64,000 bases of DNA from Parelaphostrongylus tenuis (taxonomy: Eukaryota > Nematoda > Chromadorea > Rhabditida > Metastrongylidae). Below the pieces are notes generated by a model. That model saw nothing but the letters and a program-made list of their open reading frames with translations. It was not told the origin of the DNA and ran no database searches. The stretch's first letter is position 1; each line of letters begins with the position of its first letter. The DNA lies in assembly GCA_019055375.1 (NCBI GenBank), contig JAHQIW010007131.1:496001-560000 (forward strand), read 5' to 3'. Below, piece by piece: positions 1 to 64,000 of the stretch. The translations under genes and the position numbers were made by a program.

Positions 1-2470
1 ACTTACCCCTGGGTGATAGCTCGATTAAAAGGAAAATATGGGAATCCGCAAAGCATCATCGAACAACTCTGGCGGAAATTTCGCACAGTCAAAGCCCAAA
101 TTTTCGCCTAAGGGATCAGGAGAAACTTTGTGACTCACTTTATTCTGCTGTCATCCAGTTGAAACAAAAAGGGGAACTGATATATGGTACGATTCCGCAA
201 CAGGTACTGCTTGAGAAGTTCACAAAGGATATCCAACGCCACGTTATACAGAAAAGACGTCAAGTAGAAGCCACATGGTTGACGGAACAAATGCTGGCAA
301 GTATCAAGGAGCACATTAAAGAGGAACTTCAACTTCAATATCAAATGCAAGAAAAAGTCAACCTCAGATGTGTCGTCAGGGACACAAATGTTGGAGCTCT
401 TCCACAAGCCCATTCAAATCAGCATAAAATATTAACAAGAAAACCGCGTTTCTATCGCGAAAAGGCAGGGCATTGACCAAACAATTGTCACAACATTCGA
501 ACCATAGAGGGGAGATTGAACGTCATGCAAACACACGATCTATGCCACAACTGTGAATCAAAGAATCACAGATCATCCACTTGCCATGGTGGCTCTTGCC
601 AAACTGTCACAGGCATGAACACCATACCTCTGTATGCAGAAGGCAAAATATTACGAACAAACAACTTGCTTCAATAGAACGGAAGAAAAAAGAAAGCTCC
701 ACAACAACTACAAGAGCACCAACAGCCCACAAGAAAGAACTACCTGCCAACACAAGAGCCAATGCAATAGCTACTGATCAACAGCCAGAGACAGATTTTA
801 CAGTGTTACAAGCAAACATCAATCACATGACCAGTAAACAGGTATTAATGGGGCAAGCTCTAGCCCTCAACAGAGACACTAGGAATAAGGAGCGAATAGA
901 CGTTTGCTTGATACAATAAAAAAACTGGCCCAACGTCTTCGACTGCACGCGATCGATTCTATCGATTTGAATATTCCTACATTTGGAGACCTAAAAGCGA
1001 TCAAGCAGACTTGTGAAATTACGATATTACAGCTGATTGATACATACGGAACAAAATACGACAACGTAGTAATGATCATAGAATCGCTCATAAAACCACT
1101 CAATTGCATCCCACTTAGTGAAGAAGACTTCTCAGCTCGTAACAATATACCCTCTCCAGAGACACGTTGGCAGACAATATTCACCCAGAAGTCCTACTCG
1201 GTTGCTCAGATGTGTTCTCCTTGCTACAGATTCAATCAGTGCCAGCCTATGCATCACCATCGGGACTGAAACTGATCTCTTCTAAGCTGAAATACCTTGT
1301 TGTAAAAGCTAACCACAACCGTTGTATGGTGGCCCATGGTGCTGGTTGCGCACACCACACGGTCTACTGAAATAACCACAGAAGAACAGTCATGGAACGA
1401 TTTCCGTACTCTTGGGTCCGCGGGAGTCCATGAATTCATCGATTTCAACATAAAAGAGCGCCAACAACGAAATATGGAAGTCTGGAAACAATTCGAAACC
1501 ACGACAAAAAAGGCACGACGGCTACTACGTGCGACTACCATGGAGGGAGGACGCACATACATTACCAAGCAACAAAGCATGGCAGTCAAGAGACTCTAAG
1601 CAACAGCACTATTCTAAAAGGCAACCCCAGTATATTGCGCCAATACCAAGAAACCATTACCGAACAATTGCAACAAACATTATAGAAGAATTTGGTAAAT
1701 CACGAACATTTCGCTAATCAGCGGCGTAGAAAAAACCTTTCTTCAAGTACGATTGCAGGAACAAGACAGAGACACTACACGCTTTCTATGGATCAAGGAC
1801 ATCAGCCAACCTTGTGACTCAAGAAATCTACTCGTTTATAGATTCACACGGGTCACCTCTGGCCTTTACTGCTCACCATTTCTTTTAGCAGGAACTATCA
1901 AGTACCACTTAAACAACTATACAAAAAACTCTGCACTATCTAAAGACTTGATGGAAAATACGTACGTCGACAATGTCACTATGACAGCCAAATCAACGTG
2001 GGAAGCCATCAAGATATACAGAGAATCAAAACAAATCTTCGGAGATTTAGGGATGAACCTACGACAGTTCTTATCAAATGTTCTGCAGACGCTAAGCAAA
2101 ATATCCCCACAGCATTTGGCATCAACTACGAGACAAAAGGTTCTAGATTATGTGGCATGCACTCGAAGATGAACTCTTTCTCTCTTGCAGTAACACAAAG
2201 AAAAGTGAGTTGACGAAGCAATCAATCGCCGAACAAGTTGCGGCTATTCATGACCCACTTGGATGGTTCACACCACTCACTTCACAAGGGAAACTATTTC
2301 TGCAAAGCTTACGAACTTCTGCTATTCATAGGGCACACCGTTCTACAAGGAGTACGTCGATCAGTGAGTAAGAATAGTATCCCAAAATTTCACGTGGCAG
2401 GGCAAATCAAGGCGAGTCAAAAAGCAACACTCCATCGCAAAGCGCAGAAGCAACGACTCAACTATAACTG
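1..2470 (+). pseudogene. Decayed BEL/Pao-type retroelement (gag-pol relic)
   Basis: Fragments in shifting frames follow the order of a BEL/Pao polyprotein. A gag-like segment lies at about 120-470, with RHVIQKRRQVE and EELQLQYQ. A zinc-knuckle-like CHNCESKNHRSSTCHGGSC lies at about 545-605. A protease-like tail (HPEVLLGCSDVF, then LPSGL-like residues) lies at 1170-1300. The reverse transcriptase segment at 1750-2090 has RFLWIKD, YRFTRVTSGLYCSPFLLA, a YVDNV catalytic-type box and FGDLGMNLRQFLSN. An AIHDPLGWFTPL motif follows at about 2240-2330. The frame changes repeatedly and stops are frequent, so no product is expected. No LTR was recognised, and the 5' end may lie outside the window. Family confidence is high because several BEL/Pao motifs occur in the expected order. 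Confidence 0.85.
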
Positions 2471-2603
2471 AAACTAGTATATAACTCATTGTTTTGATGA
2501 CGTAATTACAACATCATACCACTGTTAAAAGGCCGGTATTTAACGAATTCTTATCGCTTACATTTGTCGGATGGCTGCCAACGTAAACTCACGAAAGAAG
2601 AGC

Positions 2604-2875
2604 GAAGGTGACGCAGTGGTTAGTGGTGCTTTGAGCCGAACACAAAGTCGATGTTGATCTCGCTCTTATGGACCATCAAGCCATCTATCCCTCCAGGATT
2701 GGTACACTGTTAACAGACAAGACCCAGACATGTCTAGGATTATAAGAAGCACTGTCTCGATAAGCGAAAGGCTACCGCAAGTCATTGCAAAGGTCACATA
2801 TGCATTCAATCAGCCGGAAACGAAGTTAAATATTGAACATCACTGCATGCCGCAACTCAGGGATTAATCTGCCCT
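2604..2875 (+). repeat. tRNA-derived SINE, family 1, copy 1
   Basis: The A-box-like segment ACGCAGTGGTTAGTGGTGC opens the copy. The B-box is degraded. The body shares the blocks ACCATCAAGCCATC, GCAAGTCATTGCAAAGG and ATATGCATTCAATC, and a terminal CAGGGATTAATC, with copies near 33.3, 47.0, 51.4 and 59.1 kb. Probably a Pol III-derived retroposon. Confidence 0.7.
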
Positions 2876-3784
2876 GTAAGCTTCATGCTTTTTCATATGT
2901 TAAAAACGGCAAACCGTTTGCGATCGTTTGCTGACAAACTCATAACTTGTATCGCAGAAATAATCATAGAATAGGATGCCGGATGATGGACACGGGTGGG
3001 ATAGATTGGTTGTTTGGTTGGCCATGAGTAGGTGGGAGAATGGTAATGGGCGGATAGGTATGGGCACGTTTGCCGGTAGGTGTGGGTAGGTGGGTGTGGA
3101 AGGGTGTATTGTGGTGCAGTTCAAAGTTCTTCCTGTACTTAGACAATTTGAAAAGCTACAAGACAAGAAATTTGAAAAAGGCTTACCTGGAGCCACAGGC
3201 TTGTATTACAATAAACGCTGTTGGAAGTTTTCAAATAGTGCACAGTTTTTTTATATAGTTGTTTAAGTGGTACTTAATCATACAAGAGAACGATAAAGTT
3301 GATGCCAAGGGCCAGTGAGTGACGACGTCGAAAATGAGTAATTGATTTGAGATACATGATAGGAGGGGATAATTCACAGCTGATGTCTTTGCACCTAGTT
3401 AATATTATCGACAGATTAGTAGAATGAGATAAAGAGAACGAGCAAGCAATGAGATTGTAAAGAGGAATCAAGTGCCACTGTGGGCGTAACTCTCCACCAT
3501 CGCCACCCTCCTTGACCGCTGAGCAACCATTCGTCGACAGGTGTCCGCCATCGGCAGTGTCCCGGGGTACATCGCGATCTCGGGCCGATAAACACGCTAA
3601 TTACGTCGCCTTACGATTACTTGAGGCAGTGTCTATAGGATACAATGTTTACTTATCGATAAATATAACTTATATTTTTATCCTTCACATTGTGTTGTAA
3701 TATACATAGTATGTACATGTGCGACGCAAAGGAAATAGCACTTGTTTGGCGGAACAACTGCTATAAGTCATATGTAGAACTTTG
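2876..3784. other. Non-coding interval
   Basis: No gene is supported. A GT/G-rich stretch at about 2990-3115 (repeated GGTGGG and GGTAGG words) gives open frames by composition only. Other frames up to 65 codons show no recognisable motif or splice context. Confidence 0.5.
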
Positions 3785-3858
3785 AACTTCAAGCAGGAGC
3801 TAAACTTGTGCTCTACACTTTCCGGGTTGCGTAATAATCACTGCACTACCGTGGCTCC
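3785..3858 (-). repeat. tRNA-like repeat fragment (family 3 related)
   Basis: On the minus strand the segment reads GGAGCCACGGTAGTGCAGTG, resembling an acceptor plus A-box, and later AGCTCCTGCTTGAAG at a degraded B-box position. The same AGCTCCTG.C wording occurs in the inverted tRNA-like element near 41.0 kb. Too divergent to be a working tRNA. Confidence 0.35.
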
Positions 3859-3925
3859 TTTTCTGCTGCCAACCTTTCTGCGAGACAAGGTATTTGAAAA
3901 AGCTGTCAGAAGTGGAGACTAAAAG

Positions 3926-3937
3926 TATCCCATCTAG
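3926..3937 (+). repeat. 12-bp direct repeat, left (target site duplication)
   Basis: TATCCCATCTAG occurs here and again at 4323-4334, exactly flanking the hammerhead-bearing inverted-repeat element. An exact 12-bp match at both borders is best read as a target site duplication. Confidence 0.75.
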
Positions 3938-4040
3938 CTTTCCTTCGAGTGCTTTATTAAGAACACGCTCAAATTTCAATAGATCCTTTCATTTTTATTT
4001 GAGCCAACATGTCATGTGGTCTGGTAAGGGCTCTTGTACA

Positions 4041-4076
4041 GCCCGAGACACGTGTTTCGTCCTTACAGACTCATCG
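4041..4076 (-). ncRNA. Hammerhead ribozyme, truncated and inactive
   Basis: On the minus strand the 3' part is intact: stem II, CGAAA, the CACGTG minimal stem III, UC and UCGGGC. The 5' core reads GCGATGAG instead of CTGATGAG. The 5' strand of stem I is replaced by unrelated sequence at the inversion junction. Self-cleavage is not expected. Confidence 0.7.
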
Positions 4077-4092
4077 CAATCGAGTGCGAAAA

Positions 4093-4132
4093 CACTCTGT
4101 GTTAGGTGAATGTTTCACCTGACATAGAGTGT
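4093..4132 (+). other. Strong hairpin in the element spacer
   Basis: ACACTCTGTGTTAGGTGA pairs with the downstream TCACCTGACATAGAGTGT. The two differences from perfect complementarity are G-U pairs in RNA, giving a stem of about 18 bp with a tiny loop. It lies between the two hammerhead arms. Confidence 0.6.
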
Positions 4133-4220
4133 AAAGCGTACGTCGTCGATAACTATATATAAGGAGTGTAAGGCTCCCAAGAGAACTGACTATAAAAAGA
4201 TCGACATACGACGGGTTTCT

Positions 4221-4263
4221 GCCCGGCTGATGAGTCTGTAAGGACGAAACACGTGTCTCGGGC
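4221..4263 (+). ncRNA. Hammerhead ribozyme, type I, intact
   Basis: All core elements are present. Stem I GCCCGG (4221-4226) pairs with TCGGGC (4258-4263). CTGATGAG is at 4227-4234. Stem II (GTCT/GGAC) is closed by a GTAA loop. CGAAA is at 4245-4249. Stem III is the minimal palindrome CACGTG, closed by A15.1-U16.1. The cleavage triplet is GTC, with the cut after C4257. Outer stem I can extend through GGG (4213-4215) with GCCC further downstream, leaving an internal loop that could contact loop II. The short stem III is typical of hammerheads in Penelope-like elements, which are thought to work best as dimers. Confidence 0.9.
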
Positions 4264-4322
4264 TGTACAAGAGCCCTTACCAGACCACACGACATGTTGG
4301 CTCAAATAAAAATGAAAGGATC

Positions 4323-4334
4323 TATCCCATCTAG
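4323..4334 (+). repeat. 12-bp direct repeat, right (target site duplication)
   Basis: TATCCCATCTAG, identical to 3926-3937, immediately follows the right arm. Confidence 0.75.
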
Positions 4335-7300
4335 TTTGAAAATGACAGTGGAGTCAATCGTAGCTACCATCTGACTTCAGACATCGGCAGTACGCTTACT
4401 GTGTCTTCCGTGTGGCGCGTATTTGGTGTGACTACGAATTACGACAATTATTTTCTAATTTCCTAACCTCCTCAGTTCCTTCATTCCTCACTCTCCTACC
4501 TACCTTTTTTCCCTTCATTCCTGTGCTTATTATATGGTAAGCAACCACAAGCGGCATGCAAAATAATATACACACCAAATTTACAATGTTTGATTTTCAG
4601 TAACACTACTTTCAGGGCCTCTGAGAAACCTAAAAACCACCACCAAGCAAGAGACATCGCTTCAAGCTCGTCCTATCAGGAACATGTGAGTACTAGGTAT
4701 TCCTTTTTGAAACTGTTTTTTCCTTTTTCACAGGCGAACTGAAGAGTTCTATTGTAAAGTACGCAAAAGGATTTTCTTGAATACTGTTGCTATTTTTAGA
4801 ACTTTAACAATATAAGTCGCATCATTGCACCATAAGTTCACCTTCTGTCCTCATAATCCACGCGTATAGTGTTGATCGTATGTGGTTTTCTCTAGAAACT
4901 CTGTGAAAAGTATGTTAGAGCATTTCTGACTAGTCACATGAGGCGGCGTTTAGAGCCCTTTATTGAGTAGATTATACTGCCTGGCAACCTGTGTCCGAAA
5001 ACAGCAACCATTGACCCCTTTTATGGTGGTAAATCGTGGGGTTGGTCGACCAATTAACTGGCTAATCAGCGTGATCCATCGAGGTGAACACGAAATTCGC
5101 ATCAGGGCTCTAGTGTTGTGATTGATTTGCCGCGCACTTTACATGACAGGCACATTGTACTCTAGCATTTAAGATATTTGTGTATGCTACAAGGGGGGAG
5201 GAGTGGTGGAGTAACCGAGTGGTTAACGCCTAACGGACGGCACTCGAAATTGATGCGCGCAGAGGGAACTGCGTGATTTTCCTTCTTTGATTAACGTTTT
5301 TTTTCTCGTTTGTCTAAAATTTTCGAATTCCTGTATTGATTTGATAGAACACAATTTTGTCTACTCTGTCATATGCTTTTGGTTTATTATACGTGTCTTC
5401 CGTAAGAAAAAAACGATGGTTTTCTAAGCAATCGTACCAAATTTGTCCTTCAATCAATTGTATTGCATTGCACAAAGGAGATCAGAGGGAAGAACTTTAG
5501 TTTTGCTCTTCCCTAATTCCATATAAGGCCCAAGAGTCATCGAAGTCCCTAGAAATCGGAGAACAGTTGATAATTTATCAAAATGATTATGCATGCTCTA
5601 TTCGATAGTTCTTCATCAAAAACACTCATTATAACAGTTAATACCAATCATTCGTATATTCCTAGTTATTCAGAGTTGGTAAGTGAGAACAGGTCAAGTG
5701 CTCATGAGTAGTTTATGAATTCGAGCGGAAAGGACAACCGTATCAGAAGTATGTGTCTCCAGAGCAGTATTCTCAGTACTTTTCTCATATCCGCACCCAG
5801 CATCAAAAAAGTATTTGTTATTATTTTTTGAGGTCTCAGTATATTCTTAACTGCTTAAACATCGAGAATCTGGGGTGTGTGTTTATTTTTCTTATGGTTT
5901 TTATGTTATAAAAAAAGGTGAAATAAAATTTCCTTTCACAATCAAGCATGTTTCGCTGGGCAGAATTTTTCGTTCAGACTTTCAATAACCATTCAATGGC
6001 ACAAATCTCAGCTATTTCAATGATAAGCTTGGTTCTTGAGAAGGGCGTTTAAATGCATTGTTACAAATGAAAGAATATTGACTCTCATGCTTTGAGCCGT
6101 GTGGATCGCGCAGCGCAATTTACATGTGGCATGCAGAGCGCGCTGAGTGTAGGACCCAATATTCCTTTAGATCCAACGACGCACTAAGAAGTCTTTCTCA
6201 AAAACTAAGCTTATTTTTGAAATTGTCAAAATTTGCGCTGTCGCATGGGTATGAAAGCATGAGAGAAAAGCCGTGTTTAGCGAAAATTGAAAATTACTCA
6301 GATGTGCAACACAGATTTATTCTTGTTGCTACAACTCGCAAAGATAATCTCTCCAAATGCAAGCATATTATTGGAAATTTAGAGATTTGAACTACCGACT
6401 GAATGCTGAATGACGACAATTTTGCGCCAATGTTGCAATATCCATCTACATGCCCGTGAAAGGCATATGCACCATATGTGAATTGCAATCTTGATTTCAG
6501 TGTTGCAGCGCAATAAGGAAAGTACGGTATCGTTCGCAATAATGAACTCGCGCTCTTTCTACACATAGTTGCGCTATATATTAGAATTACCTCAACACAG
6601 ACCTCCATCGGGAATGTTTGGGTGTAAAATATGTGCTTTAAAATTATGCTCTTATGTGATGGGCCATACAAATGTGCAGTAGGGGTTGAAATTTTGTTTA
6701 TTTTTCTACAAGATTGCTGGTATTACCTCTGGAAAATGAAGGAATTCAAGAAAAATAATCGCTTTTCATATAAAAAAAAACTTGCATGAAAGGTTAGATT
6801 GTGATTTTCCATTCTTTATGTATCGATGAGATGTTTCTAACGTATATACTCCGCCTATAATCACCAAAAAGCCACCTTTAACCCCAAGCGGCGGGGTGGC
6901 ATTTTAGTCTTGAAACGTGATCTTCTTTCGCTCCTACAGCCTTATATGGTAACCTCATAAGAAGCCACTTGCATATTCGGAATTCCCGAGATTTGGCTAT
7001 CTAATGGTCAATAAAACTTTCGTGAAGAGCCCTACCGAAGCCCCAGCCAAACAAATGCAGAATATCGAGTGTCAAACTTAATTTTATTCTTGTTGCTTCA
7101 ACGTAATAAAAAGTTTTCTTTCCGAAATTGACAAATCATTGAAATTGCAGAGCTATAAGCTTTTCGAAAAGTTGGCAAATATTTAAGAGCAAGAAAGACC
7201 TTCAATATTCGTTTACCTCAACTGGTACACGTCGTCCTTTAGTGGTTAACAACTTGGGCAGCTTGCCAATATTTTCAGGCTACAGACAGTGGCACTATGG

Positions 7301-8462
7301 TTTCTGTGTTTTCCAAGTAACGCGTGCTTGGGTCTAACTGCATAATCCGGCATGTTTTTGCTGTCTTGATGACAGTCGATTTCTTTCACATTCATCTCCC
7401 TTTCCCTGCCTTCTTCCCATCAAATTAATTAGGAAAAATTAATATTACTCACTCATCGTCTCTTGTAAAATGCGACTCACGCAGGTACCAGATAGTTTTT
7501 TTTGCAATAGGTGTGTGATATATCTAGAACAAGTTCAATTTTTCTGCTCTGCTTGAAAAAAGTAACATTACATGCGAGGACATTACGAAAGTCGACCGAC
7601 GATACTGTTGAACTTTGCTATATCTATCACTCTGTTCTTCTTACGATTTCACTTATATTAATGAGAATTCTCAATCCTCTTGAAGTACTCTTGATCATTT
7701 GTTGGAATCAGAAAGCTATTTTAAGTATTTTCAAATGGTATACTCGTTTTATCAATATGTGTCATAATGAAATAGATATCGCCGTGTATAGAGTAACTGA
7801 TAATCTTATTTGAAATTATTCAGTGATATGCAAACATCTGATACCAAGTAGGAGCTGAACAAAAAACAACCTCAAAAAAAGGTCTCCGAACTCCATTGTG
7901 TGGTCCGATGTTTCACATATCACTGAATATTCTTGAATGTATAACTAGATCATCGTAACACTGCTAAAAAGCAGTAAAAGAAGGATTTCTGATAATTTTG
8001 TTCGAGATGAGTAGCAAATATGATTACAGTGAGCGGGCGCAAATGAGGGCACATGAGTGAAGCGACTAAGCATTGAAGCATACGCGTGCGATCCAGTAAA
8101 GGTTGACAGTACAAAGGTTTTGACCGTCACACACTTGTATCTGGAGTGTGCCTGATAATTACTTTTGAGTCAAACATGTGGTTTATTATGACCACTTTTG
8201 GAGTGAATACATGCGTTTTGGCCTTGTAGACTCGTCAGTTGCACAGTGCCTTTCGTCTGAGCCATTCCCTCCTGAGGAGCAGCCCCCTTACATAGTGGAA
8301 CCGCAGATGTAATATTTACACGCATTGTGCAATGATAAAATCACCGTGTTTTGCACTCGATTTCTCCTTGACTGATAATCGTGAGATATCATACCGTTCT
8401 TTCCGAATGTTTTCATAGGACCTTCAATAATCTCAATGTGCCATCTGATTACTTCCGAAGGA
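4335..8462. other. Non-coding, repeat-derived interval
   Basis: No exon could be supported. A tRNA-Ser-like fragment lies at about 5204-5275. Segments at about 6010-6390 and 7000-7160 share words (CTTGGTTCTTGA.AA.GGC, TTTATTCTTGTTGCT) with the foldback region near 27.5-29.2 kb. Open frames such as 6124-6390 align weakly with frames in that same repeat (28906-29139), which marks them as repeat sequence rather than genes. Confidence 0.5.
5204..5275 (+). repeat. tRNA-Ser-like relic
   Basis: GTAACCGAGTGGTTAACGCC resembles the D-arm/A-box of a class II tRNA and is followed by an ACTCGAAAT anticodon-like loop. No clear T-arm or acceptor pairing exists. Either a tRNA pseudogene or a SINE head. A similar GGCCGAGTGGTTAGTG segment lies on the minus strand near 20195. 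Confidence 0.3.
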
Positions 8463-8612
8463 TATAACATGCTTTGACCCATGGACTTAGTGTTATACAG
8501 GCGCCTGTTTCGTCCTAACGTGACTCATCAGCAGCGCCGTCCTAGGTTCAGCCAATCCCTTATGGCTATACTCCTCTATGAAGGGATAGACACCGAGCAA
8601 TATATTATAAAA
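8463..8612 (-). mobile_element. Hammerhead-element unit, left arm of a split inverted pair
   Basis: On the minus strand this copy shows the family order: a block like GGAATCGGCGCC (here CTCGGTGTCTATCCC), GGTTC, the hammerhead, then a TTTGAGCCATAGG-like block (GGGTCAAAGC). It aligns with the 63-kb units and, inverted, with 10270-10430. Confidence 0.55.
8490..8538 (-). ncRNA. Hammerhead ribozyme, core intact, stem I weakened
   Basis: The minus strand carries CTGATGAG, a stem II closed by GTC/GAC, CGAAA, the palindromic CAGGCGCCTG stem III and UA before the cleavage site. Stem I (GCGCTG with TAACAC) has two mismatches, so activity is doubtful. Confidence 0.7.
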
Positions 8613-8736
8613 GTGCTGGCAACTTTTCGGAATCGAAGATTTCTGGCTGCAGCCCCATGTCAACGGTTTTCAGACCACCCTTTTTTACGCTGTAAACTAT
8701 ACTCAGAACTATGTCTCAGACGCGTATATTTCTCGC

Positions 8737-9350
8737 CGCCCAGCGCTTTTTTTGAACCATTAGCAATCATTCGACAGCTCAACTGAATTTAATCCCAACG
8801 TTGTGCTTATATCCTCAAAAGACTGGTTTTCTGCAACGCAAAAGGTAAAACAAGTTGAATTTGCGTGCATATGCGACGTGGGTTGTCTTCGTCCAATTCA
8901 AATGTCTCTGGGTACGGTGGCCACACGCACTGGCGCGATTTCGTTAGACGCTGCAAAGTGTCTATCGATCATTTAGAGCAGATGCATGTTCTATCGATTA
9001 TCGCGTCAGCGGCACGTGGGTACTGTATCAAGCAGCATTTGGGTTGGCCAAAGTCTACCTTGGTCGCACATGTGAATTCAGCTTATTTTATCAGTTACGT
9101 TGTAGAAAAACGGCCTTTCAGGATATAAGCACAGCCTTGGAATCAGCGACCAATAGCCATCCCAAGATTACTAATAGTTCAAAAATAGAGCTCTGTCCGA
9201 CGAGAATTTGCGCTATACGACGCAAGGAATCTCATTCTATAATAACCTTTAAAGAAGCTTTTTCGAAAACCAGCGGAGTGGTGCTGTAGCCAGAAATTTC
9301 AGCTTTCGACTAAGTACTAAGACTCCTATGAAGAGTTCCTGTCCAGCAAA
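8737..9350. mobile_element. TIR element (MITE-like), copy 1
   Basis: The left end contains TTGAACCATTAGCAATCATT. The right end reads, inverted, CTGGACAGGAACTC. Both ends match the copy at 22268-22749 at corresponding positions (TTAGTAATCATTCG, TTCGAAAACCAGC). Open frames inside (8865-9128, 9044-9289) show no transposase motif. Copy 1 lies between the two halves of the split hammerhead pair. Confidence 0.5.
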
Positions 9351-9464
9351 TGAGATCGGTTTTTCATTTTTCCTCTTTTTACGACAGAATACCGATTGTT
9401 CTTAATCACTTAAATTTATGACGGATCTGGAAGTCGAGGAATACAGCAAATACTTTTTTTGTAG

Positions 9465-9551
9465 TACCTTAAACCGTGTTTCATGGAGTCTCCGGACATT
9501 TTTGGAATGGGAATTGGACAAGATGTTCGCAAAAGGAAGCGAAAACCGAAG
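9465..9551 (+). CDS. First exon of an unrecognised gene (basic NLS-like tail)
   Basis: A TTTTTTTGTAG acceptor ends at 9464 and is followed by an 18-nt leader and ATG at 9483. The frame encodes 23 residues, MESPDIFGMGIGQDVR followed by KRKRKPK, and ends in phase 0 at a strong donor, AAG|GTAAGT (9552). An acceptor so close to the ATG suggests spliced-leader trans-splicing. The lysine/arginine run looks like a nuclear localisation signal. Downstream exons at 12101 and 12736 are on the same strand, but at least one linking exon (phase 0 in, phase 1 out) is unplaced. No family was recognised. Confidence 0.5.
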
Positions 9552-9589
9552 GTAAGTTGGTATCGAGTGTTAACTAATCTTTTATATAT

Positions 9590-9617
9590 ATGTATATTTA
9601 TTTATTTATTTATTTCC
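9590..9617 (+). repeat. Short TA/TTTA simple repeat
   Basis: TATATATATGTATA runs into repeated TTTA units just after the donor of the preceding exon. Confidence 0.8.
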
Positions 9618-9950
9618 AGTTCTAATTTATGTTTGGCACTCCTTACCGGCAAGTGGTGAACAAAAGGACTCCATGACTGAAGGCAAAATAGACGGCTGAA
9701 AGCAAGACCTGAGAATTACCTTAAGGTGGCTCCAACAAACGGGACCGATAGGGTAGATGGAGTCGTGGAGACCAAAAATATGCGTCGATGGTGGGTGCCG
9801 ATATGATTTTGTGGCTAATATCTGTAAATTGGTTAGGGTTAGTTGGAATTACTGTTCACTCCCAAACTTCTTCTAATTATCCAAATTCTTTATTTCCGCT
9901 GCGTTTTAGCAATGGTATGGAGTAAAAATATAGATATGAGAATGCCGAAT

Positions 9951-10045
9951 GGAGCAAAAATTTGAGCCTAGCCGGGAGGTGAACCTGCGTCGTTTAACCC
10001 ACATGCTGGTAAAAGTTGCTAAGATTGCGTGATTTCCGTATCGTT
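9951..10045 (-). repeat. tRNA-like repeat, family 3 half-copy
   Basis: The minus strand reads GTGGGTTAAACGACGCAGG, then TTCACCTCCCGGCT (B-box-like), then GCTCAAATTTTTGCTC. The same succession (GGGTTAAACGCGAG, TTCAACTCCCGTCT, GCTTTCGCTC) occurs at about 41140-41185. Confidence 0.5.
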
Positions 10046-10269
10046 GAATTGCTGATTTTTTTCGCGGACATTTTGTGTTGGATTTGCCCACATTTGTTTA
10101 AGGTGAAGCTGCCGTGGGAACAAATTCACTCCCTATTCATGCACAGTTGGCGCGTCGGGGAAAATATTAGTGAAGCGGCGCGCAAGATCACTGAAGCTTC
10201 CAGAAGACCTGAAAATGTAGTGACCGTCAGCCGAACAAGTGGCTTATAAATTGATCTAACTTGCGCTGG

Positions 10270-10430
10270 TCTCCTGCTCGGCGTCGATCCCCTCATAAAG
10301 TAGTATATCCTTGAGGCATCGGTTGAACCAAGTACGGTACTAGTGATGAGTTCCGTTAGGACGAAAGAGGCGTCTGTATAGCACATCATTTTTGTTTGAG
10401 CAAGGTTAACAAAAAAAGCGGTATAATGAA
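10270..10430 (+). mobile_element. Hammerhead-element unit, right arm of a split inverted pair
   Basis: CTCGGCGTCGATCCCCTC, a GGTTGAACC block, the hammerhead, then TTTTTGTTTGAGCAAGG and AAAAAAGCGGTATAAT. The order matches the 63-kb units. It is the inverted partner of 8463-8612, so the pair keeps the minus/plus divergent layout with about 1.7 kb now between the arms. Confidence 0.55.
10337..10384 (+). ncRNA. Hammerhead ribozyme, degenerate
   Basis: GTGATGAG replaces CTGATGAG (the essential first C is lost). Stem II TCC/GGA and CGAAA are kept. Stem III is GAGGCGTCTG and no longer a palindrome. TATAGCAC and stem I GTACTA still largely pair. Predicted inactive. Confidence 0.7.
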
Positions 10431-12100
10431 GAGATTATTTTCAAGCTATGACTAGTCAAAAATCATGAGGCGTATTGTAACAGTGTGATATTTCACAATT
10501 AGCAGCCAAGAGCAGTTCGGCGTAAACCACTGCCCCTTCGGTGATGTTATCACTTATGGGCGCGGGTAAAACATTCGTCGACTCCTCCTCTGTGTAAGTC
10601 TCAAAAATAACTATCGGGCAAATTGAAGTTTGAGCGTGGTCTCAAGAAAACACACTGAAGGAACGGTTAAATATAAGAGTTTGCGAAAAGGTGCTGCTGC
10701 TATTTTATACAAATAACAATTTGCAGAAAAGCAATCATATGGACGAATCATTCTCGCAGCATCAATGTTACACTTATGCATCAATGTTTCGACCGCAGTT
10801 TCTTACCTTTCGTCTTCTGTTCTCTATATCGCGTTCGAAAATTTGGTTTCACCAGCAACAACTGCGACTGATATTCTTTTCGTCTCACAATTTTGCACTT
10901 ACAAAATATGTGAGTGATGGAGCTTTGTAGGCACTAATGTTTGATCTTCAAAAAATTCCCATCATGTTTTGCAGTATTTTTCTGATAGAACGTATAACAA
11001 CCAGCAAAATTCTTTTTTATTGAAGTTTTATTTTGGAGTATGGTTGAAAGCGCATGACGACATGCCCTTGATCTGTATCGAGCTCGATCAAATTAGTATC
11101 AAGAACCATGCATTGCTGCAACCATTTAATGTTCTCAGAATGAATCTTCGCTGCATCAATTAAGGGCGTCTAGGTGATCCTTTGGCAGAAAAATCGTGTA
11201 CGACACAAGGAAATCGTCATTCATTTAGTGTATAATCATCACTTATTACTTTATCAGCAACGGAATTTTTAGAATATTTAAGCAGACAAGTAAGCAAGTA
11301 AGTAAGTCCACATAGATCAATTGCAATCGCAAATCTAGTTTTAACTCGTTTGGTACCACAGTTGACGTCGCACGCGGTGCGATTCGCAGCCTGTGAGCGA
11401 TTTTTGTTATTCAATAAGGACTTTTTTCTCTGTTTCAAGTAGAGCCTAGGTTTTTTGAAAAACTTTTTGCTTCAAAATTTCTGCATGCTAATATGTTTTT
11501 AATGCAGTAATGACTAATATGTGTGAAGAATTCTCTTTTACTACGCATTAATACTGCTGTTGACATTTTGTTAATTTAAAAAATTATCCAAAGAATATTA
11601 CGATATGAATTCAATATTTTTTGATATAATCTTTATTATATAGCAATTAAAAGATATCGTGCTGATAGAAGAGGAAAATAATAAACGCACAATGAACGTG
11701 AAACAATGTTTGTCAGTAATGATGTTGTACAGTGCGTACGATATCTGATCGTTGGCTAGCTTACGTGCTTGGTTTTCTATCAAATTTTTAGTGACAACCC
11801 AGTAATCGTTTGATATCAAAGATTTCGCCAATGCTAGATCTTGATTTGTACTTCGAACCTCAAATAGCGCTGTAAGAGCGGAAAAAAGATTAGGTTTTGC
11901 ACTCGAAATAGTCAGCGCGTTGCTTTTAAGCAGGTTAACTTAATCATATGAAATGGAATTTGAAAATTGAAAGTTACAAAACATTTCCATAGTACATATA
12001 GTATAGAATTAAATTCTGTCTACAATCACGTGAAACTGGCTATTTTTTTTGAACCGGAGAAAGAAAATCCGAATAGCTAACAAAAAACGCCCCCTTTCAG
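10431..12100. other. Non-coding interval (possible intron)
   Basis: No supported exon. Several frames of 60-80 codons lack splice context or recognisable motifs. It lies between the candidate first exon at 9483 and the exon at 12101. Confidence 0.4.
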
Positions 12101-12230
12101 AGCAGCACTCTAAATTTGACGGCCTCAGCAATCGGGAAGTACTCGTCGTCTTGGCCAGTCCTCTCGAGATTTTCCCTACATTCCCCCTATATAGAGTAGG
12201 TGACGACCAGCCAGAGCAATCGAGACAGAA
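12101..12230 (+). CDS. Internal exon of an unrecognised gene
   Basis: A CCCCTTTCAG acceptor ends at 12100 and a GTGAGT donor begins at 12231. Entering in phase 1, the frame is open: HSKFDGLSNREVLVVLASP, then LEIFPTFPLYRVGDDQPEQS, ending in phase 2. The next exon (12736) enters with exactly the one base needed. Good splice sites and phase agreement support a real exon. No family was recognised. Confidence 0.5.
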
Positions 12231-12735
12231 GTGAGTGGCCTTAATGCATATCTTCGAGCATTTTCATGCTTTAGTTTTCCGAATTCAGGTGCCTATAGGC
12301 TTCCAGAAAGTCGTTTTTTTCGCAGATTTGTAGTTCTGCGCCAGTTTTGCAGTTGCACTGCGTGTTCGACTGCCTTGCCGCTATAACGCGCCGCGTTCAG
12401 TCGCGATTCCACTACGCGACAGCCTCGAGGGATGTGAGTGAGTAGTCTGCGTTCTGTTCCTTTTTTCTTGACATTTGTTTATTCTGAAGTTTTTTCTGTT
12501 TTGATAAAGTAGTCGTAAAGCATACCGTACCTTTCTTCTATTTGTACACATTTTTAACTCTTCGGAAATAGCTCGCTTGTCAATTATGGTTATAGGCAAA
12601 AAATATAAGATCATTTCGTTTTACAGGATGTCCCGTGCTCGAATTACGTGGAGAAGTGGTAAACTTTGGTTGATTCTATTCTTGAACTGCAATTTTTGCT
12701 ATTGTTTCCTTGTTTTCATGTTGAATATATTTCAG

Positions 12736-12835
12736 ACTTTGCTCACAAGACCAAACGGTGGACTACGCATACTGCCTAGAGGAGCCTTCAGACTCAGAGG
12801 TCTACAGAAAGCTGACGGCAGCAAAGGGACTTCAG
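12736..12835 (+). CDS. Internal exon of an unrecognised gene
   Basis: An ATATTTCAG acceptor ends at 12735 and a GTCAGT donor begins at 12836. Joined in phase to 12230 it reads K, LCSQDQTVDYAYCLEEPSD, then SEVYRKLTAAKGLQ, ending in phase 0. The KLTAAKGLQ tail faintly recalls the RLRAKGI segment just before the SP-RING in PIAS proteins. A PIAS pseudogene exon lies 2.3 kb downstream, but its phase does not fit. Whether these belong to one ancestral locus is uncertain. Confidence 0.5.
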
Positions 12836-13321
12836 GTCAGTGGATTTAGTGTGGCTAAACATTGAATGTTTGCATAATGCTGTTCATCGATTCATTTGTA
12901 CTACTTACAATCTGGATCGGATGATAGCGGCTCAATCAACATAGAATGTTGGACAAGAAGGGAAAAATTTCGAATTCATCACGCCTAAAGCTGCTTTGTC
13001 AGAATGCTGGCTGCCAGAACTATTGCAGAACGTTGGTTGATCAACTACTCTATCTTCCGTTATATTCATCATTGTTCCGTATATGTATAGTATATATGTT
13101 TGACAGTGTCTACCTATTTTGATGAGCTTCGGAAGGTCTATGTTATTTGTTTAGACACTACATGAAAATTTGATCTCCTGCTATTGCCAATAGGAGAGAA
13201 AAGGAGAGATCAGACGGTGTCTGTCAACAATTGGAGAACGGTAAGTACTTTCTTGTTATGAGGGTCATCAAGATAGGACGAAGTGCGGCGTTACCCCTTC
13301 AAAGTACAACAGAGACTCCGA

Positions 13322-13390
13322 CCAAGTTCGTTGCTAATGAGCCAATATCAGGCTACGACAGGACGAAAGCGAGGCGTTCTATATCTACCT
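13322..13390 (+). ncRNA. Very degenerate hammerhead-like remnant
   Basis: TTGCTAATGAGCC, a longer stem II region, GGACGAAAG and GAGGCGTTCTATAT follow the family order, and an upstream GCGGCGTTACCCCTTC resembles the family flank. The CTGATGAG core is broken (CTAATGAG). Assigned to the family by order of blocks only. Confidence 0.4.
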
Positions 13391-13702
13391 AAAAGCTCTT
13401 CAGAAAAAGTCGCACATTTTTCAGGATCATCACTGAAGATCTTAACGTGGAAATTGGATCAAGTGAAACTGAGAGTGGTGGAATGAGCAGTACGTGTAGA
13501 ATCAGGTAGTGATCACTGATATTCAAAGTCGTCGTTTTCTGATATTCTCATATACAATATCTGCACACAGGGCTAACTACTGGTATTCGCGTACCGCTTC
13601 ATTTCGTTTGTTTTTATGAGGTTGAGATCTTACAAAGTTTCTCATCTACAAAAACTTTATTTTTCAAAGTTGTAGAGTTGGTGTAATTGACAAGGTAGCG
13701 GA

Positions 13703-13925
13703 ATGTGGCGCTGTGGCCCAGCGGTTGTGGTGCTCGTCGCAAAGCGTCTGAGGTCAGGCCCACCCCATCCTTCAGCACTTTGCGGCAGCCAGCAATTGAA
13801 ACGCTATGGACCGATACAGCCAGGCTATCCACGAACTTGCCTGGAGACGCGTTTAACCACTATTCTACGACGTTCAAAAGACGAAAAATTGACTGGATGC
13901 TATAAGTACTGAGATCCGCATAGTG
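13703..13925 (+). repeat. tRNA-derived SINE candidate, family 2, copy 1
   Basis: It starts with GTGGCGCTGTGGCCCAGCGG, an A-box-like head. The body has TTGCGGCAGCCAGCAATTG and ATTCTACGACGTTCAAAAG, and it ends GTACTGAGATCCGCATAG. Minus-strand copies of the body lie at 44470-44640 and 50116-50290, and a short one near 30.9 kb. Confidence 0.6.
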
Positions 13926-15108
13926 GAAGAAGAACCACTGAGAGGATGCACAATAAAGTAAATGCCAAAAGCGTGCTATTTTCATGATGCGTTGGCGATA
14001 TGTGTAATTGTAGTGCAAGTTATTAATATGCCCATTTTCAGCGTTTGCTAGTACATCGGCGTAGTTACTATAGCTTGTAATAGAGGCGGTCGAATAATTG
14101 TTCTGAAGCATTAGTGTTGTATGTGTAACTCTTATTTTGCATAGTTTTGTTGGCTTTAAAGAGATATAGGGTTTTATCGGTAAGTTTTCATCCTTATTTT
14201 TCTGGGTAACATCAAAAACGCAAGAATTAGAGAGGTAAATCAGTAGAAAAATATGTCATTTCTTGTAGTCCAAGTGTGAGTCTTGATTTGAGTTCCTTTC
14301 CGTTTTTTATATTTTTTCACTCTAACTCAAATTGTTTAATTAACGTCTTTCTCTAAGATAAGTTAGCAAGAGAGTTCAAGTAATGAACGAACGCTTTGCT
14401 TGCATAAAAAGAGCGAAGTAAATATATTAGCGAGCAAGGCTACTTTATCTAAGAATCACCCCATCAATTTCGACTCCATGCGTCTATGAAGATGTACATG
14501 TCAGAAACGAACAGATGTGGTTAGTTCGTACGGATCATTTCGGGTATAAAGGAAACGAAAATGCCTAGACGTTCCTCAAGTAAAGATTTAGGAACAAACA
14601 CGGGTCAGGTAAACAATCTATAACGATTTTAATCATTTATGCCGTGATTCTGAAGAAAAGCCGATTTACAAGAGTAGTAACATAGTTTCTAGCTGCACTG
14701 CTCTGGAACAAGCCTTAATGCTTAGCAATTTGTATTGTTTTGCATGAGTATCCCTGAAACTAAGCGGATTGAATTTTTTGCCGCGAGACAGAGACAAAAT
14801 ACCGTTGATCATGTGAGTGGGATGATAACAGCTGATTGTGACGACATCATACCTGTTTGATTCACCATGTAAATTTACGCAAGTCGGAGAGAAAGTGATC
14901 TTTCCAAGGATCATTCTGCACTATCTGAAAATACTGACGCAAAATCAGATATGAAAGTACCAACTACGATATCGTTGCTAGATTGAGGCAATGAAAATTA
15001 GATTATTTTTTTGCTTTAACGTCTGTATCGGAAATGACTGTTTTTTTTTCGCGCAAGAACTACTTATAATCTACTGATCGATTCAATGCTTTTGCTTTCG
15101 TTTTTCAG
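13926..15108. other. Non-coding interval
   Basis: No gene supported. A tiny frame, MPRRSSSKDLGTNTGQ followed by GTAAAC (about 14560-14608), is the only hint of an exon and is too short to call. Confidence 0.4.
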
Positions 15109-15347
15109 TACTTCTTCAGTGAGAGTGCACATGAATTATCAAGGTGTATTGAGCTGCGCATAACTGCAAATTTTGAATTCATCTCAGATATCGCGAACAC
15201 GGATGACACTTCCTACTCGGTGCAACGGATGTTCCCATCTGCAGTGTTTCGACTTGCTGAGCTATCTGCAGATGAACCGGAAGCGAATAGCATGGCAAAG
15301 CCCATTTTCAATGGTTCAGCACCGTTCAAGTGTATCATTATTAATAG
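15109..15347 (+). pseudogene. PIAS/Siz-type SUMO E3 ligase, SP-RING exon (disrupted)
   Basis: The exon has a TTTTTCAG acceptor (to 15108) and a GTAAGC donor (15348). One frame gives an unmistakable MIZ/SP-RING core: SRTRMTLPTRCNGCSHLQC, then FDLLSYLQMNRKR and WQ. The next residues should be CP.C, but a one-base loss at about 15299 removes the first Cys and shifts the frame. The continuation PIFNGSAPFKCIIINR is in another frame and has Phe where the second Cys should be. The zinc site is destroyed. In intact proteins this domain recruits the SUMO-conjugating E2. A second 79-codon frame is open through the exon, but it lacks the domain and appears fortuitous. Confidence 0.75.
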
Positions 15348-16464
15348 GTAAGCTTCACAAATGTTCTTCGTAATCATGAAAAAAAAATGAAGGGGAGTGC
15401 AGCACTTCCTTAACTGATTTATGATTGTTCTGAATTTTACTTCTAGCGTGCTGAAAGACTTTCATTTCTAATGCCCTACGTGGAATAGAAATAGCTTTCT
15501 GTCAGCTTCTACTGTTGCCAAATTTTAGCCAGTAACATCTCAAAAATTGTTGATGAACCAGAACTGTGAAATATTGAGTAAATACGAGTAAAGGGTTGAA
15601 GCACTTGGGTCAGAGATAAAAACCACACTAAGAAAAGAAAATTGCTTCATTTTCTTATTTTATTACATTACGGATATTCTACGAAGCATCATTTGACACG
15701 ACATACATTTCATTGATTCCAAACGTGTAATCGTGATTGACATTTGAGGATTTGAATAAGCGGCAGTGTCTCGCTGACAGCTCAATTTGATGTTTTATTA
15801 GTGAATTTTAGGCGCTTCTGTGTGATATTTTTTCATTCTTCCAAAAGTTATTTTCTTCTATAAAAGGTTAGGATTTCGCATACGCTTTTTTCAAATTTCT
15901 ATTCATAAATTACAGATTTTTGTTGTCTTTAGGTGTCATGTACTTCATATTTTTGCAACGCTTTGCAGTTTTCAAAGAAGAGATGTTTGCTGTTTTGAAG
16001 TGTTCTAAAATTATTTTGATTACCAACAGCTTTGTTGATTTATGTTCAGTGTATCACATACTGTTTTCTTAACACTGACTCAATAATTACACGTTACTTC
16101 CTTCCATGTAAATATAAAATAAATAGGTAGCAAAAATGTGTCTTTAGTGGAAGTGAAGGAAATGCTTATAAGAGTTACTTTCTATCGCCAAGGCAGTGAA
16201 AAAAGGCTATTTTTTGGGTTAGGTTTCATGAAAAGTCTAATTATGCATAATTTTATGTTACTGAACACACGACTTTCGACTCAACTGTACAGATTCATTT
16301 CCATGAATAGAGTTGAATTTTAAAATGTTGTGTGGAGAGTTTAACTGTAAGTAGTTGTAGGAACTTGTCATATCCTAAATCAAGCATTCAGAGGTTTTAT
16401 TTGGATTCACTAAACCCTGTAAGGCAGTTAGCCTGGAAAATTATGCTACAAATATTTAATTCAG

Positions 16465-16721
16465 GTATTTTAGTACTTTAATGGCTAACGTTGATATGCA
16501 AGCCGTCGAAGGTGAATTATTTGCTCATGGTTCCTATCGGACACTGAAGAAGTCTTAGTGTACAGACGTAGTAGATGCAGGCGACGACGACGACATAATT
16601 TGTGTGCCGATTGTGAATAGAATAATAATTTCAAATACGCTGTCGTATCACAACCAAAGTGCTAATGGAATGCAACCGAATGACGACGAAATTATGGGTT
16701 GGTCAACATCTTATCAGAAAG
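16465..16721 (+). pseudogene. PIAS pseudogene, exon after the SP-RING
   Basis: The acceptor TTTAATTCAG (to 16464) joins in phase to 15347. The frame reads YFSTLMANVDMQAVEGELF, AHGSYRTLKKS, then TAG (16556-16558), then CTDVVDAGDDDDIICVPI. This matches the segment after the SP-RING in PIAS proteins (small helix, GSYRPLKK-like box, acidic SUMO-interacting patch). The expected donor after CAGAAAG reads CATAAGT instead of GTAAGT. A stop plus a lost donor agree with decay. Confidence 0.7.
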
Positions 16722-16750
16722 CATAAGTCTTGCAAATGAAATTTTTTCAG

Positions 16751-16858
16751 TTTCAACGGATTTTAAGAGCGAGACTGAACTTATAAGTGCACCGCCAAGC
16801 CCATGATCAAGCGAAAGCTCAAGCTTACTAGAAGATGTAGTTATTCCTTCGGAGCGAG
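16751..16858 (+). pseudogene. PIAS pseudogene, serine-rich tail exon
   Basis: An ATTTTTTCAG acceptor and a GTATGT donor (16859) bracket STDFKSETELISAPPSP, a TGA stop (16804-16806), then SSESSSLLEDVVIPSER. Phase agrees with the previous exon. The composition fits the serine/acidic C-terminal tail of PIAS proteins. The in-frame stop marks it as non-functional. Confidence 0.6.
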
Positions 16859-18235
16859 GTATGTGTAGTCATCTTAATGTAACTAGCAAAGCTTCGCTCT
16901 TTGTGAGTATTGTTCCCGCCTACTGCAGCTTCGAGCACAGCTGCTGCTCTTGATGACCTCTTTCACAACATCTTGTGAAAGTATGATAGATTAACATCGC
17001 GATCATATCTACTTCAAATGTCACGCAAGATGGTGCACTCTTGTCGCCCCCACAGTCTTGAAGTATTTTACTGCTGATAGTGCCATCACACAACTCTCCT
17101 GTAGGCGGTCACTCATCGGCTGGGTTATCTCAAAAGATGAGTGAGTTCGAATGCAGTACAGCAACAGTACCATGTTAGACGACTATTTTTCATAAGTATT
17201 GTAATCTTGCGTGTGGTATTGCCAAATTCAAAGCTTTTCTTCATAAGATTTGTATAGATTTGTCACTCAAATGTTTAGTCATCCTTCCAGATTTCCTTCT
17301 ACCTAAACTACGTAAGCGAAGAAAATGTCAAAGTTGACATTACCAGTGTCTTGCATCAGTGTGAAAAACTCCAAATCAAGTACGAGCTTCATGTCTGATA
17401 TAAGCGAAAGAATCATTTCTGCATGGTAATGATGGGTGCACCCATAGTTCAGGAATGCTACTCGAAGAGTACTTCGAAATCCTAACAAGGAAAAGCAAAT
17501 TGGATGCCCCTTCAATGAGCAGTGCGAGGTCGATTTCGCTTGTCGACGATTTTTCCAGCGATGTCGCACAACGAAGTGGTTTGATGATGTTTCTGAATTT
17601 CTGAAGTGGTACGGTGTTCAAATAAAAGAGTTTGTGAGTTCCAGGAAATGTCATTTCAGTTGCTTGCATGCACACATTGTATATTGCGTGGAACTGTTTT
17701 CAGAGAAGTCCTTTCACAATCGTTCGATGTGCTTTTCACATGATTTCTAGTCATTTTTTGATCTAAGGCAATTTTTTTTCATTAATTGGTGCTTTGATAA
17801 AAATGCTACCTTATATATTCCAGTTTTCTGTTCGTTGCTTGTTCAGATCAATGTTTTCTATGCGCATTCAAGTTTTATGTTTTGCTCGTATCTCAGCTTA
17901 GTTGTAAATGAATTTCAGTTTGTACCTCATTATGGAAAAGGATATGCACCAAATAAATGTTTTAGCACTTCGGCTCAACTACATTTTGATTCAAGTGGAT
18001 TGCAAATCAATATACACTTCTCATATCAATCCCGCTGGAAACAGGCGGGAGATGAACGAAAAAATCTGTACAGTGCTCCAAGGGCTCAGATGCGCTTAGA
18101 AGGACCATTTACAAATCAGAGAGATAGACGCATAACACAAATAACGAAAACAATGTTGTTCCAAACACATACATGAAGATGTTTTGGAACTACCTTCTAT
18201 AACGAATGAACTAAGCGCAGCTTAAAAAGGTCTTC
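16859..18235. other. Non-coding interval
   Basis: Several overlapping frames on both strands (for example 17303-17675 minus, 17835-18176 plus) show no recognisable domain. The region may hold the decayed upstream part of the Penelope-like element, but no reverse transcriptase motif could be read. Confidence 0.4.
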
Positions 18236-18700
18236 AAGAAACAGTGGTGTGGAGAACTCCACAAGAGTCATAAACATTCCTTTCAATAACTGACGTCGCC
18301 AACTGGTCTGAAACCGCTTGTCGACCGTCTGTTTAGAACTGTCAATTGTGTAGTACCGTAAAGGTAGAGAAGGAGATTGCATGAGTTCGGACAAATACGT
18401 GAACTCTTGCACAACATGCGATGAAGATTACATTGGCGAGACAGTAAGATCACTTTGGATTCGCATCAAAGAGCGCTTGGATAGGAAAGCCAATAGCGAA
18501 ACAACTAAGTCGCTGGGGGAGCGCAGAGTAGAAAAACATAACGATACGGACTTTGATGTGGCAGTAAGAATCCTGGGACAGGAATCAAAAACATCAACGC
18601 AAAAATCCTTGAAAGCTTTTTGGTCAAACTTCAAAATGCAGAAATGAATAGGAGGGGAGAATGTCTGAACATAGCAAATGATATGACACCTTAACTCAGA
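18236..18700 (+). pseudogene. Penelope-like element relic, GIY-YIG endonuclease end
   Basis: One frame reads SGVENSTRVINIPFNN, stop, RRQLV, stop, NRL, a third stop, then YRKGREGDCMSSDKYVNSC. The GIY-YIG part follows: CTTCDEDYIGETVRSLWIR, IKERL, EKHNDTDFDVAVRILGQE and SLKAFWSNFK. A frameshift then leads to MNRRGECLNIANDMTP at about 18644-18690. This is the C-terminal linker and GIY-YIG nuclease of a Penelope-like retroelement, which nicks target DNA for reverse transcription. Three stops and a frameshift make it dead. The reverse transcriptase part was not found. Confidence 0.85.
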
Positions 18701-18935
18701 TTCATCTTCTAGTCTGAGTGTGGTTCATTTTTCAAATTGTGTCACACAAAACCGCTGACCTCTCTCATGTAATTGTAAATAAGGTGGGGTTTTTTCAGAA
18801 TGCCTAGACTGTTGCTTTCTTTCCTATCGGATTCTTGACGCATGCGAAATACTATCGAGTAATCATGTATGGTATGATATGCACGTCTAGGCTATCACGA
18901 AGGCGTCGCCGCCGAAATGTTAGCCATCAAATTTC

Positions 18936-18952
18936 AAGAAAAAAGCGGTATA
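18936..18952 (+). repeat. Shared tail word of PLE / hammerhead units
   Basis: AAAAAAGCGGTATAAT occurs here, about 250 bp past the PLE endonuclease relic, and also at about 10411-10426 just after a hammerhead unit. Both are preceded by CATC and an AT-rich spacer. Confidence 0.4.
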
Positions 18953-18959
18953 ATATTCT

Positions 18960-21900
18960 ATTAAGGAAAGGATGAGTTTGTAAGAGATTTCGTGTTTTCA
19001 TTACTCATGCCAGAGTTCAGAGATAACTAAACTTATGAAATATTGCAATGCAGTTCAGAAATTTGTTATCACCAACACCTTCTCAATGCCTAATTCTATG
19101 CAATATGTAATTACCGTCAGCAGACGATTCTCTTATTCGTTAGAGCTGACAACGGCTGACAACAACGGTGACACTTGGTAACGCTCCAGCACGGGCTAGT
19201 GAATTATGACACAAGAGAAACAATTCCCTCCATTATTCAACATCTCAAAAATTAGAATAAATTTTGGATCCTCAAATTACAGTGGAAGTCGTAGTTGAGA
19301 TCAAATGCCACCATAGAAGGTGTCAAGATTAAGAAACGAATGCATTGATGCGTGACCGTGTACTACGTTTCGCTGCTCAACGGTGCCATTGTCTCTTGTT
19401 GTTTTTTTGAAAAACATAGAATTTTTCTTTCTTTGTTCTGATTTTCTAAGAGTCATAATTAGGAACGCATGATATAGATGGTTTATTTGCTTCAAAAAAG
19501 AGTTAAGTTTGTGGACTTCAGGTGGGATAGAAACGATATTTGAATGACTAATCATTTGTCAAGACATATTACGCGTACTATCACTCCTCGTTGAGTGATT
19601 TGGAAACTCACCGTTAGAATCTTTTTTAATGTTTTCGTTGCTTGGCAGAATGACTGTGTTCATTTGCATGCTTGAGCTTCACATAACTCGTTATATTGCC
19701 CGTTCAGATTCCTCCTGAATAATTCCTTGACACTCTTAGACAATTTTGTTTTTAACATCCATTTCAATTCAATGGATACTCTTGGACATTACAGATTAGG
19801 ATATCTGACAAGTTTCTAAGTCATCAACCGTTGACATCAGCTTATTTCGAGGCTTCAAACTCCCTTTCTATTTTGCGTGACACTTGTCATTTTTATAATA
19901 ATCACACTGTCAGTAGTGGGCCCGAGAATGTTGTCCTTTCACATTCTTTCCGGTCTTAGTATGATGAGGCAAATGAACTGTGAAGTAAAATAATTGAGAG
20001 CAAAGATCCGTTTTGTTTGTTTTCCGAATTATACTCCCTATGCTTCTGAACATTGTTTGCTTATGGTTGAGCCAGCAGCAGATCTTTTCAAAAAGGAACT
20101 TCTGCTATGGCGATTGCTGGTTGAGCAAAGTACTGATGGGGTAACGGTCCCACTTCGAGTTGAGTCGCTTGAGCATCACTAACCACTCGGCCCTAACGAC
20201 TACTTGTACTAACTGAAATATTTGCTGCTCGCGTATGTTCTAAATTAAAGTGCTTTTGTCATCACAGCAAACACTTAGTTTCGTCGATTTGAACGAAAAG
20301 AAATTTGATGCCTTTCAACTCGTTCTTCCACTACGACACTGTCATGAAAGCAACAATAAACAAACACAAAAAAGTGTTGTCAGGATTCCATTTACCAACT
20401 GTATTTCCGTTACTCTTTAAATAAGTCGACTAAATTTCAATAAAGTGTGCTCGCTGTGTGCCAAAGTTCTTAAGTGGACCTTTTCCATCAATAGATAAAA
20501 TGAACAGCGCAGTTCTCGTAAGCAATTCGTCTCTTTTTTTTGCTTTTGCGGGAGGTGCATACAAGGATGAGTACAGAGTTCTGGGAAGTTTTTGAAAGGT
20601 TTGTTTTCATGCGCGATTCAACAACAAAATTAACAACAAGTGCTTTTTAAAGTATAGTCTACCATTGCCCAATGTCCACATTATGAAGCGTCATTGTTTA
20701 TGCCAATTTGTGCAAATTGTTGGCAATGGTCCGCTGTGGAACACTAGGCTCTCTAACCAATCACGAGTGCTCGATGAAAGCACAGCATCCAAAGCGGCTG
20801 AAAAGTCACATTTGTCCAAAACAGAATGACGACCAAAACGAGGCATTTCTTTGTGATTAAAACTGCCTTTTTTAATAGCTCAAGCCACCTGCTCACCGTC
20901 GATATTGTCTTCGCACCATCATCTTCGTCTCATTTCATCGACGGCTTAATGAGAATCGTTGAACCTTTCCTCCAGTGATGGGCGCTCGACACGTGAAAAT
21001 TATACTTTTCATGAGGCATTTTGGAGCTGAAATTTGTAAACTAAATAAATGTGTACAAAACTGTCGATGAAAAGAGTCACAGAGATGTCAAAAGTTGTAA
21101 TTTTGAAAATTCCCAAGAATTTCAGCTCATCCGTACTACTTGGATCTTCTCTGACTGCTTGCGTGTTTGCACCGTAGAGGTTTATTATGTCTTTCGGCTG
21201 TATGCTCTGCTTCTCAATTTATAAGTATGTTCTATTCATCATAGACCATCCTCCAGTTACTTAAGTTTATGTTTCTACTCGATAGATTTGTAGACTACAT
21301 TTTACTAGCTTGTAAAGGGCACAAGAATTTGTATACATATATCTATGGAGAAATGGCTTAACCTGGCAAAGAAAAAGCAAGGACACAAGCATTCATTTGC
21401 TTTCCCAATCGAGTATTAACCGTTTTTTGATTTTAAAATAAGTTCAGCTTCCACATTACACGTGAAGAGCTCCACATACAAGAGATCAAGCAAACGTTTA
21501 GTTTTCTACTCAGAGGGAACAGGTTCTAAACAACAATAATCCGACTAGTAATTTGAAATGTAAATCTAAAATTTGAGGAAAGAAATAATGTGCATTCAAG
21601 TACAAGTTAGGATAAATTTACAACTGCAGTATTACTCGATGTAGGTGTGAAATTTTTCCTAATTTTACAAATGTTTCTACTGCGTATGAGCCATTCATGT
21701 TCCATTGTCTAATTTTAGTATTATTTTGGAATCACACTTAGTTGAATTGTAAATAGTACTGTATTCACAGAGCTTTGCTAGCATTCACGAGTGCTTAAAC
21801 TGTGTTGTCATGCGATTAATGCGGTGCCAGGCACTTCAAGCCCATTGTTTTTTTTTACTTATATTTCTAATTTCAACGCATACGAATAATTATGAATATT

Positions 21901-22267
21901 TGCAAAACTTTTTTCCGTACTTATATGTTAGACGCGAATGAATATTCAACCTCACTCGCTGGTCAAGAATTTCTTATGAAAGTGCTGGAAATCATTCGAA
22001 AGCTCAAGTTTTTGGCTAAAGCAGTATGTGACCGGTTTTTCTTAACGCCCTTTTGTAACAGTGTAAAATCCAGAGCAAAAATATATTTCACAGGACAGTG
22101 CATTTTTTGATATCTCGCCTATATTTCACTGGGCAATACTCCTTGCTTAGACTGCAAGTACTGTGTCGACAGCATAAGTCTCGAGGAACTTAAAATTATG
22201 TTTTCTTTTTGAAAAAGATTTTCGATAGCGTTGTAGGAGGAAGAATATATTCTGTTTTGCACCTTAC
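18960..22267. other. Non-coding interval
   Basis: No supported exon or motif. A minus-strand tRNA-Ser-like fragment (GGCCGAGTGGTTAGTGATGC) lies at about 20150-20200. Confidence 0.4.
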
Positions 22268-22749
22268 CGGACAGGACTCCTTCTTCGAACTATTAGTAAT
22301 CATTCGATAAGATAAGTTTCACTGATTTTAAATCAGTTTCGCTGCAGTGTAGCAGAAAAAATATGGTCGAGTTTCACACACCATTCGGCGAGCTTGTTTA
22401 CCAGCCGACCCACGGACTAAGGGCGGGATGACCGATCGATGCCCTAAATTGGACATTTGGGGTGCAACTTGTTTCCAATTGAACAATTTTTCTCCACTTT
22501 GAAAGAAACTCTATATAAAAGAATTTTCAGTTACTACGAGATTATCTCTTTACGTTCATATGGTTTTTGTGCTTCCCGCGGATTATGCGCGTGAGAAAAA
22601 TGAAAATGCGAGGAGGGTGTAAAGCTAAATTTTATTTTGAGTGCTAAATCGTTATATAAAGGCCTTTCGAAAACCAGCTGTGTGAGGTTTTAGGTAGAGA
22701 TTTGGCTTTAGAATGATTACTAACACTTCTACGAAAAATTCTTGTCCAG
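22268..22749. mobile_element. TIR element (MITE-like), copy 2
   Basis: The left end GGACAGGACTCCTTCTTCGA, continuing TATTAGTAATCATTC, is matched in inverted form by the right end (22711-22748), which reads GGACAAGAATTTTTCG then GTTAGTAATCATTC. The terminal repeats are about 37 bp and imperfect. The interior resembles copy 1 at 8737-9350. No transposase is present. Confidence 0.55.
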
Positions 22750-23945
22750 CGAATAAAGTTGAATATTCTTTGTCGCCGTCTAACATCTAAGTATCTTTAT
22801 TTCCCCTGAAAAAACAATTAACGGAAATTTCGGCATGCGCACCTTGCTCTGAAACTGTAAATTTTTCTTATATTGAACCTTATATTCAAAAAATGGTGAA
22901 GGAATAGAAGATAAAACAACATAATCTGGCTGTTAACAAGTTGTTTATGATGAACTGAAATTTAATCGTATCATAAATTTCGCACCATAAACTACAGAAT
23001 GCTAAATGTTTCAACTTTCTCTTTGCTAGGCCTACTTATGGAAGCTACAACACATAATCGGTGAGTAGAACATAGTGCCGTACAATGAAGCGTGCAATGG
23101 TCTTAGTTCTTACACTGAGCTTACGCCATCTTGTGTTTGGACTGGCTCAATGCAAATCCTACCTAATGTCTGTCTCAAACCATACTCGATTAAACATTGA
23201 GTTTTGTGCTGTTTTTTGCCCTCCATTTTCGAGGTATTAACGGAAGCACACTTTGGCTCAACCTCGACAATTCCAATCAATAATAATCTGAATATTGAAT
23301 AATGAAATAGGAACACATTTTATTGCAATTAATGATAATGATATACTGAAGTATCATAACAACCTCGTGTGCTAACCTTATCAGCATAGAAAATGTCCAC
23401 CGATTCTCATGGTCTCGATTATGAAGCTGCATACGCACGCAGGAGTCTTGTCATATTCTCCCACTGTGGGTGCTATACTTAAATGTTGGATACAATTCAG
23501 ACCATCTTCACAACCCTCTGATTCGCGGTGTTTCATTCGGATAATTGAGCTAGATGGGATTAACATTGCAAAATTTTGTAAGAATATCTATTCTTTCATT
23601 TTTAGCAATACTACGGTAATAACCATAATAATAATACAATATGCTTATGTCACCGCACGCTTGTGACTCTCTCCCATGGAAAGAGCTAAACAGCTCTGAG
23701 AAAGGCGAAATCGCCTAAATATCAGCCAGCGATAGTGACCTTGCACATGCTTCGAGATATATTCACGAAATATTTGTGATCATTTGATTTGGTGAAGGTT
23801 AGGCTTTTCGCTCCAGTATTTCTAAGCAAATGATGACTGCGTTTCAGTGAAATATAATCGAAAGCGTCTCAATGAGCCCAGAATCTGTTGGAAAAAACTG
23901 CACCTTCTAAGTTCCTTTGGAAAAGTCAACAACTTCATTTCACAG

Positions 23946-24158
23946 TTCCAACGGGCAATCACTACCATCGACGTGTACATAATGGCATCACGGAGTGATA
24001 TTCCTTATTCGAGCGATACTCCAGCCAAAAAGATTCGACTCATCGACAAGAAAGACGAACATCGGCAGCGATTAGCAGCGATAACAAACGACTGTGGACA
24101 ATCGCCTTCAATTATCGTTTCTTATGAAGACGACGACGTCGAACCATCAGACGAATGA
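23946..24158 (+). CDS. Possible terminal exon, acidic C-terminus
   Basis: An ATTTCACAG acceptor ends at 23945 and the frame runs to TGA at 24156-24158. It contains MASRSDIPYSSDTPAKKIR, LIDKKDEHRQRLAAITNDCG and ends YEDDDVEPSDE. The charged, coding-like composition and the clean acceptor favour a real last exon. The basic-then-acidic tail would also suit a nuclear or SUMO-pathway protein such as the PIAS-like locus upstream, but no phase-compatible link was found. An alternative is an unrelated small gene starting at ATG 23982. Confidence 0.4.
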   Translation, partial: FQRAITTIDVYIMASRSDIPYSSDTPAKKIRLIDKKDEHRQRLAAITNDCGQSPSIIVSYEDDDVEPSDE

Positions 24159-24251
24159 AGTTTCTAACATTCTCGCTATATCAGCTCATTCATATAAAGA
24201 ACTATTATTCTTCTTTCACAGTGTTTTAAAAGAAAGTTGGTCCAATTCATC

Positions 24252-24301
24252 ATGAAATTACTACGGTATACTGACTATGAAATTACTACGGTATACTGAC
24301 T
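24252..24301 (+). repeat. Exact 25-bp tandem duplication
   Basis: A 25-base unit beginning ATGAAATTACTACGG and ending ATACTGACT is repeated twice without a mismatch. Confidence 0.9.
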
Positions 24302-27120
24302 CACGTGACTTTAGCTATGCCGCGGCCGAGGACATTTGAATGAATATATTTCAGCACTCAATGAATAGATCTAAATGCTTCTGTACATTATTATTTTCTT
24401 TGAACACTAAAATAACAAATAACGTATAAATAAATAAATAACTAAGCAAATAAGTGAATATACATATATATTTATATATTTGCAGCAACAAGAACAACGG
24501 TAATAATTTTATGATTCAAATGAAAGCATTATCTGGAAAGTAGCAACTATAAGAAACTTGCCATAATGTTAAAGGTGGCAAACAAATATATATTTACGTT
24601 AATAAAGACTTTTTGTTGTTGACGGGCAGGTGCGAGTTTTACGTGCTTCCCTGACCAGGACGAGGTCTGAGGTATTGAACGTTGTCATGGAGACCGTAAG
24701 TTGACGCACTACGGTTAACATTCAGCCGTTCTTCCGTCTTATCGGCTTCTCTTTCACATGACAGCCATCTTATTAGTACGCATAATGATGCGAGACTATG
24801 TCAATTAAGGCTGAGGTCGCCCACTGAGTTTGCTCTTTTCGGGAACATTAACGAGAGTAGTACTTCTTAGCTGTTAGTAGTAGAATCCACACAGCGAAAG
24901 AGAACTTCAGTTCAGAAATCATCTCTTTGAGACTGCATTGCCCTTTCTTGCGGCAATTACTCACAGTGTCGTACTCCCTTTCAAGTGATGGTTGTCTTTG
25001 AGGTTTCAAAGACCTAATTCTTTTTCGCTATTCTTGTCCTTTTATAATTAAGTCGAATTCCACATTAATCTTTTGCTCTTATCTTATGATTTCCCTAGTT
25101 TTACCAGGCTTTACCATTTCATGTATTCTTCAACAAGTTATTAATGCGATGTCTGGAGAATTCTTGGTTCAAGAGATTAGTATTCTGGAGAAAGGCCTCC
25201 AAACAATATCGCAATAATTTCGAATGTTAGTTAAAAGTTTTAGAAGTTGGTTGTTATAAGCTTAGTAATAGTATTCAAGATGACAAACTCTTCTTCTAAA
25301 TGCTTGCATACGTATACTCTACGTGAATGGTCCGTTTCAATAACAAATTAGGATTCCAAAATGACCACCATTCATCTGCTTATAATTTGTCTAAGCTGCT
25401 TGATTGGAAAATTTTAGTGTAGTTCCTAAAATAGTCTATTAAAGGGCGTCCTCATGACGTCAAGTAATAACTTGTTATGAATTGCAGGAAGTGTGCAGTT
25501 GTAAATAGCTATTACCATTTTGACGATCAAAGTCAGTTATGTGTGGCAGACCCAATTATCGTGTGTTATTCAAAAGCAATCGAAATGCGCATTTCAGTCA
25601 TGAATTACTATCTTTCTGTACTATCAAAAAACGCGGTCTACCGGTTTCCCGAAACTGCAATATTGTGTCACTAGGTCTTATCATTTATTTCCATGTCTCT
25701 AAACTTTTTCGCATTCCGTATGTTCTGCACTATATGCTATTATATTCTCGAAAACTTTCCTTATGTAACAGAGGAAATTTGCCCATTACTTACTCGGGGG
25801 TGTTGTTATCGTACTTTATGACTTTCTGCGATAAATGAAGCGTATTTATGTGTTTCGTTTATGCCTTTAATAACCACCTTCCATTGAATCGCTTGAAAAC
25901 GACTTTTGTAAAGTGTGGCGCATTGAGCTAGCTATCTATGGCTTGGCTCCATTATAAAATTTTTAATCGACAAGCTACCAACCAGCAGTAAAAAGTGGCA
26001 AAAAAACAATTCATTGCAGCGAAACAGGTTAGAGAGAAGAATGTATGGTCCGAGACGTACAGCAGCGAACATATTGATAATAATACCCATGGCCCTGGAG
26101 GAGATAAATTCCTAAATAAACCAACACTGTTTAGTCCTTTGGAAATGGCGTGTAGATCTCGCTCAGCAATTAAAATAGCGTCGTCGCCTCTCTGGGCGTT
26201 TGTATTGGCTCACGCTGCAATGGAAACACGGAGTTTACTAGGGAAGTTGAGGCTTTGAGGGATTACTTATCATCAAGATAGAGTATCACTTGAAGCCTTT
26301 TATATGAATCACTTTAGTAAAAAGAATGTCCACACGCCGATAAATTTATTGAGAGGAAACCATTTTGTTTAAAAGGGAACATTTTCCAGCTGATATACAG
26401 CGTTTTTCTCTTTCTGATTTTGATTTTTGTACTTATCTGACACCTTGAGAAACGCTGTTTGGAAGGATCGTCACGGTACGCTCTACTATGGGAAAGAAGA
26501 TTACGTTGTGTGCTCGCAATTTTTTTTCCAACTCTACTGCAAATTTTTTGCTACTGTATCACCTGTCGTCCCGTTGATTGTCGAGTGACTCGAGCGGGTA
26601 CCAGCAACACTTCCATATTTCCCTATCGCGGGAAGGGCAGCCCACTGGGTCCCCTTTGCTATAGGGATTCGCTGAGCATCATATCTTTCTTCTATGTCTT
26701 TCACGAAGAAATCGGATCAACGGGTAGGTGTCTTCCTGTAGACCTCTCGATATCCTTTTTGGTACTGTGAGCTAAAATTTCAATTCTAAGAAACTCCGTT
26801 GCTACAGATTTGGAAATTGCTAAAGTGACTAGCAACAAGAAGAAGATTTTTTTGCTTCGGTAGCGCGTAGTTTCAACTTTATAGCGACATGATGCCGTCT
26901 CTCAATTTCAGAAAAAGGTTACTTTTATGAAAAAATAAACTATTCTAGCAGAGACATCTGTAAACGTAATTTTAGTACTATAAAAACAACACCGGGTTGT
27001 GCAGAAAATCATTTCAATACCAAACATTCTATAGGATAGTAGCGCATTTTCAACTCTTCTCGAACACTCCGAAATTCCACTGTTTTACCTGGTTTTTTCG
27101 CAATACTATGATGTTACACA
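24302..27120. other. Non-coding interval
   Basis: A low-complexity AAATA/TATA stretch lies at about 24418-24482. Other frames (25477-25838, 25995-26258, 26459-26770) lack recognisable domains or convincing splice sites. Confidence 0.4.
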
Positions 27121-27322
27121 TATTCCTAAGAGAATTGAGTAGTGGACAAAAACACGACCTCAGGAGAAAATCGCACCAGCGTTTCATCCTATGCGAAGAC
27201 TCGTGCTCTATCACTCCACCAATGAGGCACATTTACGCGACCGCACGCGTCCCCGGTTAAGATGAAACGCGGGTTCGCTTCCCGCCTGAGGCCGTGTTTT
27301 TGCTCACCACTCAATTCTCTTC
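27121..27322. repeat. Inverted tRNA-like element, family 3, copy A
   Basis: Right arm 27261-27322 reads GATGAAACGCGGGTTCGCTT, then CCCGCCTGAGGCCG and GCTCACCACTCAATTCTC. It has a good B-box (GGTTCGCTTCC). Left arm 27121-27191 is the reverse complement of the same blocks. About 70 bp of unrelated spacer separates the arms. Confidence 0.6.
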
Positions 27323-27579
27323 TCAAGCAGTTATTTCGGCGATGTTGTGCGCTATTTGGAAACACGTTCTCTTCGAAAATAATCATCTGCTCCTAATATC
27401 TCTCTTGCTATTTAGCAGGCTATTAATAATCATTCATTACCCTGAAAAAATGAAGGTTTCAGTAAACAGCTTGGTTCTTGAAAAAGGCTTCTTTGTACTC
27501 AATATCAACAAGGAAAAAGCGCAGGTTGCTTTGGGATTACTTGACCTGTTCTTAACTTCACCACGGAGTTTGTTGGCTG

Positions 27580-28440
27580 TCACATAGTTGAAGTTTGAAT
27601 GATGCGATCGAGCACGTGAGATAGCATCTTACCAAGAACGCTTTTATCGAGATCATGCCCTACCCTTATACTGTTTCTATCGTCTATCCTGTGAAGGTCA
27701 GAACGTCTTTTTTCACTTCTCATTCTTCTGATCGTGTGGGAATCTTCTGCTCCACATTCTACTTCCAAACATTGGGCACGTACACTTCGTAGAGGTTGAT
27801 TCGCATCTTGCAACGTACGCAATACGTTGCTTTGAACACCCCCGTGCTCATCGTGGCATACGTTTTGAGTAACGGAACGTTCCTTGACAATTCACCGACT
27901 AGCTCTTCATCAGCCTCCTCATGATGTGATTAGGCGCAGTACAGTACAAGATTAGATGAAATTTTGGAAAATTTCCTTCTTCGGAGGCTGAAAAGTCGAA
28001 TTAACTAATGACCTTTTCTGTGCAACACTTCCGAAGACGGCGTCTGCGGACAGCGAACGTTGACTGATCAAATAGTTAGCAATGCGATATACGTCTTTGG
28101 AGGAACTGGCAATCTAATTTACTCATTTTCTAAGGGTTTGGATTTTTTATTTGAAATTTCCATTGAGCACTTTTCTTCTCAGAATTTGCATAACAAACAG
28201 CTTTGCGAAAGTCCACAAAAATTCTTCCGAGAGTTGTGGCCGTATTCGCGCACACCAGTGCTTTGTAGGGTGCAGTAGTGCACAACGGGTCATGAATAGT
28301 GTATAGATCGCCTTGCACGTGAGCATTGCTTCACCAAGAACACCTTTTTCTCCGTCCAACAAAGGATAGGGTTTTGAGTGGCAGCACTTTCCTTCGAGAA
28401 TTCGCCGAGGTATTTATCGGTTAGTTGAGCCAATTCAACT
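27580..28440 (-). repeat. Duplicated degenerate segment, possibly ex-coding
   Basis: Two minus-strand blocks (about 27600-27960 and 28130-28440) share the words GTTCTTGGT..A....CTCACGTGC and an ...ACTCAAAAC block. Frames such as ELSRNVPLLKTYATMSTG and LGEFSKESAATQN align weakly to one another. The family is unknown. Confidence 0.3.
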
Positions 28441-28500
28441 CTTCAGAAAAAGATTATTTCGCGCTTGTTTTAGACGATTAAACTACCATTCAAGAAATCA

Positions 28501-29190
28501 AAAGAATTTGAATAGTGTATTTTATCTTGAAAAAGGACTTGTTATTGCGCTGAAAAAGCAAAGTAATGTTTTGTTTTTCATAGAAAGATTTCTCGCTGAA
28601 CAAAGCTTTTCCTTCGGAGTTTTGTTAACCAATCGATAGACCACATCTCAATGATTCCTATGATTTATATTGTTTTTATGATGAACTTGGTATAACGATG
28701 TAACAGCCAAAAAAACATTGGGTTTCGCAAAAAATGGGTCACTTAAATTATCTTCTCTTCACTTTGATCCATTGAGAAAATGTGTTTTTTTATCCTTTCA
28801 ATGTTTAATTAATTAATCGAAAGCTTAAATCAGAGGAGTTCAAGAATGTAGTTCATTTTAGACCTTTGTAAGACCTTGTGATTGCGCTGAAAGTATTGAT
28901 TCATATTGTGCATGTGCTCTAAAAAAGTCTTTTTAATTAAAACGCCCTGTGCACCCGAGTGCGAAACTCATTATTCTTTTGGTTATTATGAAGCATTAAG
29001 AAATTTGTCAAAGACACAAAAAATATTTTTGGAATCTCTGAAATTTGACTATCGTTTGGATCTCAAAACTATAAAAGAGAGGCCTTGTTCAGCGAGAAAT
29101 CTTTCAATGAGAAACAAAATATTATTTTGGCTCTTTTAGGGCAATAACATGGCCTTTTCAAGATGGAATGCACCATTCAAATAGCTTTAA
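28501..29190. mobile_element. Foldback element with ~110-bp inverted arms
   Basis: Left arm 28501-28611 and right arm 29082-29190 are reverse complements over most of their length. Shared words include AGAAAGATTTCTCGCTGAAC, TTGAATAGTGTATT/TTGAATGGTGCATT and CTTGAAAA.G.C..GTTATTG. The spacer encodes nothing recognisable; frame 28906-29139 straddles the right arm. Related pieces lie near 6.0-7.2 and 27.46 kb. Confidence 0.6.
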
Positions 29191-31429
29191 TTTGTGCTAT
29201 CAAGTAACTATTTGAACATTAAAAATACTGGGAAATACGTTTTTACAAGGGATCGAAGTGGCACTCAATTAACGGATAACTACCTTCATTGACTAGCTCT
29301 CTTCTTTTAGACCATTTTGTTCCTGTTCACTCAAGCTACTTATTGGCCTCGCCCCCGACTTCCTAATCTCCATCGTCACTGCATCCTAGAAGGCGATCGA
29401 GCAGATGTTCCTTGTCATATTTGATAACATAACATAGTCTTTTACTGAAGATATTTATTTAAGAACACTCTTACTCACACCTTCTACGATTAACAGCCTT
29501 ATAATTACCTGCAAAGGTGCAACCTTTCTTGTATAAAATTAAGTGTCAACATTTGAGAAGAATTACTATCAGAAGCAGTTGGGTGGGCTAGGAGGCCTCT
29601 TGTTTAGTGGTTGACAAATGCAGTCATTTGCACGTGGTGAAGATGAATTTGTTTGGAGAGCTGAAGACTGGACAGGGTGCAGAAAATCGTCTTGAGGGCA
29701 TCTTACTCAAAATATTTCAGTGACTTATAATGAGGGGTTTGTACCCAAAAAACAACAGAATAAAGTCTGCTATGAAATTCTATATTTCCAAATGTATCAA
29801 TTCTCACCTTGGCTTGCACACTCAAAATCGAAAAATTAATGAAGTTGCTGATAAAGAAGTATCTCACACATGGTGCAATGCCCTATATAACGAAATAATT
29901 AATGCGTACTAAGTGCTTGGTATTTTTCCACTACAAGTAACATTCTTGAAGCCTATTTCATTATATTCCACCATTTAATGACCCTAAATTCCTCATTTGG
30001 TGCGACGCCGCCTGCTTCAAAAGACCGTCTCTAAAACGTTGGCGTTCTGGAGCTCCTATAGTGACATGGTCTGTCAATAAATGAGAATCAGCTCAATGAG
30101 ATTCTGAAATGCTCAACTTTCTATTTTCGACTCAAAGTTATGGTTTTGATTGAAAATATCTTATTAATATTGAACAACAGAACTTAATGCCAAAGAGTGA
30201 CCACGCATCTCTAATTCAGTCAACTAGTAGGCTTCAAATTTCACCCGTTTATTTTGATTTCTATTGAATGTCGGCCAGCAAACACATAGGAAATGGCTAG
30301 ATACATTCTAGGAAAGCTAATATAATCATAGAATCTACATTTTGCTGAAATATTTGCAATGTGCTTTTGCAATTTGGTTATAATTCGCTGATCATTTTCA
30401 GTTATTTTTCGTACTTTGGAAAGGAGATGTGTGAGATATTGTTATAACTATGAACTTTTTCGTAGTTATCAAGTTGAGTCAGTAGAAACAGGTGACTCTC
30501 AACAGTTTGTATGGAGTAAGTCGCAGCTTATGTGGTAGTGGAACCATTTCATGCTTTAACCTAACTAAAAATTGTGGTATTGGAAAAAAAATAATGTCCA
30601 CCTTTATCGATATCCTCAACAAACTCATTCTTCTATGTGCTCTAGCTCTTTCTTTTTTTTTGTTTATTTTGATTTCGGTCGAATTTTCCTTTCAGAGTGC
30701 AGTGTGCATAATTACACCTATACTTTTTCATTTTTGTAAACATGACTCTCCTTCACATATATTGCGCAGATCCCAGCATATCATATATTCGATTAGTTCC
30801 TTCGCATTCGTCCTCCACAATGGTTCTCGAAAATTTCGTGTGCTGTTTCAGTTTTCGTGTGAGGATTTCGTCCTTTTCATGAATGCCGTAGAACACTGGT
30901 GAAGACGATTCTCTTTGCGATCTTGAGGATAATCGAGCCGAAGTGTGGGTTAGTGATTATTCTTACACAATCTTTTCGCTCACATTGATTTCCAGCCTCT
31001 CATTGGTTATTGAACAGTATCACAAAATTTTAAGCGCCAATGTGTGACGTATGGCCCACAAGGGTCTGTCCTTTGATTGTGGCCGGAATAATTCTCAACT
31101 GTCACAAAAGAGAAATAATAAGAGACTGGCGCCATGTAATTTCTCATAAGCTGCGAAGGAGCTTAACACTTTCAACCGAAAATCTATTTCGAAGTAAATT
31201 TATACCACAAGCGACAATTGTTCTGCTGAACACATAATTGCAAAGGAGCAAACCCTTTTCTTTCCGTAAAGGTCAAAATCAGTTCTCCGCTTTGGCCGTT
31301 TCCGTCTGCGGCGTCAGACAGCACATTTGAAATCGAATCAAAACAACACATCCGTGAAAAACGCTGTGACTGCTAGTGCCTGGGCGCCTACGAAAGTCAC
31401 TTTGTCCCCCGATCATTACCTTCTCATAA
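29191..31429. other. Non-coding interval
   Basis: Nothing convincing. Frame 30492-30902 is hydrophobic by AT-rich composition and its end overlaps a family 2 SINE fragment at about 30845-30945. Confidence 0.4.
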
Positions 31430-31543
31430 GGATCATCCATACTTCCTGATCCTTCTTGAGAAGTATCTCCATATTCGACAGGCTTGTATGACATAGTTGT
31501 CAGAAATGATGCCTCAAAATCGCAAGCTAACAAGCTATCGATT
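31430..31543 (-). CDS. Possible first exon of a minus-strand gene
   Basis: On the minus strand an AATTTTAG acceptor precedes 31543. ATG is at 31494-31492 and the frame reads MSYKPVEYGDTSQEGSGSMD then DPYEK before an AAG|GTAATG donor. The frame stays open past the donor (VMIGGQSDFRRRPGTSSHS). The composition looks coding-like, but no downstream exon was placed and no family recognised. Low confidence. Confidence 0.3.
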
Positions 31544-33273
31544 CTAAAATTTCCGTGTTGTTTTTCAATTTTTCGACGTCTCTGTCTTCACTAGAATAGA
31601 GTAAAACACCGCAGGTATCAGGGTAAAACACATCACCCTCCTTGGTTTTGAATTGTTATGGCTGTTAAAGTGGCGACACACATCACAAAGAATAGCTGTC
31701 GTAAACATCCGATTTGAGTCGTTGAGGCTTTGAAAAGGGGAAGGGGCCGGAACATTGGAAGTCACTATAAAATGTTTTTTTACAACAATCTCGTGTAAAT
31801 CTATAAATACAACGTGGACGCAGTCTATGAATACAACATACGATCACTTACGCAGTGAAATTGCCATAATTAAGCTCTTGAACGATGCAATATTTGCCAT
31901 GTTACACTTTGAGAAATTTCTGAGCAAGGATGTGTGCACGCGTTAATTGTCAAAGCCCTGAATCATGAGAAATCCATCAAATCTCCTCTCTCTAATCTCC
32001 TCGATCTTTTTAATAAAATGGGGACTGTGACTCAGTAGCTTCAAAACACGCCAAATCTTTTCACCGATACGTTAAGGAACTTACGCAATCACTAGGAGAA
32101 CCAAACGCCCATTATCTCAGCTGGATGAAGTAGTTCGTAACGAATTGAAACGCTGTCAAGGTCTTCGACATGGTGTGCAAATTTTGGAAGGATGTAAAAA
32201 GGTTTTTTAGGAGACCTTTATGAAAACGGATGTAATATGTTTTATATCAATGTATTGTATTCGTAAGTGCAACTCGTCAATGTATATTATGGAATGCCAC
32301 TCGCGAGTGTTAGAATACTCGTAAGAAATCATTAAAATGGGCGGCTATCGTGAGGGAACGGATGGGATCAAGCGATTCTTCCCGAAAGCGGCTTTCTGTG
32401 ACTCTCAGCATTAATCAGAAAATCACCTCCGCGATGACCACGTATGAGGATGTTATTATTATTTTACACACAATTGCCGACGTATCGCCACATTTCTCTT
32501 CTTCAGAATCTGGAAAGGATAAGCCCATTGCAATTTAAGTTTCATATGGATCTCCTGTACAAATTTTTGATATCTGTTCAAAGCCTACTACATTTCCATA
32601 GCATAGCAAGACGTGGAATACACTAATAGGAATGCTGAGATATGAACGAAGCTTGAATTGATGTGGCTTCGAACTTTTGATTAACCTTTCTGAGGCTCAC
32701 GTGCTACATATTGTACCAATGAGCCTTCGCTCAGCCTCTATCTTTGGCATGTTATAACCTTAGTAGTGCTATCAACGATTAGTCGTCAACGGCAGTGATC
32801 TAGAAAGCTCAAAAATCCTCGTCCCTTGGAACCATTAAGTGTTAAACGTCAGAATTGTCAGGTTTTTACCGTGTATGGTTCAACGAAGAAAGGGGATTCG
32901 CCAAAACGTCAAATGTTGCTATTGTACTGTATTGTATCAAGTACATACAGCCAATTGTTGACAATCACTTACTTGCTCGTCAAGATTCAATAACTATTTG
33001 GTAAGTCTCCGGCTTAATCGATAGCAGGCTGTGGCAGTAGTTTAATAACAACCTCGTGTCTACTCAATGAAGAACTATTATTTTATAGATGTGATAGGAA
33101 TATTACGGATACTCGCAGCTCTTGAACATGGGCCACTATTACCTGAGAGTAGCAATTCCATCCAGAGAAAATGTTAAGTGGTCGGGAAACTTTATATATC
33201 TGAAGGAGAGTGATCTCATCAACGCCTTAACTATCGTTAATTTTCAATTTTATCGTACTTACACGTCGACGAG
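31544..33273. other. Non-coding interval upstream of the TOG gene
   Basis: No exon, repeat family or RNA gene could be supported. It may hold promoter sequence for the gene starting at 33973, but no core promoter motif was identified. Confidence 0.4.
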
Positions 33274-33553
33274 AGCGCATGCGGCGCAATGGTTAGAGGT
33301 GCTCTAAGTCGCACACGAGGTCACTAGTTCGATCCAACGCTTATGGTTCACAAAGCCATCCATCCCTTCGGGATCGATAAATTGATACCAGACTGGTCTC
33401 AGAATTGTCTTGGAGAATAAGCAGCACTGACTCGGTTCAGCGGGAGGCCACCGCGAGTCATTGTAAAAGCCAGATATGCATTCCATCATCTCAAATGAAG
33501 TTGAAAATTGAACACTAATGCATGGCGCATCCCTCAGGGATTGATCAACGCCA
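33274..33553 (+). repeat. tRNA-derived SINE, family 1, copy 2
   Basis: One of the better preserved copies. A-box GCGCAATGGTTAGAGGTGC and B-box AGTTCGATCC are spaced as in a tRNA. Then come AAGCCATCCATCCCTTCGGG, CTCGGTTCAGCGGGAGGCCA and a CTCAGGGATTGATCAACGCC end. Confidence 0.8.
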
Positions 33554-33634
33554 AAAACCTCACCGTTTTAAGCTTCTTACAAGTCGGTGAAGTGACAATT
33601 GAAAGTGCAAATCCATTACCACATTATAGGTCGC

Positions 33635-33825
33635 GGTATATATATATATATATACATATATATATGCAGATGTATATATATTTCTAAGCATATATGCATA
33701 CATGTATGCATATGTATAAATATGTTCAAATTTATATATGCGCATATACATGTATATGTATGTGAGTACATACACGTACATGTACTTACATGTATATGTG
33801 CTATAAACGTGCGTACATGTTCATG

Positions 33826-33870
<45 letters not shown>

Positions 33871-33930
33871 CATACGTATAGTTGCACATGTATATATATA
33901 TATGCGCATATATATGTATATATCTATATA
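33635..33930 (+). repeat. TA / TATG-type microsatellite
   Basis: Alternating TA, ATATAC and CATATATG units, with a pure TA tract at about 33835-33868. It gives long but meaningless open frames on both strands (33599-34129 plus, 33616-33909 minus). It ends about 30 bp before the first exon of the TOG gene. Confidence 0.9.
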
Positions 33931-33952
33931 TGAGAAAATATTTAGATATTTG

Positions 33953-33959
33953 TTTTCAG
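33953..33959 (+). promoter_or_regulatory. Candidate spliced-leader trans-splice acceptor
   Basis: TTTTCAG ends 13 nt before the start codon at 33973. No coding exon could be joined upstream. A consensus acceptor this close to an ATG is the usual layout for spliced-leader addition in nematodes. Confidence 0.5.
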
Positions 33960-33972
33960 ATCCAGAACACCA

Positions 33973-34095
33973 ATGGACTCATTGCTGGATCCGCTTCATC
34001 TACGCGTGGATCGTATTCCATCGCCTGCCTTCATGCCTCATGAAGATGATTACGCTGAACTGCTACGAAGTTCCGACTTTGATGTTCGTCTCCAG
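33973..34095 (+). CDS. TOG gene exon 1 (start codon)
   Basis: ATG at 33973. It encodes MDSLLDPLHLRVDRIPSPAF, then MPHEDDYAELLRSSDFDVRL and Q, ending in phase 0 at CAG|GTTGGT. The end (DFDVRLQ) runs directly into the first TOG helix of exon 2. Confidence 0.75.
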
Positions 34096-37000
34096 GTTGG
34101 TTAGACTTATAAAGAGTTGTTTGATATAATTTGGCTCCTTAATTAGCGTCTACACTCACGTCTACTAATTACTCATTAATGGTTCGTTTGAGGAGATTGA
34201 TTAGCATATGAAAAGCTCTCGTTTTGAGAAGAAAACAAAGATAGTTTATAAGTTATTCTACATGTACAAGAGCTAGAGAAAAACTCTAAAGATTAGGAAA
34301 ATAATGCGCCATTCAGAAATTATTCTCTTTGAAATTTTGTTCTTAGTTCGCTGTTCCCTGTGCCGTTACCTTTTAAAACTTATAACTGTAGAATTGTAGC
34401 TTAGAAAAGGTGGGGCCTACTGATGTTAGCTTACTCAAAAAAATTCAGTGTACACCTCAATGAATTCATCTCAACTCTACTCGAATCTCTTCTCGAAATC
34501 ATTGAAACTATGACGAAAAAATTTGGCAAATGAAGATTCTGCTTGTTGAAGAGTCAGAGTAGTGAAAAGCACCACATTTCAGGAAATAACTGCTTTGTGC
34601 TCGTTACTCTCAAATGAACATTGATGGACATTAATAGAGCACTCATTAAGCTTTTGGGTGATTGCTCATTATAAAAGGATTTTCTTGTTTTATTAAATAA
34701 ACCAGATTTCTTTGAAGAGAACTGATCTCTGGTTGAAGTGGAATGCTTTGGCCCGGCTTATATAAGACTCAAGACAAAATAGACTCGACTAGTTCAAAGG
34801 CATTCATAAAGAATACGGCAATCATCAAGAAACAGAGAAACCGCAAAAAGTTTCACTCACGACTTTCATGGTTACTGGGGCAAAGATTCGACAGAAATGT
34901 TTAGCAGTACTGGCATCCGCACAGTAGATGTGAAGGCGGGTCGCGTAAGTAAGAAACGAGTCGGTGGTTGATGTTCACGTCCACTTGGAAGCTCATTCAA
35001 GCTGCCACAATTAGTCTTCGTAACTAAGATTTGACCTTATCGTCTTCCTCATGGACCAGGACTCAAATTGAGACAACTACAAGGACCTGGATTTCAAAAA
35101 GCAGCTGTTATGCATACTCTATTTGAATCATCGCAACTATGATGGAGTTGACACCGCAGCACCCCCAACCACAATAAGGATTTATGCAAGTCCAATGTAA
35201 GCTCATAAGCAAACTAGAACATTATCTTCAGAATGATCTGGTCTGAATGACCGACTCTTTATAAATTCAAATGCATATATGTAGATTTTAACAGCTGCAC
35301 AACTTCAGTTAACTGAAGCAAGGTTGCAATCTGCTGTTGTCCTTGTTTTTATTGTTGTCGTCTATCTATGGCTTTGTCTCTTATCTTTGTCTTTGTGACT
35401 TTGCCCTTCTTCACAGCTCAGACTTGCCTCATATAATTACTCGTAAAGTAGGTGAATTACCTAATAGATGATAGAAACTCATTGTATCAATACCGCCACT
35501 TTATTGTAAGGAAACCAATCACCGTTTCGGAAGGTGCAAGACTACTCCTGTTGTTATTTGATTACGATGGCATTCGAAGCTTCCGACCCTCTGCGACAGC
35601 AACAACCTCAAAGATGCTGATATACGAGCCAAACTTCACATCTGAGATTGCCTTGAGCCAGCGATTTTACCCATTTCAGAAGCGCACTAGGGAAACGAAT
35701 TATGCATAAAATAAAAGTTAAGAGACTGTGATAACAACAGCAATCACAGTTTATACCAATCTCGCCATGAGCAAACAAAGGCGGTCCTCAAAAGTTTCCT
35801 GCGTGTGTTCAAATCCTAACAATTTAGAAAAGAGCAAAAGAGGAAATAGATGGAAGAATGATAAGTTTGAGGAATCTTAAAAATCCAAAATAGCAAGTGC
35901 TGCGTTGAGTGCGATTTTGATCAAAAGTGTCTCCTTTTGCTAACACGGTAAGAACGAGTGTCATGAACATTCCAGTTATGAAACATTGTTAGGGAAGTTT
36001 CGATTCTAAATCTCTGTCTCTCTCCCTCTTTCTCTTTCTCTCTAACTTCTTCCCAAGCCTAATTTTCGCAGCAAAAATAGACATTAGTAAAAGAAGCACT
36101 CTGCTCAACAAATAACTGATTGTCTACTCTACGAAAAAGTGTAGGTCTGCAGAATTGGTTTACTTAAGACTTTGCGTCCCTTATAGCCTTTGTAACCTAA
36201 TGTCATTCGATGCCACAACATGCTCTCGACTTGGGCACTCGGGTAGCCAACGATTCAAACAATACTAGTGTTAGTTGTATCGCTGTGGGCAGAGTCGTGT
36301 GGAATCAAACTAATTTATATGATGAAGTTTTCATTTCTTGGAAATCTTCGTTTCAGTGATCATAGTTGTCAATTTGGAAAGCAAATTTTGATGTGGATAT
36401 TCGTTAGCATAAAATAGGAGCGCCTGGTACTTAAACGTGTCTATATCGTTAAGACATATGTTTTCTCCATCGATGTCCAAAATTTTTGCAACGCTATGTT
36501 TTGGCAGCCTGTTGCTCTCACCAACCAGCTAGCTGCTTCTTTGGTAAATTTTTAGTACACAGTGATGAAGAATTCTTCTAGAACATTTGCAAGTTTTTCA
36601 AAAGCTTTGTTGGCGAGTTATCAAGTGCTCACTTTTACAGACGTTGAACCGACTGTCCGGTATTGCTCGTAGAGATCCTGAGTGGTTCACGAATTGTCCC
36701 CGAAAAGGTGAACTGTTCAAGAATTTCGATCGAATTCTAGCGGATGATCGATGGGAAGTTCAACATCAATGCATCAAGTTTCTCCAGAATGCAATGATAA
36801 CATTTGGTTCGGTAAGAGTTGCATCTTTTTTCTCTCATAATCTTTTCTGCTCCTCGATTTCTTGGATCGCTCCATTTTGTTAACTTTGAGCAAAATTGTC
36901 AGAAGAGAAACAGCCTCGGATTTTCATGTAGCTGACACTTTTTTAAAATGTTCACATATGTCTGTTACAAAGTGTGCAAGTCGAAACTCCTTCAAAAAAT

Positions 37001-40000
37001 TTTTTATGGTTAGTCAGCCATTGGAACTCCATCGTCTCAATGCTTTAATAACGATCTTTGGAAATAAAATGATACATAGCGAAAATAAGTGGGTGGCGTC
37101 CTACGTACAATAAGTTACCAAGGTGTATTAATGAATGCTTCTGAACGTAATCTCGTTTGCCTTGTATGAACTTCCTGCAGGCGACTTTCTGCTAAATGAA
37201 AAAGGTGTGTTCTCCAAATGCGGTTCAGCAAAGCGATAAGGAGCATGGCGTTAATAAATCCCTGGGTGATATGCTATGCATTTGCATTCATCTAAAAGGT
37301 TTTGTAAAAAGTTCGCGCCGTTTTGATTTTTTTGATTTGATTTTTGCAATACTTTGTTTCGAACGGAAGAAAGGACTTATATTCAAAGTATTCTCTATCG
37401 ACCTCGATAACTTTTTGTCACCATCTAGCCTTTCCTTCTGCAACCTGTCATCGCCTCAAGCTCCATTAATCTTACGCGCCGTTTCACTAGAATTTTTCCT
37501 ACGCACCATTCGTGCTTGAGTAGAAAACGAATTTGTTCCCAAGACAGCTCATTTTCCAAGCAAGATTAGGTAAGTTTACTAGAATGTTTGCAAGAAAATG
37601 CGCAATTCAACGATATAAAAATCATACAATTGCATTACAAAAATCACATCAAAACACCAAAGAGGCACGCACTTCTACATAACGTATTAGGATTGTTAGT
37701 GATGGTTAAATGCACATCTGACACATAGAATGACTTACAGTGGTTTTAGGATAAAAATGTTGATGAGACTAGGGCGCTCAAATACCAGATGTGTTGTAGG
37801 GTAACTTTGTCTGCCGTAATAAACATTGGCAGTAGAGCATTGCTACTGCCTGCATTGAAATCCACTCGTGTTGTCTGATGTGCCTAGCCCCATGATCGAG
37901 AATGTTTTATTGGCCTTATGCTGGTTATCGGACACTTTTATTGGACAATGCACAGTTCAACGAAAGTTGCTTTACAGGCCGTCATTGCAACGTATCACCA
38001 AATTGTCCAATAGACAAAGTTGATGAGCAGCACTCATCTTCAATTTCTTAGCCATTGATTAAGATAAGAGAAGCTGTCATTGTTGGAACTTTTTATTCTA
38101 ATTCTCCACAATTTACACAGTTTGAAAATTTTTCTGTTTGCCCTGTAATCGCCACTTAGTGATATATTACAATGTGATACCTGTGTACCCGTGTAGTGCT
38201 TGGGCAAGAGTGCCGTAATGGTAGGAGGAACTCTGCAGTATACTTGATTGGATCCATTTGAAGTTCGACAGGTTGGTGACAGACTTCTCTTCAACGACAA
38301 CAGCGCTGACTTCATGGGACGGCACGTCTTGCAAGCGATTGTATAGGTTAATTGCACATTCATTCACCTCTAACAATGAGAAACAAAGCAAAAGAAGATA
38401 TTCGTGATAGACTTCTGGAGCTCCAGAAACACGTCGACGTAATGACATTGGAGCTCGTCCTTCAATTAGAGACTAGGAACTTTACCTGTTTACTTGGATC
38501 CTTGGACGGCTCGTCTTCATTGGTAGTGCGGGTCCCAACAAATACACGATGATCGTAAACATCTCAGAATGTGTGGAACAATGCATAGCTCTAATTATTC
38601 GATGGAAATGGAGAAAAAGACCGATTCTAACGAAGGCTGGTCTGACATCGGTGTTTAGATAGTGGTTCAAAGAGTTGAGAATAGACTCACGTGCTTGAGT
38701 TGTAAATAATATGCTAGACTTCCAATTCTAAACCAAAGACCTACCCTACAAGCCGAACAAGACCGCTGTAGCAACAGAAGAAAAATCTTTTTTTTTCAGA
38801 ATCTGGAGTACTGTATGTGCTACTTGATGCCAAATTTAATTCCGAAATTAGGCAACTCTAAGATTACTGTACGAAAAATAAGTATACAGGCAATCCAAAC
38901 ATTTCTACGACATAAACCTGAAGCCCTAGGATCAATTTTGGTGAGTGATTATTGGAAAGGTTCCAAATTTTGCGACACTACTAAAACCCAATCGAATTCT
39001 CTCAGAAAACACTGTCTAACTTTTTGCTCACATCGACGGAACGGCTTACTAAACTAGAAGTTGTGCGAGAGTTTCCAGCGATGTTTCTACCAGAGGTAAA
39101 ACCTTTTTTTATCTCTGACTCCTTTTCCAGAGTACATTATTCTTTTTCTTTGTGTTGACTTTACATTAAATCACTGCCATAAGGACTGTTTTTGCTGTAG
39201 AACGTTTCCAAGTCTTTTATAATTGATGAAACGACTTTATTCCGTAGTTGGCGACTTGTGACTGGTCGATACTACTCGATACTCTAACGAAACTACTGGC
39301 AACTTCGGAAAGCGAATTTGTTGAGAGTGCAGCTATTGTCGCTAAAAAATTAGAAGGTTCGTACATTATGAAGAGGCCTGACTTCTCTCAGGAACTTTTT
39401 CCTCAAAAAGCTTCAAGAACTACGAATTACTTGGATAAATGGAAAACCTATATCTATAAAATATCAACTATTGCCCGAATACTTGAGGGAAGCCACACTG
39501 CTTTCGAATAATCTGAACAATTTAAACTATAAGACTAAATTAAGGGATTTAGTTTTGAGTGGAAAAATTCCTTTTCTTTTGAAATAATATGAAACAGTGC
39601 TATCCATCTTGATTGAGGAAATTACTTTGAACTTTCTCAGCCATCGAGCACATTTTCGAGCATTAATGTACTTTTTTCTTGTTAAGCACATAATGAGTGA
39701 CTAAAGATTTTTCTAACTTCCTCTATAAATTCATTTGTTGCAGAAAAATGCACTAGAGACTTTTTCATTATGTAATCAAAAGAAAATAGGTTCTATGGGA
39801 GATTTATAAAAGTATATAAGCGTTTACATAAGTACGGAAGCATCTTTCTATTTTAGTATATCTCGGCAAAAATATCTTTACACGAATGCTGGACGGATTG
39901 TCGGTGAATCAGCAGAAGGATTATGCACGTTTCAGTAAGAACATTGTCGTTACTCCAACTGAATCGACACAAAATGGTACGTATCAGTCTACTCCTAGAT

Positions 40001-43000
40001 TAAATCTCCATGTGTTTCATTCAGTTGCTTTAGCAGGCTTTTACAAACGTCTGCAGAATTTGTAACATTAGGGCTTATGCTTAAACACTCTAATAAAACC
40101 AATATGTTATTTGACCAATGAATAAAGCACTCAGTGTTTTTAGTTAGTTTCACCTAGCATTTTAGACAAAAAACAAAAAAAGAAATAATCATTTATCTTT
40201 ACGGAGCTGATTCACTCAACTATAAAGAAGTATTCGAAAAAAATTTCATTTAGGAGTATCAGATTGGTCGAAATTAGATAGAATTTTCAAAAGTCGTTGG
40301 GTTGGAAAATGTAGACTGTACACTTTCACTACAAACGGCGCTTCTTTTTCAGCCAACATCAAATCTAAGCGTTTTCTTATGCAAGATATTCAACCAATAA
40401 AATTTCGTGAACATTTCTTCAATGCGAAGACTTTGCGGCCAAACTGCAGCTTTCGCAACACTTTTCTGTGATTGATTTTGTTATTGTTTCACGGAAAATT
40501 GCGCTGAAATCTCTGCAGCTCAATCTGCATCGACGAATCGAAGCAGCATGAAGTTGGCGTCTGGGGAACGGCGGCTACGTTTCGGAATAGTACCGTCTGT
40601 CGTGGCGGCCATGGTAATGGACAATACGGACGCTGCGATAAGGATCTCTGGACTGGAAAAGGTTGAAGAATTTCATAAATGTCATGAAAACTCTGCTTCT
40701 ACTGTGGTAACTACATTATCGTTTTCAATGCTTGTGTACCTGAATAAAGGTATTTTAAGAAGAATCCTTGGCCTCAACCTTCCTTCTTTAATCTATAATT
40801 TGTTAACTAACCAGGAGTTTTTTTTGCTTGGAACTCCGAAATAGCCGTATTACACGAAATTGTTCGACTGTCTTGAGACTCTATTTTACTTTGGACAGTA
40901 GCAATCTCCAACAATCGTTCATTCTTCACTGGGGTTTCGGACTGGAATCTTCGAACTTAAATATATCTAAGAGAACTACGTGGTGAGCGAAAATTTGACC
41001 TCAGACAGGAGCTAAATCCGTGTTTCATCCATACCGATGGTTAGAGGTTGGTGGCCCATAGCTATTATAGAAATATTGGAGATTGAGTGGTGACGCAAAT
41101 ATTCCTTCTTGGTGTGGTGGTAGCCCGCGTCCCTTGTATGGGTTAAACGCGAGTTCAACTCCCGTCTAAGGTCGAGCTTTCGCTCACTACCCAATTCTTT
41201 TAGGTGTATTCGGAACATCATAACACTATGAAAAAAGCAGTGAAAACACCAAAAATTTTGAGTATATCGAACTTATTCGTAGCTTGAGATACCCAGCTAT
41301 TACTGCAATATAAACTGATATCCAGCTAGCTAGATATCAATTTATATTGCAGTACAACATCGTACTCCACTTATACATTGAAGAGATAAACTATTGGAGA
41401 CTAACATCAAAAATTATAATTTATAGTCTGAACATAGATTTATTCGAGATATCAACTCCATGTAATAGGAAATCTTGATTTCAGCTGAAGCAGCTCATCG
41501 AAAACATCACCAGTGAGGAGATTTCTCGGCTGGTTCCGCATCTCCATTCCTATCTTATATCATTGAGTAACGTACTCAGTGAACTCAACTTCAAGGTTGC
41601 TCAACATCACTTTCATGGAACACTTACTAGGATCTAGTTTGCAAGAATGTTTCAAACCTTTTCGAGATTGTTAAATTCCGTTTAATTGTATCTTACACGC
41701 GTTTCGGCTGCATCTCCATCATAAGAGCCTTTTCTCGAGGTACTTGCCCCCTATCATAGAGATAAGGCGGCGAAGAATAGTACGCTCTCGGCAAGATTTA
41801 TTACGACCACCAGCGTACCTATACTCGATGCTCTAAGGCTGGTACAAACGACATATATTACCTTTTTAATCGACTGCTTTTTTATAGCCTCGATTAAAAA
41901 TCAATACATGGGCTGTAAGAATGTTTTGCACTGAGGTTATGAAAAAAGTCGATTGAAAAGATAATACGTTTGTACCAGCCACAGGGCCATCGATTGTATA
42001 TAAGCTCGCAGTTATGATTATCTTGCCGAGAGCGTGCTATTCTTCGTCGCTCTATCTTCATGATATGAGCCGAGTGACAGAGAAATGGCTGTGATGATGG
42101 CGATACCGCCGGCGTGCAAGCCACAAAGGAACGAACGTATCAACCTCGATAAAGCTTTAAGCATAGCTTCAGACTATATACTCAATATTTTGAAGCCAGG
42201 TTATTAAATAATTGATTAAAAAGGTAATACATACCAAGATGTTCTTGATAAGATAAATTAGCCTGCTTTTTAAATTTTACGTTCGAGTTTTGGCATAAAA
42301 TCTGTGTAAAGAAAACTACTGCAGTCAGGAAGTTATTAACATTGCTCATTTCATATCGCGTTAGAATTTGAGATATTCAAATTATTACTATGAGATACAG
42401 CCATTAGGATAGAGGTACGAGTGGTTTTCAAAACCCAGATGGGCTTCGGGTAATTGCTGATAGCACCGATACAATTCGAGTGTAGGTAACAGAGATGCAA
42501 ACCAAAGAATTTTATTGGTGAAATGGATAACAATGAGTCTAAAAAGTCGGTAGCAGTGTGTTAGAAGCCCAACTGAGGGCGCGAGTTTTGCTAGTATCTC
42601 CGCATTGTAGCGACTGTATCTGATATCATACATTATCATCGAAAAGAATGCGTACTGGGCGAGAGTCAAAATATTATCACATTATATTCTATCTTTCAAG
42701 AAATTATACAGTTTTCCGAGAAAGACTTTTGCAGCCACTATTTTTGAACGGTGTCCCATAACGAAATTTTCAGGCTGTTATTCTTGGTTTGGACGTCGTT
42801 CGACTTACAGTGAACCGTCTTAAATCTCATATGGAGGCACATCTACAGGTAGTAATTTAATCTTGCTGGATTTTTAACTCATCTATTAATGATCATATAT
42901 TGGACGTTCGCAGTCATAGCCGATCTGGCAAGTATTCTCAAAATTATTCTCCCTCACTAAATTGATCGCGGCAGTCAATTTGGATGGAGCTTTCACGCTG

Positions 43001-46000
43001 TAGATGTGAAGCAAGGTTGAGGGTTCTGTCCTTCCTGAATTTCTATAACTAGTATCCTATTGTGGCACTCAAAAAGCTCTACCATTAGAATTATTGCGTG
43101 GATAGTGAACATTAGCCGATGTGAGATCCACTTTGTTGAAAGAGTGTTTTATTGGACTCTAGATACCTGCAATGAATATTCTAGGAACGTGGACATAACA
43201 AGCTCTCATAATTGCGGGAAGAGTAGCGCAATGGTTAAAGGTGTTCTACACCACTTTTCAGACCGCTTAAAAATTACTCCTTCTCGGCTTACTGAGCATA
43301 TGATCCTTTACAGTTCGCAAAATTTGTATATGACTTCTCTAGAAGAATAAAGCATGACTTGATGCGTCTGATAGTCCAACAGTGCATTTGATTATCTGTA
43401 CGATGTTTGATGACGTATGGTGTATAGCATATTTCTATGAGGCTAACGAACGCTGAACACTTTACCTTTATCCTGTTAATTGTAAACTCATCAAATCCGT
43501 TGGCAATCGAGTGACTCATATGGTTACTGACTCGTCGCCAATGAGTGTTTCTTCTTTCTCAATACGTTTCAAGATGTTTAGCAAGTCGTCACGATACTGG
43601 CACAGCACTTCGGAAATCAAAAGGCGGTGGTGAAACAGTTGATCATGATGACATTCATGGATCTCTTCCAAAACATCAATCCGAAAGCAGTTGTTGGAGC
43701 TTTGTGTACATATTTAGAAAACAAGAATTCGCGAATTAGGGAAGAGGTTAGTGTCTACGATCGTTTATATAATTGTTTTTTCGAAAATGTAGCACCTGAA
43801 TATGTTTGAAAGAACAAATTTTAAGATGATTTAATAAGGACATAGTCCGTTACCATTGACGCGTTTGTTAAATTAACCTGAGACCCAGAACTCAGCTAGC
43901 TATCTTCATTTTCAACTTTTCCTCGAAAGGTATTTTTGACAATATCTATATATTTATACGCATAAGAGCTTGTAAGAGTGTGAATGTCATTTGCCATCTA
44001 AACCATGAAGTTCACAAGCCTTAATTGCTTAAGATGGAGTTACAACTAGGAGAGCCGTAGGCTTAAGTAATTAATCTTCGACGCAAATAGTGCTAGTGCA
44101 ATGACAACGTCATAGAATCCAGCATACATTATACGTCAAAAGCTCTAATAACTTTTCCAAATACTTCAATAGAAAAATACTTCAAAAACGAATGAATTCA
44201 TCTAATTGAAGAAATAATTACTTTTGCTAGGTTAATGATTATACCAATAAACAAAAGGCTCATTATAAATTCTCAAAATTGCCTTCTCTGTCCTCTATAC
44301 ATCTACGAAGTCCGAAAATCTCCAGCGATGCTCGCACACGTTTTCACCGTAATTTTGTCACAAGCAGTGTCAGAACTGTTTCAAGCTCGCATACGGTAGT
44401 GTAGCAAGTAGCCAAGGCTTCCTCCAGAATTTTTTTACTTTGCACTTTATCGCTCCGTCTTCACAGTGTTTTTCTTTTGACTGTGCGGATCCAAGTACTT
44501 CTAGCATTCAAATCGTGTTCACGGCTTCTTCTTGAACGTTGTAGAATACTGGTTAAATATGTCTACTTGCAATATCGAAGATAACCTTGCTGTGGCGTTC
44601 CATAGAACGTTCATTGCTAACTGCCGGAGAGTATTGGAGGACAGGGCATAGCCGGCGCGCGCTACGACGATCATCACGACCAGTTGGCCACTGCGCTCCA
44701 TTCCTTTCTTTTCCTCGAGTATGAAACGTAGTAATTCATTGAGTTGAGATCCGGCGACTTTAACGACTAAATATCCCTGCCCAAACGGCCTGAAAACAGC
44801 TATTAAAAAATGAAATTGTTGAGTACGTTGAATGCGCAGGACCGCAGGCCTGCTGAAGTGCAAATCCGTCGGCACTAACGTGTTGAGTTCTCCGAGGCAC
44901 TACTGCTCCCTGTAAGACTTGCTGTTCAAACTGGCAGCGTTGATTTTGACGTTTCCGTTAATGAAAACCAACGCGTCTTTACGGCGGCGCTAATGTCGAA
45001 CCCAAACCATCACTGAAGCCGGAAAATATTGCGGCCCATGATTTTTGCTACTGCAGACTTCTGCTGACCTTTCTTGACAAGTTATCGTCGACCGGCGATT
45101 GTGGAGTAGTTCGACCTGAATATCTTTTCATCCGTGAAAAGCACATTCGCAAAACGAGAACTAACAATCAAATGAATCTTTCGGAAAACCATTGAAAATC
45201 GCTTCACTTTCATCTTTTCGTCCAGAAAATAAACGCGAGAGATCTTAGCCGCGCGGCTTAGCTTATTTTCTACTCGCAATATGAGGTTGTCAAACGTTAC
45301 TTATCCTGAAAAAAGGCCCCCCTGAATACATTCAGACGCTCTCTTGCACTGCTGCAACCATCTTCCAGAATTGGTCCCTATGAAAGTCGGCACTCTTAGT
45401 CTGCTTGTTGTCCAGCAGTTCCAGGAACGGTAGACCCTGCCATTCTTAGAAAAGCCGGGCATAATTAAGTGCATCTTTCTCAAGCAATGGACTCGGCCTT
45501 TGGCTGAGCTGGCAGGTCTTTGTCGCAAGACAGCTAATAGGCCTGGCTTTTGTTGCTCTCATAGTAGATCTAGGACTCATCCACAAAAATGACCGACTTG
45601 GAAAACTTCTGCCTGTGCGGTCACAGCCGAAGACTTTCGTGAATCGTCACACTTGCAGCATGATCAGGTCGGTCAATGCATGTGGCCTCCACTAAGGCAT
45701 CAATTAGCGGTAGCCAAATTCATTCAGATGGCGAGTGATAGTGCCTCAACCGTATCCAACTGCTTTCTCCAAATCCCTGCTAACTAGCATTTGGATGCGC
45801 TTCCAGTTCGTGACCCACTGCTTCTTCGCCAAAGGTGACTGGCCGGAGAGAGTAAGGTTGGCTTTGATCTCTTTTGCCACCGTCGAAACGCTTAAACTAT
45901 TGGCTTACAATCTGACTAATAGTGCCTGTCTCGAAGGCAAGGTTAATCTTCGTAGCTGTTGTCCTTGCATGGTTTTCAATTTGTATTCGTAAAGCATAAT

Positions 46001-49000
46001 CAAGCGAACAGGCGTCTTAAATTCTGATTCTCATTTGATTAACCCGCAGCGCACCTGTCATTATATACCCTCCTCGTTAGAGCTACTAGAACCTTTTCTA
46101 ACATACCACAGTCTATTGGAAATGACTCGAAACTGAATGAAAAAAAAACTAAATAAATCAATGCTGCGAAGGCAATATTGGGATAGCACAATATTTCATG
46201 ACGTGTCGAGTACAAGAAAAGTAACTTATACGTGGTACAGAGACTTCAGATGTAGGCAAATTGGGGCAACAAATTCAACAAAAGTCTTGGATTTTGTCAT
46301 CTATTCATAATTGAAAAATATATTTTGAATGACTTTTTCTCATTTAGTGCGTTTGGATCGTTTATATAACGAGGTGCACTTTATATGAGGAGAAGTCCGC
46401 CAGAGAATTTAACACATTGATAGTTTTTCGACGAGTATTTATAGTTTCAAGATGGAAAGTGTAGAACCAATAGCGTTTATAATAATCTAAACAGGTATTG
46501 AATATTCTTACGGCGGCTCTGATGATCACATCCTCGTCTCGAATCAACTTCACTGCTGTTCTAAATGTACTCATACCTCTGTTACTCGATCCGAAAAGAC
46601 GGGTAAGGTGAGTTAATTAGATTACATTGATTGACAGTCACACAACTCCAGACCGATGGTAAGGCAATACCAAATTCGCGCGAATAGAAAGGATTGCTTA
46701 ACCCATCTCTTTGAGAACAAAATCTTTGTGGCGAATGTTCGATTCCTTCTGCTGCTGTATCCCATTGGAATTCAAAGAACATCAACTACGCCATCCAGTT
46801 TCCATAGACAGGCGAACTTCAAAAGTAGTTTTCTGCCGCAGGAATGTCATATGAACCGGAGCAAGCCTATCCTTTAGCCAGAGCAGTTTTCTCCGCTTCA
46901 TAGTTTCGCAGCAACCAAAACTAACTTGAAACTTGAATCATGATGGTTCACGACGGAGAGGACATTTTGAGCCACTGAACATTGAAAGAGGTCACATTTT
47001 ATTAGGTCATTGTGCACTGCGTCGTACACGAAGTCAATGGTTCAATTTCGCGCTCATGACTCACAAGCCAGCCGTGCCACCGCGGTTGGTAACTTGGTAC
47101 CAGACTGCTCTCAGACTTGTTTGGGAGGATAAGCAGCACTCACTCGGTTCAGCGAGAGGCCACCGCAAGTCATTGCAAAGGCCAGATATGCGTTCAATCA
47201 CTTCAAACAAAGTTAAAATTTGAAGACGAATGCATGGCGCATCCCTTAGGTATTGATCAACGCCGAGAGCTTTATCCTTTTCTTATTGCGAAGCAGCCAC
47301 AATAACTCATGGTCTAATTAAGCTTGCCACAAGCGATTCTAGGAGATAGTTGAAAAAGAAGTGGAAGCTTATTTGCTCATTAAGCTCGCAAAGTATTTTT
47401 AGTATCAAAACTGGTCCCTTTACTGCTTCACGTCTCATGTTGGCAACATGTACTTTCAGAAATCGAAGTAGAATATACAAATCAGAATCCTTTCCAGAAA
47501 GTAGAACAAGCTGGGAATTGTGGTACTTCCATTTAGAGCTAACCTAATATTAAATCCTTTAATGAGATCCTAGAGAATCACTCGTAACTTTATAGCTTAA
47601 AATCTGTAAAATAAAGACCAAATCAAAAGGGCACAGTACGGGAAATATGATGCGCTTTATGACCGGCAAGCGACCATAGTCTGCTGAACAATTCAAGTGG
47701 GACAGGGGCGGAGGTGGATTTAACTAGGGTCACTTTAAGATATCCAATGGATCACGCCATTGCTGATGGAAAAGATATTATGGAGTTTCAGGCTAGCCGC
47801 TTTTGAACAGCTTTCTGTGGTTGGTTATATGATGAATGGAAAGATAGACACACTTTTGAAGATGGTCAAGGATGCCGAAGGCCGCCATTCCGCCCGTGGA
47901 CTCAGTAATGCTGTTATGGTATGCTGAAGATTTTTGTCAGTAATACGGAAACATCCTGAGTGGCATTTGAAGAAAATTAATCTTTCACTTGAGGAAACTA
48001 TCAGAAAAATCCCTTATAAAACAAGGTTGCTTTTTGATGTAGTAAAAATAATACCTTCAATTTTGAAAATGTGAATAAAATGGCAAACAAATGTGACACT
48101 TTTGTGGAAACTATTCCAAGTCCAGTTAGGACTAAAATTTATATTCACCTTTGTTTCTAATATTACATTATAATAAGCACTGATTTGAATCAAATGATGA
48201 ACAATAGACAGCTGTTTTTCGAAGACTTCGTTATGGATCGCTTCAGTTTCAATTATTCATTTGTCTAATAATCAGGCTCGCCTTCGTCGGCAAACGCTAC
48301 CTCGTATCCGATATGACGGTTTGATTGACTACTCCACACCGCCAGTCAATGACTCCTTCGGAGTGCCGGAATCAGAATTGGGAGAAGCAGACAACCTCGA
48401 TCTAAAGTGGATTCTCTATGCGGGTGAAAATGATACTGGTGGCAGGTATCTTTTTCAACTTGAAGATTTGCATTTTGAGGAGTGAATTTGGATAAAAAAG
48501 AAACGGATTAAGAATAAAGGAACAAAAAACCAAAAACAAATTTATTCTATATGAGAAACTCTCGGGTTGCAAAACTTTCTCTTTTCTTCAGATTTGCAAC
48601 ACATTTTTGCTCCTATTACGTAGAACTTTTATTTTTTTCAATCATGTCTTCAAGGCTTTTTGCCATATGGGATTTCGATAAGAGCATTTCAGACCAATTT
48701 CGCCGCTGAGCATAGTAGCAGGGGTGACGAGAGGATATCTTGCTTATAAATCTCATAAGACTCCAGCAATGGTCAACGGAAAGGTTTGTTCAACACTTTC
48801 TATCAGTCAGGGACAAGATATTATGAAGAGCACTTTTATTCAATGATCAGCCTGATAAAATTGTTTTAACTATAATCAGAGATAACCTGCAAATGTAAGG
48901 GCATATTAATGAAAGTAAATTGATTAATGTCTTGTAATGGGAGGCATATAAGTGCATTGGATAGTAGTGATATACTGTAGCGACAAAATAAGGTTCGGCC

Positions 49001-52000
49001 GTTCCCCAATGCTCGCGCGCAATTCCACTTGGTGACATCTTAATTTGGCCCAAAGATGCGAAGAATTCACTGGATCAGTATTTGACAATAATCATAAAGA
49101 AGACGACATCTTCAAGTAGCACACGAAACAACACGCGATGTTTTCGAAGAGATTTGCCGACAACGAATGCGAGGAATCGACCGAATTCTAGAAGTGCTGG
49201 GTTCGACTCAGTGTAGATGATGATAGGTCGTGTAAAAAAGTTGGTAATTGTTGCTTACTTGAATAGCTGCAATGCTCGTCTTTACAAAATGTCTTTTGAG
49301 TCGCAGCATATTTTTCATTCATTTCATTCCTTTGTGAGGTGGTTGTCTGAATTGGTTTTGAGCACAATGAGGCCTTTAATAACCATTACTTAGTTCAATA
49401 ATGTTGCCTACACAGCCCGCAACCTTCCGTAGTTGGCGCGTAAAACCAGGCTTAATTTTATGCAGGGTGACTCATCAGCCATTCAAACACTGAAAGCAGA
49501 TAGAATGCTCAGTCAAGAGACCACAGTAAATAAAATTCAAAAAAAATAAAAGCTTAAAGGATGGTATACATGTCAGAATTGCAGGAACGACTTTGTCCTA
49601 TCGTTCTCAGGGTATACTCGGTATGTACGATGCTAGTTATTATGTATTATTGCGGTCTATAAAGCAGCCACATTTCTGTCATCATTTGGAAGCCCATGAT
49701 GACTTTGACACAGCACTTTCCATATATTACATTTATTCATAACTAATGTCCTAAGTCTTTCCACTTTTCGCCAATCTGAGAATTGGAAAAAATATGTTCA
49801 GGACGATGCGAGTTGCGCATTACCACTGGATCGATCAAAGTCTGATATTCAATTTGTACAGAAGCAAGTCGATAATGGTATGATGTTATTTTCTACATTT
49901 TTGTAATGACTAACACTTTTGTTGCAAATGATTTGTAAATCTGCTATCGTTATTATAAACTACAGGAAAAAGAAGAGGTTAATAAAAAAATTTGAGTAGA
50001 AGGATCTTATTGGAACGAGAATACGTAGTACAATGATTCGCTGCCGGTCAAAATCGTTTCTTCCAGAAATGAGTGTGCTGTGGACTTTAGGCACTCTATT
50101 ATCCCTTCTCACAGAGCTTGATTTTCACTGTGCGGATCCCAGTACTTCTATCATTCAATCGCTTTTTTCATCTTCTTATTGAACGTAGTAGAATACTGGT
50201 TGAGCTCGTCTCTTCGTAATCTCAAGGATAGCCTGATTGTGATGTACCATATGGGTGTTCTTTGTTGACAACCGGAGTGCTGGGGGTGGGCAGCTACAGA
50301 CATAGACGTATAAATCTCTTTTTGACCAAGCTGCGTCCAGATTGCCACGAGTCAAAATAAAGTCATTGAATCGCTGGGAGAAAAAACTTGGTGCGTTGTT
50401 GGGAACTCGAAGATCTCATCTGTTTAATTAGATTAACCAACGAATAGAGCAAATTATCAGGCGACAGGCGACACACCTTCAGTATGCCTCTCGAACGTCA
50501 ACATAGCAATCCATATATTTTGTCTATAACAAGCAGCAACTACTAGCTCACCCTTGAGTAAATTGCAGGCTTGCTAGATATAAGTGTGAACTGGCAGATA
50601 TGAATACGCGAGCAGCATCTGCTACACTCTTTTTTTCATCTCCATCATTTTTCAGTTATTCTTACAAATTTCTTTATCGTGCTCTACGTTGATAACAGAC
50701 TCGGTCAGCTAAATCTTTCTTGATCACTCGGTCTTTTCCATGACAAGGATGACTGTTGTACCAATTCTAGCCATCCACAAACTTTAGGTTGGATCTAGGC
50801 ATAGCTACATCGAAATTTTCGTATAGCGTTTAGTATCAAAAAAACCTTGAAGAGAAATCTGTTGTGATACAGCTGAACCGAAATTACTCCCGTCGATTCT
50901 AAAGCAAACTAAAACATTTGTCAATATTTTAACTCTCCTGGAACCCTTAGACTTACTTCTATAGAGAATTTTTATTTCATTTATGTGAACACTATATAAA
51001 TGTGACAAGACTGAACTGTTGAAAGTGTTCCAACTTTTTCAGATCGGAAGAATCTGTATCCAAGGGCTTTGTTAGCTTGTTGTTCTAATTCTCAAGATTT
51101 GAAAGTTCCTAGATTCCGAACATTCTCAGGTGATAATAATTCAAGTGATTATTCTCTTTCTAATGGAATCCATTGTTCCATGATACAGTACGGTAAATTG
51201 TTGCTGCTCTCCATGTCTCTGAAGCAAATTTTTAACGTAACGGTAGCTACATATAAGGAAACAAGTCTTCAGCTCCGACTTCTATTGACCTTCGCAAGAA
51301 AGATCAATAATTCGGCTTAATTATTCAGCTCAAAACAAGGGTTTTCAAAAACGCATGTAGCGCAGTGCTTAAAGGAGCTCTGCGTCGCACACGAGGTCAA
51401 TGGTTCGATCTCGCGCCCATGGCTCACCAAGCCATCCATCCCTCCGGGGTCGGTAAATTGGTACCAAACATGTCTCAGACTTGTCTGGGAGGATAACCAG
51501 CACTGACTCGATTCAGCGGGAGGCCAGCGCGAGTAATTGTAAAGGCCAAATATGCATTCAGTCACCTCAAACGAAATTAGAAATTGAAGACGAATGCATG
51601 GCTCATCCCCCAGGGATTGATCAGCTCGCGAGAGCTCTATCCTTTTCATCTTTTTGACGAGGTTTTCTCAGATCTTCAATATGGCTAAGGTTTCGACGGT
51701 TTCCCCTTTGTAAGAGCCAAGGTGATCTGAGCCGTTTGTAATAAGTAGATGGGTGTTCTTCTTCCAGTGTTAGTCTTCGTAACTGTGCATACGAGACGAA
51801 TCGACTGGAGTAGATAAATGCACGAATTTCGCTGTTCAGGGTTATCTTTTCATCATATATAGGAGTTCAGCTAAGAGTTGAAATGATCTGACATCAGGAT
51901 AGCGAGCGGTCCTTAAGCCGCTGTTGACCGATATTCTCTTCTCCTCTGCCTACCATCCATCCCACAGCAGTACGATTAGTTATAGCTCTCATGTAGGAGA

Positions 52001-55000
52001 GCAGGTAGATAATCAACATTTCTAAAGGATTTTCAGAAATTTCGTGCTAGGTCACGAGCAAAGTAGAAAACTTCTTTTCAGTTAGTTGTTTTCTGCTTCC
52101 TTTCTTCCATATTCTTTACTTTTGCTCCTCTCTATTCTTTTACTCTTACTTTCTTTCAGTTCTGTTTACCTTTGACTCTCCTCCTCTTTTATCCCTACTA
52201 CAATTTTTCTGATTTCTTTTTTCAATCTATTCATTCTAGTGCTTACTTTAGTGCTTTAAAAGCAGCAGTCATTTTTTGTGAGTGATTAGTCAGGCAAGAA
52301 AGAACGCCTACATTTGAGGTGTAGTGGTGCTGAACATTTTCTACCTCATGAGGGGCACGATTAATTGATGCTTAGTGAAACGCAGTGGTACTCAGTAATT
52401 TATAAGTAATTTCGAGTCAATCGAGGACACGGTTCAAAAACTATTATGGCATCGTAAATGTATATATATGGACATCATTGAATTTAACCACTGATAAAAC
52501 TAAAATATGCCCCCTGAGGTCCTACTTCACTTCATAGCTTTTTATAATTCCACTTGTAGAAACATCTGACTTGGATTCCCCATTGGGCACCGCTATGCTC
52601 GTTTGTAAGGTTACACTCTTTGCATGTCTTCCTGATAAAGCTCTGTTTCTTGAGGAAAAGGAAGAGGTCGTTAAATACACGCTCTGATCCTCAATGCCAC
52701 CTTTGATAATGATGATTATTCCATAATTTGACTTGAGTATAGAAAATGAGCTAAGACTTTTCAATGCTCGTCGAGTTGACCACTCTGAACTATAGCAGCC
52801 TGAACGTCGTGGTGGTTTTCACATTATGCAACACTCTTTTATTGCCTGGGCAAGACTAGAGAACCCATGAGTCCGAGTAATCATGATCTTTACCCTAGTG
52901 AGTAGCCATAGTAACCGATGAACAACAATGCACTGGAATGGAAAAAAGGACCGCACATTCCATCAGCATCACTACTCGTCAGTAACATGAACGCCTCAAC
53001 AACGTTCATTTGTACTTTGTGATTACCCATCTTTATGACGGTATTTCTCGAATGTTTCCATATCACTTACATTTTTGTCAAAGTTCTTTAGGCCTTTTGA
53101 ACTCAGCAAACTTTCGTGATTTCAGTCTTATCAACAAGTGAGACGTTGCGCAGTCATTTCTTCGTAGCCTTTCCTACATGCCTTTGATGTTTTCTGATGC
53201 TGGCTTTCCACGAACAAACTTTTGATGGAGCCCATCGTTCCCAGTGCGTACCTGGTCAAAGTCAACCCATTCTATCCGCTTCGAACCAACCTAGATTTCT
53301 ACTGAGTACTCTTTATAAATAACAATCAGTGCCTCTACATCTCTAAAGACAGAGAAGGCCTTTCATTCCATTAAAATAAATTTTTGCTTTTGCTATACTC
53401 ACATATCATGCTCCTCGCTTTTTGTCAAGGCCCGTTTCCTTCGATTATGTCGCTTTCGGTATTCAAAAGTCAAAATTTTGAGTGAAGAAGCTACATTCAC
53501 TCAGTTGTAGAATGATGGTTGTTCCGAATGAATACGACGCTATTGCGGACGGCTGTCATGCTCTAGATGCTAAGACCTCTATGAATTTCGGTTTTTGCAA
53601 ATCTTTGAAGAATTCTGTTTTTTTTTAGTGAATAAATTTGTGTTGCGCACTCTATAGAACGATCGAACAAGTCCTGTCTATCAATTCTCAAGTAGAAAAT
53701 TATTAATGGTTTTCATTAAGGCTATTATTGTCGCTATTAGTTGACCACACTAGAGTTCTCTTCTCTGATTGGCAAATTTGTTATTTCATTTCTTTTACGA
53801 ATTCACTCATTTCCACGTACTCTCTTTGTCCTTCTGAACTCCGTCCTCATTCACTTCGTTATTATTGATTTGTTAGTCGGTTGCCGTTCCCAGCTCCCCA
53901 CAAGTTCACCATTCCAGTTTTTCGTAATGAAGTAACAATGGGTTCAGCAGTGACTCGTGTTAGGTCGGCTGAAGTCCGACCTATGCGGCCACCCATCGCA
54001 TTTGAATCGAGTCGCAACAGAAGCAGCTTTGATTCTCATCCCAGGGAAGTATATCGCAGTGAGTATGATTAGCTTGCATCTATAACTTAATTGAAAGCAA
54101 GGCATGCAGAACGGTGAAATAAATCAATAGAGTAGAAGAAGGAAGTCTCTCTTGAGTGAAAGATCCCGTGTACATGACTGAAAACGTTTTGACTCATCGT
54201 GATAGTCTTCACAAGCTCGAGAGCTACAGAGAGAAATTATGACATTGTGTATCTATTTTGCCACCTTATTCACTTATTTATATTTGCTCAGATCTTTAAT
54301 AATTCCATCGACAAATTAACTGAATCGTAATGGCCACCGAAATCTTACAATCATTTCAATAGTACTTTAGTACCGATACATTGAATATAGCTCTGAGACT
54401 GGACAGCGCCAAACGTTTTATCCTTCTATTTTCTATCTGAAACATGTGTCTGAACATCCTTTGTTCATTAAGCATTCGCTATAAACTAATTGCTTGCTGG
54501 TTGTTCATTGTCTGAAGATTTTTTATTTACTTTGTCAACCGAAGGGCAATTAAGACGACAAACTTTGGTCTTCTGAACAATCATCACTCTCAGAATATCG
54601 TTAATTATATGCCATTTTTTCGCTACTAATTCAGACTAAAGGTGATTCTACGAACGCGCTTCTTCTTGTTTATCGCCTTTCATGCAAACCTTAGCCACAA
54701 ATATCACCCACAATAATAATCTTACATTACAGATTCAGTTTACAACCAAAAAATTTTCTCATAAAATATTCAGTCACGAAGATTCATTGTTTATGCTATT
54801 ACTTTAGTTGTGAACACTATCTAAAGGTGTTCAGTCGGTATACAAGCTAACCTTCATTTTTGTCACAAGTAAACTCACCATCGACTTGCCGACCCGTAAT
54901 GAGAATCCGCATTCTCGAATTTTCCAAATCAAAGAGTCATTTTCAGCTGGTAGAGTTCTGAATCCAAAATGGAACTGATTTTGCTACATTATTCAGCACA

Positions 55001-58000
55001 AACCACAATTGCTCTATAATTTTATAGCCCATCTTCAATCATTGATAATCGTCCACACCTTCAAAGGTTACTTCTCTTGTGGTAATTTCCTGATTGGCGC
55101 GATTTTCTTTCAACGACAAAGTAGACTTAAAATTGCCCTCTAGGGTAGCTAACCGCCATATGCATATAAGGTATGTCAATGACGAAAATTCGCGAACCTC
55201 TGAAGCAGCTATTCATTCATTCCATATACGATGATGTGATATCCTTTCTCTGTTACTCTGTGCTTACGGCTTATATCACAGTTGTTGTTTCCTACATTTT
55301 TGCTACCACTAACACTATGAAACTGTCCTGTCTTCCATAACGAAAATAATTGCTGCCGTAAGTTTCGTTGATGGCCATAAGGTGCTTACGTGTAATGCTG
55401 GGCAATGCTACTTCAGATACCCTACCCATCTACATGGGATTCTCTTTGATTACTCTCCTCCTGATCATTCCATCTTCTATGTACTTCGTAATCCTCATCA
55501 ATGTATAGTTTATAAAAGCCTAAGCTTCGTCTGTACGCAATCTTAATATATAATAGAACCTATTGCTTTGTTATATCATCTTCATATAGCTACGAAAGTG
55601 CTCATCCGTTGTTATCTACTTTGTATGAGAGAGCTGAGTGAGTTCGCGTATTGCCAAAACAACATTTTCGCTGTATGTGGTGAGTGTTAAAGTAAATCTA
55701 GTAAGTGTGAGTAACTGAACAAAACCACCATAATATGTTAAGTACTACACTAATTATCTACTGTATGTAATTAGTAAGTATATGTAGTTAGGAATTTATG
55801 AATAGATGCATTTTCACCAGCTTGGATTGAAGCTGGATCGTGGATAACGTTGTTGTGGGTTTGGAAGAGATTTCACGACTGATCTGAGAAAAGAAAAAAA
55901 TGCGTACAGTACGGTTGACTTGCGAGATTACTTCTCGTCTTGCTGACATTTTTACCTTGATGACTTGCTGGTTTTAAAGATTCCATATTTCTTACTAGCT
56001 ACTCTCATATATCACTTGTCTAATGATTACCTTGATGCCGCTTGTTTTGTATTTTCAGACGTCCAGAAGTCCGGTTTGAGGTAGTTTTTCTTGTCGGAAT
56101 ACTTCCAGAAAACCCTGAATGAAGAATTAGTTATATAAAAATAACACTACGTATCTAGGAACGCTCAGTCATATACAAAACTTGAAAAAACGTCCCCTTT
56201 TTCACTTTCCTCAAAAAGTCTTGACACAATTTATTTCTCGCGCGCCATGACATTGCCAAATGAAGTATAAAAACCTCGAATCAATCTTAAAAAAGCGTTT
56301 ATGTGTTCGATAATATGAGAGGTTTTACTTGAGCAGTTCATTTGTGGGCATTGAGTCATAAAGGTTCTGAGATAGCTTTGAAGCAGTGGTGCCGCTAAGA
56401 TTGTAAAACTCGAAAAGGAATTTTCCATCAACGTTTAAATTACTAAGTCAGCGCAGCGACTCGGTGAATTCTTTATAATAATCTGCACGCACTCATTTAG
56501 CAACCACGAATCCGATTCAAAGCGTAAGCTCATGGAGTACACCAAATCAAAATCACAGTTCTCCATCCGAAGCTAGATGTGAGTATTTTATTCCTACTTT
56601 ACCGTCATTTACCCATTTCGCTCTCGCTTTCTCTTCCTTTCGTTTCTCGAAGAAAGATAATATACTGTTGAAAGCAAACAGAGTATGACTAGGAGGAAAG
56701 AGGAAAATTAATCTCATCTCAGTTTAGACAGATTTTACGAATTCCTTGAAAATCTGATTTTTCTTCTGCGTAGAGAAAAGTGAAGTGGAAATCGCATCAA
56801 ACAGTCTCATATGATCGTTTCACATCGCTGCTTTTGTTACATATAATCTTGTTTCATGCACTTTTCGTTGACGGAACTTATTCCAGTGTTCTGATATGGA
56901 ATTCAAATTCACTTCTCTGAAGAAAATTTTGATAAGGAAAGTCACTTTATTTAGTAATGAGGCTTCTTTGAACCCCAGTCTCATTTATTTATATGGAAGG
57001 CATCCACTGCTTGCCCAGCAAACGGTTGCATATCATTGATCATAAAGCTGTCTATGTTGCTGATTAATTTATTTCTCTAAAAAATAGAAATTGAATCAGC
57101 AAAGATATGGAAAGAGGAAGAGATCATAGGAGAACCCAGTAGACTCAAGGAGCTTTCAGAGTATTGTCCACTTATAACTATGAAAATTGAAATAGCAGAT
57201 TGGACCATTAGTTCATTACTAAGTGACACTTATTGATGAGCGTCACCTACGAAACACATCGCCAACGTTGGTAATGATGCTCGCTGGTTGCTACCAATGC
57301 GGGTGCAACGGTCGCTGTGGCGTTAAGAATCTAGATGGAAAAAGATGGGAAATTCAGAATCTCATATTCATGCAGAAATGAAATTTACGTTGTTGGCAAG
57401 AACTCAAAAGTTATTTTGGCCTCGTTAATGTTGAGTAAGCTGTGCTATGTGATATTGTTGGTGTACTGGAGTTCAAAAGAAAAATTGTTCAAATGACAAG
57501 ATCAACATAATTTTCCAAGAAAAAAATTATGCGGGACTTTCTTCTATTAGGATGACCTTTCTCACCTTCAGATAAGACCAAATGGTATAAAACTATAGAC
57601 AGGTAATTGGCAAGAATTTGGAAAAAAATTACAATTCGACAGTGATAGTGGTTGTCTTAACTCAAACCGTGTACTTGAGAAGCCGTAGAGTTTTTTTTGC
57701 TAACAAAGAGTGTTCCCTACTATACAATTTGAATTGATATGCAGCATATAGGCTATTTTTTTTTCAAATCATTTTATCAGATCGCCGATTATTTTGTTTT
57801 CTAGCCGTTTCGGCAGTTGTACGTCGCATTCAACAACGTCAAACAGAAGTGAGCTTGCTTCAGAAGGATGATGTAAGTCAATTTTCGAGTCATTCGTTGA
57901 GACTTTGTGGTGTTCTGTTGCGTCCATTACTGAAAAATTTCTTCTTAAGTAAATTGGTATCTTTAGCTCGAATATGTTAATTTAATAAATTTTACGATGA

Positions 58001-61000
58001 CGAAAATTCAGGCCACTTCTGACGTATCGAATAACGAAGCGTCAAGTGAGGAAATAAAGAGGATTGAGCCCAATAATAATCACCTACCACCCACTTCTAA
58101 TCACCTTCATTCATTGCTTACAAGTCCTCCGTCAAATCTGACCAAGGTCTGACGTTTTACTTCCTGTTCTCCTGAAAAATATGACTTTGTTTTTCGCCAT
58201 TGCGACTCATACTTTCTACTGATTTTCTACCTAAAAAGACTTGTAGTACGGCGCGGTGTCGTAAAGTCGTAATCTTATTTTTTGAGGTTTTTTTGTTCGA
58301 AAAAGTTATTTTTTAGCAATCTCTTTTCTAGAGTTTTACTTCAGTGGAAAGTATCAGAGCCCTGTTTTTCTGTCTTTTTAAGACATTTTTGACTGTAGTT
58401 CCTAATGCACAATCTATCATGTGGTGTTTTAATAATGTATTCTATCAAGTTATGAGCCAAAAATATATTTGAATCACAATTCTGCATCTCCGCGGATTTT
58501 GTTGTTTTTCAGGCGAAAAGCGAGAATAACCTCAGTGAAGAACTGGAGAACAACCCACCAATTAATTTCGATGATGTACCCATAAAACCAGCAAAAGGAG
58601 GCCAATTCTTCGATGGTATGTACAATTATTCTTTTTTTTTTAGATCTGTCTTTTCCCAAATTACCAATTTCCTAATACAAAACTTCTGAATTAATCTTGT
58701 GCTTATTTTTGCTCCATTCTAGTGATGATTATTTTTTCTGTCTTTGAAGTCTTTGAAGTACTACCACCCACTCATTTACAAAGTGATGAAAAACCGTTGT
58801 TGAGTGCTGCTTATCTAGGATAGCGCTTAGCCTACAAACTAATCAGATTCTTTAACATATCTCTCCAGCGTCCACCCGATCCTCTAAACGTTCTTCCTTT
58901 TCTGCTTTTCATCAGATTCCAGTTTATATTAAACCTTTTTTCACGAATAGAACCGACCATTGTTTGCGAGGCTGCGTTCGCCGCGATGCTCGTTGCCTCA
59001 CTAATGCGAATACGATCCTCAGATAGTCAATGAAGTAACTTCGTCGTAGCATAACAACTCATAGCTGTTGGTCAGCTCTTTAGATCCCACTGAACTCAGT
59101 AGCTCATGTCTCTACAGGGTACTTGTAAGTACGCAGTGGTTACAGGTACTTTGCAACACACATGTGGTCGCTGATCCCATGCAACATTCCAGCCTCACAA
59201 AACCTTTCATCTAGCCTATATCGGCAATTGATTCTAGATTTGCCTAGGAGATTGGCAGCACTAATTAAGTAGGACACTGCCAGCTACTTTGAAGGGCAGA
59301 TATGCATACATTCAATCATCGCTAACCATACTTAGTGATGTCGAATGCGTAACGCATCGCTCAAAGATCAATTGTTGTTGAAATCTCCATTCCTTAAACG
59401 TCATGTCTATCGTAGACTCAGATTTTCTTTAAGATTTAGCTAAAAAGTGCAACTACTCTTAAGCATAATGTCATGTTAATGCGAATATAAGTATTGTATC
59501 ACGTATCTATAGTAAGCATATTCAATTAAATATGCGCTGTTGGAGAAAAGAGACATTGATTTCGATAAACAAACGGAGAAAAAACTGTGGGCAGTTAGTG
59601 TTTGCTAGCGAAACAAATGCAAAGTACTAGTCACCTTAGATTGTTCTCACTGGGATCGGAGAGCACAAATCAGAAATGAGTGCTCTCCGTTGAATTTAGC
59701 TTTGCGCATTCGAATGGAATGAGTATTGGTCGGTCACCCAATTCAATCTATTCAACATCTGTTAGATTTAGATCCTTTTTTTAGAGTAGATAGTTTTACG
59801 AGCACATTGGTCATAATAGATGCAAGACTGGACCCAAATGACTGTTTTGTGTCCTAAATAGACCTGTGAATGAACGAATTTCCTCAAACAAAATCTCCTC
59901 AACGGAATGACTTACCAACTTCATGAAAGGCAATCGAAAGTGGACCGTTGCCTGGCACTACCACGTTTCATCGAATGCCTCATTTCTTAATGTTTTCATC
60001 GCATATACTACCGCTTATTCATGCCAACCGAAGTTCAAAATCCACAGATCCATGGCTCAGCAAACAAAAGGTCGCCCGCACATTTAGTGAGGATTTCATT
60101 CGGCAATAATTGTCTTATAGTAAAAAAAAATGATCATATGGGCTTTCAATGGAGAAATTTTGAGAGAGATCAATTATCGCATACTTTTTCTCTTTCAATC
60201 GCATATTACACTTATTGAAGTACTTCGATGACGAGTATTCGGATGTTGTGAAGGGTCCCACAACTTCATTGCCTTTGGTATCCTGAAATCATCATGCATT
60301 TGGGAGTTCGACGCCCTGTGTAGCCTTGGCCGCGATTTATGAATCTGCTAGTTCAATCATTTACTATTATTATCCATTAATGAAGACGGCACCATTGTTA
60401 TTCCTCCAATTTATTCGCAATGATAAGAAGTTCAACGGCTTTTTTCCTTCTTCAAAAACTTGCAATTTCGAAACGTATGCAATCTGGTCAGCCAAATACT
60501 TTCACTCGATATCTTCTTGGTAATTCAATCCTTGTAGAACTTGACTTTTTTCTTACACATAGTTGCACTAAGATGTTCTTAAGCCAACAACACTGGTAGT
60601 TATTGGCGTTTCTCGGTAGATAAGAGACTTTTTGCTTTATACCTCGGACCGTTTTAGGACAAAAAAAATTTCTGTTCAGACCTTGCATTTTCACTAGTCC
60701 CGAAGGACCGAGAGCAGTGTCACTCCATGTTACAAAAGCTGTGTCACACTTGAAATCCTGATTTCGATTTTGATATAAACTCAAACAACATTTACAGTTT
60801 AGTTCACAATTTTATATGCGTGAGATTCTCCTTTTGTACATGCTTTTTTGGAAGAGTGTACATTCAAATTGCTCAACCAGCTACTCATGCACAAGGAGCG
60901 GAACTGGCACAGTGAAAGTAATTCTTCCGCTCTCTAAGAAAAATTTCATTTTGCAAAGGAAGCAAGGACTGATTCTTAGGGCAACGACCTTGATTCGATT

Positions 61001-61899
61001 CGTTCACTTTCATGCAATAACAATGTGTTGTTGACGTTTACAATGCTTTGCCAAGTTGAAACCACTGTTCAACTATAAATTCTGAGGTATTCCAACCCTC
61101 ATTCAAAGTTGTGGTATAGCACCTTCGACTAAGTCCTACAAACGACCAATCTCAATTAATTATGCAAACACTTAATATTCAATGCCATAATTTCTCCAGT
61201 ACGCAATTGTTTTGATCATCAACATTCTGATAATTTTCAAGAAACCCGATATCTCTAAGACGTCATCAGAATATTATTTTTGCTTTCTTTTCCAAATTTG
61301 AACTTGAAAAGCAAAGATTGCAATTTATTCGATTTGTGCTGGTCAAAGTCATCATATATTAGGCGTTGAAAACGTATCATGCAGTAAGTTCTTTGTCAGG
61401 AAATGAGCTATAAAATGATACACATCCTGCGTATGCAATAAGTGCTTTTTGCACAATTTAATTGAAAATTTGATAGCGTCTAAAAACTTATTATTTCTAC
61501 ATCAACCTAGTATTGCTGATAACCTCGGTTAAAAAATTGAAAGACTAGCATTAATTAAATTTTTCACATGACCGTTGAATTATGATTTTTGACAGAAGGC
61601 ATAAATACCCGTAACTTTTAAAAGAAATTCATTAATCGTAGGCTCAACAGTGGAATAAAACACTAATTTATGCTGATGCCTTGCATTAGCTCATCTTATT
61701 TTTAAATCTACTAAGATTTGGCTAAGTTTCCTTCAATTTGAAGAATCTACCACAGTTACTGTTAGCAGTTCATCTTATATTCACTCATTTTTTCTTAGAG
61801 CTGTCACACTCCGCTGGCGGTTACGGATTGCTGACGAAGAGGAGTAATAGTCATCACAGCCTACCAATCCCTAACGCTCATGCTACAGTCAAAAATACT
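33973..61899 (+). CDS. che-12: Multi-exon TOG-array protein, TOGARAM/crescerin type (partial)
   Basis: At least 20 exons chain in phase to 790 codons without a stop. TOG1 spans roughly residues 1-250 (exons 1-6) and carries HEAT-like helices such as RLQTLNRLSGIARRDPEWF and GNSKITVRKISIQAIQTF. TOG2 spans about 290-560 (exons 8-13) with GNQKAVVKQL, NSRIREEVLNIL and LDPKRRVRLAAFEQL. A basic box RLRRQTLPRIRYDGL and a low-complexity linker follow. This order matches TOGARAM/crescerin (CHE-12), which acts in cilia on axonemal microtubules. CLASP is the main alternative. The TOG3-TOG4 half expected in the family is not seen and probably lies beyond 64000. Introns reach 3.5 kb and are full of repeats. 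The symbol is by family resemblance only. Confidence 0.8.
34096..36640 (+). other. TOG gene intron 1 (2.5 kb)
   Basis: No repeat family recognised. The frame at 35452-35709 has no motif and no usable splice sites. Confidence 0.6.
36641..36811 (+). CDS. TOG gene exon 2
   Basis: CTTTTACAG acceptor, TCG|GTAAGA donor, phase 0 to 0, 57 codons. Starts TLNRLSGIARRDPEWF and includes DRILADDRWEVQHQCIKFLQ, a typical TOG helix pair. Confidence 0.85.
36812..38799 (+). other. TOG gene intron 2 (2.0 kb)
   Basis: Contains a minus-strand frame at 38167-38448 (VNECAINLYNRLQDVPSHEV and onward) that looks somewhat coding-like but was not identified. It could be a transposon remnant or part of a nested gene. 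Otherwise nothing recognised. Confidence 0.4.
38800..38940 (+). CDS. TOG gene exon 3
   Basis: TTTTTTCAG acceptor, TTG|GTGAGT donor, phase 0 to 0, 47 codons. Contains CMCYLMPNLIPKLGNSK and VRKISIQAIQTFLRHKPEA, the diagnostic TOG loop and helix of TOG1. Confidence 0.85.
39006..39095 (+). CDS. TOG gene exon 4
   Basis: TCTCTCAG acceptor, GAG|GTAAAA donor, phase 0 to 0, 30 codons: KTLSNFLLTSTERLTKLEVV then REFPAMFLPE. Short 65-bp intron before it. Confidence 0.8.
39248..39356 (+). CDS. TOG gene exon 5
   Basis: TTCCGTAG acceptor, GAAG|GTTCGT donor, phase 0 to 1. LATCDWSILLDTLTKLLATS and EFVESAAIVAKKLE. The donor is weak, but the frame read past it (SYIMKRPDFSQ...) is not TOG-like. Confidence 0.75.
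39857..39976 (+). CDS. TOG gene exon 6
   Basis: CTATTTTAG acceptor, AATG|GTACGT donor, phase 1 to 1. Joins as LEVYLGKNIFTRMLDGLSVN, then QQKDYARFSKNIVVTPTEST. Probable end of TOG1. Confidence 0.8.
40353..40406 (+). CDS. TOG gene exon 7 (uncertain, possibly cassette)
   Basis: CTTTTTCAG acceptor and TTTC|GTGAAC donor, 54 bp, phase 1 to 1: NIKSKRFLMQDIQPIKF. Its length is a multiple of three and both flanking exons can join directly, so it could be skipped. The donor is non-ideal. Confidence 0.45.
40519..40706 (+). CDS. TOG gene exon 8 (TOG2 start)
   Basis: CTCTGCAG acceptor, GTG|GTAACT donor, phase 1 to 0. Linker QSASTNRSSMKLASGERR, then LRFGIVPSVVAAMVMDNTD and AAIRISGLEKVEEFHK, opening TOG2. 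Confidence 0.85.
40966..41206. repeat. Inverted tRNA-like element, family 3, copy B
   Basis: Left arm 40966-41031 and right arm 41140-41206 are imperfect reverse complements. The right half looks like a tRNA from 41109 (GGTGTGGTGGTAGCCCGCG ... GGTTAAACGCGAGTTCAACT, then CCCGTCTAAGG). The same inverted layout occurs at 27121-27322. Lies in intron 8. Confidence 0.6.
41301..41354. repeat. 54-bp near-perfect palindrome
   Basis: TACTGCAATATAAACTGATA at the left is mirrored by the right half with one mismatch over 22 bp, closing on a CCAGCTAGCTA loop. Lies in intron 8 of the TOG gene. Confidence 0.85.
41485..41595 (+). CDS. TOG gene exon 9
   Basis: GATTTCAG acceptor, AAG|GTTGCT donor, phase 0 to 0, 37 codons: LKQLIENITSEEISRLVPHL, then HSYLISLSNVLSELNFK. 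Confidence 0.85.
41685..42137. mobile_element. Foldback element with ~200-bp inverted arms
   Basis: Left (about 41685-41890) and right (about 41930-42137) arms are reverse complements throughout with moderate divergence. Shared words include GGCTGGTACAAACG, ACGCTCTCGGCAAGAT and GGCGAAGAATAG/GACGAAGAATAG. The spacer is about 40 bp. No coding capacity. A third partial copy of the inner end follows near 42205-42232. Lies in intron 9. Confidence 0.7.
42774..42848 (+). CDS. TOG gene exon 10
   Basis: AAATTTTCAG acceptor, CAG|GTAGTA donor, phase 0 to 0, 25 codons: AVILGLDVVRLTVNRLKSH, then MEAHLQ. Confidence 0.85.
43217..43262 (+). repeat. SINE family 1 head fragment
   Basis: GAGTAGCGCAATGGTTAAAG then GTGTTCTACACC matches the A-box half of family 1. 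The rest is lost. Confidence 0.5.
43582..43746 (+). CDS. TOG gene exon 11
   Basis: GATGTTTAG acceptor, GAG|GTTAGT donor, phase 0 to 0, 55 codons. QVVTILAQHFGNQKAVVKQL, ALCTYLENKNSRIREE: the most diagnostic TOG2 stretch. Two other frames are also open here but lack the motif. Confidence 0.85.
43747..44469 (+). other. TOG gene intron 11, 5' part
   Basis: Nothing recognised before the SINE and transposon relics that fill the rest of this intron. Confidence 0.5.
44470..44640 (-). repeat. SINE family 2, copy 2
   Basis: The minus strand matches the body of the 13.7-kb copy: CGGCAGTTAGCAATGAACG, ATTCTACAACGTTCAAGAAG and GTACTTGGATCCGCACAG. Directly abuts the mariner relic. Confidence 0.6.
44641..45295 (-). 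pseudogene. Tc1/mariner-type transposase relic 1
   Basis: On the minus strand VLFTDEKIF (first catalytic Asp, about 45120-45145) is followed by FPASVMVWV, DALVFINGNVKINAASLNSK, ALQQACGPAH (cf. QQDGAPAH, second Asp lost), AVWAG and a SPDLNSMNYY remnant. Stops and frameshifts separate the blocks. Lies in intron 11 of the TOG gene. Confidence 0.75.
45296..46020 (-). pseudogene. Tc1-like transposase relic 2
   Basis: Minus-strand pieces in order: SLSVSTVAKEIKANLTLSG (helix-turn-helix-like), GTITRHLNEFGYR, PHALTDLIML, TIHESLRL, FSKSVIFVDES with a stop, and IYYESNKSQAY. The catalytic block differs from relic 1 (FVDES.IYYE versus FTDEKIF). They appear to be two different elements lying end to end. 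Confidence 0.6.
46495..46607 (+). CDS. TOG gene exon 12
   Basis: TAAACAG acceptor, AG|GTGAGT donor, phase 0 to 2. VLNILTAALMITSSSRINFT, then AVLNVLIPLLLDPKRRV. Completes the helix begun in exon 11 (REEVLNI). Confidence 0.85.
47005..47283 (+). repeat. tRNA-derived SINE, family 1, copy 3
   Basis: Degraded A-box region, B-box TGGTTCAATTTC, then TTGGTACCAGACTGCTCTC, CTCGGTTCAGCGAGAGGCCA and a CTTAGGTATTGATCAACGCC end. Lies in intron 12. Confidence 0.75.
47792..47918 (+). CDS. TOG gene exon 13
   Basis: GAGTTTCAG acceptor, ATG|GTATGC donor, phase 2 to 0. LAAFEQLSVVGYMMNGKID, then TLLKMVKDAEGRHSARGLSN. End of TOG2. Confidence 0.85.
48276..48423 (+). CDS. TOG gene exon 14
   Basis: ATAATCAG acceptor, phase 0 in. 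ARLRRQTLPRIRYDGLIDYS is a basic box after TOG2, followed by an acidic/serine linker to KWILYA. Two donors are possible: G|GTGAAA (ending 48423, phase 1, fits exon 15) and CAG|GTATCT (ending 48445, phase 2, would need another exon). Confidence 0.75.
48446..50115 (+). other. TOG gene intron 14, 5' part
   Basis: No exon or known repeat recognised. Confidence 0.4.
50116..50290 (-). repeat. SINE family 2, copy 3
   Basis: On the minus strand: ACTCCGGTTGTCAACAAAGA, ATTCTACTACGTTCAATAAG and GTACTGGGATCCGCACAG, colinear with the copies at 13.7 and 44.5 kb. Confidence 0.6.
51043..51129 (+). CDS. TOG gene exon 15
   Basis: ACTTTTTCAG acceptor, CTCAG|GTGATA donor, phase 1 to 1: RKNLYPRALLACCSNSQDLK, then VPRFRTFS. 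Linker region. Confidence 0.7.
51352..51645 (+). repeat. tRNA-derived SINE, family 1, copy 4
   Basis: A-box TAGCGCAGTGCTTAAAGG, B-box GGTTCGATCTC, then AAGCCATCCATCCCTCCGGG and a CCCAGGGATTGATCAGC end. Lies in intron 15. Confidence 0.8.
51646..53917 (+). other. TOG gene intron 15, 3' part
   Basis: A pyrimidine-rich stretch (about 52080-52240) but no recognised repeat family or exon. Frames such as 52522-52764 minus lack motifs. Confidence 0.4.
53918..54058 (+). CDS. TOG gene exon 16
   Basis: CCATTCCAG acceptor, CGCA|GTGAGT donor, phase 1 to 1: FRNEVTMGSAVTRVRSAEVR, then PMRPPIAFESSRNRSSFDSH. Basic, serine-rich linker. Confidence 0.75.
54059..57804 (+). other. TOG gene intron 16 (3.7 kb)
   Basis: No repeat family was firmly recognised. 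A further small linker exon could be hidden, but flanking phases (1 to 1) already agree. Confidence 0.5.
57805..57872 (+). CDS. TOG gene exon 17
   Basis: TTTTCTAG acceptor, GAT|GTAAGT donor, phase 1 to 0: VSAVVRRIQQRQTEVSLLQ, then KDD. Probable coiled-coil or linker helix. Confidence 0.7.
58012..58146 (+). CDS. TOG gene exon 18
   Basis: AAAATTCAG acceptor, AAG|GTCTGA donor (weak), phase 0 to 0: ATSDVSNNEASSEEIKRIEP, then NNNHLPPTSNHLHSLL. Low-complexity linker. Confidence 0.65.
58513..58615 (+). CDS. TOG gene exon 19
   Basis: GTTTTTCAG acceptor, GATG|GTATGT donor, phase 0 to 1: AKSENNLSEELENNPPINF, then DDVPIKPAKGGQFFD. Confidence 0.7.
58616..61798 (+). other. TOG gene intron 19 (3.2 kb)
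   Basis: Holds SINE family 1 copy 5 (59131-59375). Frames at 60021-60218, 60326-60784 and 60816-61034 show no motif. Confidence 0.5.
59131..59375 (+). repeat. tRNA-derived SINE, family 1, copy 5 (old)
   Basis: TACGCAGTGGTTACAGGTAC, then TTGGCAGCACTAATTAAG, GGGCAGATATGCATAC and GCATCGCTCAAAGATCAATT match the family order with heavy decay. Confidence 0.6.
61799..61899 (+). CDS. TOG gene exon 20 (last seen)
   Basis: TTTTTCTTAG acceptor, ACT|GTAAGT donor, phase 1 to 0: LSHSAGGYGLLTKRSNSHHS, then LPIPNAHATVKNT. The strong donor with no downstream exon recognised implies that the gene continues beyond the window. Confidence 0.7.
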
Positions 61900-62961
61900 G
61901 TAAGTTCTTTAAACTTTCTTCAAAAGAAGATTTTAAGACATGTGTTGGCTAATTTCTTCTCAGTTAAAATCAGTCTTAAGATTGGAATTGTGATAAAGAA
62001 TCCAATATGGACTTTCCATCAAATGCTTTTCTTAATAGCAAGAACAAGCTGTGAAGTGAAGTTCACGTCGACATTTTTAGAGCATAAAAGAATCTTCAAG
62101 CTGAATACCAAGCAGATATAGATATAGCTATATGAATAGATAAAAGCAGATGAATCTTCCGAGTCCGTGCGTTGACATTCGATTGAACTGACAAGCACTG
62201 GCAAATCACAAAGAGGTATAGAGCTTGTCGTTGTACTACAACAACAGTCATCTATCTAACCTACAAGAGATCGCATCGTTCATTTCTCACCTTTTCAAGC
62301 GAAGCAGCGGCGCAGCTGGTAGAGAAACATCTGGGTTTTGGGCTTGACCTGCATCCATTAGGTAATGTGAATTGTGTGGAAATCAAACGTATCGGTGTGT
62401 TATTCCTCGATGGTGAGGTGGCTGTATATCAACGCGGCTGTCAAAACCGGCTTTATTACCCTTGGAAATACAAATAGCAGTGAGATATGATGGCGCTTCT
62501 CGCTCAAAACTTGGCAGTACCTGAGGTATTCTCCACAAAATGCCTACAGTAGATAGTCGCTGAAGTCCGATTTTTCTTGCACTCTTCCAATACTGAGCTG
62601 ATTTATATTTTTAGTGGAAAATACGGAATGGTCAATGAATAAACAATAGCACACAGTTTGAAGAAGAACAAAAAAATTTTCTTACAAGAGCACAATGATT
62701 TAGTGCCTACGAAAGAGCAATGGTCACATGGTAATCTTTCATTTATACTACCACTTTTTAAGAAATCTTCCGACTTTTTTGAATACTTTTCGGTTTCAGT
62801 CACAACGTTAATTTTACTATCGAACAGGGCAAAAGAACTGCAGCTGTTTTTCTTGAGTTTTTTGCATTGTTAAGTAAACGCACAATTTGAGAATGAATTC
62901 CCACCAAACACGAACATCACAAAAAATTTCTTAACAAACCGACGAATAAAGAAGTATCAGT
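61900..62961. other. Non-coding interval (TOG gene intron)
   Basis: A tRNA-like head (GCGGCGCAGCTGGTAGAG, about 62304-62321) may be another old SINE. No exon seen. Confidence 0.4.
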
Positions 62962-62973
62962 CCAAATTAATAG
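62962..62973 (+). repeat. 12-bp direct repeat, left (target site duplication)
   Basis: CCAAATTAATAG occurs here and at 63935-63946, exactly bordering the four-unit hammerhead array. Confidence 0.85.
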
Positions 62974-63057
62974 TTCTGCTATCGACTGCTTTTTTACAGA
63001 CCCGCTCAAAATGATTTAATCTGATAAGGATATGACTTATTTTGAGCCATAGGTCTA

Positions 63058-63105
63058 GTGCTATATAGGCGCCTATTTCGTCCTATTGGGACTCATCAGT
63101 AGCAC
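63058..63105 (-). ncRNA. Hammerhead ribozyme, intact (array unit 1)
   Basis: Minus strand: GTGCTA, CTGATGAG, TCC-CAATA-GGA, CGAAA, the palindrome TAGGCGCCTA, UA, then TAGCAC. Stem I has 6 bp. Minimal stem III. Cut predicted between 63064 and 63063. Confidence 0.9.
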
Positions 63106-63341
63106 CCTCCCTCGGTTCCGTCGATCCCTTGAGGTTAAATAATCCTCTAAAGGAATCGGCGCCGAGTAAAAACTAATTACCCAAAGTCGGATGATGGTCT
63201 TACCTGACTTTGTGGTGACCGGCAGTCGAGCTTACGGCTTTTAAAATGAACTATACTTCTGCTATCGACTGCTTTTTTTACAGACCCGCTCAAAATGATT
63301 TAATCTGATAAGGATATGACTTATTTTGAGCCATAGGTCTA

Positions 63342-63383
63342 GTGCTATATAGGCGCCTATTTCGTCCTATTGGGACTCATCAG
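63342..63383 (-). ncRNA. Hammerhead ribozyme, stem I strand deleted (array unit 2)
   Basis: Core and stems II/III are as in unit 1, but about 14 bp including the 5' strand of stem I are missing right after CTCATCAG (plus orientation), joining to GTTCCGTCG. Cleavage should be lost. Confidence 0.85.
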
Positions 63384-63570
63384 TGTTCCGTCGATCCCTT
63401 GAGGTTAAATAATCCTCTAAAGGAATCGGCGCCGAGTAAAAACTAATCACCCAAAGTCGGATGATGGTCTTACTTGACTTTGTGGTGACCGGCAGTCGAG
63501 CTTACGGCTTTTAAAATGAACTATACTTCTGCTATCGACTGCTTTTTTACAGACCCGGAACCGAGGGAGG

Positions 63571-63618
63571 GTGCTACTGATGAGTCCCAATAGGACGAAA
63601 TAGGCGCCTATATAGCAC
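63571..63618 (+). ncRNA. Hammerhead ribozyme, intact (array unit 3)
   Basis: GTGCTA 63571-63576, CTGATGAG 63577-63584, stem II TCC/GGA with CAATA loop, CGAAA 63596-63600, TAGGCGCCTA 63601-63610, cut after A63612, TAGCAC 63613-63618. The triplet is ATA. Confidence 0.9.
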
Positions 63619-63853
63619 TAGACCTATGGCTCAAAATAAGTCATATCCTTATCAGATTAAATCACTTTGAGCGGGTCTGTAAAAAAGCAGTCGATAGCAG
63701 AAGTATAGTTCATTTTAAAAGCCGTAAGCTCGACTGCCGGTCACCACAAAGTCAGGTAAGACCATCATCCGACTTTGGGTGATTAGTTTTTACTCGGCGC
63801 CGATTCCTTTAGAGGATTATTTAACCTCAAGGGATCGACGGAACCGAGGGAGG

Positions 63854-63901
63854 GTGCTACTGATGAGTCCCAATAGGACGAAATAGGCGCCTATATAGCA
63901 C
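63854..63901 (+). ncRNA. Hammerhead ribozyme, intact (array unit 4)
   Basis: Identical in sequence to unit 3, with the predicted cut after A63895. The two plus-strand sites are 283 nt apart. Confidence 0.9.
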
Positions 63902-63934
63902 TAGACCTATGGCTCAAAATAAGTCATATCCTTA

Positions 63935-63946
63935 CCAAATTAATAG
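63935..63946 (+). repeat. 12-bp direct repeat, right (target site duplication)
   Basis: CCAAATTAATAG, identical to 62962-62973. Confidence 0.85.
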
Positions 63947-64000
63947 ATCAAATTTTTTGTTGAACAGATCAGCTTTTTTTTCTCAATGACACTAAGTAGA

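Follow-up and report, generated by a model that had tools for sequence, protein, structure and literature searches.

Divergent retrozyme arrays in Parelaphostrongylus tenuis: apparent copying into a chromosome break from both sides, probably by a Penelope-like element

The hammerhead array studied here lies in a 64,000-nucleotide stretch of the P. tenuis genome (hereafter the window). It very probably represents a single insertion of a metazoan (non-LTR) retrozyme, a non-autonomous element for which a GIY-YIG Penelope-like element (PLE) would have supplied the mobilising enzyme. The array appears to have been copied into the cut chromosome from both ends at once, each from a different spot on the RNA. 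The layout, the modal 12-bp duplication and the start-site spacing of about 50 nt all match those of PLEs in the same genome, arguing that this is a retrozyme with a PLE insertion layout.

The array is built of divergent 283-nt unit repeats, about 2.1 units on the minus strand followed by about 1.4 on the plus strand, with unit positions numbered from the inferred ribozyme cut (U1). Its features are listed below.

62962..62973, no strand: left target site duplication CCAAATTAATAG, 12 bp, exact repeat
62974..63555, minus strand: minus block of the retrozyme, ~2.1 units; outer end U90 (start site 2), inner end U62
63058..63105, minus strand: type I hammerhead ribozyme motif, Rfam 29.5 bits (cut-off 34)
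63354..63390, minus strand: hammerhead core, stem I damaged by a 14-nt deletion in the same unit
63556..63934, plus strand: plus block of the retrozyme, ~1.4 units; inner end U227, outer end U39 (start site 1)
63571..63618, plus strand: type I hammerhead ribozyme motif; inferred cleavage after 63612
63619..63679, plus strand: predicted hairpin 1 (U7-U67), start site 1 in its apical part, from the circular fold
63687..63737, plus strand: predicted hairpin 2 (U75-U125), start site 2 in its loop, from the circular fold
63854..63901, plus strand: type I hammerhead ribozyme motif; inferred cleavage after 63895
63935..63946, no strand: right target site duplication CCAAATTAATAG, 12 bp, exact repeat

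An earlier note, made from the letters of the window, had described four units of ~285 bp, two on each strand and each with a hammerhead motif, bordered by an exact 12-bp repeat at 62962..63946. The two minus-strand and two plus-strand motifs are indeed present in the 283-bp unit, as the pattern CTGATGAG...CGAAA occurs at 63076 and 63360 (minus) and at 63577 and 63860 (plus), with 0.05 occurrences expected by chance per window. There are four motifs but not four full units (about 3.4), and the coordinates hold with the duplications included, the element proper spanning 62974-63934. The border repeat is exact on both sides, and the window contains no third CCAAATTAATAG, even when one mismatch is allowed. 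Scored with the Rfam Hammerhead_1 model, as the note had proposed, three of the four motifs reach 29.5 bits, under the gathering cut-off of 34, whereas the fourth, in a unit without 14 nt (U233-246; stem I and its surroundings), reaches 20 bits as type III. This deletion, at 63384, is confined to the inner minus unit, the rest of the array being near-identical, and possibly arose by slippage of the reverse transcriptase on folded RNA. The unit has no open reading frame (ORF), as the longest stop-free run in the tripled unit is 62 aa, and its G+C content is 44%; no LTR structure was found in the repeat list of the window.

A search of the assembly (481.5 Mb, 5105 contigs) with the window array returned at least 288 matches (40 of 2630 candidates scored). 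Forty loci were fetched and five flank duplicates (L022, L041-L044) removed, giving 35 independent loci, referred to as family A. Ten of them contain units in a single orientation and 25 in both, and all 25 two-orientation arrays are divergent, with the minus block on the left, the plus block on the right and the units pointing outwards. The flanking repeats are not a chance recurrence, a case in which the note would have failed: an exact end repeat of at least 10 bp is found in 28 of the 35 loci, compared with 37 of 2000 mispaired ends, although in two of the 28 the repeat is no true duplication of that length, being a simple repeat at L009 and element sequence at L047. Together with the expectation for the hammerhead pattern, this mispaired-end control rules out a chance origin of the hammerheads and duplications. 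The modal duplication is 12 bp (15 of 35 loci), and the 44 duplications scored in family A and a second family, B (see below), are all different, so these are independent insertions.

Empty sites were sought by comparing the joined flanks of 14 family A loci with the genome, which gave at least five continuous matches over the junction (40 of 2322 candidates scored). The match for L011 (99% over 180 bp) is probably an empty allele, and those for L012, L013, L029 and L034 (86-89%) lie in repeats or paralogues; in base-by-base alignment the target is present once in each of the five, with some paralogue bases differing. The left flank of the window array itself has a single match in the assembly, and no empty allele of the array was found there. 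The genome search that the note had called for thus yielded many copies with tabulated orientations and duplications, and the duplications across the family, with empty sites at at least five of the 14 loci tested, bear out its view that the whole array went in together and made a target duplication of its own.

Several further copies were observed. At L045 (2070-7140), an 18-unit array of 5.1 kb lies within a single 13-bp duplication, its sides comprising ~13.7 and 4.3 units. Near-identical flanks occur twice in inverted order on one contig for L021/L022 (contig C1308) and for L040/L041 (C4390), and four times on three contigs for L039/L042/L043/L044; these repeated-flank arrays are inverted segmental duplications, haplotypes or assembly palindromes. 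Within the window, divergent relatives (~80%) of the family A unit lie at 8458-8609 (minus) and 10275-10384 (plus), the former beginning at about U38, near start site 1.

The outer ends of the arrays are strikingly regular. Scoring left out L047, L009 (whose flank is a simple repeat) and three loci that lack an exact duplication of at least 9 bp, L014, L016 and L031; the scored set comprises 30 loci, 22 of them with both orientations. All 52 duplication-anchored outward ends in this set fall in two zones, U26-47 (median 39, 29 ends) and U86-105 (median 91, 23 ends), and 21 of the 22 arrays with both ends scored have one end of each kind, L040 being the exception. Read by hand, L009 and L016 also have one of each (the left end of L014 was not placed), and the window array fits the same rule, with U90 on the left and U39 on the right. 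The longer block favours neither site 1 nor site 2 (10 of 22 arrays). In the eight scored insertions with a single orientation, the other end joins the flank at varied unit positions, and a second priming is therefore not always visible.

Since the outer ends are two recurring start points while the inner junctions vary, the data support an inversion that arises during the insertion, one of the two timings that the note had allowed. A pre-formed inverted array moved as DNA, an inverted-repeat DNA transposon or an assembly artefact would also give a compact, ORF-less, inverted structure with a target duplication, and such an origin would suit the pairs L021/L022 and L040/L041, each of which is a near-identical inverted duplication within a single contig. 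We regard this group of explanations as extremely improbable, as inner junctions and unit numbers vary, five empty sites exist, and the outer ends correspond to two positions ~51 nt apart on the unit, not to the identical terminal inverted repeats and fixed ends of a MITE. An assembly artefact in particular is unlikely to explain the architecture, given that 44 different duplications accompany it.

Insertion from two start points is not limited to family A. The window contains a second insertion of the same type, which belongs to family B.

3926..3937, no strand: left target duplication TATCCCATCTAG of the family B copy, 12 bp
3938..4322, both strands: family B copy, 322-nt unit, divergent, with minus block 3938-4075 and plus block 4076-4322
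4323..4334, no strand: right target duplication TATCCCATCTAG of the family B copy, 12 bp

The family B unit has a G+C content of 42%, a longest stop-free run of 77 aa when tripled and a hammerhead that scores 34.9 bits with Rfam Hammerhead_1, above the cut-off. Twenty-one loci were found with a query shaped like the window copy, which biases their inner junctions, and the 14 with an exact duplication of at least 9 bp were scored (L052, L053, L054, L055, L062, L064 and L065 were dropped). Outer ends lie at U50-73 or U109-126 in 27 of 28 cases, and 13 of the 14 loci have one of each, with L066 as the exception.

Elsewhere in the window, Pfam searches of 10 ORFs gave two hits, both below cut-off: a weak reverse transcriptase fragment at 1699-2169 on the plus strand (PF00078, 4.3e-5) and a Tuberin match (E 0.05). 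A stretch at 2612-2837, which may be a SINE or the 3' end of a non-LTR element, has further copies at 47014 and 51377 (about 75% identity); a repeat at 33276, 81-84% identical to the 47014 and 51377 copies, falls into the same group. Inverted repeat pairs of 79-80% identity lie at 27128-27206/27321-27243, 28506-28658/29182-29031 and 21918-22007/22793-22702.

The same genome contains PLEs with this insertion layout. A search for GIY-YIG endonuclease frames returned at least 150 matches (150 scored of 1723 candidates), with open frames of up to 902 aa, and among the matches listed, neighbours less than 6 kb apart comprise 20 minus-plus, one minus-minus, one plus-plus and no plus-minus pairs. One of the divergent pairs, L069, is a head-to-head PLE with an 893-aa ORF encoding both RVT_1 (1e-11) and GIY-YIG (2.4e-7) domains, the hallmark of an autonomous PLE that the retrozyme unit lacks. 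This pair also has direct repeats of 105 bp, a second copy that is inverted and 5'-truncated, and a duplication of 12 bp. The best named relatives of the PLE protein searched from this genome, in Necator (59% identity), Ancylostoma (52-63%) and Haemonchus (about 53%), point most likely to a strongylid nematode as the host; a search of the PDB by sequence gave nothing for the PLE ORF. For the other 19 pairs the ends alone were fetched, and 18 of the 20 pairs were alignable (L100/L101 and L102/L103 have no alignable ends). In all 18, one end lies 53-67 nt and the other 101-122 nt past the ribozyme-cut motif, which was read by eye, Rfam detecting no hammerhead in L069; all 18 pairs thus have one end of each kind. 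The duplication is exactly 12 bp in 10 of these pairs, and in three it is 7-8 bp, within chance.

Pooled over families A and B and the PLEs, 52 of 54 insertions have one end of each kind (P = 8e-14 under independent 50% end choice), and in 52 of the 54 scored insertions, retrozyme and PLE, the "tail" between the two start sites is present on one end. Median spacing of the start sites is 51 nt in family A, 52 nt in family B and 46 nt in the PLEs. BLAST found no match between units A and B and the PLE copy L069. The layout that retrozymes share with PLEs of the same genome is a circumstantial link to the PLE enzyme.

Twin priming, in which both sides of a break prime cDNA, is known to produce inversions with target duplications and in this respect resembles the array. 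If unrelated LINE machinery had acted in the manner of L1, one cDNA would start at the RNA 3' end and the other internally. In the arrays, by contrast, both starts are fixed, recurring internal hairpin positions, with no 3' tail plus random site, the products are multimeric, and GIY-YIG PLEs of the same genome show the same measured end features. An L1-like origin is accordingly highly improbable, and we retain a PLE as the probable enzyme.

The earlier note could not match the layout to a named family. This part of its reading does not stand, as inverted head-to-head copies with a target duplication and a one-end "tail" are the PLE layout, both in the rotifer inserts described in PMC3846280 and in the PLEs of this genome; the unrecognised part is a retrozyme as the carrier. 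The 2013 rotifer study reports head-to-head inverted repeats with 8-10 bp duplications, where the modal value in our arrays is 12 bp, and a tail that is optional on one copy (PMC3846280). According to Frangieh et al. 2024, purified anole PLE protein cuts and extends both strands in vitro from two adjacent internal start sites, and the genomic "tail" is the stretch between them; the completion of integration is left open in that account (PMC11167929). Our arrays share with endonuclease-containing PLEs the head-to-head copies, the duplication, a one-end "tail" of ~30-50 nt and AT-rich targets, as far as these are documented in PMC3846280 and PMC11167929, as well as two internal start sites (PMC11167929), but the window array differs from such PLEs in having no ORF and a 283-nt unit.

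As a class, the arrays fit the metazoan non-LTR retrozymes outlined in PMC7229834: type I hammerheads, short ORF-less tandem units (150-450 bp, typically ~300 bp; here 283 and 322 nt), low G+C (42-44% here), a dispersed multi-copy distribution, target duplications (>4 bp) when present, and PLEs in the same genome. That 2020 study names PLEs as strong candidates for mobilisation and leaves the mover of animal retrozymes open, PLE or LINE mobilisation being suspected only; the present array comes from a nematode. Divergent arrays, two recurring start sites and a one-of-each rule are not part of its description, and its main text does not contain the words "inverted" or "orientation" (PMC7229834). 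Plant LTR retrozymes are likewise hammerhead-flanked non-autonomous retroelements with a proposed circular RNA route (PMC4918200), yet they are characterised by type III hammerheads, LTRs, PBS/PPT and 4-bp duplications (PMC7229834); here the hammerhead is type I, the duplication is 12 bp, and neither type III motifs as a class feature, LTRs nor 4-bp duplications are seen.

The blocks themselves bear on the template. In family A, 29 of 44 blocks are longer than one unit, reaching 13.7 units, and a single inner end of 44 lies within 5 nt of the ribozyme cut, which disfavours a linear monomer template ending at the cut. Because blocks run past one unit and inner ends lie away from the cut, the templates would be circular or unprocessed multimers, and a long unprocessed multimer RNA could give the same arrays. 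An inverted half could also be generated if the cDNA or RNA folded back and primed on itself. Such self-priming has been proposed for rotifer PLEs, there on an antisense template, and palindromes are reported at inverted junctions of Adineta PLEs (PMC3846280). In our data, none of 46 inner junctions joins positions closer than 5 nt, that is, none is palindromic (the family B junctions among them being shape-biased by the query), which excludes a fold-back palindrome as the general route, and two distinct recurring outer ends, one of each per array, are not expected from self-priming. We therefore consider self-priming very unlikely and favour priming from both sides of the break.

If both sides prime, a simple account of the one-of-each rule is that both 3' ends prime on one circular RNA, one per hairpin, so that the rule would reflect a pair of sites on a single molecule. 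Family A divergence favours this account, averaging 1.4% between the blocks of a locus (0.8% between units of a block) and 3.4% between loci, with the proviso that these block figures come from an aligner that also appears to have misplaced position U175 and may contain similar errors. No fixed difference between the sides is seen in nine of 25 loci (among them L009, L015 and L021 over 283 positions), and in loci other than L011 identical sister RNAs would look like one RNA. Family B has no homogeneous blocks, since units within a block (5.7%) differ as much as the two blocks of a locus (5.0%; 7.0% between loci).

At L011, direct realignment shows that five plus units agree with one another and differ from the single minus copy at U129, U150, U199 and U207, four positions at which both states occur in other family A loci. 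Because the two sides carry different family-segregating variants, at least this insertion appears, as judged from sequence, to derive from two distinct RNAs, one for each side; gene conversion after the insertion could also account for the difference. In the first alignment, two or more side-specific segregating variants were seen in four of 25 two-orientation loci (L010, L011, L016 and L039). Direct realignment left none at L010 and only U161 plus an indel at L039, and the side-specific position U175 failed realignment and looks like an alignment artefact. The signal at L016 is known from the first alignment only, so that the suggested two-template case is the one locus, L011. Copying of both sides from a single RNA is, on this balance, the rather unlikely reading, and we prefer two primings that may draw on separate RNAs.

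Predicted folds place the two start sites in comparable structures. The circular folds of units A (-81.5 kcal/mol, z -3.6 vs 200 shuffles) and B (-97.6 kcal/mol, z -6.4 vs 200 shuffles) both have site 1 apical in one predicted hairpin and site 2 apical in the next. Compared by eye, hairpin 2 has a similar stem and a similar position in L069 (CAGUCGG/CCGACUG) and in family A (CAGUCGA/UCGACUG), and the hairpin 2 stems of families A and B differ by one compensating change. Within family A there is little variation, with few double changes in hairpin 1 (counts for its small inner helix are unreliable, the reference row being gapped one base out of register) and none in hairpin 2, so that covariation is too sparse to prove the stems.

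The target sites share a sequence signature. Twenty-eight sites with exact 12-bp duplications (18 retrozyme, 10 PLE) have a palindromic half-site in common. A occurs 3 bp outside the duplication in 37 of 56 half-sites (p 5e-8) and 2 bp outside it in 39 (p 2e-9), and the third duplicated base is A or T in 54 of 56; this pattern fits a symmetric cut of both strands. As the duplication is bordered on both sides by cDNA starts, the cut would leave 3' overhangs, both of which prime. At 33 ends with exact 12-bp duplications, primer and template match at 2.36 of the first three positions, compared with 1.40 when shuffled, an excess that may partly be an effect of how the duplication borders are defined. 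Long primer/template annealing was rejected, as positions 4-10 are not enriched (477 of 3000 shuffles reach the value). The right end of the window array has nine matched positions, counting wobble.

The anatomy, end positions, duplications, empty sites, target motif and the one-of-each rule in both retrozymes and PLEs are observed directly; from them we infer a circular template, a PLE as the enzyme and the following order of steps. A tandem copy would be transcribed, its predicted hammerheads would cut the RNA into monomers of ~283 nt, and these would circularise. The PLE endonuclease/reverse transcriptase would then cut a palindromic AT-rich target, the strands 12 bp apart, leaving 3' overhangs. 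Both 3' ends would prime reverse transcription, at hairpin 1 (~U39) and hairpin 2 (~U91), normally one of each, and each cDNA would roll round its circular template for 0.1 to ~14 units. Joining of the two cDNAs at an arbitrary place would give a divergent array with the start sites outermost and a 12-bp target duplication. At L011 the two sides would derive from two different RNA molecules.

More tentatively, and with somewhat less than even confidence, we propose that PLEs must integrate from two ends and do so asymmetrically. A dimer of the protein, carrying two RNAs, would make a symmetric cut in a palindromic target, and each side would prime on a circular RNA of its own, using a different hairpin from the other side; retrozymes would be minimal RNAs that keep the ribozyme and the two hairpins, and their arrays would record such events, including template variants. 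The head-to-head layout and the "tail" are known for PLEs. What seems new is the strict form of the one-of-each rule, the case of two templates and the link to retrozymes; the open-licence full texts searched yielded neither the rule, evidence of two templates nor a retrozyme with such a layout.

Collectively, the arrays are dozens of natural single-event records in one genome, preserving start sites, joining, empty sites and an apparent two-template case. They turn the PLE mechanism into a testable scheme and make PLEs the leading candidate mobilisers of retrozymes in this genome. An RNA of ~283 nt that appears to be written into a chromosome from both ends is also relevant to RNA-templated gene writers.
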